Positions 1-51,645 of a stretch of DNA of 51,645 nucleotides are shown one piece after another. This DNA comes from Gammaproteobacteria bacterium (GTDB lineage Bacteria > Pseudomonadota > Gammaproteobacteria > Steroidobacterales > JABDKV01), in the NCBI GenBank assembly GCA_024638445.1, contig JAHEKH010000001.1:1-51645 (forward strand). Reading direction: 5' to 3'. Under the pieces are notes generated by a model, which was not told the origin of the DNA, searched no databases, and worked only from the letters and a program-made list of their open reading frames with translations. The position numbers and the translations under genes are program-made. The first letter of the stretch is position 1. Every line of letters starts with the position of its first letter.

Positions 1-1653
1 GATGTTGGCCATTTCTTTTTCCCAGGCGCTCCGGTCGACGTCGAGCAGGGCCTGCATGTCGGCATCGGGAACATCGATTCCGGTGAGGTCGATAGTGCCG
101 GGTGCCGGCAGCGCGCCAATCGGTGTGTCGACGGCCTCGGCGCCACCTTCGCAACGTTCGACGATCCAACGAAGCACGCGCAGGTTGTCACCGAACCCGG
201 GCCAGAGGAAGCGGCCGTCGGCGTCGCGACGGAACCAGTTGACGTGGAACATTTCCGGTCGATGGGTAAGCTGTTCACCGACACGAAGCCAGTGCTCCCA
301 GTAGTCGGCAAAGTTGTAGCCACAGAAAGGTTTCATGGCCATCGGGTCGCGGCGCACCACACCAACATCGCCGGTCGCAGCTGCAGTCGTCTCCGACGCG
401 ACGCTGGCGCCGACGAGCACGCCGTGGTTCCAGTCACGGGCCTGGTACACCAGGGGGGCCAGCTCACGGCGCCGTCCGCCAAATACGATGGCGGAGATCG
501 GTACGCCGCGAGGATCGTCCATCAGCGGGGTGTAGTCACGGTTTTGTCGTGCCGAAACGGTGAACCGGGAATTCGGGTGAGCCGCATTGCCGTCCGTGTA
601 GGGCTCGCCTCGCCAGTCGAGCGCGGGGCTGGATTCGTCGCGTCCCTCCCACCAGGGCTCGTTATCGGCCGTTACGCCAACATTGGTGAAGATAGTGTCG
701 TGACGAATCATGTCGAAAGCGTTGCGATTCGTTTGACGGCCCGTTCCGGGTACGACGCCGAAAAAACCGGATTCCGGGTTGATGGCATACAGCCGGCCAT
801 CGTCACCGGGGTGCAGCCAGGCGATGTCATCGCCTACGGTCCAGATTCTCCAGTCGTCCTGCGATTCGGGCGGCACCAGCATTGCCAGGTTGGTCTTGCC
901 GCACTGTGACGGAAATGCGGCGGCGATGTAACGAATGCGACCGGTCGGGTCCTGCAGACCGACGATCAGCATGTGCTCCGCCAGCCAGCCCTCCGAGCGC
1001 GCCTGGTAGCTGGCGATGCGCAGCGCATGACACTTCTTGCCCAGCAGTGCATTGCCGCCATAGCCGGATCCGATACTCTTGATCGACAGCTCTTCGGGGA
1101 AATGCATGATGTAGCGCTTCTCCGGATCGAGATCCCCGGTAGAGTGCAGCCCGCGCACAAATTTGCCGTCTTCCTCGATACGACGCAGGGCTGCGGTTCC
1201 CATGCGCGTCATGATGCGCATATTGGCCACGACATAGGGACTGTCGGTAATCTCGACGCCACAGCGGGAGTAGGGCGAATCGATCGGGCCCATGCAGTAC
1301 GGCACGACGTACAGCGTGCGGCCCGCCATACAGCCTTCAAACAGTCCGTCCACCAGGTTGTGTGCTTCGTCAGGCGCCATCCAGTTGTTGTTTGGACCTG
1401 CGTCAGCCTCGTTTTCCGTGCAGATGAAAGTGACGTGCTCGACGCGGGCAACATCGTTCGGGTCAGAGCGGTGGAGATAGCAGTTGGGCCAGCGCCCCTG
1501 GTCCAGTTCGAGCAGCGTCCCGTCATCCAGCATGCCGCGAATCAGTGAATCGTTTTCGTCGTCCGAACCGTCACACCAGTGAATTCTGTCTGGCCTGGTA
1601 TGTGCGGCGACTTCTTCAACCCATCGCCGGAGTTCGGTATTACTTGTCGTCAT
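1..1653 (-). CDS. pckG: Phosphoenolpyruvate carboxykinase (GTP), C-terminus cut by window edge
   Basis: GTP-dependent PEP carboxykinase interconverts oxaloacetate and phosphoenolpyruvate in the cytosol, the entry step of gluconeogenesis. The reverse strand is open for 551 codons from an ATG at 1653 to base 1, so roughly the last 50 residues of a family of about 600 lie outside the window. It shows the P-loop-like kinase-1 motif FPSQCGKTN, a kinase-2 stretch VGDDIAWLHPG, the segment NPESGFFGVVPGTG, and the N-terminal signature RWPNCYLHRSDPNDVARVEH. These are features of the GTP class, not the ATP class (pckA). It is transcribed away from the phasin-like gene, which precedes it on the same strand and is separated by a terminator. 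Identity is secure; only the 3' end is unseen. Confidence 0.95.
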   Translation of the reverse strand, partial: MTTSNTELRRWVEEVAAHTRPDRIHWCDGSDDENDSLIRGMLDDGTLLELDQGRWPNCYLHRSDPNDVARVEHVTFICTENEADAGPNNNWMAPDEAHNLVDGLFEGCMAGRTLYVVPYCMGPIDSPYSRCGVEITDSPYVVANMRIMTRMGTAALRRIEEDGKFVRGLHSTGDLDPEKRYIMHFPEELSIKSIGSGYGGNALLGKKCHALRIASYQARSEGWLAEHMLIVGLQDPTGRIRYIAAAFPSQCGKTNLAMLVPPESQDDWRIWTVGDDIAWLHPGDDGRLYAINPESGFFGVVPGTGRQTNRNAFDMIRHDTIFTNVGVTADNEPWWEGRDESSPALDWRGEPYTDGNAAHPNSRFTVSARQNRDYTPLMDDPRGVPISAIVFGGRRRELAPLVYQARDWNHGVLVGASVASETTAAATGDVGVVRRDPMAMKPFCGYNFADYWEHWLRVGEQLTHRPEMFHVNWFRRDADGRFLWPGFGDNLRVLRWIVERCEGGAEAVDTPIGALPAPGTIDLTGIDVPDADMQALLDVDRSAWEKEMANI

Positions 1654-1681
1654 AAAATTTGACCATCGGTAAGTTGGCGTC

Positions 1682-1710
1682 ATTATACAGACCACGCGGA
1701 CCCGTGCCGC
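1682..1710 (-). promoter_or_regulatory. Candidate sigma70 promoter for pckG
   Basis: The minus strand carries a perfect TATAAT (plus coordinates 1682-1687) 28 bases upstream of the pckG start. A good -35 hexamer is not evident; GCGGCA at 17-base spacing matches only half the consensus. The predicted leader is about 20 nt and has no strong Shine-Dalgarno sequence. The element sits immediately beyond the terminator of the upstream gene, as expected for an independent transcription unit. Confidence 0.5.
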
Positions 1711-1713
1711 AGG

Positions 1714-1745
1714 CAAAAAAAAGCCCCCGCGCAGGGCGCGGGGGC
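1714..1745 (-). terminator. Intrinsic terminator after the phasin-like gene
   Basis: GCCCCCGCGC (1723-1732) and GCGCGGGGGC (1736-1745) form a perfect 10-bp GC stem with a three-base loop. On the minus strand it is followed by nine U (A run at 1714-1722). This is a strong rho-independent terminator for the minus-strand gene ending at 1778, and it insulates pckG from it. Confidence 0.9.
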
Positions 1746-1777
1746 GATCAGCCGGGGGGCTAAGTCCATGACCCGAT

Positions 1778-2290
1778 TTAGTGCGTGGTTGCTTCTTCCA
1801 CGTGGTCGGAAATGTCTTCTGCCGCATTGGCTACAGCGTCGGCTGCGTCGTCGGCAGCATCTTCCAGCTTGTCGGCCATTGTGTATTCGCCACGCAGGTC
1901 GTTGAGCGTCTCGCGGACCAGCTGGCCCAGTTCGTTACGCACGTCGCCGAAGATCTCGAAAGTCTTGCGGATCTCATCGACGAAGCGGTCACGGGTTTCC
2001 GGGACCAGCTTGACCTGGCCGTCGACCAGCGAGCGGAAGCTGTTGGCGTCGGCGGCGGTACGCAGCCGGCGAGCGGTGCCTTCGAAGGTGCCTTCAATGA
2101 AGTCGGCCTGCTGGCGCACCAGGCGCGCGGCGCCTTCGTGCGAAATGCCGTTCAGCTTCAGCGTTTTGTCGGTGACGACGTCAAGCGGGCGCTTGCGGCG
2201 GGCGACCCATTCGGCGCCGTTGTCCAGGCCGTTGCGAACCTGGCGGGAAATCCGTCCAATCGGGGTGTCTTTAGTGGTTTCAGTCTGCAT
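1778..2290 (-). CDS. Phasin-like (polyhydroxyalkanoate granule-associated) protein
   Basis: A 170-residue, strongly helical, soluble protein without a signal peptide or membrane segment. Its middle (about residues 45-135) has the amphipathic heptad-like pattern of phasin-family proteins, which coat polyhydroxyalkanoate granules. The C-terminus (about 140-170) is Ala/Asp/Glu-rich with repeated AAD/DAA units. A Shine-Dalgarno AGAGGA lies about 8 bases before the ATG at 2290. The gene stands alone, with its own promoter, a candidate operator and a terminator. No PHA synthase is in the window, so the link to PHA rests on family resemblance and on the TGC/GCA repeats at the promoter. An alternative is a general stress-related helical protein of the wider phasin superfamily. 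Confidence 0.7.
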   Translation of the reverse strand: MQTETTKDTPIGRISRQVRNGLDNGAEWVARRKRPLDVVTDKTLKLNGISHEGAARLVRQQADFIEGTFEGTARRLRTAADANSFRSLVDGQVKLVPETRDRFVDEIRKTFEIFGDVRNELGQLVRETLNDLRGEYTMADKLEDAADDAADAVANAAEDISDHVEEATTH

Positions 2291-2303
2291 GTCAGGTTCC
2301 TCT

Positions 2304-2356
2304 TTGTGCAGTGCAATAAATTCTGGGGACCACTCTAATGGCGCACTGCAACAAAG
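2304..2356 (-). promoter_or_regulatory. Paired TGC/GCA-rich elements, possible PhaR-type operator
   Basis: Two related sequences flank the predicted start of phasin transcription. Read on the minus strand, one is TTTGTTGCAGTGCGC (plus 2341-2355), lying in the promoter spacer. The other is ATTGCACTGCACAAAG (plus 2304-2319), just downstream of the predicted start. TGC- and GCA-rich repeats of this kind are known targets of PhaR, the repressor of phasin genes that is released by PHA granules. Their placement suits repression. Binding by PhaR is inferred; no phaR gene is visible here. Confidence 0.4.
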
Positions 2357-2360
2357 TCAA
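2332..2360 (-). promoter_or_regulatory. Sigma70-type promoter for the phasin-like gene
   Basis: On the minus strand, TTGACT (plus 2355-2360, five of six matches to the -35 consensus) is followed after exactly 17 bases by TAGAGT (plus 2332-2337, four of six matches to -10). Transcription would start near 2325, giving a leader of about 35 nt to the ATG at 2290. Confidence 0.55.
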
Positions 2361-2451
2361 CACCCCGGGAACAGCCCTGGCTGTCATTTTCTTGACGCAG
2401 TTCTCATTATTTTCCAGATTTACCATAACTTTCATAAACTTATGTGGAATC

Positions 2452-2494
2452 TGTGAGCTTAGTCACGCCGGATTTTTGACGCTCCCCGTAGGAT
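2452..2494 (+). promoter_or_regulatory. Candidate CRP/Vfr-activated (class II) promoter of the DUF11 locus
   Basis: TGTGA-GCTTAG-TCACG at 2452-2467 matches nine of ten half-site positions of the CRP consensus TGTGA-N6-TCACA. A -10-like TAGGAT lies at 2489-2494, which would put the start of transcription near 2501. The palindrome centre is then about 41.5 bases upstream, the spacing of class II CRP-dependent promoters. There is no good -35 hexamer at the right distance, which also fits activator dependence. It is the only promoter-like signal with a strong palindrome before the genes at 2660-11340. Confidence 0.45.
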
Positions 2495-2659
2495 TTTCTG
2501 CGTGGCGATGGCGCCCACCGGGTCTTCAGGGAAATCGAATTAGCCGTCGCAAGGGACTGTTTTTCATGGCAACGCTCCGCAGGCAACCGCCATCGTCAAC
2601 GACCGGCAGCCGGGTCAGGTACCCCGCGCCGGAGCGGTTTGGTGTGTGGAGAGTTACGC

Positions 2660-3649
2660 GTGAAAGACACGAAGAAAATACTGGCTCTGGCCCTGGTCAG
2701 CCTGACCTGGTCACCCGCGGCTTTTGCCGTCGGCACGGTAGCCGGTACCGATATCGACAACGTGGCGGAGGTCTCCTACGAGGTTTCCGGATCCGAGGTC
2801 ACCGAGACTTCCAATAACGTCGTCGTCACCGTTGCCGAAGTACTCGACGTTGTCGTGACTCTGCAGAGCCCACCCAAGCCGGTGGCCCCCGGTGACGCTG
2901 CGGAAGAATTGTTGTTCCGGGTGACCAACACCGGTAACGGCAACGAGGCATTTTCGCTCGTACTCGACAGCGCACTGGCCGGCGATGATTTCAACCCGGT
3001 GCCGTCAGCACCGTCCTCTATTTATTTCGATACCGACGGCAGTGGCGACCTTTCCGCCGGTGACACGCCGTATAACCCTGGCGTCAATGATCCCGTGCTG
3101 GCCCCTGACGCAGCCGTCGACGTTTTTATCGTCAACGATATACCGGCGGGCGTGCTCGACGGCCAGATCGGCCGCAGCCTGCTCGATGCTGCCGCAACCA
3201 CCGGCAGCGGTGCGCCGGGCACCGTGTTTGCCGGCGCCGGCGATGCTGGCGTCGATGCGGTAGCCGGAAACTCGGGCGCCAACGACGATGACACCGGTGA
3301 ATACGTCGTGTCCGACGTGCAGCTGGCTATTGCCAAGTCTGCAGCAGTTGCCGATCAGTTCGGCGGCACCGAGCCGATTCCGGGCGCGCAGATCACCTAC
3401 ACGATTGTCGTGACGCCATCCGGCGGCGGTACTGCGGCCAACAGCCTGTTCAATGACCGGGTTCCGGCCAACACGACATACGTGCCCGGGACGATCACGG
3501 TGAATGGCACGCCAATGAGCGACGCGCCTGACGCCGATGCTGCACAGCTGATCACCCTGGCCGGTGACCCCACCGTCAACGTGTTGCTGGGCGATCTGAC
3601 GTCGGCCAGCGGCCCGCAGACGATCGTGTTCACGGTAACGATTGACTGA
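2660..3649 (+). CDS. Exported DUF11-type surface/periplasmic protein (first gene of locus)
   Basis: A 329-residue secreted protein of unknown function. The GTG at 2660 is preferred over an upstream GTG at 2639 because it follows GGAG at proper spacing and begins a clean signal peptide ([14 protein letters not shown], cleavage after AFA). Residues about 28-45 carry the motif [17 protein letters not shown], shared with two other proteins of the locus. Next comes a beta-rich domain with an acidic loop [12 protein letters not shown] (124-135) resembling an EF-hand/dockerin calcium loop, then VFIVNDIP. After an Ala/Gly-rich linker, a DUF11-like domain (about 225-329) ends exactly with its last strand, FTVTID. 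There is no lipobox, sortase motif or PEP-CTERM tail. The layout is paralogous to the gene at 4221. Role not known. Confidence 0.8.
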
Positions 3650-3675
3650 ATAAACACAGAGAGAGGGACAAGGCA

Positions 3676-4149
3676 ATGAAGATATTTATCCTGGCGATAG
3701 CCGCTTTAATACCGGTGATGACGCTCGCCGAGAGCGCCGTACAGGTTCAGACCGTCGCCCAGAAGGAAGAAATCGTGCTCAACGAGCGCGGTGAGTCGGA
3801 AACCAGGCTGGTGCCGGTGACGACCGTGGTGCCGGGTGACGAGGTCATCTACACCATCACGTTTACGAATAACGGCGATGCCGACGCGCAGTCGGTAACC
3901 GTGACTGACCCGGTGCCACAGCAAATGCGCTATGTCGACGGCTCCGCCTTTGGTGGCGGTACCGACATTGTTTTCTCCATCGATGGCGGAAAGACCTTTG
4001 CCGCAGCCGGGGAACTGGTGGTTCAGGAAGCCGACGGCAGCGTGCGCCAGGCGCGCGCAGAGGACTACACCCACATTCGCTGGACCATGCGCAGTCCGCT
4101 GCAGCCCGGCAAGCGGGGCTACGCCCGTTTCCGTGCGCAGCTGCGCTGA
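3676..4149 (+). CDS. Small exported protein with a single DUF11 domain
   Basis: A 157-residue protein with a signal peptide ([18 protein letters not shown]) and one DUF11-like domain. The domain includes [20 protein letters not shown] and then VTDPVP, the usual opening of this Ig-like fold. It ends in the strand ARFRAQLR at the very C-terminus, as in its two neighbours. It lies 26 bases after the preceding gene, with a purine-rich GAGAGAGGGA ribosome-binding region. It lacks the shared N-terminal NxAxVxY motif and the calcium-like loop, so it is a minimal subunit of the set. Its function is unknown. DUF11 domains are widespread in bacterial surface proteins, where they serve as repeating structural modules. 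Confidence 0.75.
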
Positions 4150-4220
4150 TCCAATCGTTTACAGAACCGACGAAGACGAGGGAGTGCCGCTAGAGAGGCA
4201 CAACACCTGGAGAGTATGAA

Positions 4221-5429
4221 ATGAGCAAGTTTGGCCAATTAACCCGGTACGCGACAGCGAGTGTAGCCTTGATGGGCCTGGTCGCCAGCCTGCCGGCGGT
4301 CGCCGCAGGCACCGACCCGGGCGGCACGCGCGCTGGCACCTCGGTGTTCAACCAGGCGCAAATTCAGTACCAGGTCAACGGCGTTGCCCAGACACCGGTA
4401 TTGAGCGACAACGACGGCAACTCTGCGAATGGGATTTCGCCAACCGAATTCGTGGTGGATCGCAAGCTGGATGTGCTGGTGGCCGAAACGAGTCTCAATT
4501 ACAACAGCGCAACGACGGCGACGGTCGTGCCTGGGCAAAGCGGTGCCGTTCTCGCCTGGACCGTTACTAACGAGGGTAACCAGGTGCAGGATTTCCTGCT
4601 GACGGCATCGGCAACCGGTTTCGACCCCTTTGGCGGTGCGGATAACTTCGATGCAGCCGGCGTCTCGGTTTTCGTCGACGTAGACGGCGACGGGTTGTAT
4701 GATCCGCTCGTCGACACGGCGACCTTTGTCGATGAGCTGGATATAAACCAGTCTGTAACTGTTTTCCTGGTCGCCGATATCCCGCTGGCTCAGGCTGACG
4801 GCGATATCGCAGCATACGTGCTCGAAGCCCAGGTTGCCGAAGGCGGTGCGGCCGGGGCGGGCGCGGCGATAACTACAGATGACAGAGCTTCGGCCGATAC
4901 AACGTTGGGCGTGGAAGATGTTTTCGCGGACGGCGAAAACGTCAATCATGCCGGCGACAGTGACCGGGACGGTATCCATTCGTCTGAGGATGCCTTCCAG
5001 GTGGCGGCGGCGGTGTTGTCCGTGCTGAAGAGCTCGCAGGTGATCAGCGATCCGTTTACCTGCCCGGGTGGTGTCTGCCCAGCAGGAGCCAATCCGAAGG
5101 CAATTCCGGGCGCGATTGTGGAGTACATAGTGACCATTTCAAACGCGGTGGGTGGTTCCACGGCAAGCAGCGTCGTGATCTCCGACGATCTCAGCAGCGA
5201 GATGGGCGGTGCCAACCCCAGCCTGGCATTCGTAGCGGACCAGTACGGGGCGGCCGGCGATATTCGCCTGGTCTACACCCCCAGCGCCGGTGCGCCGGTG
5301 ACCACCGATCTCACTGAAGAAGCAGACGCCGATAACGGGCAGTTCATCGCCAGCGTGATAACGGTCAATAACGTGACCCTCAATCCGGGCGACCAGGCTG
5401 ACGTGAGTTTTCGCGTAGAAATACAGTAA
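4221..5429 (+). CDS. Exported DUF11-type protein with calcium-like loops, paralogue of the 2660 gene
   Basis: A 402-residue exported protein with a signal peptide of about 29 residues ending in AVAA. The motif AGTSVFNQAQIQYQVNG follows shortly after cleavage, matching the start of the 2660 product. A first beta domain holds VTNEGN, an acidic loop DVDGDGLYDPLVD (153-165) and VFLVADIP. A second acidic loop, DSDRDGIHSSED, lies at 246-257. The last ~130 residues are a DUF11-like domain (IPGAIVEYIVTISNA) ending in the strand VSFRVEIQ. Order and motifs match the 2660 product, so the two are paralogues. Two cysteines in CPGGVC could form a disulphide. It lies 20 bases before the giant gene at 5449. 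Function unknown. Confidence 0.78.
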   Translation: MSKFGQLTRYATASVALMGLVASLPAVAAGTDPGGTRAGTSVFNQAQIQYQVNGVAQTPVLSDNDGNSANGISPTEFVVDRKLDVLVAETSLNYNSATTATVVPGQSGAVLAWTVTNEGNQVQDFLLTASATGFDPFGGADNFDAAGVSVFVDVDGDGLYDPLVDTATFVDELDINQSVTVFLVADIPLAQADGDIAAYVLEAQVAEGGAAGAGAAITTDDRASADTTLGVEDVFADGENVNHAGDSDRDGIHSSEDAFQVAAAVLSVLKSSQVISDPFTCPGGVCPAGANPKAIPGAIVEYIVTISNAVGGSTASSVVISDDLSSEMGGANPSLAFVADQYGAAGDIRLVYTPSAGAPVTTDLTEEADADNGQFIASVITVNNVTLNPGDQADVSFRVEIQ

Positions 5430-5448
5430 CCAGGAGGAAGCGGCGCGC

Positions 5449-8400
5449 ATGACTACGCGCACCGACGGTATATACAAGAAAACGCGGCGCAAGAGGCTTA
5501 TCCGCTTACCCGCATTTCTTTCAGGCAAAGACGCGCGCCACACCCTGGCGCGCGTCGTTGCGTTGCTGACCGGTGCAATCGTGCCGGTCCTCGGTGCAGC
5601 TGCGACTCCACCGGGCACGCTTATACCCAACGTTGCCACCGTCTCTTACACGGTGGTCAGCGGCAACAGCCGGTCAGTCAGCAGCAACACCGCTGCAGTC
5701 GTTTCCAAGCTGCGACGCACCCAGGCCTCCGTCGATTTCGTCCGGGTCAGCCCTGGCAGCTTTGATTTTTCGGCGCCTACCGGCCCGACATCCTGCGAAA
5801 CGGGCTCTGGCCTGGCCCAGCTGCCGGCACCGACGCTGGCGGATGGAACGGAGCTCGACGTCAGCGATCCGCAGCCGTTGAGCAGCACCCAGTTTTTTCA
5901 TACCGGCGAGGCATTTTTCGTCCAGGTCAGCGATCTCGACCAGAACCTCGACGCAGCGACCGCCGAGACGGTCAGGGTGCAGCTCGAGGTTGCGGCCTCA
6001 GGCGACCTGGAGATCGTCGAGCTGACTGAGTCAGCCGCCGACAGCGGCGAGTTCATCGGCTATGTGCCCAGCGGCCGTATGCCGGGTGTGCGCCACGACT
6101 GCGTGCTGCAGGTTGCAGCCGGTTTTGACGTCAGCGTGATGTACGTCGATCCCTCCGACCCCAGCGATATCAGCTCCGACTCGGCGCTGGTCGACCCGCT
6201 GGGCCTGGTTTTCGATTCCACCACCGGCCAGCCGCTCAACGATGCCATCGTACGGCTGATCGACGTCGCGACCGGATTGCCGGCGCTGGTTGTCGGTGAC
6301 GACGGGGTGAGCGAATTCCCGGCCGAAGTCGTCAGCGGCGGTGTCGCAACTGACAGCGGCGGCACCGACTACGATTTTGCGCCGGGCAACTATCGTTTCC
6401 CGCTGGTTAGTCCGGGCCAGTACCGCCTGGAGGTCACGCCGCCGGCCGGTTACGCGGCGCCGTCCACGGTGGCCATCATCGAGTTGCAGGCTTTGCCGGG
6501 AGCGCCGTTCAGCCTGGGGCCCGGCTCATTCGGCGATCCGTTCATGGTTGATCCCGGTCCTGCGATCATGATCGATATTCCCCTGGATCCGGTTTCGACT
6601 GCGCTGTTCCTGCAGAAGTCGACCACGACTGCGGTGGCCTCGCTCGGCGATTTCATCAAGTATACGCTCACCCTCGACAACGCCGATTCCCAGCGCACGG
6701 TCAACGATATTCTTGTCGATGACGACCTGCCGGTCGGTCTGCGCCTCATCCCCGGTTCCGTGCGGGTCGGTGGTGCTGCCGCAGACGACCCGGTTGTGAG
6801 CAGCGACCGCCGCCGTCTGACTTTCGACGTCGGTGACCTGGCGCCCGGGCAGCGTGTCACTATTGACTATGTTGCTGAACTGGCGGCCGGCACCAAGGGG
6901 CCGGAGGTGGTCAACAGCGCAATGGCCAGGGCTGCCGGCGGCGCGGAGTCGAACCTGGCAACGGCGTCAGTCCGTATCGCCGAGGCACTGTTCCGCAGTC
7001 ACAGCACCGTCGTCGGCCGGGCGATCCTGGGCAGTTGCGATAACAACGTTGCTAATGACGACAACGGTCTCGAGGGCGTGCGAATCTACCTCGACGACGG
7101 CCGTTACGCGGTAACCGACGAGGGCGGGCGCTATCACTTCGAGGGGCTGCAGCCCGGCACCCATGTCGTGCAGCTGGACGTCGACACCGTGCCGGAGGGC
7201 TACGAGATCGTTCACTGCGAGCGCAACGCCCGGTTTGCCGGCCGCGCCTATTCGCAGTTTGTCGATCTTCGCCCCGGCGCCCTGTGGCGCGCCGATTTCC
7301 ACCTGCGCGCGCTCCCGGCGCCGACCGGCGAAGTCGCGGTCAACCTGTCGTCTGCGACCGCAGCCCGGGATGTCATTTACACGCTTGCCATTAGCGGGAA
7401 TGGCATTCCAGTGAGCAACGTCAAGGCAATGGTCATGCTGCCCGATGACGTCATCTATGTGCCGGGCAGTTCGCGGCAGGCAGATGCCCGGATTGGCGAC
7501 CCCCAGATCAACGGTAACCTGCTGGTTTATCCGCTGCCCGATTCCAGCGGTGAACCCTGGCTGACCGAAATACGTTTCCGTGGCCTGCCCGGCGCCAGCG
7601 CCGGTGAATACGTCACGAAGGCGCTGGTGAGCTTCGACTCGGCCACCGCAAAGCGGCAGCGTACGCCGCTGGCCGACAACACGCTCATCCGTGAACCGCC
7701 GGAATCCGAACGGGTCGATTTCGTCTTTGAGACTCATTTCGATACCCGGAGGGCCGAGCTCAAGCCGCGGGACCGGGCTGCAATCGCCGACGCGCTCGCA
7801 GGTTGGGACGATGCCAGTGATATCCATGTTGTCGTGACCGGTCATACCGACTCGGTACGGATCGCGCCGCAGAATCGACATGAGTTCGCGGATAACTACG
7901 TCCTGTCGAAAGCCCGGGCGCGTGCGGCCGCGGATTTCGTCCGGTCACTGCTGAAGCTGGCGCCGGAACAGGTCAGTCTGCGGGGCTACGGCCCGGACCA
8001 GCCGCTGGCCAGTAACTCCACCGCCGCAGGCCGGGCACAAAACCGCCGGGTTGAGATCCAGGTGTGGGGCGAAATTCCGCTCATGCCCGGCGCCATTCGC
8101 CTGGGCAAACGCCACAGCGGGCCACAGCGGCTGGAGCTCGCAGCCGAAGCTCCGCTCACGCTGTCGCAGGCGCCGCTCGAGGCTGGCGACCCTATGGCGG
8201 ACTACGCGGATACCGGCTGGATTTCGCGCCTGGCGCCGGGCATCGAGCTGCTGCTGCCACAGCCGGGTTACAACCCGCCGATTCCATCGCTACGTATCGC
8301 GGTCAAGCACGCGCCCGGCCAGGCGGTGGAGCTGACCTTGAATGGCGAACCGGTCAGTCCGCTGAGCTTCGAAGGCACCGATACCAACGGCGAAAAAACG

Positions 8401-11340
8401 GTCAGCCTCAGCCGCTGGCGGGGCGTCGATCTGCAGGAAAATGACAACGTGCTGGTTATGACCGTGCACGATAAGGACGGCACAATCGTTCGCAGTGTGG
8501 AACGGGTCGTCCACCTGTCCGGTGGCCCGGTACGCGCCGAAATTGATCGCGAGGCATCCTCCCTGGTTGCCGATGGCCGGACCCGTCCGGTGATTGCCGT
8601 TCGTCTTTATGACCGCTGGGGCCAGCCGGCAAGGCCCGAATCGATGGGAACCTATCGCGTCGATCCGCCGTATCGTTCCTGGTTCGAGGTCGAGTCCCTG
8701 CGCGACAACCAGCTCCTGGCTCTCGGCAGCCGCGAACCGGTTTACCGGGTCGGTGCAGACGGGCTGGCACGCATCGAGCTGGAGGCGACCTCGAGGTCCG
8801 GCGAAGTGGTGCTTCACATGGAGTATCGCGATCAGCGCGAGGAGGAACTGCGTGCGTGGCTGGAGCCGGCCGCGCGTGACTGGATCCTGGTGGGTTTTGC
8901 CGAAGGCACGGCCGGCTACAACACGCTGAGCGACAACGTGCAGTCCGCCCGCGACGCCGGTAACGAGGAAGACTTTTACACCGATGGCAAGGTGTCGTTC
9001 TTCGCCAAGGGGCGGGTCAAGGGCGAGTTCCTGCTGACGCTGGCCTACGACTCCGATCGCGATGAGGAAGCTGCGCGGCAGCGGCTGCATGGCACTATCG
9101 ATCCGGACCGTTTTTATACGCTGTACGGCGACGCTACGGAACAACAGTTCGATGCAGCGAGCCAGGACGAGCTGTACCTGAAAATCGAGCGTGGCCAGTT
9201 CTACGCCCTGTTTGGCGACTACGACACCGGGCTGACGGTGACCGAATTGTCCCGCTATGACCGCAGCTTCAACGGTTTCTCCAGCGAGTACCAGGGTGAG
9301 CGCTTCGGTTATACGGCTTTTGCCGCGCGCACCGACCAGGCCTTCGTGAAGGATGAGCTGCGCGGTGACGGCACGTCCGGACTCTATCGCCTGTCGCGGC
9401 AGCCGATCGTGGTCAACAGCGACAAGATCACGATCGAGACCCGCGATCGGTTCCGCTCGGAAGAGATCGTCAGCTCCCGCGTGCTTGCACGCCATCTCGA
9501 CTACGACATCGACTATCTTGCCGGCACGGTTTTCTTCAAGGAGCCGGTCCGCCACCGCGACGACAACTTCAATCCGATCTACATCGTGGTCGATTACGAG
9601 AGCCGGGACCCGGTGGACCGCTCGACGACAGCGGGTGGCCGCGCTTCGCTGCGCCTCGCCGATGGCCGGGTGGAGCTGGGCGCCACGCTGATTGATGAAG
9701 GGGTCAGCGGTGCTGACGGCGACCTGGCCGGCGCCGACCTGAAAGTCCGGATCGGCGACGGCACCGAGCTGCGTGTCGAAGTGGCCAGCACCGACACTCG
9801 CCAGGGCGGTAGCGCGGTCGAGGGCGATGCCGCCATAGCGGAACTGACGCACACCTCCGGAAAACTCGACGGCAAGGTCTATTACCGCGAGCTCGATTCG
9901 GGCTTCGGGCTGGGTCAGCAACGTGCCAGTGAAACCGGGACCCGCAAGATGGGTTTTGACGGCCGGCTGCGGTTCAGCGAAAACCTCTCACTGGACGGTC
10001 TGGCCTACCGGCAGGACAACCTGGCAACCGATGTTCGCCGCGACGTTGTCGAGGGCGAAGTACGCTGGCAGGGCAAGGCAGCGACCGCAGGCGTCGGCTA
10101 TCGCGATGCCAGCGATACGGCCCGCGACGGCAGCACCAGCGATTCGGAGCAGCTCTACGTCAACGGCAGCATCAAGACCTTCGATGACCGGCTGACCCTG
10201 CGTACGCAGCTGGAAACCGATATCGGCGACGACGCTAATCTCGCCTATCCCACCCGCACGCTGCTGGGAATGGACTACAAGCTGAACGACGACGTGACCG
10301 TCTACACCGAGCACGAGCAGGCGAGCGGCCGGGACATCGACACACAGATGACCCGCATGGGAGTGCGCGCTACGCCGTGGAGCCAGGCGCAGGTGAACTC
10401 GAGCATCAATCACCAGATGACGGAGAATGGTCCGCGTGCGTTTGCCAGCCTCGGCCTGGTGCAGGGCTGGAAAGTCAACGAGCGCTGGGCGCTCGATTTC
10501 GGTGTCGATCACTCCAACACGCTGCTAGGACCGGAGGCGGAGCCGTTTGACGCGGACGCCGCACTGGCCTCCGGCAATCTCGATGCGGACTTCACGTCGC
10601 TGTACTTCGGCACGCTGTACAAAGCCGACGACTGGACGGTCAACACCCGGACCGAGTGGCGCAACAGTGACGCCGAGCGCCGCGCCGGATTGTTTGGCGG
10701 TTTTTATCGGGAGGAAAACCAGGGCAAGGCTTTCTCGGCATCGCTGCAGTTTTTCAACTCCCAGCGCGATGTCGGCGCCGACCTGACCAATGCCGACATC
10801 CGCCTGAGCTGGGCCTATCGCCCGGTGGGTACGCGCTGGATATTCCTCGACCGGCTGGACCTGGTTTACGAAGACCTGAAAGCGCCCGGCACCGAGGCCG
10901 AGACCTGGCGTATCGTGAACAACCTGCACGCCAACTACATGATCAGCCGCCACAACCAGCTGGGTCTGCAGTACGGCGTCAAGTTCACCCGTGCCGATAT
11001 CGACGGATCCGATTACAACGGTTTCACCGACCTGGTCGGCGTCGACTGGCGCCGCGACCTGTCACCCCGCTGGGATATCGGTCTGCAGGGTTCGCTGCTG
11101 CATTCCTGGAACTCAGACGTGATCGACTACAGCCTCGGCGCCGACATTGGCTACTCTTTTGCCCGCAACGTCTGGCTCAGCTTCGGCTACAACATCACCG
11201 GGTTCGATGACGAAGATTTTTCCGAGGCCCGCTATACCGCCCGTGGCCCCTACATCCGTTTCCGGATCAAGGCCGACCAGGACAATCTGCGCGATCGCGA
11301 TTTCTGGTCACGCCGCGAGTCTGACGGTCCGGCGAATTAA
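5449..11340 (+). CDS. Giant outer-membrane protein: DUF11, SdrD_B-like, OmpA-like and Ig-like domains plus C-terminal beta-barrel
   Basis: A 1963-residue protein with a strong ribosome binding site (AGGAGG). A long basic N-terminus and hydrophobic segment (about 33-52) form an extended signal sequence. In order: shared motif PGTLIPNVATVSY (about 54-66); Ig-like and carboxypeptidase-regulatory-like regions to ~380; DUF11 domain (386-508); SdrD_B-like domain (522-620); a second DUF11-like domain (628-752); OmpA-like peptidoglycan-binding domain (754-875, with TGHTDS and NRRVEI); invasin-like Ig region (to ~1140). From ~1143 (RDWILVGF) to the end, short alternating strands look like a large outer-membrane barrel, interrupted by an insert at about 1310-1385. 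There is no TonB plug. It is the likely membrane anchor for the three small DUF11 proteins encoded upstream. Function unknown. Confidence 0.8.
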   Translation: MTTRTDGIYKKTRRKRLIRLPAFLSGKDARHTLARVVALLTGAIVPVLGAAATPPGTLIPNVATVSYTVVSGNSRSVSSNTAAVVSKLRRTQASVDFVRVSPGSFDFSAPTGPTSCETGSGLAQLPAPTLADGTELDVSDPQPLSSTQFFHTGEAFFVQVSDLDQNLDAATAETVRVQLEVAASGDLEIVELTESAADSGEFIGYVPSGRMPGVRHDCVLQVAAGFDVSVMYVDPSDPSDISSDSALVDPLGLVFDSTTGQPLNDAIVRLIDVATGLPALVVGDDGVSEFPAEVVSGGVATDSGGTDYDFAPGNYRFPLVSPGQYRLEVTPPAGYAAPSTVAIIELQALPGAPFSLGPGSFGDPFMVDPGPAIMIDIPLDPVSTALFLQKSTTTAVASLGDFIKYTLTLDNADSQRTVNDILVDDDLPVGLRLIPGSVRVGGAAADDPVVSSDRRRLTFDVGDLAPGQRVTIDYVAELAAGTKGPEVVNSAMARAAGGAESNLATASVRIAEALFRSHSTVVGRAILGSCDNNVANDDNGLEGVRIYLDDGRYAVTDEGGRYHFEGLQPGTHVVQLDVDTVPEGYEIVHCERNARFAGRAYSQFVDLRPGALWRADFHLRALPAPTGEVAVNLSSATAARDVIYTLAISGNGIPVSNVKAMVMLPDDVIYVPGSSRQADARIGDPQINGNLLVYPLPDSSGEPWLTEIRFRGLPGASAGEYVTKALVSFDSATAKRQRTPLADNTLIREPPESERVDFVFETHFDTRRAELKPRDRAAIADALAGWDDASDIHVVVTGHTDSVRIAPQNRHEFADNYVLSKARARAAADFVRSLLKLAPEQVSLRGYGPDQPLASNSTAAGRAQNRRVEIQVWGEIPLMPGAIRLGKRHSGPQRLELAAEAPLTLSQAPLEAGDPMADYADTGWISRLAPGIELLLPQPGYNPPIPSLRIAVKHAPGQAVELTLNGEPVSPLSFEGTDTNGEKTVSLSRWRGVDLQENDNVLVMTVHDKDGTIVRSVERVVHLSGGPVRAEIDREASSLVADGRTRPVIAVRLYDRWGQPARPESMGTYRVDPPYRSWFEVESLRDNQLLALGSREPVYRVGADGLARIELEATSRSGEVVLHMEYRDQREEELRAWLEPAARDWILVGFAEGTAGYNTLSDNVQSARDAGNEEDFYTDGKVSFFAKGRVKGEFLLTLAYDSDRDEEAARQRLHGTIDPDRFYTLYGDATEQQFDAASQDELYLKIERGQFYALFGDYDTGLTVTELSRYDRSFNGFSSEYQGERFGYTAFAARTDQAFVKDELRGDGTSGLYRLSRQPIVVNSDKITIETRDRFRSEEIVSSRVLARHLDYDIDYLAGTVFFKEPVRHRDDNFNPIYIVVDYESRDPVDRSTTAGGRASLRLADGRVELGATLIDEGVSGADGDLAGADLKVRIGDGTELRVEVASTDTRQGGSAVEGDAAIAELTHTSGKLDGKVYYRELDSGFGLGQQRASETGTRKMGFDGRLRFSENLSLDGLAYRQDNLATDVRRDVVEGEVRWQGKAATAGVGYRDASDTARDGSTSDSEQLYVNGSIKTFDDRLTLRTQLETDIGDDANLAYPTRTLLGMDYKLNDDVTVYTEHEQASGRDIDTQMTRMGVRATPWSQAQVNSSINHQMTENGPRAFASLGLVQGWKVNERWALDFGVDHSNTLLGPEAEPFDADAALASGNLDADFTSLYFGTLYKADDWTVNTRTEWRNSDAERRAGLFGGFYREENQGKAFSASLQFFNSQRDVGADLTNADIRLSWAYRPVGTRWIFLDRLDLVYEDLKAPGTEAETWRIVNNLHANYMISRHNQLGLQYGVKFTRADIDGSDYNGFTDLVGVDWRRDLSPRWDIGLQGSLLHSWNSDVIDYSLGADIGYSFARNVWLSFGYNITGFDDEDFSEARYTARGPYIRFRIKADQDNLRDRDFWSRRESDGPAN

Positions 11341-11391
11341 GCGACCCATTTCGGGTTAGACCGTCTGCGGTGCCGGTGCTAAGGTGCCGCG

Positions 11392-13314
11392 ATGACCGAA
11401 TACCTGCGTTTTTTCGGCGCCGAAAGCCCCCTGGCCGGCCACGTCGACGGCTTCGCGCCACGCGCTGAGCAGCAGCAAATGGCCGAGGCGGTCGGGGCGG
11501 CGCTGGACGGCGGCGACACGCTGCTGGTCGAAGCCGGTACCGGCATCGGCAAGACCTTTGCCTACCTGGTGCCGGCGCTGCTGAGCGGGCAACGCATCGT
11601 TGTCTCGACCGGAACCCGCAATCTGCAGGACCAGCTGTTCAATCGCGATCTGCCGACGATCACCCGGGCAATTGGCCGTCCTGTCTCAGTTGCCCTGCTC
11701 AAGGGCCGGGCCAACTATTTGTGCCTGCACCGGTTGTCGCTGGCGGTGGAGCAGGGCCACGGCGGCCGGTGGCTGGCGGCGGTCCGGAAATGGTCCGGCT
11801 ACACCTCGGCCGGAGACCGTGCGGAACTGCGCGAAGTCCCCGAGGACGCCTCGGTCTGGCCGGCGGTTACGTCGACCGTCGACAACTGCCTGGGGAGTGA
11901 GTGCAGCCAGTACGAGTCCTGTTTCGTGGTCCAGGCGCGACGGGCCGCCCAGGAAGCGGACATCGTCGTGGTCAACCACCACCTGCTGCTGGCTGACTTT
12001 GCGCTGAAAGAAGAGGGGTTTGGCGAGCTGTTGCCGGGTGCGGATGCCTGCATCATCGATGAGGCACATCAACTGCCGGAAGTTGCCGCGTCTTTCTTCG
12101 GCGTGGCGGTCAGCGCCCGCCAGTTCGGTAGCCTGGTGCGCGATACCACGGCCGAGCTGCTGGACGCCGGTCAGCCGGACCCCGAGTGGCGCCGGCCCGG
12201 CGACGAACTCGAACGGGCGGTTGCCGATCTCGGGCTGGCGCTCGGACAGGGATCCGGGCGTCGCGGCTGGGACGAGGCACCTCGCTCGGCCCCCGGGGCA
12301 CTGGAGACAGTGGCGGATAGCCTGGCGGCCTTCGATGCGGCACTCGAACCACTGGCCGGCCATCATGCCGGACTGGACAATTGCCGCCAGCGGGCGCGCG
12401 AGTTGGCCGCCCGGCTGGAGAAATTTTCCAGCCCGGACGACGAACCGGGCCTGCGCTGGCTGGACGCCCATCGCCGCGGCTTCAGTCTTCACCTCACGCC
12501 ATTCGATGTCTCGGAGCGCCTGGGTGACCTGGTAGACCGCCAGGATGGCGCGTGGATCTTCACCTCGGCCACGCTGGCCGTCGGCGAGGATTTTTCCCAC
12601 TTCGAGGGTCGCCTCGGGGTTGAGAGCGCCCGGACCCTCAAGCTCGACAGCCCCTTCGATTTCGAGCGTAACACCCTGTTATTACTCCCGAACGATCTTC
12701 CCATGCCTAACGACCCCGGGTTTACCCGGCGCCTGTGTACCGAACTGAAGCCGCTGGTCGATGCGGCCGCCGGCGGCGCTTTCCTGTTATTTACGAGCTA
12801 CCGGGCGTTGCACGAGGCCGCAGCCCTGCTGGGTGCCGGCGGCGAATTCGAATTGGCCCACCCACTCTTCGTCCAGGGCCAGGGTCCCCGTGAAGCCTTG
12901 CTCGAGCAGTTTCGTGAGCACGGCGATGCGGTGCTGCTGGGTACCTCGAGCTTCTGGGAGGGCGTCGATGTGCGTGGCACGGCATTGCGGCTGGTCATCA
13001 TCGACAAGCTGCCGTTCGCCTCGCCTGGCGACCCGGTCATGCAGGCACGGCTGGAGGCGATCCGGCGTTCGGGCGGCAATCCCTTTGCTGACTACCAGCT
13101 GCCGCAGGCGGTGTTGAGCCTCAAGCAGGGCGTGGGCCGGCTCATCCGGGATCACGATGATTACGGCGTGGCGGTCCTGTGCGATCCCCGCCTGCGCTCG
13201 CGCAGCTACGGGCGAGTGTTTCTGCGTAGCCTGCCGCCAATGCCGGTGACCGACTCGGTCGCTGACGCGTGCGAATTTTTTGCTGACAGGCCGGGGTTCG
13301 AGCTGCACGCATGA
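11392..13314 (+). CDS. yoaA: ATP-dependent DNA helicase YoaA (XPD/DinG family)
   Basis: A 640-residue superfamily 2 helicase of the iron-sulphur XPD/DinG group. Family members unwind DNA 5' to 3' and act in repair; E. coli YoaA works with HolC at stalled forks. Walker A is EAGTGIGKT (47-55) and Walker B is DEAH at 223-226. Four cysteines between them (C111, C166, C171, C177) are spaced as 4Fe-4S ligands. The C-terminal motor half has FTSATL and the closing motif QGVGRLIRD. The length matches YoaA and is shorter than enteric DinG. The gene starts 51 bases after the giant outer-membrane gene and overlaps tsaB by ATGA, so it is translationally coupled to tsaB. Confidence 0.92.
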   Translation: MTEYLRFFGAESPLAGHVDGFAPRAEQQQMAEAVGAALDGGDTLLVEAGTGIGKTFAYLVPALLSGQRIVVSTGTRNLQDQLFNRDLPTITRAIGRPVSVALLKGRANYLCLHRLSLAVEQGHGGRWLAAVRKWSGYTSAGDRAELREVPEDASVWPAVTSTVDNCLGSECSQYESCFVVQARRAAQEADIVVVNHHLLLADFALKEEGFGELLPGADACIIDEAHQLPEVAASFFGVAVSARQFGSLVRDTTAELLDAGQPDPEWRRPGDELERAVADLGLALGQGSGRRGWDEAPRSAPGALETVADSLAAFDAALEPLAGHHAGLDNCRQRARELAARLEKFSSPDDEPGLRWLDAHRRGFSLHLTPFDVSERLGDLVDRQDGAWIFTSATLAVGEDFSHFEGRLGVESARTLKLDSPFDFERNTLLLLPNDLPMPNDPGFTRRLCTELKPLVDAAAGGAFLLFTSYRALHEAAALLGAGGEFELAHPLFVQGQGPREALLEQFREHGDAVLLGTSSFWEGVDVRGTALRLVIIDKLPFASPGDPVMQARLEAIRRSGGNPFADYQLPQAVLSLKQGVGRLIRDHDDYGVAVLCDPRLRSRSYGRVFLRSLPPMPVTDSVADACEFFADRPGFELHA

Positions 13315-13979
13315 AGATACTCGCGCTCGATACCGCAACCGAGGCGTGTTCCGCAGCGTTGTATAACGACGGCGCGCTTTCGGCATTGCGCGAGGTGGCG
13401 CCGCGCGAACACGGCAACCTGATTCTGCCAATGATCGAATCGTTGCTCGGCGATGCGGGGCTGACCCCGGCCGGGCTCGATGGCGTGGCCTTCGGCCGCG
13501 GCCCGGGTGCCTTCACCGGGGTGCGTATCGCGGTAGGCGTTGCGCAGGGTATCGGCTACGCGGCCGGGCTGCCGCTGGTGCCGGTATCCGATCTCGCCGC
13601 AGTCGCGCTGGCGGCCCATCGCCGCCACGGTGCCGACCGGGTCCTGGTTTGTCTCGATGCGCGGATGAAAGAGGTTTACTGGTGCGAATTCGAGTGTGGA
13701 AGCGGGCACTGCGTGCCGCTCGGGGACGAACGCCTCGGCGATCCCGCGTCGGTCCGGGCCCGGGGTGCGGTATTCGCGGCAGGTCCCGGATGGGCGGCCT
13801 ATCCGGCGCTCGCGGAGCGCCTTGCCGGCACCGTTACCGGCACCGATCCGGGGCTGCTCCCGGACGCCGCCGACATTGCGCGGCTGGCGTTGCCGGCGTT
13901 AAAGCGTGGCGAAACGGTCGCGCCCGAAGAGGCACAGCCAGTCTACCTGCGCGACGAAGTCGCCTGGAAAAAGCCGTAG
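13311..13979 (+). CDS. tsaB: tRNA threonylcarbamoyladenosine biosynthesis protein TsaB
   Basis: A 222-residue ASKHA-fold protein. TsaB is the non-catalytic partner that binds TsaD (with TsaE) to transfer threonylcarbamoyl to A37 of tRNAs that read ANN codons. The N-terminus MKILALDTATEACSAALYN, the central FGRGPGAFTGVRIAVG and the YLRDEVAWKK end are typical, and the length is close to the E. coli protein (231). The ATG overlaps the stop codon of yoaA (ATGA). yoaA-tsaB adjacency is common in gammaproteobacteria. Confidence 0.93.
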   Translation: MKILALDTATEACSAALYNDGALSALREVAPREHGNLILPMIESLLGDAGLTPAGLDGVAFGRGPGAFTGVRIAVGVAQGIGYAAGLPLVPVSDLAAVALAAHRRHGADRVLVCLDARMKEVYWCEFECGSGHCVPLGDERLGDPASVRARGAVFAAGPGWAAYPALAERLAGTVTGTDPGLLPDAADIARLALPALKRGETVAPEEAQPVYLRDEVAWKKP

Positions 13980-14028
13980 TCGTGCAACTGTCGGGTATCA
14001 TGTTTTCTTCGAACCCGGGAGACTGACA

Positions 14029-14523
14029 GTGCCTTTGAGTGTGCGACAGATAAACCTGGCAGGCGTGCTGACCTGCATTGGCATGATGGGCTTCGCCCTT
14101 TATTCGCAGTATGTCGATGGCCTGGAGCCATGCCCGCTGTGCGTGTTCCAGCGCGTTGCGGTAATTGCGCTGGGACTCGTGTTTCTCGTCGCACTGATCC
14201 ATAACGCCCGCGGCTGGGGGCGCTACGTGTACGTGGCGCTTTTTCTGCTCGCCGGTGGTTTCGGGGTGACTGTGGCAGGTCGCCACGTGTGGCTGCAGGG
14301 CCTTCCGCCGGATGAGGTGCCGGCCTGTGGTCCGGGCCTCGAGTACCTGCTCGACGCGTTTCCGCTGAGCGAGGCTTTGTCGAAGATCTTCGCGGGTTCG
14401 GGCGAATGTGCCGAAGTGGTCTGGCAGTTTCTCGGCCTGAGCATGCCTTCATGGGTATTGGTGTGGTGCGTAATCCTGGGTGTCGGTGGCGCGCTCAACA
14501 ACCTGCGCAGGCCCGTGCCGTGA
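14029..14523 (+). CDS. dsbB: Disulfide bond formation protein DsbB
   Basis: A 164-residue inner-membrane quinone reductase that reoxidises periplasmic DsbA. Four hydrophobic segments are visible. The first redox pair is in LEPCPLCVFQR after helix 1. The second pair lies in the second periplasmic loop (PACGPG and GSGECAEV). The GTG at 14029 is chosen because GGGAG lies about 8 bases upstream; the open frame extends further but overlaps tsaB without a ribosome binding site. Its stop codon overlaps the GTG of the following acetyltransferase. No dsbA is present in the window. Confidence 0.92.
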   Translation: MPLSVRQINLAGVLTCIGMMGFALYSQYVDGLEPCPLCVFQRVAVIALGLVFLVALIHNARGWGRYVYVALFLLAGGFGVTVAGRHVWLQGLPPDEVPACGPGLEYLLDAFPLSEALSKIFAGSGECAEVVWQFLGLSMPSWVLVWCVILGVGGALNNLRRPVP

Positions 14524-15077
14524 CCGCTGCCGCGCTGCCCGACACGATAACCATCCGGCCCTATCGTGTTTCCGACGCCAACGATGTCTACACGGCGGTG
14601 ATCGAATCGATCGACGCAATGAGCCGCTGGATGCCCTGGTGTCACAGCGGATACAGCATTCATGATGCAATCAACTGGTTGATGGAACAGGAGAGCTGTC
14701 GCGTTAAAGGCACCGCTCACGAATTTGCCATCATCGGCCCGGCCGGGCAGTACCTCGGTGGCTGCGGACTGAACCAGATTAATCGCGAGTACCGGCTGGC
14801 CAACCTGGGCTACTGGGTTCGCAGCGCGGCGACCGGGCACGGCGTGGCAACCCGCGCCGTGCGGCTGCTGGCGCAATGGGCGATGGTCAGCACCGACCTC
14901 GTCCGTCTGGAAATTGTCATCGCGACCGGCAACACCGCCAGCATTCGCGTGGCGGAGAAGGCCGGCGCATCCCCGGAAGGGGTGCTGCGCGACAGGCTGA
15001 TCCTGAGCGGCCGGCCACACGATGCGCTGATGTTTTCGCTCGTCCGCAGCGATCTCGTCGGCTCACCAGAGCACTGA
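14520..15077 (+). CDS. GNAT-family N-acetyltransferase, RimJ/RimL-like
   Basis: A 185-residue single-domain acetyltransferase of the RimJ/RimL type, which commonly acetylate N-terminal amines of proteins or small molecules using acetyl-CoA. The N-terminus ITIRPYRVSDANDVYTAV is typical. The core follows: GYWVRSAATGHGVATRAVRLL (acetyl-CoA pyrophosphate loop), RLEIVIATGNTASIRVAEKAG, then EGVLRD. The GTG start overlaps the dsbB stop as GTGA. The substrate cannot be inferred from sequence. Confidence 0.85.
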   Translation: MTAAALPDTITIRPYRVSDANDVYTAVIESIDAMSRWMPWCHSGYSIHDAINWLMEQESCRVKGTAHEFAIIGPAGQYLGGCGLNQINREYRLANLGYWVRSAATGHGVATRAVRLLAQWAMVSTDLVRLEIVIATGNTASIRVAEKAGASPEGVLRDRLILSGRPHDALMFSLVRSDLVGSPEH

Positions 15078-15082
15078 AGCGG

Positions 15083-15928
15083 ATGACCGGCCGAGCCGGC
15101 GAATCAGCCGTCGTGCTGCTGGGATTGTGTTCCGATACGAACTCCAGTTTCATGCGCGGACCTGCCGAGGCCCCGTCGCAGATACGGGCAACCCTGCACA
15201 ATGGCGCATCGAACCTGTGCGCCGAGTGCGGCACCGACATTGGCGCCGACCCGCGTTTTTGCGATGCGGGCGATGTGACACCGGCCAGCGACCCGGACGG
15301 ATTCGTTACCGATATCGAGGACGCAATCGGCGCGGTAATTCGCGACGGTGGCCGGCCGCTCTCGATCGGCGGCGATCATGCGGTGACTTACCCGGTGCTG
15401 CGTGCCATCGCCGGGCACTATGGGCCACCCGATATCCTGCATTTCGATGCTCACCCCGATCTCTACGAATCCTTCGAAGGTAACCGGCTGTCGCATGCTT
15501 CGCCTTTCGCCCGCATCATGGAAGAGGGCCTGGCGCAGCGGCTCGTCCAGGTGGGTATCCGGACAGTCAATGATCATCTGCGCGAACAGGCTGCGCGTTA
15601 TGGCGTTGAGACGTGGACGATGCAGGATCTCGCCGCCGATCGCTTCGAGCCGGGTTTCGAGCGGCCGCTCTACCTTTCCTTCGATCTCGATGCGCTGGAT
15701 CCCGCAGCCGCGCCGGGGGTGTCGCATCACGAACCGGGTGGACTCTCGGTTCGGCAGGCGCTGACGTTCATCCAGGCGATAAAGGTGCCGGTAATCGGTG
15801 CCGATGTCGTCGAATACAATCCACGACGTGACAGTCACGGGATGACCGCGTCCGTTGCGGCTAAACTGGTCAAGGAAATTGCAGCCGTAATGCTGAACAA
15901 CCCGGAGGGGAATCGTGGCCGAACCTAA
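15083..15928 (+). CDS. Ureohydrolase (arginase/agmatinase/formimidoylglutamase family)
   Basis: A 281-residue binuclear manganese hydrolase. Metal-binding motifs are intact: GGDH (96-99), DAHPD (122-126) and SFDLDALDPAA with D201 and D203. The family cleaves guanidino compounds such as agmatine, arginine or guanidinobutyrate to an amine plus urea; DLDALDPA and the overall length lean towards agmatinase-like members. Translation probably begins at the ATG 15083, six bases after the acetyltransferase stop. No transporter or polyamine gene sits nearby to fix the substrate. It overlaps the following DUF1801 gene by 14 bases. Confidence 0.88.
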   Translation: MTGRAGESAVVLLGLCSDTNSSFMRGPAEAPSQIRATLHNGASNLCAECGTDIGADPRFCDAGDVTPASDPDGFVTDIEDAIGAVIRDGGRPLSIGGDHAVTYPVLRAIAGHYGPPDILHFDAHPDLYESFEGNRLSHASPFARIMEEGLAQRLVQVGIRTVNDHLREQAARYGVETWTMQDLAADRFEPGFERPLYLSFDLDALDPAAAPGVSHHEPGGLSVRQALTFIQAIKVPVIGADVVEYNPRRDSHGMTASVAAKLVKEIAAVMLNNPEGNRGRT

Positions 15929-16331
15929 GACAAAACCACAGAAGGGTGGCGTCAGTGCCTACGTCAACGCGATCGAGGACCCCGACCGCCGCCGCGACGT
16001 GCGCCGGGTCATGAAGATGATGCGTGAAGTCACCGGCGCAAAGCCGGTTTTGTGGGGCGGCTCCATGATTGGCTACGGCAGCTATCACTACACTTATGCC
16101 AGCGGCCGCGAAGGCGACTGGTTCCTGACCGGCCTGTCCTCGCGCAAGAGCGCATTGACCCTTTACGTCATGGCGGGCTTCAGCAGCTACGACACACTAA
16201 TGAAAAAACTGGGACGCTTTCGAACCGGCAAGTCCTGTCTTTACTTACGCCGGCTCGACGATATCGATTTCGATGTGCTCACGCTGCTGGTCGAGCGGTC
16301 GGTGCGCTACCTGCAAAAAAAGTACGCTTAG
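15915..16331 (+). CDS. DUF1801 domain protein
   Basis: A 138-residue small soluble protein of the DUF1801 group (YdhG-like alpha/beta fold, sometimes annotated as iron chaperone). Recognisable features are VMREVTGAKPVLWGG-like and GSYHYTYASGREGDWFLTG stretches, the segment LSSRKSALTLYVM and a C-terminal SVRYLQKKYA helix. The GTG start follows GGAGGGG, a strong ribosome binding site, inside the end of the ureohydrolase gene. Its 3' end lies one base from the end of convergent dapE. Biochemical function is not established. Confidence 0.8.
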   Translation: MAEPKTKPQKGGVSAYVNAIEDPDRRRDVRRVMKMMREVTGAKPVLWGGSMIGYGSYHYTYASGREGDWFLTGLSSRKSALTLYVMAGFSSYDTLMKKLGRFRTGKSCLYLRRLDDIDFDVLTLLVERSVRYLQKKYA

Positions 16332-16332
16332 G

Positions 16333-17457
16333 TCAAAGCAGCCGGTCGAGTATTCCCCGATAGATGCCGGCCAGTCTTTCGAGGTCCGCCACTGCGACAT
16401 GCTCGTCGATCTTGTGGATGCTGGCATTGACCGGGCCGACCTCGACGACCTCCGCGCCATAAGGTGCGATGAAACGCCCGTCGCTGGTGCCGCCGCCTGT
16501 CGAGAGTTCCGTTTCTCTGCCGGTCTGCTCCCGGATCGTATCGCGCACGGCGCTGACGAGTTTGCCGGGACGAGTCAGGAACGGCGCTCCCGCATGACGC
16601 CAATCGATCTCGTAGTCGAGATCGTAACGATCGAGCAGGGCGTGACAGCGGTTGCGCAGCTGCTCCACCGTAACTGCCGTTGAATAGCGAAAGTTGAACA
16701 GCGTTTCCAGCGTCCCGGGGATCACGTTGTCGGCCCCGGTGCCGGCCTGGATGTTGGAAAACTGCAGCGACGTTGGGGGAAAGTGCTCGCCACCGTCATC
16801 CCAGTGCTGGCTGCAAAGCTCCGTCAGCGCGGGTGCCAGCCGGTGGATCGGGTTGCTGGCCTGGTCCGGGTAGGCAACGTGACCCTGCAAACCGCGCACG
16901 GTGAGCCGGCCATGCAGCGAGCCACGCCGCCCGATGCGTACGGTATCGCCGAGCTCGCCGGCGCTGCTCGGTTCGCCGATAAGGCAATAATCGATAGACA
17001 CGCCGCGCCGTTGCAGTGCTTCCATCAGCCGTGCCGTGCCGTCTGTCGCGGGCCCTTCCTCGTCGCTTGTTATCAGGAACGCAATCGACCCGTCGTGATC
17101 CGGCCGGGCGGCAACAAACGATTCGACTGCAACCAGCATCGCCGCCAGGCTGCCCTTCATGTCGGCGGCTCCGCGGCCGAAAAGCAGGTTGCCGCGAATT
17201 TCCGCGCCGAACGGATCGACCGTCCATTCTCGCGCTGGCCCGGTGGGCACGACGTCAGTATGCCCGGCAAAGCAGAAAAGCTTGCCGGTGTTGCCGCGCC
17301 TGGCCCACAGGTTGCTGACCTCTCCGAAGGGATGGTCTTCGATAACGAAGCCCAGCGGGTCGAGGTGATCGGCAATCAGCTGCTGACAGCCAGCGTCGTC
17401 GGGGGTGACAGAACGCCGCCGGATCAGCTCACGCGTCAGTTCGACGACGTCACTCAC
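16333..17457 (-). CDS. dapE: Succinyl-diaminopimelate desuccinylase DapE
   Basis: A 374-residue zinc peptidase-family enzyme (M20) that removes succinate from N-succinyl-LL-diaminopimelate in lysine and peptidoglycan synthesis. Motifs include [36 protein letters not shown] with the catalytic glutamate, and [11 protein letters not shown] near the C-terminus. The length agrees with E. coli DapE (375). A GTG start overlaps the dapD stop (GTGA). It is the last gene of a minus-strand run map-glnD-dapC-dapD-dapE that supplies three of the succinylase-branch steps. Confidence 0.96.
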
Positions 17458-18278
17458 CGGATGCCGCGCAATAATTCATTGAGACCGACCCTCGCCCTGG
17501 TTTTTGCGTCGACACGCTTGACGATAACCGCGCAAGACAGGCTGTAGCGGCCGTCATCCGAGGGCAATGAGCCGGGAACGACGACGGCGCCACCAGGGAC
17601 CCGGCCGTAGCTGACCTCGTCGCGTTCGCGGTCATAGATTCGGGTGCTCTGGCCAATGAACACACCCATCGAAAGGACCGCACCGCGTTCGACTACAACG
17701 CCTTCGACCACCTCGGAGCGCGCACCGATAAAACAGTCGTCCTCGATAATCGTCGGGTTGGCCTGCAGGGGTTCGAGCACGCCGCCGATACCGGCGCCTC
17801 CGGACACGTGCACATTACGGCCGATCTGTGCGCACGAGCCGACTGTGGCCCAGGTGTCGATCATCGTTCCGCTATCGACATAGGCGCCGATGTTGACGTA
17901 GCTCGGCATCAGCACGACGTCGCTCGCGATGTAGGCGCCGCGCCGGACTACCGCGGGTGGCACCACGCGGGTGCCCTCGTCGTGGAAGCGGGCCGCGTCG
18001 TGACCGGAATACTTCAGCGGCACCTTGTCGTAGAACCGGGTGTAGCCGGCATCGACGGGCTGATTGGGGCGTAGCCGAAACGACAGCAGCACGGCTTTCT
18101 TCAGCCAGGCGTTGACGGTCCAGCCGTCCGGTCCGGGTTCGGCCACCCGCGCACGGCCACTATCGAGCAGCCCGATGGCCTGTTCCACCGCGTCACGGAT
18201 CTCGGCCGGCGCCGTTTCCGGCGCCAGATTCTGACGATCTTCCCATGCAGAATCAATTACTTGATGAATATTACTCAT
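17454..18278 (-). CDS. dapD: Tetrahydrodipicolinate N-succinyltransferase DapD
   Basis: A 274-residue left-handed beta-helix acyltransferase that transfers succinyl from succinyl-CoA to tetrahydrodipicolinate, the committing step of the succinylase branch to diaminopimelate. The hexapeptide region (about 100-240) includes [40 protein letters not shown] and [19 protein letters not shown]. The length equals E. coli DapD (274). The ATG at 18278 lies six bases after dapC. Together with dapC upstream and dapE downstream it forms an almost complete succinylase module. Confidence 0.97.
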
Positions 18279-18284
18279 ATCAAC

Positions 18285-19463
18285 TCAAAGTGTAGAAACG
18301 AAAGTCTCGATGCGGCTCGCCGCCTCCAGGCAGGCTTCGGGTGTGGCGACCAGCGACAGGCGGACGTGGCCCCTGCCCGGATTGCCTGAGTTGCCGTCAC
18401 GGGCCAGGTAGCTGCCCGGCAGCACCACGACGGCCTGGTCACTGTACAGCCTGGCGGCAAAGGCCTCGTCGTCGATGCCGGTCGGCGCCCACAGGTAGAA
18501 GGCAGCTTCGGGCAGCGGGCAGCCCATCGCACGGGCGATCCGGATACCGGCGCTGTCGAATTTCTGCCGGTAAAGCGCGCGGTTTTCGGCGGCGTGCTGG
18601 TCATCGTTCCAGGCCTCGATGCTGGCGCGCTGGTGGTGTAACGGCATCGCGCAGCCGTGATAACTGCGGTACAGCCGGAACCGGTCGATAATCGCGGGGT
18701 CGCCGGCGACGAAGCCCGACCTCAGGCCGGGCGCGCTGGATCGTTTCGATAACGAATGAAAAACGACGCAGTGGCTGAAGTCGCCATCGCAGGCCTGCAG
18801 CAGCGAGGGAGGCGGCCGGTCTTCGTCGCGATAAATGTCGGCATAGCATTCGTCGGAGGCGATTACAAAATCGTAGCGGCGCGATAACGCGACCAGGCGG
18901 CCGAGCCACGCGAGATCTGCTATCGCGCCGGTCGGGTTTCCGGGCGTGCAGATATAGATCAGCTGGCAGTGTTCCCAGGTTGTGGCATCGATCGCGTCGA
19001 GGTCTGGCAGAAAACCATTCTGTGCACAGGTTTTGAGGTAAACGGGTTCGGCGCCGGCCATCAGCGCACCGCCTTCATAGATCTGGTAGAACGGGTTCGG
19101 CATCAGCACGGCCGCCTCGCGATGGCGGTCGACAATCGCCTGGGCGAATGCAAAAAGACCCTCGCGCGTGCCGGACACCGGCAGCACCATTGCGTCGGGA
19201 TCGATATCACTCAGGTCGAATCGGCGCTGCAGCCAGCCGGCACAGGCATGGCGAAATTCCGGCAGTCCGGGTGACTGCGGATAGCGGCCGATATCGCATG
19301 CGGCGGTGGCCAGCGCGTCGAGCAGAAATTCGGGGGTGGCGTGGCGAGGCTCGCCGATTGCCATGCTCACTGTCTCGAGACCCGGTGGTGTATCCAGGGG
19401 CGCCAGCAGCGAATCCAGCCGGCTGAAAGGGTAGGGGTGCAGCCGTTCGAGGTCGGGATTCAC
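18285..19463 (-). CDS. dapC: N-succinyldiaminopimelate aminotransferase DapC
   Basis: A 392-residue fold-type I PLP aminotransferase that makes N-succinyl-LL-diaminopimelate from glutamate and the keto precursor. Visible are MAIGEPRHATPEF, the substrate and cofactor region ICTPGNPTGAIAD, DFVIASDECYADIY, and the PLP lysine in SLSKRSSAPGLRSGF. The GTG at 19463 overlaps the glnD stop (GTGA) and begins MNPDLERLHPYPFSRL, which fits the family better than an ATG 45 bases upstream within glnD. Position between glnD and dapD supports dapC over other class I aminotransferases. Confidence 0.92.
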   Translation of the reverse strand: MNPDLERLHPYPFSRLDSLLAPLDTPPGLETVSMAIGEPRHATPEFLLDALATAACDIGRYPQSPGLPEFRHACAGWLQRRFDLSDIDPDAMVLPVSGTREGLFAFAQAIVDRHREAAVLMPNPFYQIYEGGALMAGAEPVYLKTCAQNGFLPDLDAIDATTWEHCQLIYICTPGNPTGAIADLAWLGRLVALSRRYDFVIASDECYADIYRDEDRPPPSLLQACDGDFSHCVVFHSLSKRSSAPGLRSGFVAGDPAIIDRFRLYRSYHGCAMPLHHQRASIEAWNDDQHAAENRALYRQKFDSAGIRIARAMGCPLPEAAFYLWAPTGIDDEAFAARLYSDQAVVVLPGSYLARDGNSGNPGRGHVRLSLVATPEACLEAASRIETFVSTL

Positions 19464-22111
19464 AGCGAATCCAGGGCCGTCTTGAGACTGGTCCTCAGAC
19501 GGTCGCATTGCTCGGGGTCGAGCGGCCCGCCCCCGGCGCTGCTCAGGTAGAAAACGTCTTCGGCGCGTTCGCCCACGGTCGTGATTTTCGCGGTTTCCAG
19601 CACGGCGTTGTTGTCGCGAAATATCTGGCCAATCTGCGACAGCAGTCCGGGCCGGTCGCCCGCCGTCAGCTCGAGCATCGTACGGCGATTCGGCGTGTCT
19701 TCGCTGAAGCTGATCAGCGTCGGCGTCGAGAACATGCGTACCCTGCGGGGCGCACGCCGGGTTACGCCGGGCTGCACCGGGCTGGTGTTGTCCAGCACCT
19801 CGCGGATACCCCGGGCTATTGCCTCGGCACGGTGCGGATCATCGATAATTTCGCCGTCGGTTTCGGTCACCCTGAACGTCTCGATGCTGGCGTTATCCCG
19901 TGTCCGGGTGAAGCGGGCGTCGACGATGTTGAATCCGAGCTGGTCCAGCACCGCAGTCGTTGCCGCAAACGTATGCCGGCGTTGCGGTGAGTAGACGAAG
20001 ACGCTGGTTCCCCCTCGCGATCCCTCGCGATCGACTGCAACCCGGGGCCTGTCGTCGGCGTCGCTGTTGGCGAGGAGCCGGGCGTGCCAGGCAATTTCTT
20101 CCGGCGCGTGCCGTACGAAATAGCCGTCGGGAAGACGCGACCACAGCTTCGGCGTTGGCTGATCGGCGGCATCGTCACCGTGCAGAAGCACCAGCGCCTT
20201 TTCCTGCGTGTCGCGAATGAGTGTTTCGACTTCGATCGGGTTGCCGAGGCCACGCCGCAGTGCGCGCCGGGTCAGCAGGTAGAGTTCCTCGAACAGCGAC
20301 GCCTTCCAGGAATTCCACAGCTTTGGATTGGTTCCCGTCACATCGGCGACGGTGAGTACGTAAAGGTATTCGAGGTGCTGCTCGTCCCCGACCGTTGTGG
20401 CGAACTCGTGAATGACCTGCGGATCGTCGATGTCTTTTTTCTGCGCGGTCACCGACAGGATGAGGTGATGACGCACCAGCCAGGCTACCAGGCGCGCCTC
20501 GTACTGGCTGAGTCCGTGCTGCAGGCAAAACTGCTCGGCATCCTCGGCGCCCAGCTCCGAATGATCGCCACCGCGGCCCTTCGCGATGTCATGAAACAGC
20601 GCCGCGATATAGGCCAGGGCCGGCTGCGGCAGACCCTGCATGATCTGTGCGCACTGCGGATAGGCCGGGTCCGGCGGCTTGCGGGCGAAGCGCCGCAGGT
20701 TGCGCAGCACGAACAGGGTGTGGGCATCGACGGTGTAGGTGTGGAAGAGGTCGTACTGCATCCGCCCGACGATCTGGCCAAAGCCCGGCAGGTAGCGACC
20801 CAGCACGCCGTAGGCATTCATCCGCCTGAGCGCATGAGTCACCATTCGATCGGACGAGAGTATTTGCATGAAGGTCGCGCGGTTGTCGGGGTTCGACCGG
20901 AACGCGTCGTCAATGAGATCCAGCGCGCCACGTAACTGGCGGATCGTGCTCGCGCTCACGCCCTGGAGGTCCGGATATTGCTGCAGCAGCCTGAAACACT
21001 CGAGCAGAGTGGCCGGGTCGCGCTTGAAGACCTCGTCATCCGCCGCAGCGAGGTAGCCGTTGCGGATATCGAAGCGCCGGCTCACCGGCGTCGCCGGCGC
21101 GTTGGGGTCCATCAGGATCGCCTCGCGAAACAGCTGCAGCAGCATCTCGTTCAGCAGCCCCAGCTCCATGACGGTGCGGTAATAGCGCTGCATGAGTTGC
21201 TCGACCGCCAGGTTGTGGTTAGCGTCGCTGTAGCCGAGCATTTCGGCAATCCGCGACTGGTGATCGAAGAGCAGCCGGTCTTCGCGCCGGCCGGTCAGGA
21301 TGTGCAACGCAAAACGCAGCTTCCAGAGGAAGGCACGCCCCTGGCGCAGCCGGCCGTATTCGTTGTTGGTGAGAAAACCCAGCTCGACCAGTTCGCGAGT
21401 CGTCTGCACGCCGAAGTGGCGCTTGGCGACCCAGCCGATCATCTGGATGTCACGCAGTCCGCCCGGGCTGCCCTTGACGTTGGGCTCCAGCTTGTACGCG
21501 GTGTCGTCGTAACGCAGGTGCCGCGCCACCTGCTCAGCCAGCTTGGCTTCGAAGAACTCGCGTGACGGCCACAGATGGTCAGGGCCCACGGCGGCGCGCA
21601 TGGCATCGAAACTGGTGTGCCGTTCGGACAGGCACCGCGCCTCCATTAACGCGGTTGCCACGGTGATGTCCTCGCGGCCGCCGCGCACGCAGTCGGCCAC
21701 GGTGCGCACGCTGTGACCCACATCCAGCCCGAGGTCCCACAGGAAGGTCAGAAAAGTCCCGATCCGCGTCCGCTGCGCCGAGTCAGGATCGTCCGGCAGC
21801 AGGATCATGATATCCACGTCGGAGCCCGGGTGGAGTTCGCCACGGCCATAGCCGCCGACTGCAACCAGTTCGATCGCGGGATCGTCGTCACCGCAGTGCT
21901 GCCAGGCGTGAAGCAGAATACGGTCTACGAGCCGGGCGCGGTCGGCCACCAGTGTCTCGATATCGTCACCGGCAACGAAACGCTCGCGCAGTTGCTTGTC
22001 GCCTTCCGCGAGGGCGGCACGGTAGGCGTCGAGGTTGTCGTGGGGAAGCCCGGTCTCGGGCAACAGTGGCCGGACTGGGATGGCGCTATCCCCTGGCGCC
22101 GCGCCACTCAT
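19460..22111 (-). CDS. glnD: Bifunctional PII uridylyltransferase / uridylyl-removing enzyme GlnD
   Basis: An 883-residue nitrogen sensor that uridylylates PII when glutamine is low and removes UMP when it is high. The nucleotidyltransferase domain has GGYGRGELHPGSDVDIMIL (86-104) with the metal-binding aspartates. An HD hydrolase domain with LFHDIAKGRGGDHSELG lies near residue 510. Two ACT domains follow, the last from about 815 (MLELTAGDRPGLLSQIG). Length and domain order are normal for the family (E. coli 890). It directly abuts map upstream and overlaps dapC downstream, as in pseudomonads. The PII gene itself is not in the window. Confidence 0.97.
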   Translation of the reverse strand: MSGAAPGDSAIPVRPLLPETGLPHDNLDAYRAALAEGDKQLRERFVAGDDIETLVADRARLVDRILLHAWQHCGDDDPAIELVAVGGYGRGELHPGSDVDIMILLPDDPDSAQRTRIGTFLTFLWDLGLDVGHSVRTVADCVRGGREDITVATALMEARCLSERHTSFDAMRAAVGPDHLWPSREFFEAKLAEQVARHLRYDDTAYKLEPNVKGSPGGLRDIQMIGWVAKRHFGVQTTRELVELGFLTNNEYGRLRQGRAFLWKLRFALHILTGRREDRLLFDHQSRIAEMLGYSDANHNLAVEQLMQRYYRTVMELGLLNEMLLQLFREAILMDPNAPATPVSRRFDIRNGYLAAADDEVFKRDPATLLECFRLLQQYPDLQGVSASTIRQLRGALDLIDDAFRSNPDNRATFMQILSSDRMVTHALRRMNAYGVLGRYLPGFGQIVGRMQYDLFHTYTVDAHTLFVLRNLRRFARKPPDPAYPQCAQIMQGLPQPALAYIAALFHDIAKGRGGDHSELGAEDAEQFCLQHGLSQYEARLVAWLVRHHLILSVTAQKKDIDDPQVIHEFATTVGDEQHLEYLYVLTVADVTGTNPKLWNSWKASLFEELYLLTRRALRRGLGNPIEVETLIRDTQEKALVLLHGDDAADQPTPKLWSRLPDGYFVRHAPEEIAWHARLLANSDADDRPRVAVDREGSRGGTSVFVYSPQRRHTFAATTAVLDQLGFNIVDARFTRTRDNASIETFRVTETDGEIIDDPHRAEAIARGIREVLDNTSPVQPGVTRRAPRRVRMFSTPTLISFSEDTPNRRTMLELTAGDRPGLLSQIGQIFRDNNAVLETAKITTVGERAEDVFYLSSAGGGPLDPEQCDRLRTSLKTALDSL

Positions 22112-22879
22112 TCAGATCTCTCCGCTGGCACCAAGCGTCAGCACCTCAAATCCGCCCGCAGTAACGAGCACGGTGTGCTCCCATTGTGCCGACAGCGAGT
22201 GATCCTTCGTTACGACCGTCCAGCCGTCGCCCAGCAGCCGGGTTTCGTAACGGCCGGCGTTGACCATCGGTTCGACGGTAAAAGTCATGCCCTCGACCAG
22301 CTCCATACCGGTACCCGGTTTGCCGTAATGGAGAACCTTGGGATCTTCGTGGAACACTTTGCCGATACCGTGGCCGCAGTAATCGCGGACGATCGAGCAA
22401 CCTTCAGCCTCGACGAACGACTGGATGGCGTGACCGATATCTCCCAGCCGGGCGCCCGGACGTATCAACTCGATACCGCGCCGCATCGCCTCGTGGGCGA
22501 TGGTGGACACGCGCCGTGCTCGCACCGATGGTTCCCCAACCATGAACATGCGGCTGGTGTCGCCGTGCCAGCCGTCTTTGATGACCGTGATGTCGATATT
22601 GATGATATCGCCCTTGCGCAGCTTCTTGGCTCCCGGGATCCCGTGGCACACCACATGGTTGACCGAGGTACAGATCGACTTGGGAAAACCCTTGTAATTG
22701 AGCGGCGCGGGGATCGCATTCTGCACCTCGGTGATGTGCCGGTGGCAGATCTCATCGAGTTCCCCGGTGGTGATGCCGGGCTGGACGTGCTCGCCGATCA
22801 TGTCCAGCACGGCCGCCGCCAGGCGGCCGGCAATCCGCATTTTTTCCTGTTCTTCCGGGGTTTTATAGGTCACGGTCAT
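22112..22879 (-). CDS. map: Methionine aminopeptidase, type I
   Basis: A 255-residue pita-bread metalloprotease that removes initiator methionine from nascent proteins. Metal ligands are recognisable in NIDITVIKDGWHGDTSRMF (two Asp), GHGIGKVFHEDP (His), TFTVEPMV (Glu) and SAQWEHTV (Glu). The ATG at 22879 (MTVTYKTPEEQEKM) matches the family start. An in-frame ATG at 22963 would add 28 low-complexity residues (Pro/Ala-rich) and lie at the rpsB promoter, so it is less likely. Divergent from rpsB, the arrangement usual in proteobacteria. Confidence 0.95.
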   Translation of the reverse strand: MTVTYKTPEEQEKMRIAGRLAAAVLDMIGEHVQPGITTGELDEICHRHITEVQNAIPAPLNYKGFPKSICTSVNHVVCHGIPGAKKLRKGDIINIDITVIKDGWHGDTSRMFMVGEPSVRARRVSTIAHEAMRRGIELIRPGARLGDIGHAIQSFVEAEGCSIVRDYCGHGIGKVFHEDPKVLHYGKPGTGMELVEGMTFTVEPMVNAGRYETRLLGDGWTVVTKDHSLSAQWEHTVLVTAGGFEVLTLGASGEI

Positions 22880-22964
22880 GGTCTGTCCGGGGGTTTGGGC
22901 GGTGGCCGGGAACGGGGCATTGTCCGGGGCCATGGGGTCCGGCGCAACAGTCCGCCGGGACAAA

Positions 22965-22993
22965 TTGTTGCACAGCGGTCTTTATGGTATAAA
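22965..22993 (+). promoter_or_regulatory. Sigma70 promoter of the rpsB operon
   Basis: TTGTTG (22965-22970), a 17-base spacer and TATAAA (22988-22993) form a strong housekeeping promoter. It is followed by the GC-rich GCGCGC that is typical of a stringent-control discriminator. Transcription would start near 23000, leaving a leader of about 114 nt before rpsB. Confidence 0.75.
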
Positions 22994-23024
22994 TCGCGCG
23001 CTTTTTCAGTAATTTAACACCACA

Positions 23025-23108
23025 CATGTGTCGTCACATGCGGCTGGGTGCCCCTCGTCAAAGGCGGGGGGTTGTCGTATGGGGCACATGGAGGCTCAAC
23101 CCGAGGAG
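23025..23108 (+). promoter_or_regulatory. Structured rpsB leader (candidate S2 autoregulatory element)
   Basis: The leader can form a hairpin CATGTG-TCGT-CACATG (23025-23040). Next comes a stem GTGCCCC (23048-23054) with GGGGCAC (23081-23087). Inside that second loop GGGTTG (23069-23074) is complementary to CAACCC (23097-23102), just before the AGGAG ribosome binding site (23104-23108), so an H-type pseudoknot can form next to the start codon. In E. coli the rpsB-tsf operon is repressed by free S2 through its leader, and this structure is suited to that role. Pairings were found by eye; folding energy was not computed. Confidence 0.6.
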
Positions 23109-23113
23109 ACAAC

Positions 23114-24121
23114 ATGTATAACGTATCGATGCGTCAGATGCTCGAGGCCGGCGTTCATTTCGGCCACCAGACCCGTTACTGGAGTCCGAAGATGGCACCC
23201 TACATCTTCGGCGAAAGAAACAAGATTCATATCATTAACCTCGAGCGTACGCTGCCGCTGTACGTCGAGGCGACCAGCTTCGTCAAGAACATCGTTGCCG
23301 ATGGCGGCAAGGTTTTGTTTGTCGGCACCAAGCGTTCAGCGCGCCAGGCCATTCGCGAAGCCGCGATCAAGTGCGGCATGCCGCACGTCAGTCATCGTTG
23401 GCTGGGCGGCATGCTGACCAACTTCAAGACGATCAAGCAATCGATCAAGCGCCTGAAGAACCTCGAGACCATGTCCGAGGATGGCAGCTTCGAACGTCTC
23501 ACAAAAAAAGAGGCGCTGGGTCTGAGCCGCGAAATGGAAAAACTCGAGCGCAGCCTGGGCGGAATCAAGGACATGGTCTCGCTGCCGGATGTTGTCTTTG
23601 TGGTTGACGTCGGTCACGAAAAGATCGCCGTGCACGAAGCGCGCAAGCTGGGTATTCCGGTCGTTGCGGTGGTTGATACCAACTGTTCGCCCGATGAGGT
23701 GGATTACATCGTTCCTGGCAACGACGATGCCATGCGCGCAATTCAGCTCTACGCGCAGGGTGTTGCCGAAGCGGTGCTGGACGGCAAGGCTTCGGTTCCT
23801 GAAGTGGCTGCAGGCGACGACGAGTTCGTCGAGCTCGACGAAGACGGTAAACCGAAGAAGAAGAAAGCGGCTCGTCGCGGCACTGGCCGCAAGAAGACGG
23901 CCCGCAAGTCTTCTGCGCGGAAGACCCCGGCCCGGGCTGCTGAAAAGCCTGCACCCAAGGCAGAGGCACCGAAGGCAGACGCCGAGGCACCCGAGGCCGC
24001 GCCTGCTGAGGCCGCGACGGCCGAGGCTGAGGCTGCGCCTGCTGAGGCTGCGCCTGCCGCCGCGGCCGACGACGCCGAGGCGGCCGAGGCCGATGCCGGC
24101 GACGCTTCGAAGGAAGCCTGA
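23114..24121 (+). CDS. rpsB: 30S ribosomal protein S2 with unusual long C-terminal tail
   Basis: Ribosomal protein S2 of the small subunit, 335 residues against 241 in E. coli. The ATG at 23114 follows AGGAG and begins [21 protein letters not shown], the classic S2 start. The conserved core runs to about residue 245, including [30 protein letters not shown] and [21 protein letters not shown]. The extra ~90 residues are a Lys/Arg/Ala stretch (about 246-280, [17 protein letters not shown]) and then an Ala/Glu/Pro/Asp-rich stretch (281-335) with repeated EAAPAEAA units. The tail is in frame, ends just before tsf, and has normal GC content. Confidence 0.97.
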
Positions 24122-24177
24122 CACCCAACTCAACGATGACCGTTGCGCGCTCGACGCGCCGGCTACAGGAGACAGAA

Positions 24178-25056
24178 ATGGCAATTACAGCAGCACTCGT
24201 AAAAGAGCTGCGCGAGCGCACTGGCGCCGGGATGATGGACTGCAAAAAGGCGCTGACCGAAACCGGTGGCGACATCGAAGCCGCCGTAGACCTCATGCGC
24301 AAGTCGGGCGCCGCCAAGGCTGACAAGAAAGCCGGCCGGGTTGCTGCCGAAGGCGCGGTCGTTGTCGCGCGAGACGGTAATCGCGCGGCGATCGTGGAGG
24401 TGAATTGTGAAACTGATTTTGTTGCCAAGGGCGACCAGTTCCGGGATTTTGCCAATGCGGTGGCCACGGCGGTACTCGAATCTTCACCGGCTGACGACGC
24501 CGCGCTGGCCGCCAGCCCGATGGGGCAGGGTACGGTAGACGAGGTTCGGCGCGAGCTCATCGCAGGCATCGGCGAGAACATCCAGGTTCGCCGGTTCTCG
24601 CTCGTCGAGGGCGGTGACAACGTCGGTGAGTACATTCACACCAATAACAAGATCGGCGTGGTTGTTGCACTTGACGGCGGTGACGACGGGCTGGCCCGCG
24701 ATGTTGCGATGCACGTTGCGTGGAACAATCCGCCCTACCTGCGCGGCGAGGACGTTCCGGCCGAGCAGGTTGCCAAGGAGAAGGAGATATTTGTCGACCA
24801 GGCGCGTGGCGAGGGTAAACCCGAAGACCTGATAGAGCGCATAGTCACCGGCAAGCTGCGCAAATATCTCGATTCGATCTCTTTGCTCGGACAGCCCTTT
24901 GTCAAGGACGACAAGACCACCGTGGGCAAATTGCTCAAGAGCGCCGGTGCCGAGGTTGCCCGCTACGTCCGGCTGGAGGTCGGCGAGGGGATAGAGAAGA
25001 AGCAGGAAGATTTCGCGGCCGAAGTGATGGCGCAGGTGCGTGGTGACAGCGCTTGA
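24178..25056 (+). CDS. tsf: Translation elongation factor Ts
   Basis: A 292-residue guanine nucleotide exchange factor for EF-Tu. The start MAITAALVKELRERTGAGMMDCKKAL with TGAGMMDCKKAL is diagnostic, followed by NCETDFVAKGDQF and MHVAWNNPPYL. The ATG at 24178 follows AGGAGA; an upstream in-frame ATG at 24136 would add residues unlike the family. It lies 56 bases after rpsB, and co-transcription from the rpsB promoter is the norm. Confidence 0.97.
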   Translation: MAITAALVKELRERTGAGMMDCKKALTETGGDIEAAVDLMRKSGAAKADKKAGRVAAEGAVVVARDGNRAAIVEVNCETDFVAKGDQFRDFANAVATAVLESSPADDAALAASPMGQGTVDEVRRELIAGIGENIQVRRFSLVEGGDNVGEYIHTNNKIGVVVALDGGDDGLARDVAMHVAWNNPPYLRGEDVPAEQVAKEKEIFVDQARGEGKPEDLIERIVTGKLRKYLDSISLLGQPFVKDDKTTVGKLLKSAGAEVARYVRLEVGEGIEKKQEDFAAEVMAQVRGDSA

Positions 25057-25135
25057 GCGCCGATTCGCTTGCGCTGTCCGAATGGCACACGCACACTGAA
25101 CCGGTCGGGGCGCATCACGGTGGCGGGGTAATCCT

Positions 25136-25876
25136 ATGACCGATCTGGCGCACAAGAGGATCCTCCTGAAGCTCAGCGGCGAGGCGTTGCTGGGCAGCGA
25201 GGATTACGGCATCGATGCGGCCGTTCTTCGACGAATTGCTTCGGAAATTCGCGATGTTGTGGAACTTGGCGCCGAGATCGGAGTCGTTATTGGCGGCGGC
25301 AATATTTTCCGTGGCGCCGGACTGGCGCGTTCCGGTATGGACCGGGTGACCGGTGACCACATGGGTATGCTGGCGACGGTAATCAATGCGCTGGCAATGC
25401 AGGATGCGCTTGAGCAGTTCGAGATGCATGCACGGGTCATGTCTGCGCTGCGGATCAATGAAGTCTGCGAGGACTACATCCGCCGGCGCGCCATTCGTCA
25501 CCTGGAGAAGGGACGGGTGACAATTTTCGCCGCAGGCACCGGCAATCCGTTTTTTACAACCGATACCGCAGCCGCGCTCCGTGCCATCGAAATCGGTGCC
25601 GATATCCTGCTGAAAGCAACCAAGGTTGATGGCGTGTATTCTGCCGATCCTGAGCGTGTGCCTTCGGCGAAACAGTTTTCCAGCATCGGCTACGACCAGG
25701 TGCTTACGGACAAGCTGATGGTAATGGATGCGACCGCGGTCGTAATGTGCCGGGATAATGACGTGCCGCTGCGCGTATTTAACCTGAGCGACAAGGGCGC
25801 GCTGGAACGAATTGCGCGTGGCGAGAGTATCGGTACGCTGGTTAGTAACGATGATCGGGTGGTGACCAATGATTGA
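25136..25876 (+). CDS. pyrH: UMP kinase PyrH
   Basis: A 246-residue bacterial UMP kinase (amino acid kinase fold), which makes UDP from UMP for RNA, CTP and UDP-sugar synthesis. The motifs [36 protein letters not shown] and [12 protein letters not shown] are present and length matches the family. The final codons overlap frr by 8 bases. It lies 79 bases after tsf; I see no clear terminator in that gap. Confidence 0.96.
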
Positions 25877-26426
25877 CGACATCTTGAAAGACGCTTCCGA
25901 GCGGATGGACAAGAGCATTGAGGCCTTGCAGCGCGAGTTCAAGAAACTGCGCACGGGTCGCGCGCACACCAGTCTGCTGGATCATATTACGGTTGAGTAT
26001 TACGGCTCCGATGTCCCGCTGTCGCAGGTTGCCAGCGTCGGCGTAGAAGACTCGCGTACGTTGACCGTGTCGCCGTGGGAAAAACCCATGGTGGCCGTCA
26101 TTGAAAAAGCGATCATGACTTCAGATCTCGGCCTCACGCCCGCTACCGCGGGAACGATAATTCGTGTGCCGCTGCCGCCGCTCACGGAGGAACGACGCAA
26201 GGACATGATCCGTGTCGTAAAAGCCGAGGCCGAGCAGGCGAGGGTGAGCGTGCGAAACAATCGCCGGGATGCCCTGCATCATCTGAAAGACTTGCTCAAG
26301 AACAAGGAAATCAGTGAGGACGAAGAACGGCGGGCGCACGACGAGGTACAGGCGTTGACCGACAAGCATATTGCCGTGGTCGAAGAGGTGCTTGCCGAGA
26401 AAGAAAAAGAGCTGATGGAATTCTGA
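25869..26426 (+). CDS. frr: Ribosome recycling factor
   Basis: A 185-residue tRNA-mimicking protein that splits post-termination ribosomes with EF-G. It shows [26 protein letters not shown], the [16 protein letters not shown] segment and [13 protein letters not shown]. Length is exactly that of E. coli RRF. It overlaps pyrH by 8 bases, implying coupled translation. Confidence 0.97.
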
Positions 26427-26443
26427 CGTAGCCTCGCTGCACC

Positions 26444-27184
26444 ATGATTTCAGAAGCCGACGCCGTACCCTATCCGCGCCACATCGCCATCGTCATGGAT
26501 GGCAACGGGCGCTGGGCGCGCAAACGAGGGTTGCCGAGAAACGCCGGTCATCGCGCCGGCGTAAAGGCCGCACGGAAAGTTGTCGAGGCCTGCGGTCATC
26601 GCAAGATCGAGGCCCTGACGCTCTTTGCATTCAGCAGCGAGAACTGGAGCCGCCCGCAGCGCGAGGTCACTCTGCTCATGCGACTGTTCGTCGAAGCACT
26701 GCAGCGTGAGGTCGAGGAGTTGCACACCAATAACGTCCGCCTGACCTTTATAGGCGACCGCAGCCGGTTGCCCGGAAAACTGGTTCGCCAGATGGCGTCC
26801 GGCGAGGAGTTGACCGCCGCCAACACCGGTTTGCGGCTCAACATTGCCGTTTCCTACGGCGGGCGCTGGGACCTGGTCGAAGCCGCCCGCAGGCTCGCCG
26901 CCAGGGCAGCAAAGGGTGAACTCGAAGCTGACGCGATCGGTGAGGACGATTTCGCCGGAGAACTCGCGCTCACCGGTGTCGATGACCCTGACCTGTTTAT
27001 TCGAACCGGCGGAGAGCAGCGGGTCAGTAATTTCCTGCTGTGGAATCTTGCCTATTCGGAGTTTTATTTCTCCGATGCGTTGTGGCCGGATTTCGACAGC
27101 AAGTTGCTCGACCAGGCGATAGCCGATTTCACCCGCCGCCAGCGACGTTTCGGGCGAACGGCTGAGCAGCTCAGTGCCGGTTGA
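26444..27184 (+). CDS. uppS: Undecaprenyl diphosphate synthase
   Basis: A 246-residue cis-prenyltransferase that condenses eight isopentenyl diphosphates onto farnesyl diphosphate to make the C55 carrier for peptidoglycan and O-antigen. The motifs HIAIVMDGNGRWARKRG (catalytic Asp), GHRAGVKAARKVVE, FAFSSENWSRP and the C-terminal LFIRTGGEQRVSNFLLWNLAYSE are intact. Its substrate must come from an isoprenoid pathway, yet dxr is missing from its usual place downstream. It overlaps cdsA by 11 bases. Confidence 0.97.
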   Translation: MISEADAVPYPRHIAIVMDGNGRWARKRGLPRNAGHRAGVKAARKVVEACGHRKIEALTLFAFSSENWSRPQREVTLLMRLFVEALQREVEELHTNNVRLTFIGDRSRLPGKLVRQMASGEELTAANTGLRLNIAVSYGGRWDLVEAARRLAARAAKGELEADAIGEDDFAGELALTGVDDPDLFIRTGGEQRVSNFLLWNLAYSEFYFSDALWPDFDSKLLDQAIADFTRRQRRFGRTAEQLSAG

Positions 27185-27971
27185 GGGAATCCGCAAGCGG
27201 CTGGTTACCGCTTTGCTGGCGATGGCCGTCCTGGTCGTCGTCCTGTTCCTGTTGCCACCGATATTCGGAGTGTTGGCGCTGGCTTTACTCGTTGCGGCCG
27301 GTGCCTGGGAGTGGACCGGGTTTTTCGGCGAAGTGACGCCGGCACAGCGCGCTGCCTTTCTCGCCCTGATTGTCGCAGCGCTGGCCGTATCCTGGTTTGC
27401 GGTGCCGCTGCAGCCGTTACTCCTGCTGGCGCTGGGCTGGTGGGTTCTGGCGTTTCTCTGGATATTCCGGTTTCCGACCCCGATACCTCGCTGGCTGGTC
27501 TTCACCGCGGGACTGCTGGTGCTGGTGCCAGGCTGGATGGCGGTGGCCCACCTGCATTTCTATTACGGGCCTGAGTGGCTGATGGTTCTGCTGCTGGTTA
27601 TCGGTGGCGCGGACACCGGCGCGTTTTTCACCGGCAAGGCATTCGGCCGGACCCGGCTGGCGCCTGGCGTGAGTCCCGGCAAGACCTGGGAGGGCGCGGT
27701 CGGCGGGCTGGTGCTGGCCGCGACCATTGCGGCTTTCAGCGCCACCTGGCTCGGTCTGCCGCGCAGCTTCCTCGTATCGCTGTGCCTCGCAGTTGCACTG
27801 ATCTCGATAGTCGGTGACCTGACAATCAGCATGTTCAAGCGTAATGCCGGGTTGAAGGACAGCGGCCGCCTGTTTCCGGGCCATGGCGGGGTGCTCGACC
27901 GGGTCGACAGCCTGTCGGCGGGAGCTCCCCTATTCGTTTTCGGTCTGGGCTGGCTGGGTCACATCACGTAA
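27174..27971 (+). CDS. cdsA: Phosphatidate cytidylyltransferase CdsA
   Basis: A 265-residue integral membrane enzyme making CDP-diacylglycerol from phosphatidate and CTP, the precursor of bacterial phospholipids. About seven or eight hydrophobic segments are evident. The family signature near the C-terminus is complete: S-x-x-K-R, then K-D, then F-P-G-H-G-G and D-R-x-D. The GTG at 27174 lies within the end of uppS. The next gene on this strand is rseP, not dxr. Confidence 0.95.
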   Translation: MPVEGIRKRLVTALLAMAVLVVVLFLLPPIFGVLALALLVAAGAWEWTGFFGEVTPAQRAAFLALIVAALAVSWFAVPLQPLLLLALGWWVLAFLWIFRFPTPIPRWLVFTAGLLVLVPGWMAVAHLHFYYGPEWLMVLLLVIGGADTGAFFTGKAFGRTRLAPGVSPGKTWEGAVGGLVLAATIAAFSATWLGLPRSFLVSLCLAVALISIVGDLTISMFKRNAGLKDSGRLFPGHGGVLDRVDSLSAGAPLFVFGLGWLGHIT

Positions 27972-27988
27972 CATTCCGTCGTTCAAAG

Positions 27989-28017
27989 GGAACCTCGATC
28001 ACGTTAAAGTGGTCGTT
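27989..28017 (+). promoter_or_regulatory. Possible sigmaE-type promoter upstream of rseP-bamA
   Basis: GGAACCT at 27989-27995 resembles the sigmaE -35 element GGAACTT. After 16 bases, GTCGTT (28012-28017) partly resembles the sigmaE -10 (GTCNAA). In E. coli, sigmaE drives bamA, skp and lpxD. The match is imperfect and found by eye, in the short gap where dxr would normally lie. Confidence 0.3.
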
Positions 28018-28056
28018 TCATTAAGGGCGGCCCGTTCTGACACCTGAAACCTGCAT

Positions 28057-29418
28057 ATGACGACCATATTGACCTGGATAGTGGCCTTTATCGTGGCGAT
28101 CAGCGTGCTGGTCGCGGTACACGAGTTCGGGCATTACTGGGTCGCCCGGCGTCTCGGCATCAAGGTGCTGCGGTTCTCGATCGGCTTTGGCAAGCCGTTG
28201 TGGCGACGCGTGGCGGGCGCCGACCAGACCGAATACGTCATCTCGGCACTGCCCCTGGGTGGCTACGTCAAGATGCTCGACGAACGCGACTGCCAGGTGG
28301 CACCCGAGGAAGTGCACCGGACGTTCAACCGCGCACCAATCGCGTCGCGGCTGGCGGTGCTGGCCGCAGGACCGATGTTCAATTTCATTTTCGCCGCTCT
28401 TATTTACTGGTTCGTATTCATGAGCGGCGACGATTCGCAGCTGCGCCCGATTATCGGCGAGGTCGAAGCAGACAGCTACGCGGCTTCCGCCGGCCTGGTC
28501 TCCGGTGACGAACTGCTGACGGTCGGGGGCAAGCCGGTGCCGACCTGGCAGGATGCCACGCTTTCTCTGATCGACGATCTGGTCGACGACGGGATTATTG
28601 CGTTGACGGTGCGTGGCGAAGATGGCATCGAGCGCAGCGCGGCAATCGACGTCGGCAGCGCCAAGAAGCAGTTGACCGAGCCGGGAGAGTTGCTGGACGG
28701 CCTGGGTGTTTCGGTGTGGCCCTCAGTCGTCCCGCCGAAACTCGATGAGATCCGTCCCGGGGAAGCCGCCGAGCGAGCCGGGCTGCGTCCCGGGGACCTG
28801 TTGCTTGCGGCTGACGGCACCCGACTGGAGGGCTGGCGCGCCTGGGTCGATTTCATTCGCGCCAATCCGGATCGCGAAGTCGAGGTGACACTGCGCCGTT
28901 CGGGTAATGAGCTGACCCTGCCGCTGACCATCGGCTCGTCCCGGGATGACGGGCAGGTCATTGGCTGGATCGGGGCGGGAGCCGAAGACCCGGTTGCCAG
29001 CCGCCGCATCGAGGTGCATTACGGTCCCGTTGCCGCAGTCGGCAAGGCGGTGGCGAAGACCTACGAGATGAGTGTGTTCACGGTACGCATGTTGTGGCGA
29101 ATGCTGACCGGCGACCTGTCGGCGCGCAATATCAGTGGCCCGATCACAATTGCGGAATATGCCGGCACCACGGCCCAGATGGGTCCGTCTTTTTTCATCA
29201 AGTTCCTGGCGATCGTATCGATCAGCCTGGGCGTGCTGAATCTGCTTCCGGTGCCGATACTCGACGGCGGGCAAATGGTGTTCCAGGTCCTCGAGGCTCT
29301 CAAGGGCAGTCCGCTGTCACCCGAGACCGAACTGCGGGGTCAGCAGGTCGGCATCCTGTTGCTCCTCGGGCTGATGAGCCTGGCTTTTTATAACGACATT
29401 CTCCGGCTGGTGGGGTAA
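28057..29418 (+). CDS. rseP: Site-2 intramembrane metalloprotease RseP
   Basis: A 453-residue inner-membrane zinc protease that cuts anti-sigma factor RseA (releasing sigmaE) and clears signal peptides. The HEFGH motif is at residues 22-26 in the first membrane helix. Two PDZ domains lie in the periplasmic region, around SYAASAGLVSGDELLTVGG and AAERAGLRPGDLLLAADG. The LDGG-type third ligand motif is NLLPVPILDGGQMVF. Length matches E. coli (450). It lies four bases before bamA. Confidence 0.96.
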   Translation: MTTILTWIVAFIVAISVLVAVHEFGHYWVARRLGIKVLRFSIGFGKPLWRRVAGADQTEYVISALPLGGYVKMLDERDCQVAPEEVHRTFNRAPIASRLAVLAAGPMFNFIFAALIYWFVFMSGDDSQLRPIIGEVEADSYAASAGLVSGDELLTVGGKPVPTWQDATLSLIDDLVDDGIIALTVRGEDGIERSAAIDVGSAKKQLTEPGELLDGLGVSVWPSVVPPKLDEIRPGEAAERAGLRPGDLLLAADGTRLEGWRAWVDFIRANPDREVEVTLRRSGNELTLPLTIGSSRDDGQVIGWIGAGAEDPVASRRIEVHYGPVAAVGKAVAKTYEMSVFTVRMLWRMLTGDLSARNISGPITIAEYAGTTAQMGPSFFIKFLAIVSISLGVLNLLPVPILDGGQMVFQVLEALKGSPLSPETELRGQQVGILLLLGLMSLAFYNDILRLVG

Positions 29419-29422
29419 TCAG

Positions 29423-31858
29423 ATGATTCGGATTTTCGGGTTCCTCCTCGTTTTCGCAGCAGCCACGCTGCCGGTAACGGCAACGGCGGCCAACGATCGC
29501 TTCGTGGTTTCCGAAATTCGTATCGAGGGCCTCGGCCGGATATCCGAGGGCACGGTTTTTAACTACCTGCCGGTCAATGTCGGTGACGAGATCGGGGAGC
29601 AGCGGATTGCCGAGTCGATGCGCGCCCTGTATGGAACCGGGTTTTTCGACGACCTGGAGTTTCGCCGCGATGGGGATGCGCTGGTCATCGCGGTGGCCGA
29701 GCGCCCCTCGATAGCCAGTTTTACGATCGAAGGCAACAAGGACATCAAGACCGAGGACCTCGAGAGCAATCTTGCCAATGTCGGTCTGAAGCGCGGCGGC
29801 AGCTTCGATCGCTCGGTGCTGGACAACGTCAAGCAGGTGCTGACGCAGGAGTACTTCAACCGTGGCAAATACGGTGCACGTATCGAGACCGCCGTCACCG
29901 AGATCGATAACAACCAGGTCAGGATAGAGGTTGATATCACCGAAGGAGAACGCGCACGCGTGCGCCAGATCAACCTCGTTGGCAACCAGGTATTCACGGA
30001 AAAAGAGCTCCTGGGCGACTTCAAGATGAAGACGCCCAATTTCCAGGCTCTGTGGAAAAAGAACGACCGGTACGCGCGCGAGGTCCTGAGCGGCGACCTG
30101 GAAAGCCTGACGTCCTATTACATGGACCGCGGGTTCGCCGATTTTCGGATCGACTCCACCCAGGTGGCCATTACGCCCGACAAGCAGGATATTTTTGTCA
30201 CGATCAATGTCACTGAGGGCGAGCGTTATACCATCGCTGATGTCGATGTAAGCGGCGATACCCCGGTGCCTAAAGAGGAGCTGCGTCAGCTCGTCCTGCT
30301 CAAGCCCGGGCAGATGTTTTCGCGCAAGCTCCTGACCCGTACCACGGACCTGATGTCATTCCGGCTCGGCCAGGACGGATTCTCCCGCGCCCAGATTACG
30401 CCGATACCCGACATCGACAAGGAGGCGAAGACCGTCGCAGTCGATTTTCGGGTCGAGCCCGGCGAGCGCGTCTACGTCCGGCGGATCAACTTCAGCGGGG
30501 CAAATAACGTCAATGACGAGGTCCTGCGGCGCGAGATGCGTCAGCTCGAGGGCGCGGCATTGTCGAATACCGCGGTCGAGAGGTCGGAGCAGCGGATTCG
30601 CCGGCTGCCATTTATCGAGGAGGTCTCGGTAGAGACCCTGCCGGTGCCCGGCAGCCCGGACCAGGTCGATGTCGAAGTGGAGATCGATGAGGGCCTGCCC
30701 GGGCAGTTTGGCGGCGGTCTCGGATTCTCCGGGTCGCAGGGCCTGTTGCTCAACGGCAGCTTTACCCACAGTAATTTCCTGGGCACCGGCGAACGGGTGG
30801 CCGCCGACGTCAGCTCCGGCCGGTTCCAGACGATCTACAGCCTGTCCCACAGCGACGGCTACCGGACGCCACATGGCGTAGGTCGCAACGTCTCCCTGGC
30901 CTATTCCGACCTGCAGGCTTTCACGACGGAGTCTTCCGACTTCTCCATCGAGTCGCTGATCGGGTCAGTCGAGTACAGCTGGCCCATTTCAGAGTTCTCG
31001 CGGATCCAGGTCGGCGCGGCATTTCTCGACAGCCAGCAGATCACGACCCTGTTCAGCTCCGAGCAGAACCGGCAGTTCGTTCAAACCAACGGCAATCCGT
31101 TTGTCGTGTCCTCCGAGACCGGGATTTGCGGCCAGGGTATCAACGACATCTGCGGCACCAAGTTCAAGGCGTACGAACTTTTTGCAGGCTGGCTGTGGGA
31201 TTCGCGTGACCGGGTTATTTTCCCGAGCCGCGGAACGCGGCACCGGCTGACCTTCGGCACCACGCTGCCGGGCAGCGAGGTCGAGTACTACACCGCTCAG
31301 TATGACTTCACGAAGCTGATCAATCTCGGTGGCGACTGGACCATCGGCTGGAACCTCGAGTTGGCCTACGGCGAACCGATCGGATCGTCAACCGACCTGC
31401 CGCCGTCAAAGCTGTTCTTTGCCGGCGGTCCGGAAACGGTGCGCGGATTCGAGAACAGCCGCCTCGGCCCGCTGGATTCCCAGGGCAATCCGAACGGCGG
31501 CAACCTGAAGACCGTGAGCCAGCTCGAACTGCTGTTACCCACCCCCGAGCGGCTGCAGAGCAGCACCCGGTTCAGCGTGTTCTGGGACGTTGGCAACGTC
31601 TTCTATACCGGGGCCAACGATATTGGTTTCACCGACTGCCTTGCGACCCGGGGTTTCTCCTGCTCACCGCGGCCGGTGGATTATGGCTTCGACGCCAGCT
31701 CTTTGAGACAATCGGTCGGTTTCGCGGCGCAGTGGCTGGCGCCGCTGGGCACGTTCAGGTTCAGTTACGCCGTTCCGCTGAAGAAGTTTGGCGGTTCGGC
31801 GCGTTTGCCGGGGGATGAGATAGAGCGATTCCAGTTCTCCGTAGGTTCCACGTTTTGA
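29423..31858 (+). CDS. bamA: Outer membrane protein assembly factor BamA
   Basis: An 811-residue Omp85 protein, the central component of the BAM complex that inserts beta-barrels in the outer membrane. It has a signal peptide (cleavage near TATAA), five POTRA repeats (to about residue 420) and a 16-strand barrel. Family landmarks are GGGLGFSGSQGLLLNGSF, the loop-6 region FFAGGPETVRGFENSRLGP (VRGF), and a C-terminal strand ending QFSVGSTF with terminal Phe. The order rseP-bamA-skp-lpxD is canonical. Confidence 0.97.
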   Translation: MIRIFGFLLVFAAATLPVTATAANDRFVVSEIRIEGLGRISEGTVFNYLPVNVGDEIGEQRIAESMRALYGTGFFDDLEFRRDGDALVIAVAERPSIASFTIEGNKDIKTEDLESNLANVGLKRGGSFDRSVLDNVKQVLTQEYFNRGKYGARIETAVTEIDNNQVRIEVDITEGERARVRQINLVGNQVFTEKELLGDFKMKTPNFQALWKKNDRYAREVLSGDLESLTSYYMDRGFADFRIDSTQVAITPDKQDIFVTINVTEGERYTIADVDVSGDTPVPKEELRQLVLLKPGQMFSRKLLTRTTDLMSFRLGQDGFSRAQITPIPDIDKEAKTVAVDFRVEPGERVYVRRINFSGANNVNDEVLRREMRQLEGAALSNTAVERSEQRIRRLPFIEEVSVETLPVPGSPDQVDVEVEIDEGLPGQFGGGLGFSGSQGLLLNGSFTHSNFLGTGERVAADVSSGRFQTIYSLSHSDGYRTPHGVGRNVSLAYSDLQAFTTESSDFSIESLIGSVEYSWPISEFSRIQVGAAFLDSQQITTLFSSEQNRQFVQTNGNPFVVSSETGICGQGINDICGTKFKAYELFAGWLWDSRDRVIFPSRGTRHRLTFGTTLPGSEVEYYTAQYDFTKLINLGGDWTIGWNLELAYGEPIGSSTDLPPSKLFFAGGPETVRGFENSRLGPLDSQGNPNGGNLKTVSQLELLLPTPERLQSSTRFSVFWDVGNVFYTGANDIGFTDCLATRGFSCSPRPVDYGFDASSLRQSVGFAAQWLAPLGTFRFSYAVPLKKFGGSARLPGDEIERFQFSVGSTF

Positions 31859-31860
31859 GT

Positions 31861-32394
31861 ATGTCTAGTATGAGTAAAGTAATTTCGATCCTGGCCGTCA
31901 TCGTTGCGGCGTTCACCCTCGCAGGCGCCGCCGCCGAGGCCGCCGACCTGAACATCGGTGTCGTCAACATTCGCCTCCTGCTGAAGGATTCGCCACAGGC
32001 AAAGTCGGTCGATCAGTCGCTGTCCGACGAATTTGCGCCCAGGCAGCGGGACATCGCTTCCCAGGAGCAGCAGATTATCGATCGTGGCAAGGAGCTGGAA
32101 AAAAACGCCCAGGTGATGGGTGAGAGCGAGCGCCGGGATGCGGAAAGGGAGCTGCGCGACAGCGTCCGGGATCTCGAGCGCAAGAAGGCGGAGTTTCTCG
32201 AGGACCTCAACCTGCGGCGCAACGAGCTGATCAGTCGACTGCAGGACGCGCTGCTGGAAGAAGTCCAGACTTTCGCGCGGGAACAGAATTACGACCTGAT
32301 TGTGGGCGAAGGCGTGCTGTTTGCCAGCGGTTCCGTCGATATCACGGCACAGGTGCTCGAAGGGCTGGAACGCCGGTTCCAGGCCAGCAACTAG
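31861..32394 (+). CDS. skp: Periplasmic chaperone Skp (OmpH family)
   Basis: A 177-residue periplasmic holdase that keeps unfolded outer-membrane proteins soluble on the way to BAM. A signal peptide ends at AAEA. IGVVNIRLLLKDSPQAKSV is the family start, followed by a long charged coiled coil (about 50-130). The start is uncertain: ATG 31861 (chosen), ATG 31870, or TTG 31855 overlapping the bamA stop; no strong Shine-Dalgarno decides it. Confidence 0.9.
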   Translation: MSSMSKVISILAVIVAAFTLAGAAAEAADLNIGVVNIRLLLKDSPQAKSVDQSLSDEFAPRQRDIASQEQQIIDRGKELEKNAQVMGESERRDAERELRDSVRDLERKKAEFLEDLNLRRNELISRLQDALLEEVQTFAREQNYDLIVGEGVLFASGSVDITAQVLEGLERRFQASN

Positions 32395-32415
32395 GCCGCC
32401 GCGGTCGCCGCGGCA

Positions 32416-33441
32416 ATGAGCTTAACGGTCGCGGAAATTTCGGTCCGCTACGGCTGTACCGTACAGGGCGATCCCGACGCTGTCGTCGAACGGGTAGCGA
32501 CGCTGGAAGGTGCCGGGCCCGGCTGCCTCAGCTTCCTGGCCAACCCGAAGTATCGCCGTCATCTGGCGGGTACCCGCGCATCCGCGGTGCTCATGGCGCC
32601 GGCCGATGCGGAAAATTGCAAAGTCACCGCGCTCCTCCACGATAACCCCTATGCGATTTATGCCCGGGTGGCTGCCGAGCTGTGTCCTCCGCCGGTTGCC
32701 GCACCGGGCGTGCACCAGACGGCCAGCGTGCACCCGGAAGCGCAGGTCGCCGGGTCGGCGCACGTCGGACCCGGCGCAGTAGTCGAACAGGGTGCCAGGC
32801 TCGGGGAGTCGGTGGTCATCGGGCCGGGAGCTGTGATCGGGGAAGGTGCCGTCGTGGGCGCGGGCACCCGGATACTGGCAAACGTAACGGTGTGCCATGG
32901 CGTGACGATTGGCGAGCGTTGCCTGGTGCATCCGGGTACGGTGATCGGCGCCGACGGTTTCGGTATCGCGCGTGAACCCGAGGGCTGGATCAAGGTGCCG
33001 CAGCTGGGCAGCGTGACGATCGGCGATGATGTCGAGATCGGAGCCTGCACCAGCATCGATCGCGGTGCGATCGACGATACGGTGATCGAGGATGGTGTGA
33101 AGCTGGACAACCAGATCCAGGTGGCCCACAACGTTCGCATTGGCGCTCACACCGTGATCGCTGCCTGTACCGGGATTTCCGGCAGCACCCGCATCGGGCG
33201 GCGTTGTATGATTGCAGGTGCGGTCGGCTTTGTCGGTCACCTGGAGATCGCCGATGACGTCGTGGTGACCGGGCAGACCATGGTTAACCGTTCGATTGCC
33301 GAAGCCGGCGTTTTTTCGAGCGCGCTGCCGATGGACGAGGCGCGCCGCTGGCGCCGCAACAGTGCAAGGTTTCGCCAGCTGGACGACATGGCGAAGCGGC
33401 TGAGGAAACTCGAGAAAAAACTGGGTCGTGGCGATGACTGA
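32416..33441 (+). CDS. lpxD: UDP-3-O-(3-hydroxyacyl)glucosamine N-acyltransferase LpxD
   Basis: A 341-residue left-handed beta-helix acyltransferase adding the second 3-hydroxyacyl chain in lipid A synthesis. The N-terminal uridine-binding domain carries [17 protein letters not shown]. Hexapeptide repeats run from about 100 to 300, with the catalytic His region [12 protein letters not shown] and DGFGIA. The C-terminal helix is basic. It overlaps fabZ, and the block lpxD-fabZ-lpxA-lpxB is complete and in canonical order. Confidence 0.97.
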
Positions 33442-33889
33442 ACCTGTACAGATGGACATTCACCGGATCATGCAGCTCCTGCCGCATCGATACCCGTTCC
33501 TGCTGATCGACCGCGTCACCGAGTGCATCCCTGGCGAGACGCTGACCGGCATCAAGAATGTGACCGTGAACGAGCCGTTCTTCAGCGGCCATTTTCCCCA
33601 GCGCCCGGTAATGCCTGGCGTCATTATTCTGGAGGCTATGGCGCAGGCAACCGGCCTGCTGGCTTTCGCCACGGCGGGGACGCCGGAGGACGACACGCTG
33701 TATTACCTGGTGGGTATCGACAAGGCCCGGTTTCGTCGTCCGGTCGAGCCGGGAGACCAGCTGGTGCTGAATGCCAGCCTTACCCGGACCCGCAGAAATA
33801 TCTGGATGTTCGGCGCGACGGCCGAAGTCAACGGCGAGGCGGTTTCCAGCGCCGAAATGATGTGCGCTCCCCGGAGCAATCAAAATTGA
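33434..33889 (+). CDS. fabZ: 3-hydroxyacyl-ACP dehydratase FabZ
   Basis: A 151-residue hotdog-fold enzyme that dehydrates 3-hydroxyacyl-ACP in fatty acid elongation and so competes with LpxA/LpxD for substrate. It has [16 protein letters not shown] and [15 protein letters not shown] with the catalytic His, then [10 protein letters not shown] with Glu. ATG 33434 overlaps the lpxD end; a GTG six bases upstream is possible. Confidence 0.97.
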
Positions 33890-34656
33890 TTGACCCGCGT
33901 GCGGTGATATCCGCTGATGCGGAGATCGCGCTGGGGGTCGAGATCGGGCCCTACAGCATTATCGGTGCCGGCGTGCAGATCGCCGAGGGCAGCCGTATCG
34001 GGCCGCACGTGGTGATCAACGGCCCCACCACAATCGGCCGCGATAACCGGATTTATGCATTTTGCTCGATCGGCGATGAACCGCAGGACAAGAAATACGC
34101 CGGTGAGCCAACCCGGCTTGAAATCGGTGACCGCAACACGATCCGGGAGTACTGCTCCCTGAACCGGGGTACTACCCAGGACCGGGGCGTCACCACCATT
34201 GGCAACGACAACTGGATCATGGCGTATGTCCACGTCGCTCACGATTGCGTGGTGGGCAACAACACGATCATGGCCAATGCGTCGACTCTCGCCGGCCACG
34301 TGAGTGTCGACGATTGGGCAATCCTCGGCGGTTTCACCAAGGTGCACCAGTTTTGCCGTATCGGCGCGCACAGTTTTACCGCGATGGATTGTGCCCTCAG
34401 CCGTGACCTGCCGCCCTACGTCATGGCTGCCGGGCACCTGGCCGTTCCCCGGGGGATCAATTCTGAAGGGCTCAGGCGGCGCGGCTTTGACACGGCCCAG
34501 ATCAGGCGCATACGCGCAGCCTATAAGACGCTCTACCGGTCCGATCTCAAGCTGGCCGAGGCCATCGCCGCGTTACGTGAACCGGCGGCCGCGCACGAGG
34601 AGATCAGACTGCTGGTCGAGTTCCTCGAGACCAGCGAACGCAGCATCATTCGCTAG
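33886..34656 (+). CDS. lpxA: UDP-N-acetylglucosamine acyltransferase LpxA
   Basis: A 256-residue beta-helix enzyme catalysing the first step of lipid A synthesis. A TTG start at 33886 overlaps the fabZ stop (TTGA), preceded by GGAG at 10 bases. It gives [14 protein letters not shown], matching the family start. Repeats include [16 protein letters not shown], the conserved [18 protein letters not shown] and the catalytic His region [15 protein letters not shown]. The C-terminal helical domain is present. Length is close to E. coli (262). Confidence 0.96.
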
Positions 34657-34709
34657 CCGGGCGTCGCCATGACGAGCGTCCTTTGCAAGTACACCGGGAA
34701 ACCGAGCCA

Positions 34710-35870
34710 TTGAACGAGCCACTGCGGGTCGCACTGGTCGCCGGCGAAGCCTCGGGCGACCAGCTCGGCGCCGGTTTGATCGCGGCGTTGCGCAAGCAGC
34801 TTGGCGACCGGCCCGTGGTGTTCGAGGGCGTGGCAGGACCGGCAATGCGCGAGGCCGGCTGCGAGTCATGGCACGATTGTACCGCTCTCGCGGTGATGGG
34901 CCTGGCCGAAGTCGTCCGGCACCTGCCCAGGCTGCTGTTACTGCGGCGCCGCCTGGCCAAACGTCTGATTGCATCGCCGCCGGATGTTTTTATCGGAATC
35001 GATGCACCGGATTTCAATCTCGGGCTCGAGCGGCGCCTTCGCAAGCACGGGATTCCGACGGTGCACTACGTCAGTCCCTCGGTGTGGGCGTGGCGGCCGA
35101 AGCGTGCCGAGGCCATGGCCGAATCCACCGACCTCGTGCTCTGTCTGCTGCCTTTCGAACCGGATTTCTATGCCGACTACGGCCTGCGTGCGGTTTTTGT
35201 CGGGCACCCGCTGGCCGATTCACTGCCGCTGCGCACCAATCCACAGGCAGCACGGTCGGCGCTCGGCCTGCCCGAGTCCGGCGAAATCGTTGCGCTGCTG
35301 CCCGGCAGCCGCAGCGGCGAAATCGACCGGCTCGGTGAGGCCTTTGCCGGCGCCGCCGCACTGTTGACCGAAAGGCGGCCGGGCATACGTTTCGTGGCGC
35401 CCATGGCCAGCCCCGCGATTGGTGAGAAATTTGCGGCAGAACTGGCACATCATGGCCGGGATGCCGAGGTCCTGCTGCTGGATCGTCAGGCGCAACAGGC
35501 TATTGCCGCAGCCGATGTCGTGCTGGTTGCTTCGGGCACCGCGACGTTGGAAGCTCTGCTGTTGAAAAGACCGATGGTGGTCGCCTACCGACTGGCGCAG
35601 GCCACTCGAATTGTCCTGGAAAAACTGGCGTTGTTGAACATCGAACGATTCGCCTTGCCTAACCTGTTAGCCGGCCGCGACCTGGTGCCGGAGATACTGC
35701 AGGATGAACTCAGCGCAGCGCGTCTCGCTGAGGAAGTATCCGTGTTGCTGGGCCGGCGGGATCATCTGGCCTACGTCGCGGAGTGCGACGCTATCCATGG
35801 AACCTTGCAGCGCGACGCCAGCGCGCGTGCCGCTGAGGCGGTTACCGAACTCTGCGGATGGCGGCAATGA
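34710..35870 (+). CDS. lpxB: Lipid-A-disaccharide synthase LpxB
   Basis: A 386-residue GT19 glycosyltransferase that joins UDP-2,3-diacylglucosamine and lipid X into the lipid A disaccharide. [22 protein letters not shown] begins the protein when TTG 34710 is used. A longer TTG start at 34683 would add nine unmatched residues. Other landmarks: [28 protein letters not shown] and [14 protein letters not shown]. The stop overlaps rnhB. Confidence 0.95.
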
Positions 35871-36462
35871 GCCGGGCAGGGCAGCTGTGGCTGGTTGCCG
35901 GAGTCGATGAAGTCGGGCGTGGTCCGCTGGCCGGGCCGGTTACTGCGGCGGCAGTCATACTCGATCCGCAGCGACGAATCAACGGTCTGCGCGACTCGAA
36001 GACGCTAACCGCAAAACGGCGCGAGCTGCTGGCCGGGCGAATACGTCAGCGGGCCCTGGCCTGGTGCGTGGCATCGGCCGCACCCGCGGAAATCGATGAA
36101 CTCAATATTTTCCAGGCCTCGCTGTTGGCCATGCGCCGGGCCCTCCAGGGACTGAACCTCAGTCCGGAACGGGTCGAGATCGATGGCCGCCACGCCGTGC
36201 TGCCGGACGGCTGGTCTTGCCCGGTCGAAGCCATCGTCGGTGGAGACTCCCGGCGACGGTGGATCAGTGCCGCCTCCATCCTCGCCAAGGTGCACCGCGA
36301 CAGCCTGATGGTGCGGCTGCACGACCGCTACCCGGAATACCGCTTTGACCGCCACAAGGGTTATCCGACGCAATTTCACCTGCGGGCACTAAGACGTTTC
36401 GGCGTAACGCCGGAACACCGCCGCTCTTTTGCCCCGGTCCGCGCCGCGATGAAAGTCAGTCT

Positions 36463-36466
<4 letters not shown>
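35867..36466 (+). CDS. rnhB: Ribonuclease HII
   Basis: A 199-residue RNase H-fold enzyme that removes ribonucleotides from DNA and RNA primers. The motifs [19 protein letters not shown] (catalytic Asp and Glu), [15 protein letters not shown] and [12 protein letters not shown] are intact, as is [10 protein letters not shown] near the end. ATG 35867 overlaps the lpxB stop (ATGA) after a GGATGGCGG stretch; an ATG at 35858 is also possible. Confidence 0.95.
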
Positions 36467-39957
<3,491 letters not shown>

Positions 39958-39990
39958 AGCACCACCGGCTATCCCGCATAGTCATTGGCC

Positions 39991-40950
39991 GTGAATCTCG
40001 ACTTCCTGGATTTCGAACAACCGATCGCCGATCTCGAGGCCAAGATCGACGAGCTGCGTCATGTCGGTGACGACCCCGACATCAATATCACCGAGGAAAT
40101 CGCGCGGCTGACCGAGAAAAGCCGGGCGCTGACCGAATCCATTTTTTCCCGGCTGAGCCCGTGGCAGGTAGCCCAGCTTGCCCGGCACCCACAGCGTCCC
40201 TACACGATGGATTACGTGCGTCGCGTGCTCACGGATTTCCAGGAGCTTCATGGCGACCGGGTGTATCGTGACGATCCGGCCATCGTTGCCGGTCTTGCCA
40301 GGCTGGAAGGTGAGCCCGTTGCCATAATCGGTCACCAGAAAGGGCGCGACACGCGGCAGAAAATTTACAGGAACTTTGGCATGCCGAAGCCGGAAGGCTT
40401 TCGCAAGGCGCTGCGCGTCATGAAACTTGCCGAGCGCTTCCGCCTGCCGTTGCTCACCTTCATCGACACACCGGGCGCCTATCCGGGGGTCGGGGCCGAG
40501 GAGCGCGGGCAGAGCGAGGCGATTGCACGCTGTCTTTCGGCCATGTCCGACCTCCACTGCCCGGTGTTGTGTACGGTAATTGGCGAGGGCGGATCCGGCG
40601 GTGCCCTTGCAATCGGTGTGGGCGATCACGTCGCGATGCTGCGCTATTCGATCTATGCGGTGATTTCCCCCGAAGGCTGTGCATCGATCCTCTGGAAAAG
40701 TGCGGAGAAAGCCGAAGAGGCGGCCGAGGCGATGCGCATCACGGCAGACAGTCTTCATTCACAGTCGTTGATAGACGAAGTCGTCGACGAACCGCTCGGC
40801 GGCGCGCACCGCGACCCGGACGCCATGGCCGAAACGCTGCGCGCCAGCCTGGTGGCCCGTCTCGAAGCCTTGCGCGGCGTACCCGCCGAGGAACTCGTCG
40901 AGGCGCGCTACCGGAAGCTGCGCGCCTTTGGCGTATTCAAAGAGGGCTGA
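39991..40950 (+). CDS. accA: Acetyl-CoA carboxylase carboxyltransferase subunit alpha
   Basis: A 319-residue subunit that, with AccD, moves carboxyl from biotin to acetyl-CoA to form malonyl-CoA. The start [20 protein letters not shown] and the segments [15 protein letters not shown] and [23 protein letters not shown] are diagnostic. The GTG at 39991 fits the family best; a TTG at 39985 would add two residues. No clear Shine-Dalgarno is seen. Confidence 0.96.
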
Positions 40951-40952
40951 CG

Positions 40953-42269
40953 GTGCATTCCGAGGAGCTGGTTCAGCAGCTTTATGATTCGCTGCAGGCC
41001 GACAACCGGCTCTTTACTGCCCGCCGGTTTGTCGTCGCGTTCAGCGGTGGGCTGGACAGCACGGTGTTGCTGGACCTGGTGCGCCGGGCGTTGCCGGTAG
41101 CCGGCGGCCCCGGACTTGCTGCAGTCTACGTCGACCACCAGCTGCAGCCCGGTTCGGCGGAGTGGGCCGGGCATTGCGAAAATGTCGCCGCCGACATGGG
41201 CGTTGACCTGGAAATCAGGCGGATCGATGCCGGGCCCCGGCCGGGTGCCAGCCCGGAGGCTGCGGCCCGGGCCGCGCGTTACGACGCTCTCGCGACCGTG
41301 CTGGGGGACGGCGATGTGCTGCTGACCGCGCACCACCGGGACGACCAGGTCGAAACCGTATTGCTGCAGCTGGTCCGCGGCGGCGGTGTGGCGGGCCTGG
41401 CGGGGATGCCGGTACTGAGCCGGATCGGCACCGCCTTGCACTGGCGGCCGTTGCTGGCAGTCCCTCGCGAGCGGCTGCGGGAGTACGCCGCTCGCGCGGG
41501 TCTGAGCTGGATCGAAGACCCCTCGAACACCCATCTCAGGTACGACCGCAACTTCGTGCGTCACGAGATCCTGCCAAAACTCGCGGAACGCTGGCCCGGT
41601 GCGGCCGGTGCGGTCACGCGTTCGGCCCGTCACAGCGCAGAGGCCGCTGAATTGATGCGGGAAGTCGGTGCCGAGGATGCCGGCCAGGCTGCGGCCGGTA
41701 CCGATACCCTGTCGGTCAGTGCGCTTGCCGGGTTGTCGCCGCAGCGCCGGCGCAATGCCTTGCGGCGGTGGATTGAACTGACCGGGATGCCGATGCCCGG
41801 AACGGCACACGTCGTCCAGGTTCTGGAGTTGCTGGACTCACGCGAGGCGGGTGGTTGCGTGAGCTGGCCGGGCGTCGAGCTGCGGCGCTATCGCGACCGT
41901 CTCTATGTCATGCAGCCGATCGAGCCCTTGCCGAACGACTTCGAGGAGATCCTGCATCCGGGGTCGGCAATCAGACTGCCGGCCGGGCTGGGCCAGCTGC
42001 GTGCAGCCGGCCAACCGGCGCAGCTCACAGTGCGGTTCAGGCGCGGCGGAGAACGCCTCCGTCCGCGCGGCAGTGCGCACCGGCGGGCCTTGCGCAATCT
42101 TTTCCAGGAGTCGGGCGTAGTGCCCTGGATGCGCGACCGGATTCCGCTGGTTTTTACCGGAAACCGGCTGCTGGCGGTTGCTGACCTGTGGCTGGAGCAC
42201 GAACTGGCGGCCAGCCAGGCCGGGGCCGGGCTCGAAGTCAGCTGGAAAGACCATCCCCGGCTGTACTGA
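40953..42269 (+). CDS. tilS: tRNA(Ile)-lysidine synthase TilS
   Basis: A 438-residue N-type ATP pyrophosphatase that converts C34 of the CAU-anticodon tRNA(Ile) to lysidine. The PP-loop SGGLDST begins near residue 32, followed by YVDHQLQPGS and HHRDDQVETVLLQLVRGGG. The C-terminal TilS domain (about 350-438) has the GGERLRPRG and LRNLFQESGVVPWMRDRIPL motifs. The GTG lies two bases after the accA stop. A terminator follows. Confidence 0.95.
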   Translation: MHSEELVQQLYDSLQADNRLFTARRFVVAFSGGLDSTVLLDLVRRALPVAGGPGLAAVYVDHQLQPGSAEWAGHCENVAADMGVDLEIRRIDAGPRPGASPEAAARAARYDALATVLGDGDVLLTAHHRDDQVETVLLQLVRGGGVAGLAGMPVLSRIGTALHWRPLLAVPRERLREYAARAGLSWIEDPSNTHLRYDRNFVRHEILPKLAERWPGAAGAVTRSARHSAEAAELMREVGAEDAGQAAAGTDTLSVSALAGLSPQRRRNALRRWIELTGMPMPGTAHVVQVLELLDSREAGGCVSWPGVELRRYRDRLYVMQPIEPLPNDFEEILHPGSAIRLPAGLGQLRAAGQPAQLTVRFRRGGERLRPRGSAHRRALRNLFQESGVVPWMRDRIPLVFTGNRLLAVADLWLEHELAASQAGAGLEVSWKDHPRLY

Positions 42270-42296
42270 TTGTGCCCGTTCTGGTACTTTTTCCAC

Positions 42297-42328
42297 CGCC
42301 GACAACGGTTGTCGGCGCTTTTGGTTTT
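42297..42328 (+). terminator. Intrinsic terminator after tilS
   Basis: CGCCGACA (42297-42304) and TGTCGGCG (42310-42317) form an 8-bp stem with a five-base loop, followed by CTTTTGGTTTT. The U tract is broken by GG, but the stem is strong. It closes the rpsB-to-tilS run and separates it from pyrG. Confidence 0.75.
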
Positions 42329-42373
42329 GAGGTGACGAAACAGCTTGGGCTTTCAACCGGGCCATTGCGATAA

Positions 42374-44095
<1,722 letters not shown>

Positions 44096-44102
44096 GTAAC
44101 GA

Positions 44103-46246
<2,144 letters not shown>

Positions 46247-46251
46247 TTCTC

Positions 46252-46539
46252 ATGCGGGTGCTGCTCATCACCCTGTCGGCCGCGCTGCTGGTCATGATGT
46301 ACCGATACTGGCTGTCGGATGACGGAATACGCGAGGTCTGGCGTTTGCGTGAGGCCGTCGCCGTCCAGCAGGAGCAGAACGAGGTGCTGCGCCGGCGCAA
46401 TGCCGAGCTGGAGGCCGAGGTTGCCGATCTCAAGGGCGGCAGCGAGGCCATCGAGGAACGGGCACGCGCGGAGCTGGGAATGACGCGCAAAAACGAGACC
46501 TTCTACCAGGTCGTCGAAGAAGAAGAAAAACCGGAATGA
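46252..46539 (+). CDS. ftsB: Cell division protein FtsB
   Basis: A 95-residue bitopic membrane protein of the divisome (FtsQLB complex). One N-terminal membrane helix (VLLITLSAALLVMMYRYWL) is followed by a leucine/charged coiled coil (about 25-70) and the conserved EERARAELGM segment. It begins five bases after eno. Its stop codon overlaps truD directly: ispD and ispF, which normally follow ftsB, are not here. Confidence 0.92.
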   Translation: MRVLLITLSAALLVMMYRYWLSDDGIREVWRLREAVAVQQEQNEVLRRRNAELEAEVADLKGGSEAIEERARAELGMTRKNETFYQVVEEEEKPE

Positions 46540-47543
46540 CCCTGCCGCGTCTGTGCGGTCCGCCCGCCGCGAGCGGGGTGTTGCGACAACGTCCGCAAGA
46601 CTTCTTTGTCGACGAGATACTTTCCTTCGAGCCCGACGGCGAGGGCGAGCACGAGCTGGTGCATGTCGAGAAAACCGGCGCCAACACGGCCTGGGTAGCC
46701 GGTGCGCTCGCCCGCTTTGCCGGCGTTCGTCCCAGGGATGTTTCCTATGCAGGACGAAAAGACCGGCACGCGGTAACCCGGCAGTGGTTTTCGGTCTGGC
46801 TGCCGGGCCGCAGCGGAATCGACTGGGCGGATTGCGGTATCGAGGGAGTAGAAATACTCGGCACGGTGCGGCACCGGCGCAAGTTGCGCCGTGGTGCCCT
46901 GGCAGGCAACCGGTTCCGGATCGTCATTCGCGAGTTCAGGAACGGAGACGACATCGAAGCACGCTGCGAGCGGCTGGTCCGCGATGGCGTGCCTAACTAC
47001 TTCGGTCCACAGCGTTTTGGTCATGGGCGTCGCAACCTCGAGCTTGCCGTCCGGTTGTTCGAGGGTGCGCGGTTGCGTCGTAACGAACGCTCGATTGCGC
47101 TGTCTGCAGCACGCAGCGAGATTTTCAACGCGGTGCTGGCGGCCCGGATCGACGCCGGCACCTTCTTGGTACCGTTGCCGGGCGAGCCGCTAAGTCCCGG
47201 TGGTGGAAGCTTTTTCTCCTGTGAGCAGCCCGATGAGGAGATCATCCGGCGGGTTGGCATCGGCGAGTTGCACCCGACCGGGCCGATGTGGGGTGATGGC
47301 GGCAATCCGGCAACCGGCGAGGCGGCAGCTTTCGAGGCCGCCGTAGCGGCGCAGTTCGAATTGTTCTGTTCCGGTCTGGCCGGCGCGCGGCTGCGCTTTG
47401 AGCGCCGGCCTCTCCGGGTCATCCCGCAGGAGCTGGCATGGCAGGTCGCGGAGAATGGGCTGGAGCTTCGGTTCCTGTTGCCGCGTGGCGCCTTTGCCAC
47501 CTGCCTGGTCGCCGAGCTGGTCGAAGTCCCGGCGTCGGAATGA
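46536..47543 (+). CDS. truD: tRNA pseudouridine(13) synthase TruD
   Basis: A 335-residue pseudouridine synthase modifying U13 of tRNA(Glu). It shows EKTGANTAWVAGALARFAG, the catalytic-Asp motif AGRKDRHAVTRQWFSV, NYFGPQRFGH and the C-terminal LRFLLPRGAFAT. The ATG overlaps the ftsB stop (ATGA). It converges with the Smr gene, leaving only two bases between stops. Confidence 0.95.
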   Translation: MTLPRLCGPPAASGVLRQRPQDFFVDEILSFEPDGEGEHELVHVEKTGANTAWVAGALARFAGVRPRDVSYAGRKDRHAVTRQWFSVWLPGRSGIDWADCGIEGVEILGTVRHRRKLRRGALAGNRFRIVIREFRNGDDIEARCERLVRDGVPNYFGPQRFGHGRRNLELAVRLFEGARLRRNERSIALSAARSEIFNAVLAARIDAGTFLVPLPGEPLSPGGGSFFSCEQPDEEIIRRVGIGELHPTGPMWGDGGNPATGEAAAFEAAVAAQFELFCSGLAGARLRFERRPLRVIPQELAWQVAENGLELRFLLPRGAFATCLVAELVEVPASE

Positions 47544-47545
47544 TG

Positions 47546-48067
47546 TCAGCTGCGCAGCAGCACGTACAACGCACCACCGCCGCCATCCCGGGCCGGTGCA
47601 GTGGTGAAAGCCAGCACCGTGTTTCGCCGGCGCAGCCAGCTTGCGACCAGCGGCTTCAGCACCGGGCCGCTGCCGCCGGAACGGGTCCCTTTGCCATGGA
47701 TGATTCGCACACAGCGGTAGCCGTGGTCGAGGCACTCGGCAATGAACTCGTCGATGGCAACACGGGCCTCGGTGGCCGTCAGGCCGTGCAGGTCAAGCTC
47801 GCTGGAAATGCTGTATCGTCCGCGTCGCAGCCGGCGCAAAACCGCGGCACCAACGCCGGGGCGGCGGTAGGACAGCTCTTCGTGCGCGTCGATGTAGGGC
47901 GCGCCGGTCAGGCTGTCTTCGAGTACCTGGCGCTCGTCGGCACGGGTGAACCGGGCGCGTGGCGACGGCCGGCGCCGGGTGTCCGGTGCGCGGTCGGTTT
48001 CGATCCGGCGCACGCCGGACATTTTTTCGCGGAAAAGCCGCAGGTCGTCGTCGGGATCTTTGCTCAT
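47546..48067 (-). CDS. Smr domain protein (MutS2/SmrA-like nuclease domain)
   Basis: A 173-residue protein with a charged, Arg-rich N-terminal half and a C-terminal Smr domain (about 85-173). It contains the typical LDLHGLTATEARVAIDEF and RIIHGKGTRSGG motifs. Family members nick branched DNA or cleave RNA on stalled ribosomes. It lies between truD (convergent) and surE (divergent), a frequent place for a SmrA-like gene in gammaproteobacteria. The in vivo target is unknown. Confidence 0.88.
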   Translation of the reverse strand: MSKDPDDDLRLFREKMSGVRRIETDRAPDTRRRPSPRARFTRADERQVLEDSLTGAPYIDAHEELSYRRPGVGAAVLRRLRRGRYSISSELDLHGLTATEARVAIDEFIAECLDHGYRCVRIIHGKGTRSGGSGPVLKPLVASWLRRRNTVLAFTTAPARDGGGGALYVLLRS

Positions 48068-48099
48068 GACAGTTGCACGTCCGGCCGTCTTGCGGCAGG

Positions 48100-48105
48100 T
48101 ACAAT
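48100..48105 (+). promoter_or_regulatory. Candidate -10 element upstream of surE
   Basis: TACAAT at 48100-48105, 33 bases before the surE GTG, matches five of six -10 positions. The nearest TTGCAC (48073-48078) is 21 bases away, too far for an ideal -35. This is the only promoter-like signal in the short surE/smr divergent gap. Confidence 0.35.
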
Positions 48106-48138
48106 ACCGTTAGTGCCATTATCGGGGAACGATGTCCA

Positions 48139-48888
48139 GTGAACATATTGCTCAGTAACGACGACGGATACCATTCGAAGGGGCTTGCCGCACTGTCGGG
48201 CGCCCTGGAGGATATCGCCGACATCACAGTCGTTGCTCCCGACCGCAACCGCAGCGGGGCCAGCAATTCACTGACCCTTGATGCGCCGCTGCGGATCAGG
48301 CGCCAGGGGCCCGGTGTTTTTTGTGTCAACGGTACGCCCACCGATTGCGTGCATGTCGCGATTACCGGGTTTCTCGAATCCGACCCGGACATGGTGATTT
48401 CCGGTATCAATCACGGTGCCAATCTGGGCGATGACGTTCTGTACTCGGGAACGGTTGCCGCGGCGACGGAAGGACGTTTTCTCGGGCTGCCGGCCATTGC
48501 CATTTCGCTGGTGTCGGGGCGCAGTGCCAACATGCCGGCAGCGGGCCGGGTGGCCCGCGACCTCGTTCAGAGGCTGCGGAGCACACCGCTGCCACAGGAC
48601 ACCATACTCAATGTGAACGTGCCGGACCTGCCGTACGAAGAGATCGAAGGCCTGCGCGCCACCCGTCTCGGATACCGTCATCGCGCGGAACCGGTCGTGC
48701 GATCCAAAGACCCGCGTGGCCAGACCATTTACTGGGTCGGTCCGGCCGGGCCCGAACAGGACAGCGGACCGGGCACGGATTTTCATGCTATCGCCAACGG
48801 CTACGTGTCGGTAACGCCGCTGCAGGTAGACCTGACGGCGCACGCAACGATCGAATCGATCGCCGACTGGCTGGGCGACGAGGCGTGA
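48139..48888 (+). CDS. surE: 5'/3'-nucleotidase SurE
   Basis: A 249-residue metal-dependent nucleoside monophosphate phosphatase linked to stationary-phase survival. The N-terminus [16 protein letters not shown] has the paired aspartates, followed by [29 protein letters not shown] and [20 protein letters not shown]. The GTG at 48139 follows GGGGAA at about 9 bases. Its stop overlaps pcm (GTGA). The order surE-pcm-nlpD-rpoS is canonical. Confidence 0.96.
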
Positions 48889-49538
48889 AGCATCGCGGTA
48901 TTGGCATGACCTCCGCGCGCACCCGTGAGCGGCTGGTCGACCGGCTCAAGCGCCAGGGCATCGCTGACGAAACAGTGCTCGACCGCATTCGTAACGTCCC
49001 CCGCCACCTGTTCGTCGATGAAGCGCTTGCCAGCCGGGCCTACGAGGACACGGCGCTGCCGATCGGCCAGGGCCAGACCATTTCACAGCCCTTCATCGTC
49101 GCAAGAATGACCGAGGCACTGATAGCTGGCGGCAGACCGGAAAAGGTCCTGGAAATCGGGACCGGTTGCGGCTACCAGACCGCGGTCCTGAGTCCATTGT
49201 GTGGCACGATTTACAGTATCGAACGGATTGGGGCCATTCAGCGTAGAGCGCGTCGGCTGCTGCGCGAACTTGATATCTACAATGTTCGGTTCAAGCATGG
49301 CGATGGCTGGAAAGGCTGGCCGACCCATGCGCCTTATGACGGCATCCTGGTGACCGCTGCGCCGCCGAATCTGCCCGAAGTGTTGCTTGAGCAGCTGGCG
49401 CCCGGTGGCAGGCTGGTCATCCCGGTCGGACCGGCCGGCCGGCAGACCCTGGTGGCCTATACCCACCAGGGTGGGCAATTCGAGTGTGAAGACCTGGGTG
49501 CCGTCAGCTTCGTGCCGTTGTTGCAGGGGCGCACCTGA
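48885..49538 (+). CDS. pcm: Protein-L-isoaspartate O-methyltransferase
   Basis: A 217-residue SAM-dependent enzyme that starts repair of isoaspartyl damage in ageing proteins. The motifs [34 protein letters not shown] and [15 protein letters not shown] are standard. A GTG start overlaps surE. ATG 48909 could also serve and would remove eight residues. Confidence 0.95.
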
Positions 49539-49559
49539 TGACCGAGATGCGAGACTGAT

Positions 49560-50138
49560 ATGCGTTTGTTTACTGGCCTCTACGACCGTGTCCTGACCTG
49601 GTCGCGCCATCCTCATGCCGACCGCTATCTCGCGGGTCTGAGTTTTGCCGAATCGTCGTTTTTTCCCATTCCGCCCGACGTCATGCTGGCGCCGATGGTG
49701 CTTGCAACGCCGCGCCGGGCGTGGTGGCTGGCCGGGCTGACGACGCTGGCATCGGTGCTGGGCGGCCTGGCGGGGTGGCTGATCGGTTACTTCGGCTTTG
49801 AAGCCGTGCAGGGGCTGCTCGAGTCCGCCGGCTACATGGACGAATACGATCGCGCCAACGCATGGTTCGAACGCTGGGGTTTCATGGCGGTGCTGATTGC
49901 CGGTTTCTCGCCGATTCCCTACAAGGTATTCACCATTGCCGCCGGTTCGCTGGCCATGCCGCTACCGTTGTTTGTTGTGGCGTCGGCCATCGGGCGTGGT
50001 GCGCGGTTTTTCCTCGTTGCCGGACTGATCCGGGCCGGTGGTGAGAGAGCGGCCGACCGGCTGCGTGCCCACGTCGAGCTGCTGGGGTGGCTGGTGGTCG
50101 TGGGCGGGATTGTCGCCTACCTGTGGCTGCGTCATTGA
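49560..50138 (+). CDS. yqaA: YqaA family membrane protein (VTT/DedA-related)
   Basis: A 192-residue inner-membrane protein with about four hydrophobic segments and the VTT/SNARE-associated motif. The motif includes FAESSFFPIPPDVMLAPM near residue 30 and FSPIPYKVFTIAAG near 120. DedA-family proteins flip or transport undecaprenyl phosphate and other lipids; YqaA's own role is not settled. It sits between pcm and nlpD, a frequent gammaproteobacterial arrangement, and its stop overlaps the nlpD TTG. Confidence 0.9.
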   Translation: MRLFTGLYDRVLTWSRHPHADRYLAGLSFAESSFFPIPPDVMLAPMVLATPRRAWWLAGLTTLASVLGGLAGWLIGYFGFEAVQGLLESAGYMDEYDRANAWFERWGFMAVLIAGFSPIPYKVFTIAAGSLAMPLPLFVVASAIGRGARFFLVAGLIRAGGERAADRLRAHVELLGWLVVVGGIVAYLWLRH

Positions 50139-50818
50139 CCCGAGTCCTGGCGCTGACCCTGGTTTGCGCGACGCTGGCAGCCTGCGGGGGCAAGGCTCTG
50201 CGCTGGGAACCGCGGGTCCATATCGTGCAGGCCGGGGAGACCCTTCAGGCCATTGCCTTTCGCTACCGTGTCGATGCCGCGGACCTCGCCGGCTGGAACC
50301 GGATCGACAATCCCGACCTCGTTTTTGCCGGTCAGCGGTTGCGTCTCTCGCCGCCACCCGGCTACCGGCCGACCCGACCAACCGCGCGGCAGCCTGCGCA
50401 AACCGCGCCGCGTTCCCCGACAGCGCCGCCACCGGATATTTCGTCAAATCCGGACTGGGTCTGGCCGGCCAGCGGGCCGGTTATCGCTGGATTTGGCGGT
50501 GAAACGTCGCTCGGCCGCGGGCTGGATATCGGCGGAAATAAAGGAGATTTTGTACTTGCGGCCTCTGGTGGAACAGTGGTTTACAGCGGCAGTGGACTTT
50601 TAGGGTACGGAAAACTTATCATTTTGAAACACACAGAAAACTACCTCAGTGCCTACGGGCACAACGACGCACTGCTGGTTCGGGAAGGGGAAGTCGTCGA
50701 CACCGGGCAGCGCATAGCAAAAATGGGAATCGGACCGGGGGGTCGCGCACTACTGCATTTTGAAATCCGGGTTAATGGAGAACCGGTAGATCCGTCGCAG
50801 TATTTGCCCGCGCGATAA
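50135..50818 (+). CDS. nlpD: Lipoprotein NlpD (LysM plus degenerate LytM), amidase activator
   Basis: A 227-residue outer-membrane lipoprotein that activates the septum-splitting amidase AmiC. TTG 50135 overlaps the yqaA stop and gives a clean lipoprotein signal ending in LAAC. A LysM domain (about 27-72, [18 protein letters not shown]) is followed by a Pro/Thr-rich linker and a LytM domain (about 105-227). The usual zinc-binding His is replaced in GRGLDIGG, as in E. coli NlpD, so it should be catalytically dead. The linker is short, making the protein smaller than E. coli NlpD (379). The rpoS promoter commonly lies inside nlpD. Confidence 0.92.
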
Positions 50819-50856
50819 CTGATCCATTCCACAGCTCCTTGGGAAGGGGGCCTATA

Positions 50857-51645
50857 ATGATAGAAAATGAGGCCGAAAAGGCTGGGGCTGCCACGCTGCT
50901 GGGAAGAAAAAAACGCTCATTCGACAGGACCGTGCATGATGCCACGCGTCTTTACCTGGGTGAGATCGGTTTTTCGCCACTGCTGACGGCAGAAGAAGAG
51001 GTTTATTTCGCACGCCGTGTACAGCGGGGAGACGAAGCCGCAAGACGCAGAATGATCGAAAGCAACCTGCGCCTGGTGGTGAAGATTGCCCGCCGCTACA
51101 TGAACCGTGGCCTGCCGCTCCTCGACCTGATCGAGGAAGGTAACCTGGGCCTGATCCATGCGGTCAAGAAGTTCGATCCGGAACGCGGGTTCCGGTTTTC
51201 GACCTACGCGACCTGGTGGATTCGCCAGACGATCGAACGCGGGATCATGAACCAGACCCGCACGATCCGCCTGCCGATTCACGTCATCAAGGAAATCAAC
51301 GCCTATCTCAGGTCGGCGCGAAAACTGGCACAACAGCTGGATCGCGAACCGGAGCTGGAAGAGATTGCCCTTGATATGGATTGCTCGGTCGATAACGTGC
51401 GCCGTTTGTTCGGGCTCAATGAGCGGACGACTTCGGCCCACGCGCCGGTCGGTCGCGACAGCGACCGCACGGTGCTCGAGTCGATACCGGACACCGAGAG
51501 CGCGGACCCGTCAAGCGCAGCGCAAAGCGACAAGATCAGCCAGGTGCTGCACCAGTGGCTGGGTCGCCTGAGCGATAAACAGCGCGCGGTTGTCGAACGG
51601 CGATTCGGATTGCGCGGCCACGAGAAATCGACGCTCGAACAGGTT
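50857..51645 (+). CDS. rpoS: Stationary-phase sigma factor RpoS (3' end beyond window)
   Basis: The first 263 codons of a sigma70-group factor; the end is cut by the window. A GGGAAGGGGG ribosome binding region precedes the ATG. Region 1.2 begins [22 protein letters not shown] at about residue 28; region 2 has [20 protein letters not shown] and [20 protein letters not shown]; region 3 and the start of region 4 (RRFGLRGHE) follow. Similarity and its place after nlpD identify rpoS over rpoD or rpoH. The stretch ahead of region 1.2 is about 30 residues shorter than in E. coli. Confidence 0.96.

Follow-up and report, generated by a model that had tools for sequence, protein, structure and literature searches.

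Replacement of the MEP pathway by the mevalonate pathway is a known phenomenon, usually encountered as a scattered pattern of presence and absence. In the type of pathway found in Staphylococcus, Enterococcus, and Streptococcus, the MEP enzymes are replaced by HMG-CoA synthase (HMGS), a class II HMG-CoA reductase (HMGR), mevalonate kinase (MVK), PMK, and diphosphomevalonate decarboxylase (MDD), and the Enterococcus protein MvaE is a fusion of thiolase and HMGR. Legionella and Coxiella are Gammaproteobacteria that likewise carry mevalonate genes. According to a 2026 survey, Legionella species are without PmvK and most of them are without HmgS (PMC13001223). Another published set comprises 181 candidate species without Dxs but with the rest of the MEP pathway (PMC10663253).

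We analyzed a gammaproteobacterial window (the whole stretch of 51,645 nucleotides) in which the sites of ispD-ispF and dxr can both be read. We consider it very probable that these genes were lost without scars after the lineage had gained the mevalonate pathway and that a cassette encoding a fused protein supplies isoprenoid units from HMG-CoA. The gain would have made the MEP pathway redundant, so that ispD-ispF and dxr could then be lost scarlessly. Isoprenoid units would be made from HMG-CoA by HMGR::MVK, PMK, MDD, and a type 1 IPP isomerase, the fused protein being formed by a class II reductase as the N-terminal half and a GHMP-family mevalonate kinase as the C-terminal half. We infer the enzyme activities, the sequence of gain before loss, and any hand-over of substrate inside the fusion.

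Two gene junctions and their genome

In E. coli K-12, the gene orders are ftsB-ispD-ispF-truD and frr-dxr-ispU-cdsA-rseP, and the MEP-type relatives of our genome within its taxonomic order have ispD-ispF between ftsB and truD, and dxr between cdsA and rseP. The window reads pyrG-kdsA-eno-ftsB-truD-smr-surE near 46.5 kb, with smr on the minus strand and each gene assigned by Pfam, and uppS-cdsA-rseP-bamA near 28 kb (Table 1). The initial annotation had noted the ATGA overlap with ispD and ispF missing between ftsB and truD, on which sequence and Pfam agree, as well as the loss of dxr from a second syntenic site, where we found nothing between the end of cdsA and the start of rseP except the spacer. 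Its remark that the surrounding gene order is intact also applies to both loci, which match those of the MEP relatives minus ispDF and dxr. Bases 46527-46550 are AAAACCGGAATGACCCTGCCGCGT, in which the TGA stop of ftsB occupies 46537-46539 and the ATG of truD begins at 46536. This four-base overlap is a genus-level detail; in the majority of the other mevalonate families, a spacer separates ftsB from truD. Eno is 75-81% and TruD 54-60% identical to the copies in the sister genomes.

Table 1. Window features at and around the ftsB/truD and cdsA-rseP junctions
Feature	Position	Strand	Basis	Remark
uppS (undecaprenyl diphosphate synthase)	26444..27184	+	Pfam PF01255	consumer of isoprenoid units
cdsA	27174..27971	+	Pfam PF01148	
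cdsA-rseP spacer, 85 bases	27972..28056	+	tblastn of dxr, cdsA, rseP	dxr site in MEP relatives
rseP (site-2 protease)	28057..29418	+	Pfam Peptidase_M50 + PDZ	
eno (enolase)	44957..46246	+	Pfam PF00113/PF03952	left anchor of locus, conserved
ftsB (septum formation initiator)	46252..46539	+	Pfam DivIC PF04977, 82 bits	
ATGA junction ftsB/truD	46536..46539	+	sequence and comparison, 55 relatives	site of ispD-ispF in MEP relatives
truD (tRNA pseudouridine synthase D)	46536..47543	+	Pfam PF01142, 201 bits	
surE	48142..48888	+	Pfam PF01975	right anchor, conserved

Elsewhere in the window, a run of secreted repeat proteins extends over positions 2639-11340, with a DUF11 domain at 3676-4149 and a 1963-aa frame (5449-11340) containing DUF11, SdrD_B-like, and OmpA domains.

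The genome itself (G000) is a 3.04-Mb MAG of 208 contigs, 82% complete, with the window on contig C130. Profile searches of the whole genome, which also covered the possibility that ispD, ispF, or dxr lie elsewhere, gave no match to IspF, Dxr, or IspH. The only match to IspD there was one of 38 bits over 126 profile residues within a 465-aa frame, putatively a GlmU-type nucleotidyltransferase, and the only matches to Dxs were below the cut-off and of the transketolase/pyruvate-dehydrogenase kind, the best in a 759-aa frame. The same searches found HMGR and HMGS. Contig C121 encodes MDD, a PMK-like GHMP protein, a squalene-synthase-like protein, and a type 1 IPP isomerase; the PMK match is weak (TIGR01220, 82 bits versus a cut-off of 166), the step being assigned by homology and operon position. 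The genome thus has what is expected of a mevalonate producer, namely HMGS, HMGR, MVK, PMK (as a weak family match), and MDD, with Dxs, Dxr, IspD, IspF, and IspH absent. The proposal that the lineage has abandoned MEP for mevalonate is borne out by this inventory, with the five tested MEP genes undetected and the mevalonate set present from HMGS onward.

At 82% completeness a single absence is weak, and the case stands on the concordance of five genes and of four sister genomes, which have the same pattern. The missing ispD-ispF and dxr are neither chance nor an assembly error, because the sisters share the junctions wherever these are readable and the genes are not elsewhere in the genome. 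The fragmentary state of the MAG might otherwise invite the explanation that assembly gaps, binning loss, or translocation dropped ispDF and dxr or placed them elsewhere. Both loci are, however, unbroken across the junctions, and the same junctions and absences recur in sisters that are 91-95% complete and in G032, a one-contig genome from the order. We count this explanation, to which we give practically no weight, as already refuted by the concordance over 36 genomes.

Pathway type across the order

We compared 59 genomes, our own and 58 relatives, with the same profiles throughout. The HMGR of G009 is identical to that of a TMED78 record and the HMGR of G047 nearly identical to that of a Woeseiaceae MAG, and our genome probably represents an uncultured gammaproteobacterial family of the order to which Woeseiaceae belongs. 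The mevalonate type, defined by an HMGR::MVK-type reductase, accounts for 36 of them and the MEP type for the other 23. Dxr was found in 22 of 23 MEP-type genomes, IspF in 20, IspH in 21, and Dxs in all 23 (one partial), versus none of the 36 mevalonate-type genomes for Dxr, IspF, IspH, and full-length Dxs; HMGS showed the reverse distribution (31/36 versus 0/23). The missing cells of the MEP type are all in genomes less than 83% complete, except for IspH in G020. Fisher p-values for these tallies range from 7e-12 to 7e-17 and overstate independence, as relatives share history. HMGS was not detected in three mevalonate-type genomes of family f4 (G021, G034, and G045), which are 90-96% complete.

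At the eno locus, compared in 55 relatives, the presence of ispD-ispF follows the pathway type wherever it can be read: the two genes lie 3' of ftsB in every readable MEP genome, and all readable mevalonate genomes have eno-ftsB-(truD)-surE with no ispD-ispF. The second site behaves in the same way, with cdsA-dxr-rseP in MEP and cdsA-rseP in mevalonate genomes wherever it was read. As a separate observation, no truD was recognised in the ftsB-surE interval of f6, f13, f14, most of f10, G032, G043, and G058, which include both MEP and mevalonate genomes.

The mevalonate type occurs in ten families of the order, and the order has switched between the pathways more than once. We draw this from the topology test, from the mixed family f4, and from the placement of f1, the family of the window, among MEP families. 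The species tree was built from PyrG, KdsA, Eno, and SurE only, with E. coli as the outgroup, and its bootstrap had not settled. On this four-gene tree, parsimony gives about six state changes (bootstrap range 5-7), at least two of which are forced by strongly supported branches. Family f4 combines one MEP genome (G007) with three mevalonate genomes, and f1 groups with the MEP families f10 and f12 with modest support (84/94). The loss proposed by the initial annotation therefore stands, whereas its confinement to one lineage does not.

Both loci are otherwise identical in gene order, which would also fit a single switch in the ancestor of all mevalonate families, with ispDF and dxr regained at their ancestral sites by the MEP families. 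We regard this scenario as very unlikely: the AU test rejects a single mevalonate clade (p-AU 0.004; 0.015 without f4), the return of three genes to two ancestral sites is improbable, and ispDF occupies the same site in E. coli.

An ancestor with both pathways, followed by differential loss in the families, is a more serious competitor of repeated cassette acquisition, and we hold it to be possible though the less probable of the two. The HMGR tree, built by a quick method, has three groups (f1, f4, f5, and f9; f3, f6, f13, f14, and f16; and f7), the first two of which join families that alternate with MEP families on the species tree; this speaks for differential loss. Against it, the two pathways were not found together in full in any of the 59 genomes, and the HMGR::MVK of the Woeseiaceae-like f7 branches far from the others, which suggests that it came from a different source. 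Extra unfused HMGRs that are class I-like (TIGR00533) occur in G007, G047, and G013 (L003, L007, and L014). We rejected those of the MEP genomes G007 and G013 as signs of two full pathways, since the enzyme is unfused and class I-like and no HMGS accompanies it.

The fused protein, its cassette, and the DXP puzzle

HMGR and MVK are encoded in one ORF of 749 aa in our genome. Residues 1-388 match class II HMGR (TIGR00532, 420 bits versus a cut-off of 260) and residues 451-723 match mevalonate kinase (TIGR00549, 249 bits versus 163). Glu83, Lys269, Asp285, and His383 are invariant in ten fusion sequences from six families, and the GHMP motifs of the MVK half, where PRAMGLGGSA, SGIDN, and KLTGGGGGG are present, are conserved across the same ten. 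We presume that these residues have the catalytic roles known from Pseudomonas mevalonii HMGR and the GHMP kinases. Judged from its sequence, HMGR::MVK is a predicted bifunctional enzyme in which both catalytic sets appear intact. The best relative of solved structure is 1qax, and we found no solved structure containing both HMGR and MVK domains. No description of the fusion turned up in the literature searched, an absence that is no proof of novelty.

In the genome_contigs collection, the fusion also occurs in other Gammaproteobacteria, Calditrichota, Acidobacteriota, one Planctomycetota MAG, and cultured Cryobacterium species, and hmgR and mvk are adjacent and separate in Virgibacillus, Oceanobacillus and relatives, and Myxococcus. 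The HMGR tree places the fused proteins apart from all unfused ones, with the exception of the G046 copy, and this separation is consistent with a single fusion event that then spread. In G046 (L249), the two domains lie in different frames, the sole such case in the order among the members checked, and the split is probably a sequencing or assembly frameshift.

The order MDD-PMK-(SQS)-HMGR::MVK-IDI is kept in f1, f3-f7, and f9, and only HMGR::MVK-IDI was recognised side by side in f13, f14, and f16; the HMGS gene lies elsewhere, outside the cassette. In f1, f6, and f9, hopanoid genes surround the cassette, among them hpnG, hpnN, hpnA, and hpnH. Such neighbours in several families could mean that the mevalonate genes are confined to making hopanoids or other special products, essential isoprenoids being taken up. 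This is extremely unlikely in our judgement, because no MEP remnant is left, uppS is retained, and f14, with genomes of only 1.3-1.4 Mb, retains both HMGR::MVK and IDI with none of those hopanoid genes adjoining.

DXP, the product of Dxs, is the substrate of PdxJ in vitamin B6 synthesis and of ThiG in thiamine synthesis. PdxJ is retained in 34 of the 36 mevalonate genomes, all without Dxs, and full ThiG in seven of the 36. A DXP-dependent B6 route needs PdxJ as well as Dxs for the supply of DXP, and only PdxJ was found. PdxS does not provide another B6 route, as it is absent from all 59 genomes. An ordinary PdxJ, 58-66% identical to that of E. coli, is found in f3, f4, f7, f13, f14, and f16, with acpS still adjoining pdxJ in f7 and f14. 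A divergent PdxJ of the NF003626 family (34-39% identity to E. coli; 320 bits for the sister G002) is found in f1, f5, f9, and most of f6. Our own copy lies at G000:C91:1141-1854 (L264), and the divergent pdxJ of f1 stands beside thr genes instead of in recO-pdxJ-acpS (L264-L267). Retention in the reduced genomes of f14 argues that PdxJ is in use.

Because PdxJ and ThiG are kept in the absence of Dxs and PdxS, we lean towards the view that DXP is still made by an enzyme other than Dxs or that PdxJ and ThiG take another substrate. Promiscuous thiamine-diphosphate enzymes or RibB-/YajO-like enzymes are a reasonable guess as DXP sources, since E. coli strains with a defective DXS can survive through mutations in aceE and ribB (PMC3424233). 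Dxs-like frames of half length, seen in G006, G012, and G035 (140-144 bits), were rejected as DXP synthases: they are split transketolase-like subunits in surface-sugar gene clusters, and most mevalonate genomes are without them. The neighbourhoods of thiG and pdxJ, with a methyltransferase-like gene by thiG and with thr genes (f1) or recO-acpS (f7) by pdxJ, contained no obvious new candidate for a DXP gene.

Significance and comparison with known systems

One order with more than one switch and with both deletion sites readable at the level of bases offers a testable natural series. Drug sensitivity should differ between the two types, with inhibitors of the fosmidomycin kind expected to have no effect on the mevalonate families, and the HMGR::MVK fusion would provide mevalonate engineering with a naturally occurring catalyst of two steps. 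The retention of PdxJ and ThiG where Dxs is lacking calls into question the textbook role of Dxs as the DXP source and makes the missing enzyme a concrete target. The 181 Dxs-less species (PMC10663253) similarly imply DXP without a recognisable Dxs. They differ in that here all tested MEP genes are gone and PdxJ and ThiG would be the only DXP users.

The initial annotation had likened the lineage to Legionella and Coxiella, which is right as to mevalonate use and loose otherwise, given the enzymes missing from Legionella; our genome has the full set from HMGS onward, a distinction drawn from published description. Another parallel is found in Virgibacillus, Oceanobacillus, Lentibacillus, and Paucisalibacillus, where hmgR and mvk follow each other in the same order with a four-base overlap, succeeded by MDD and PMK. 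Unlike the fusion, the two are separate ORFs, and such an overlapping unfused pair is a plausible pre-fusion arrangement. Compared with the pathway of Staphylococcus, Enterococcus, and Streptococcus, with which our system shares its five enzymes and the replacement of MEP, HMGR and MVK are here one protein, the IPP isomerase is of type 1, and the host is a gammaproteobacterium in which the ancestral gene order of the MEP era is still visible.
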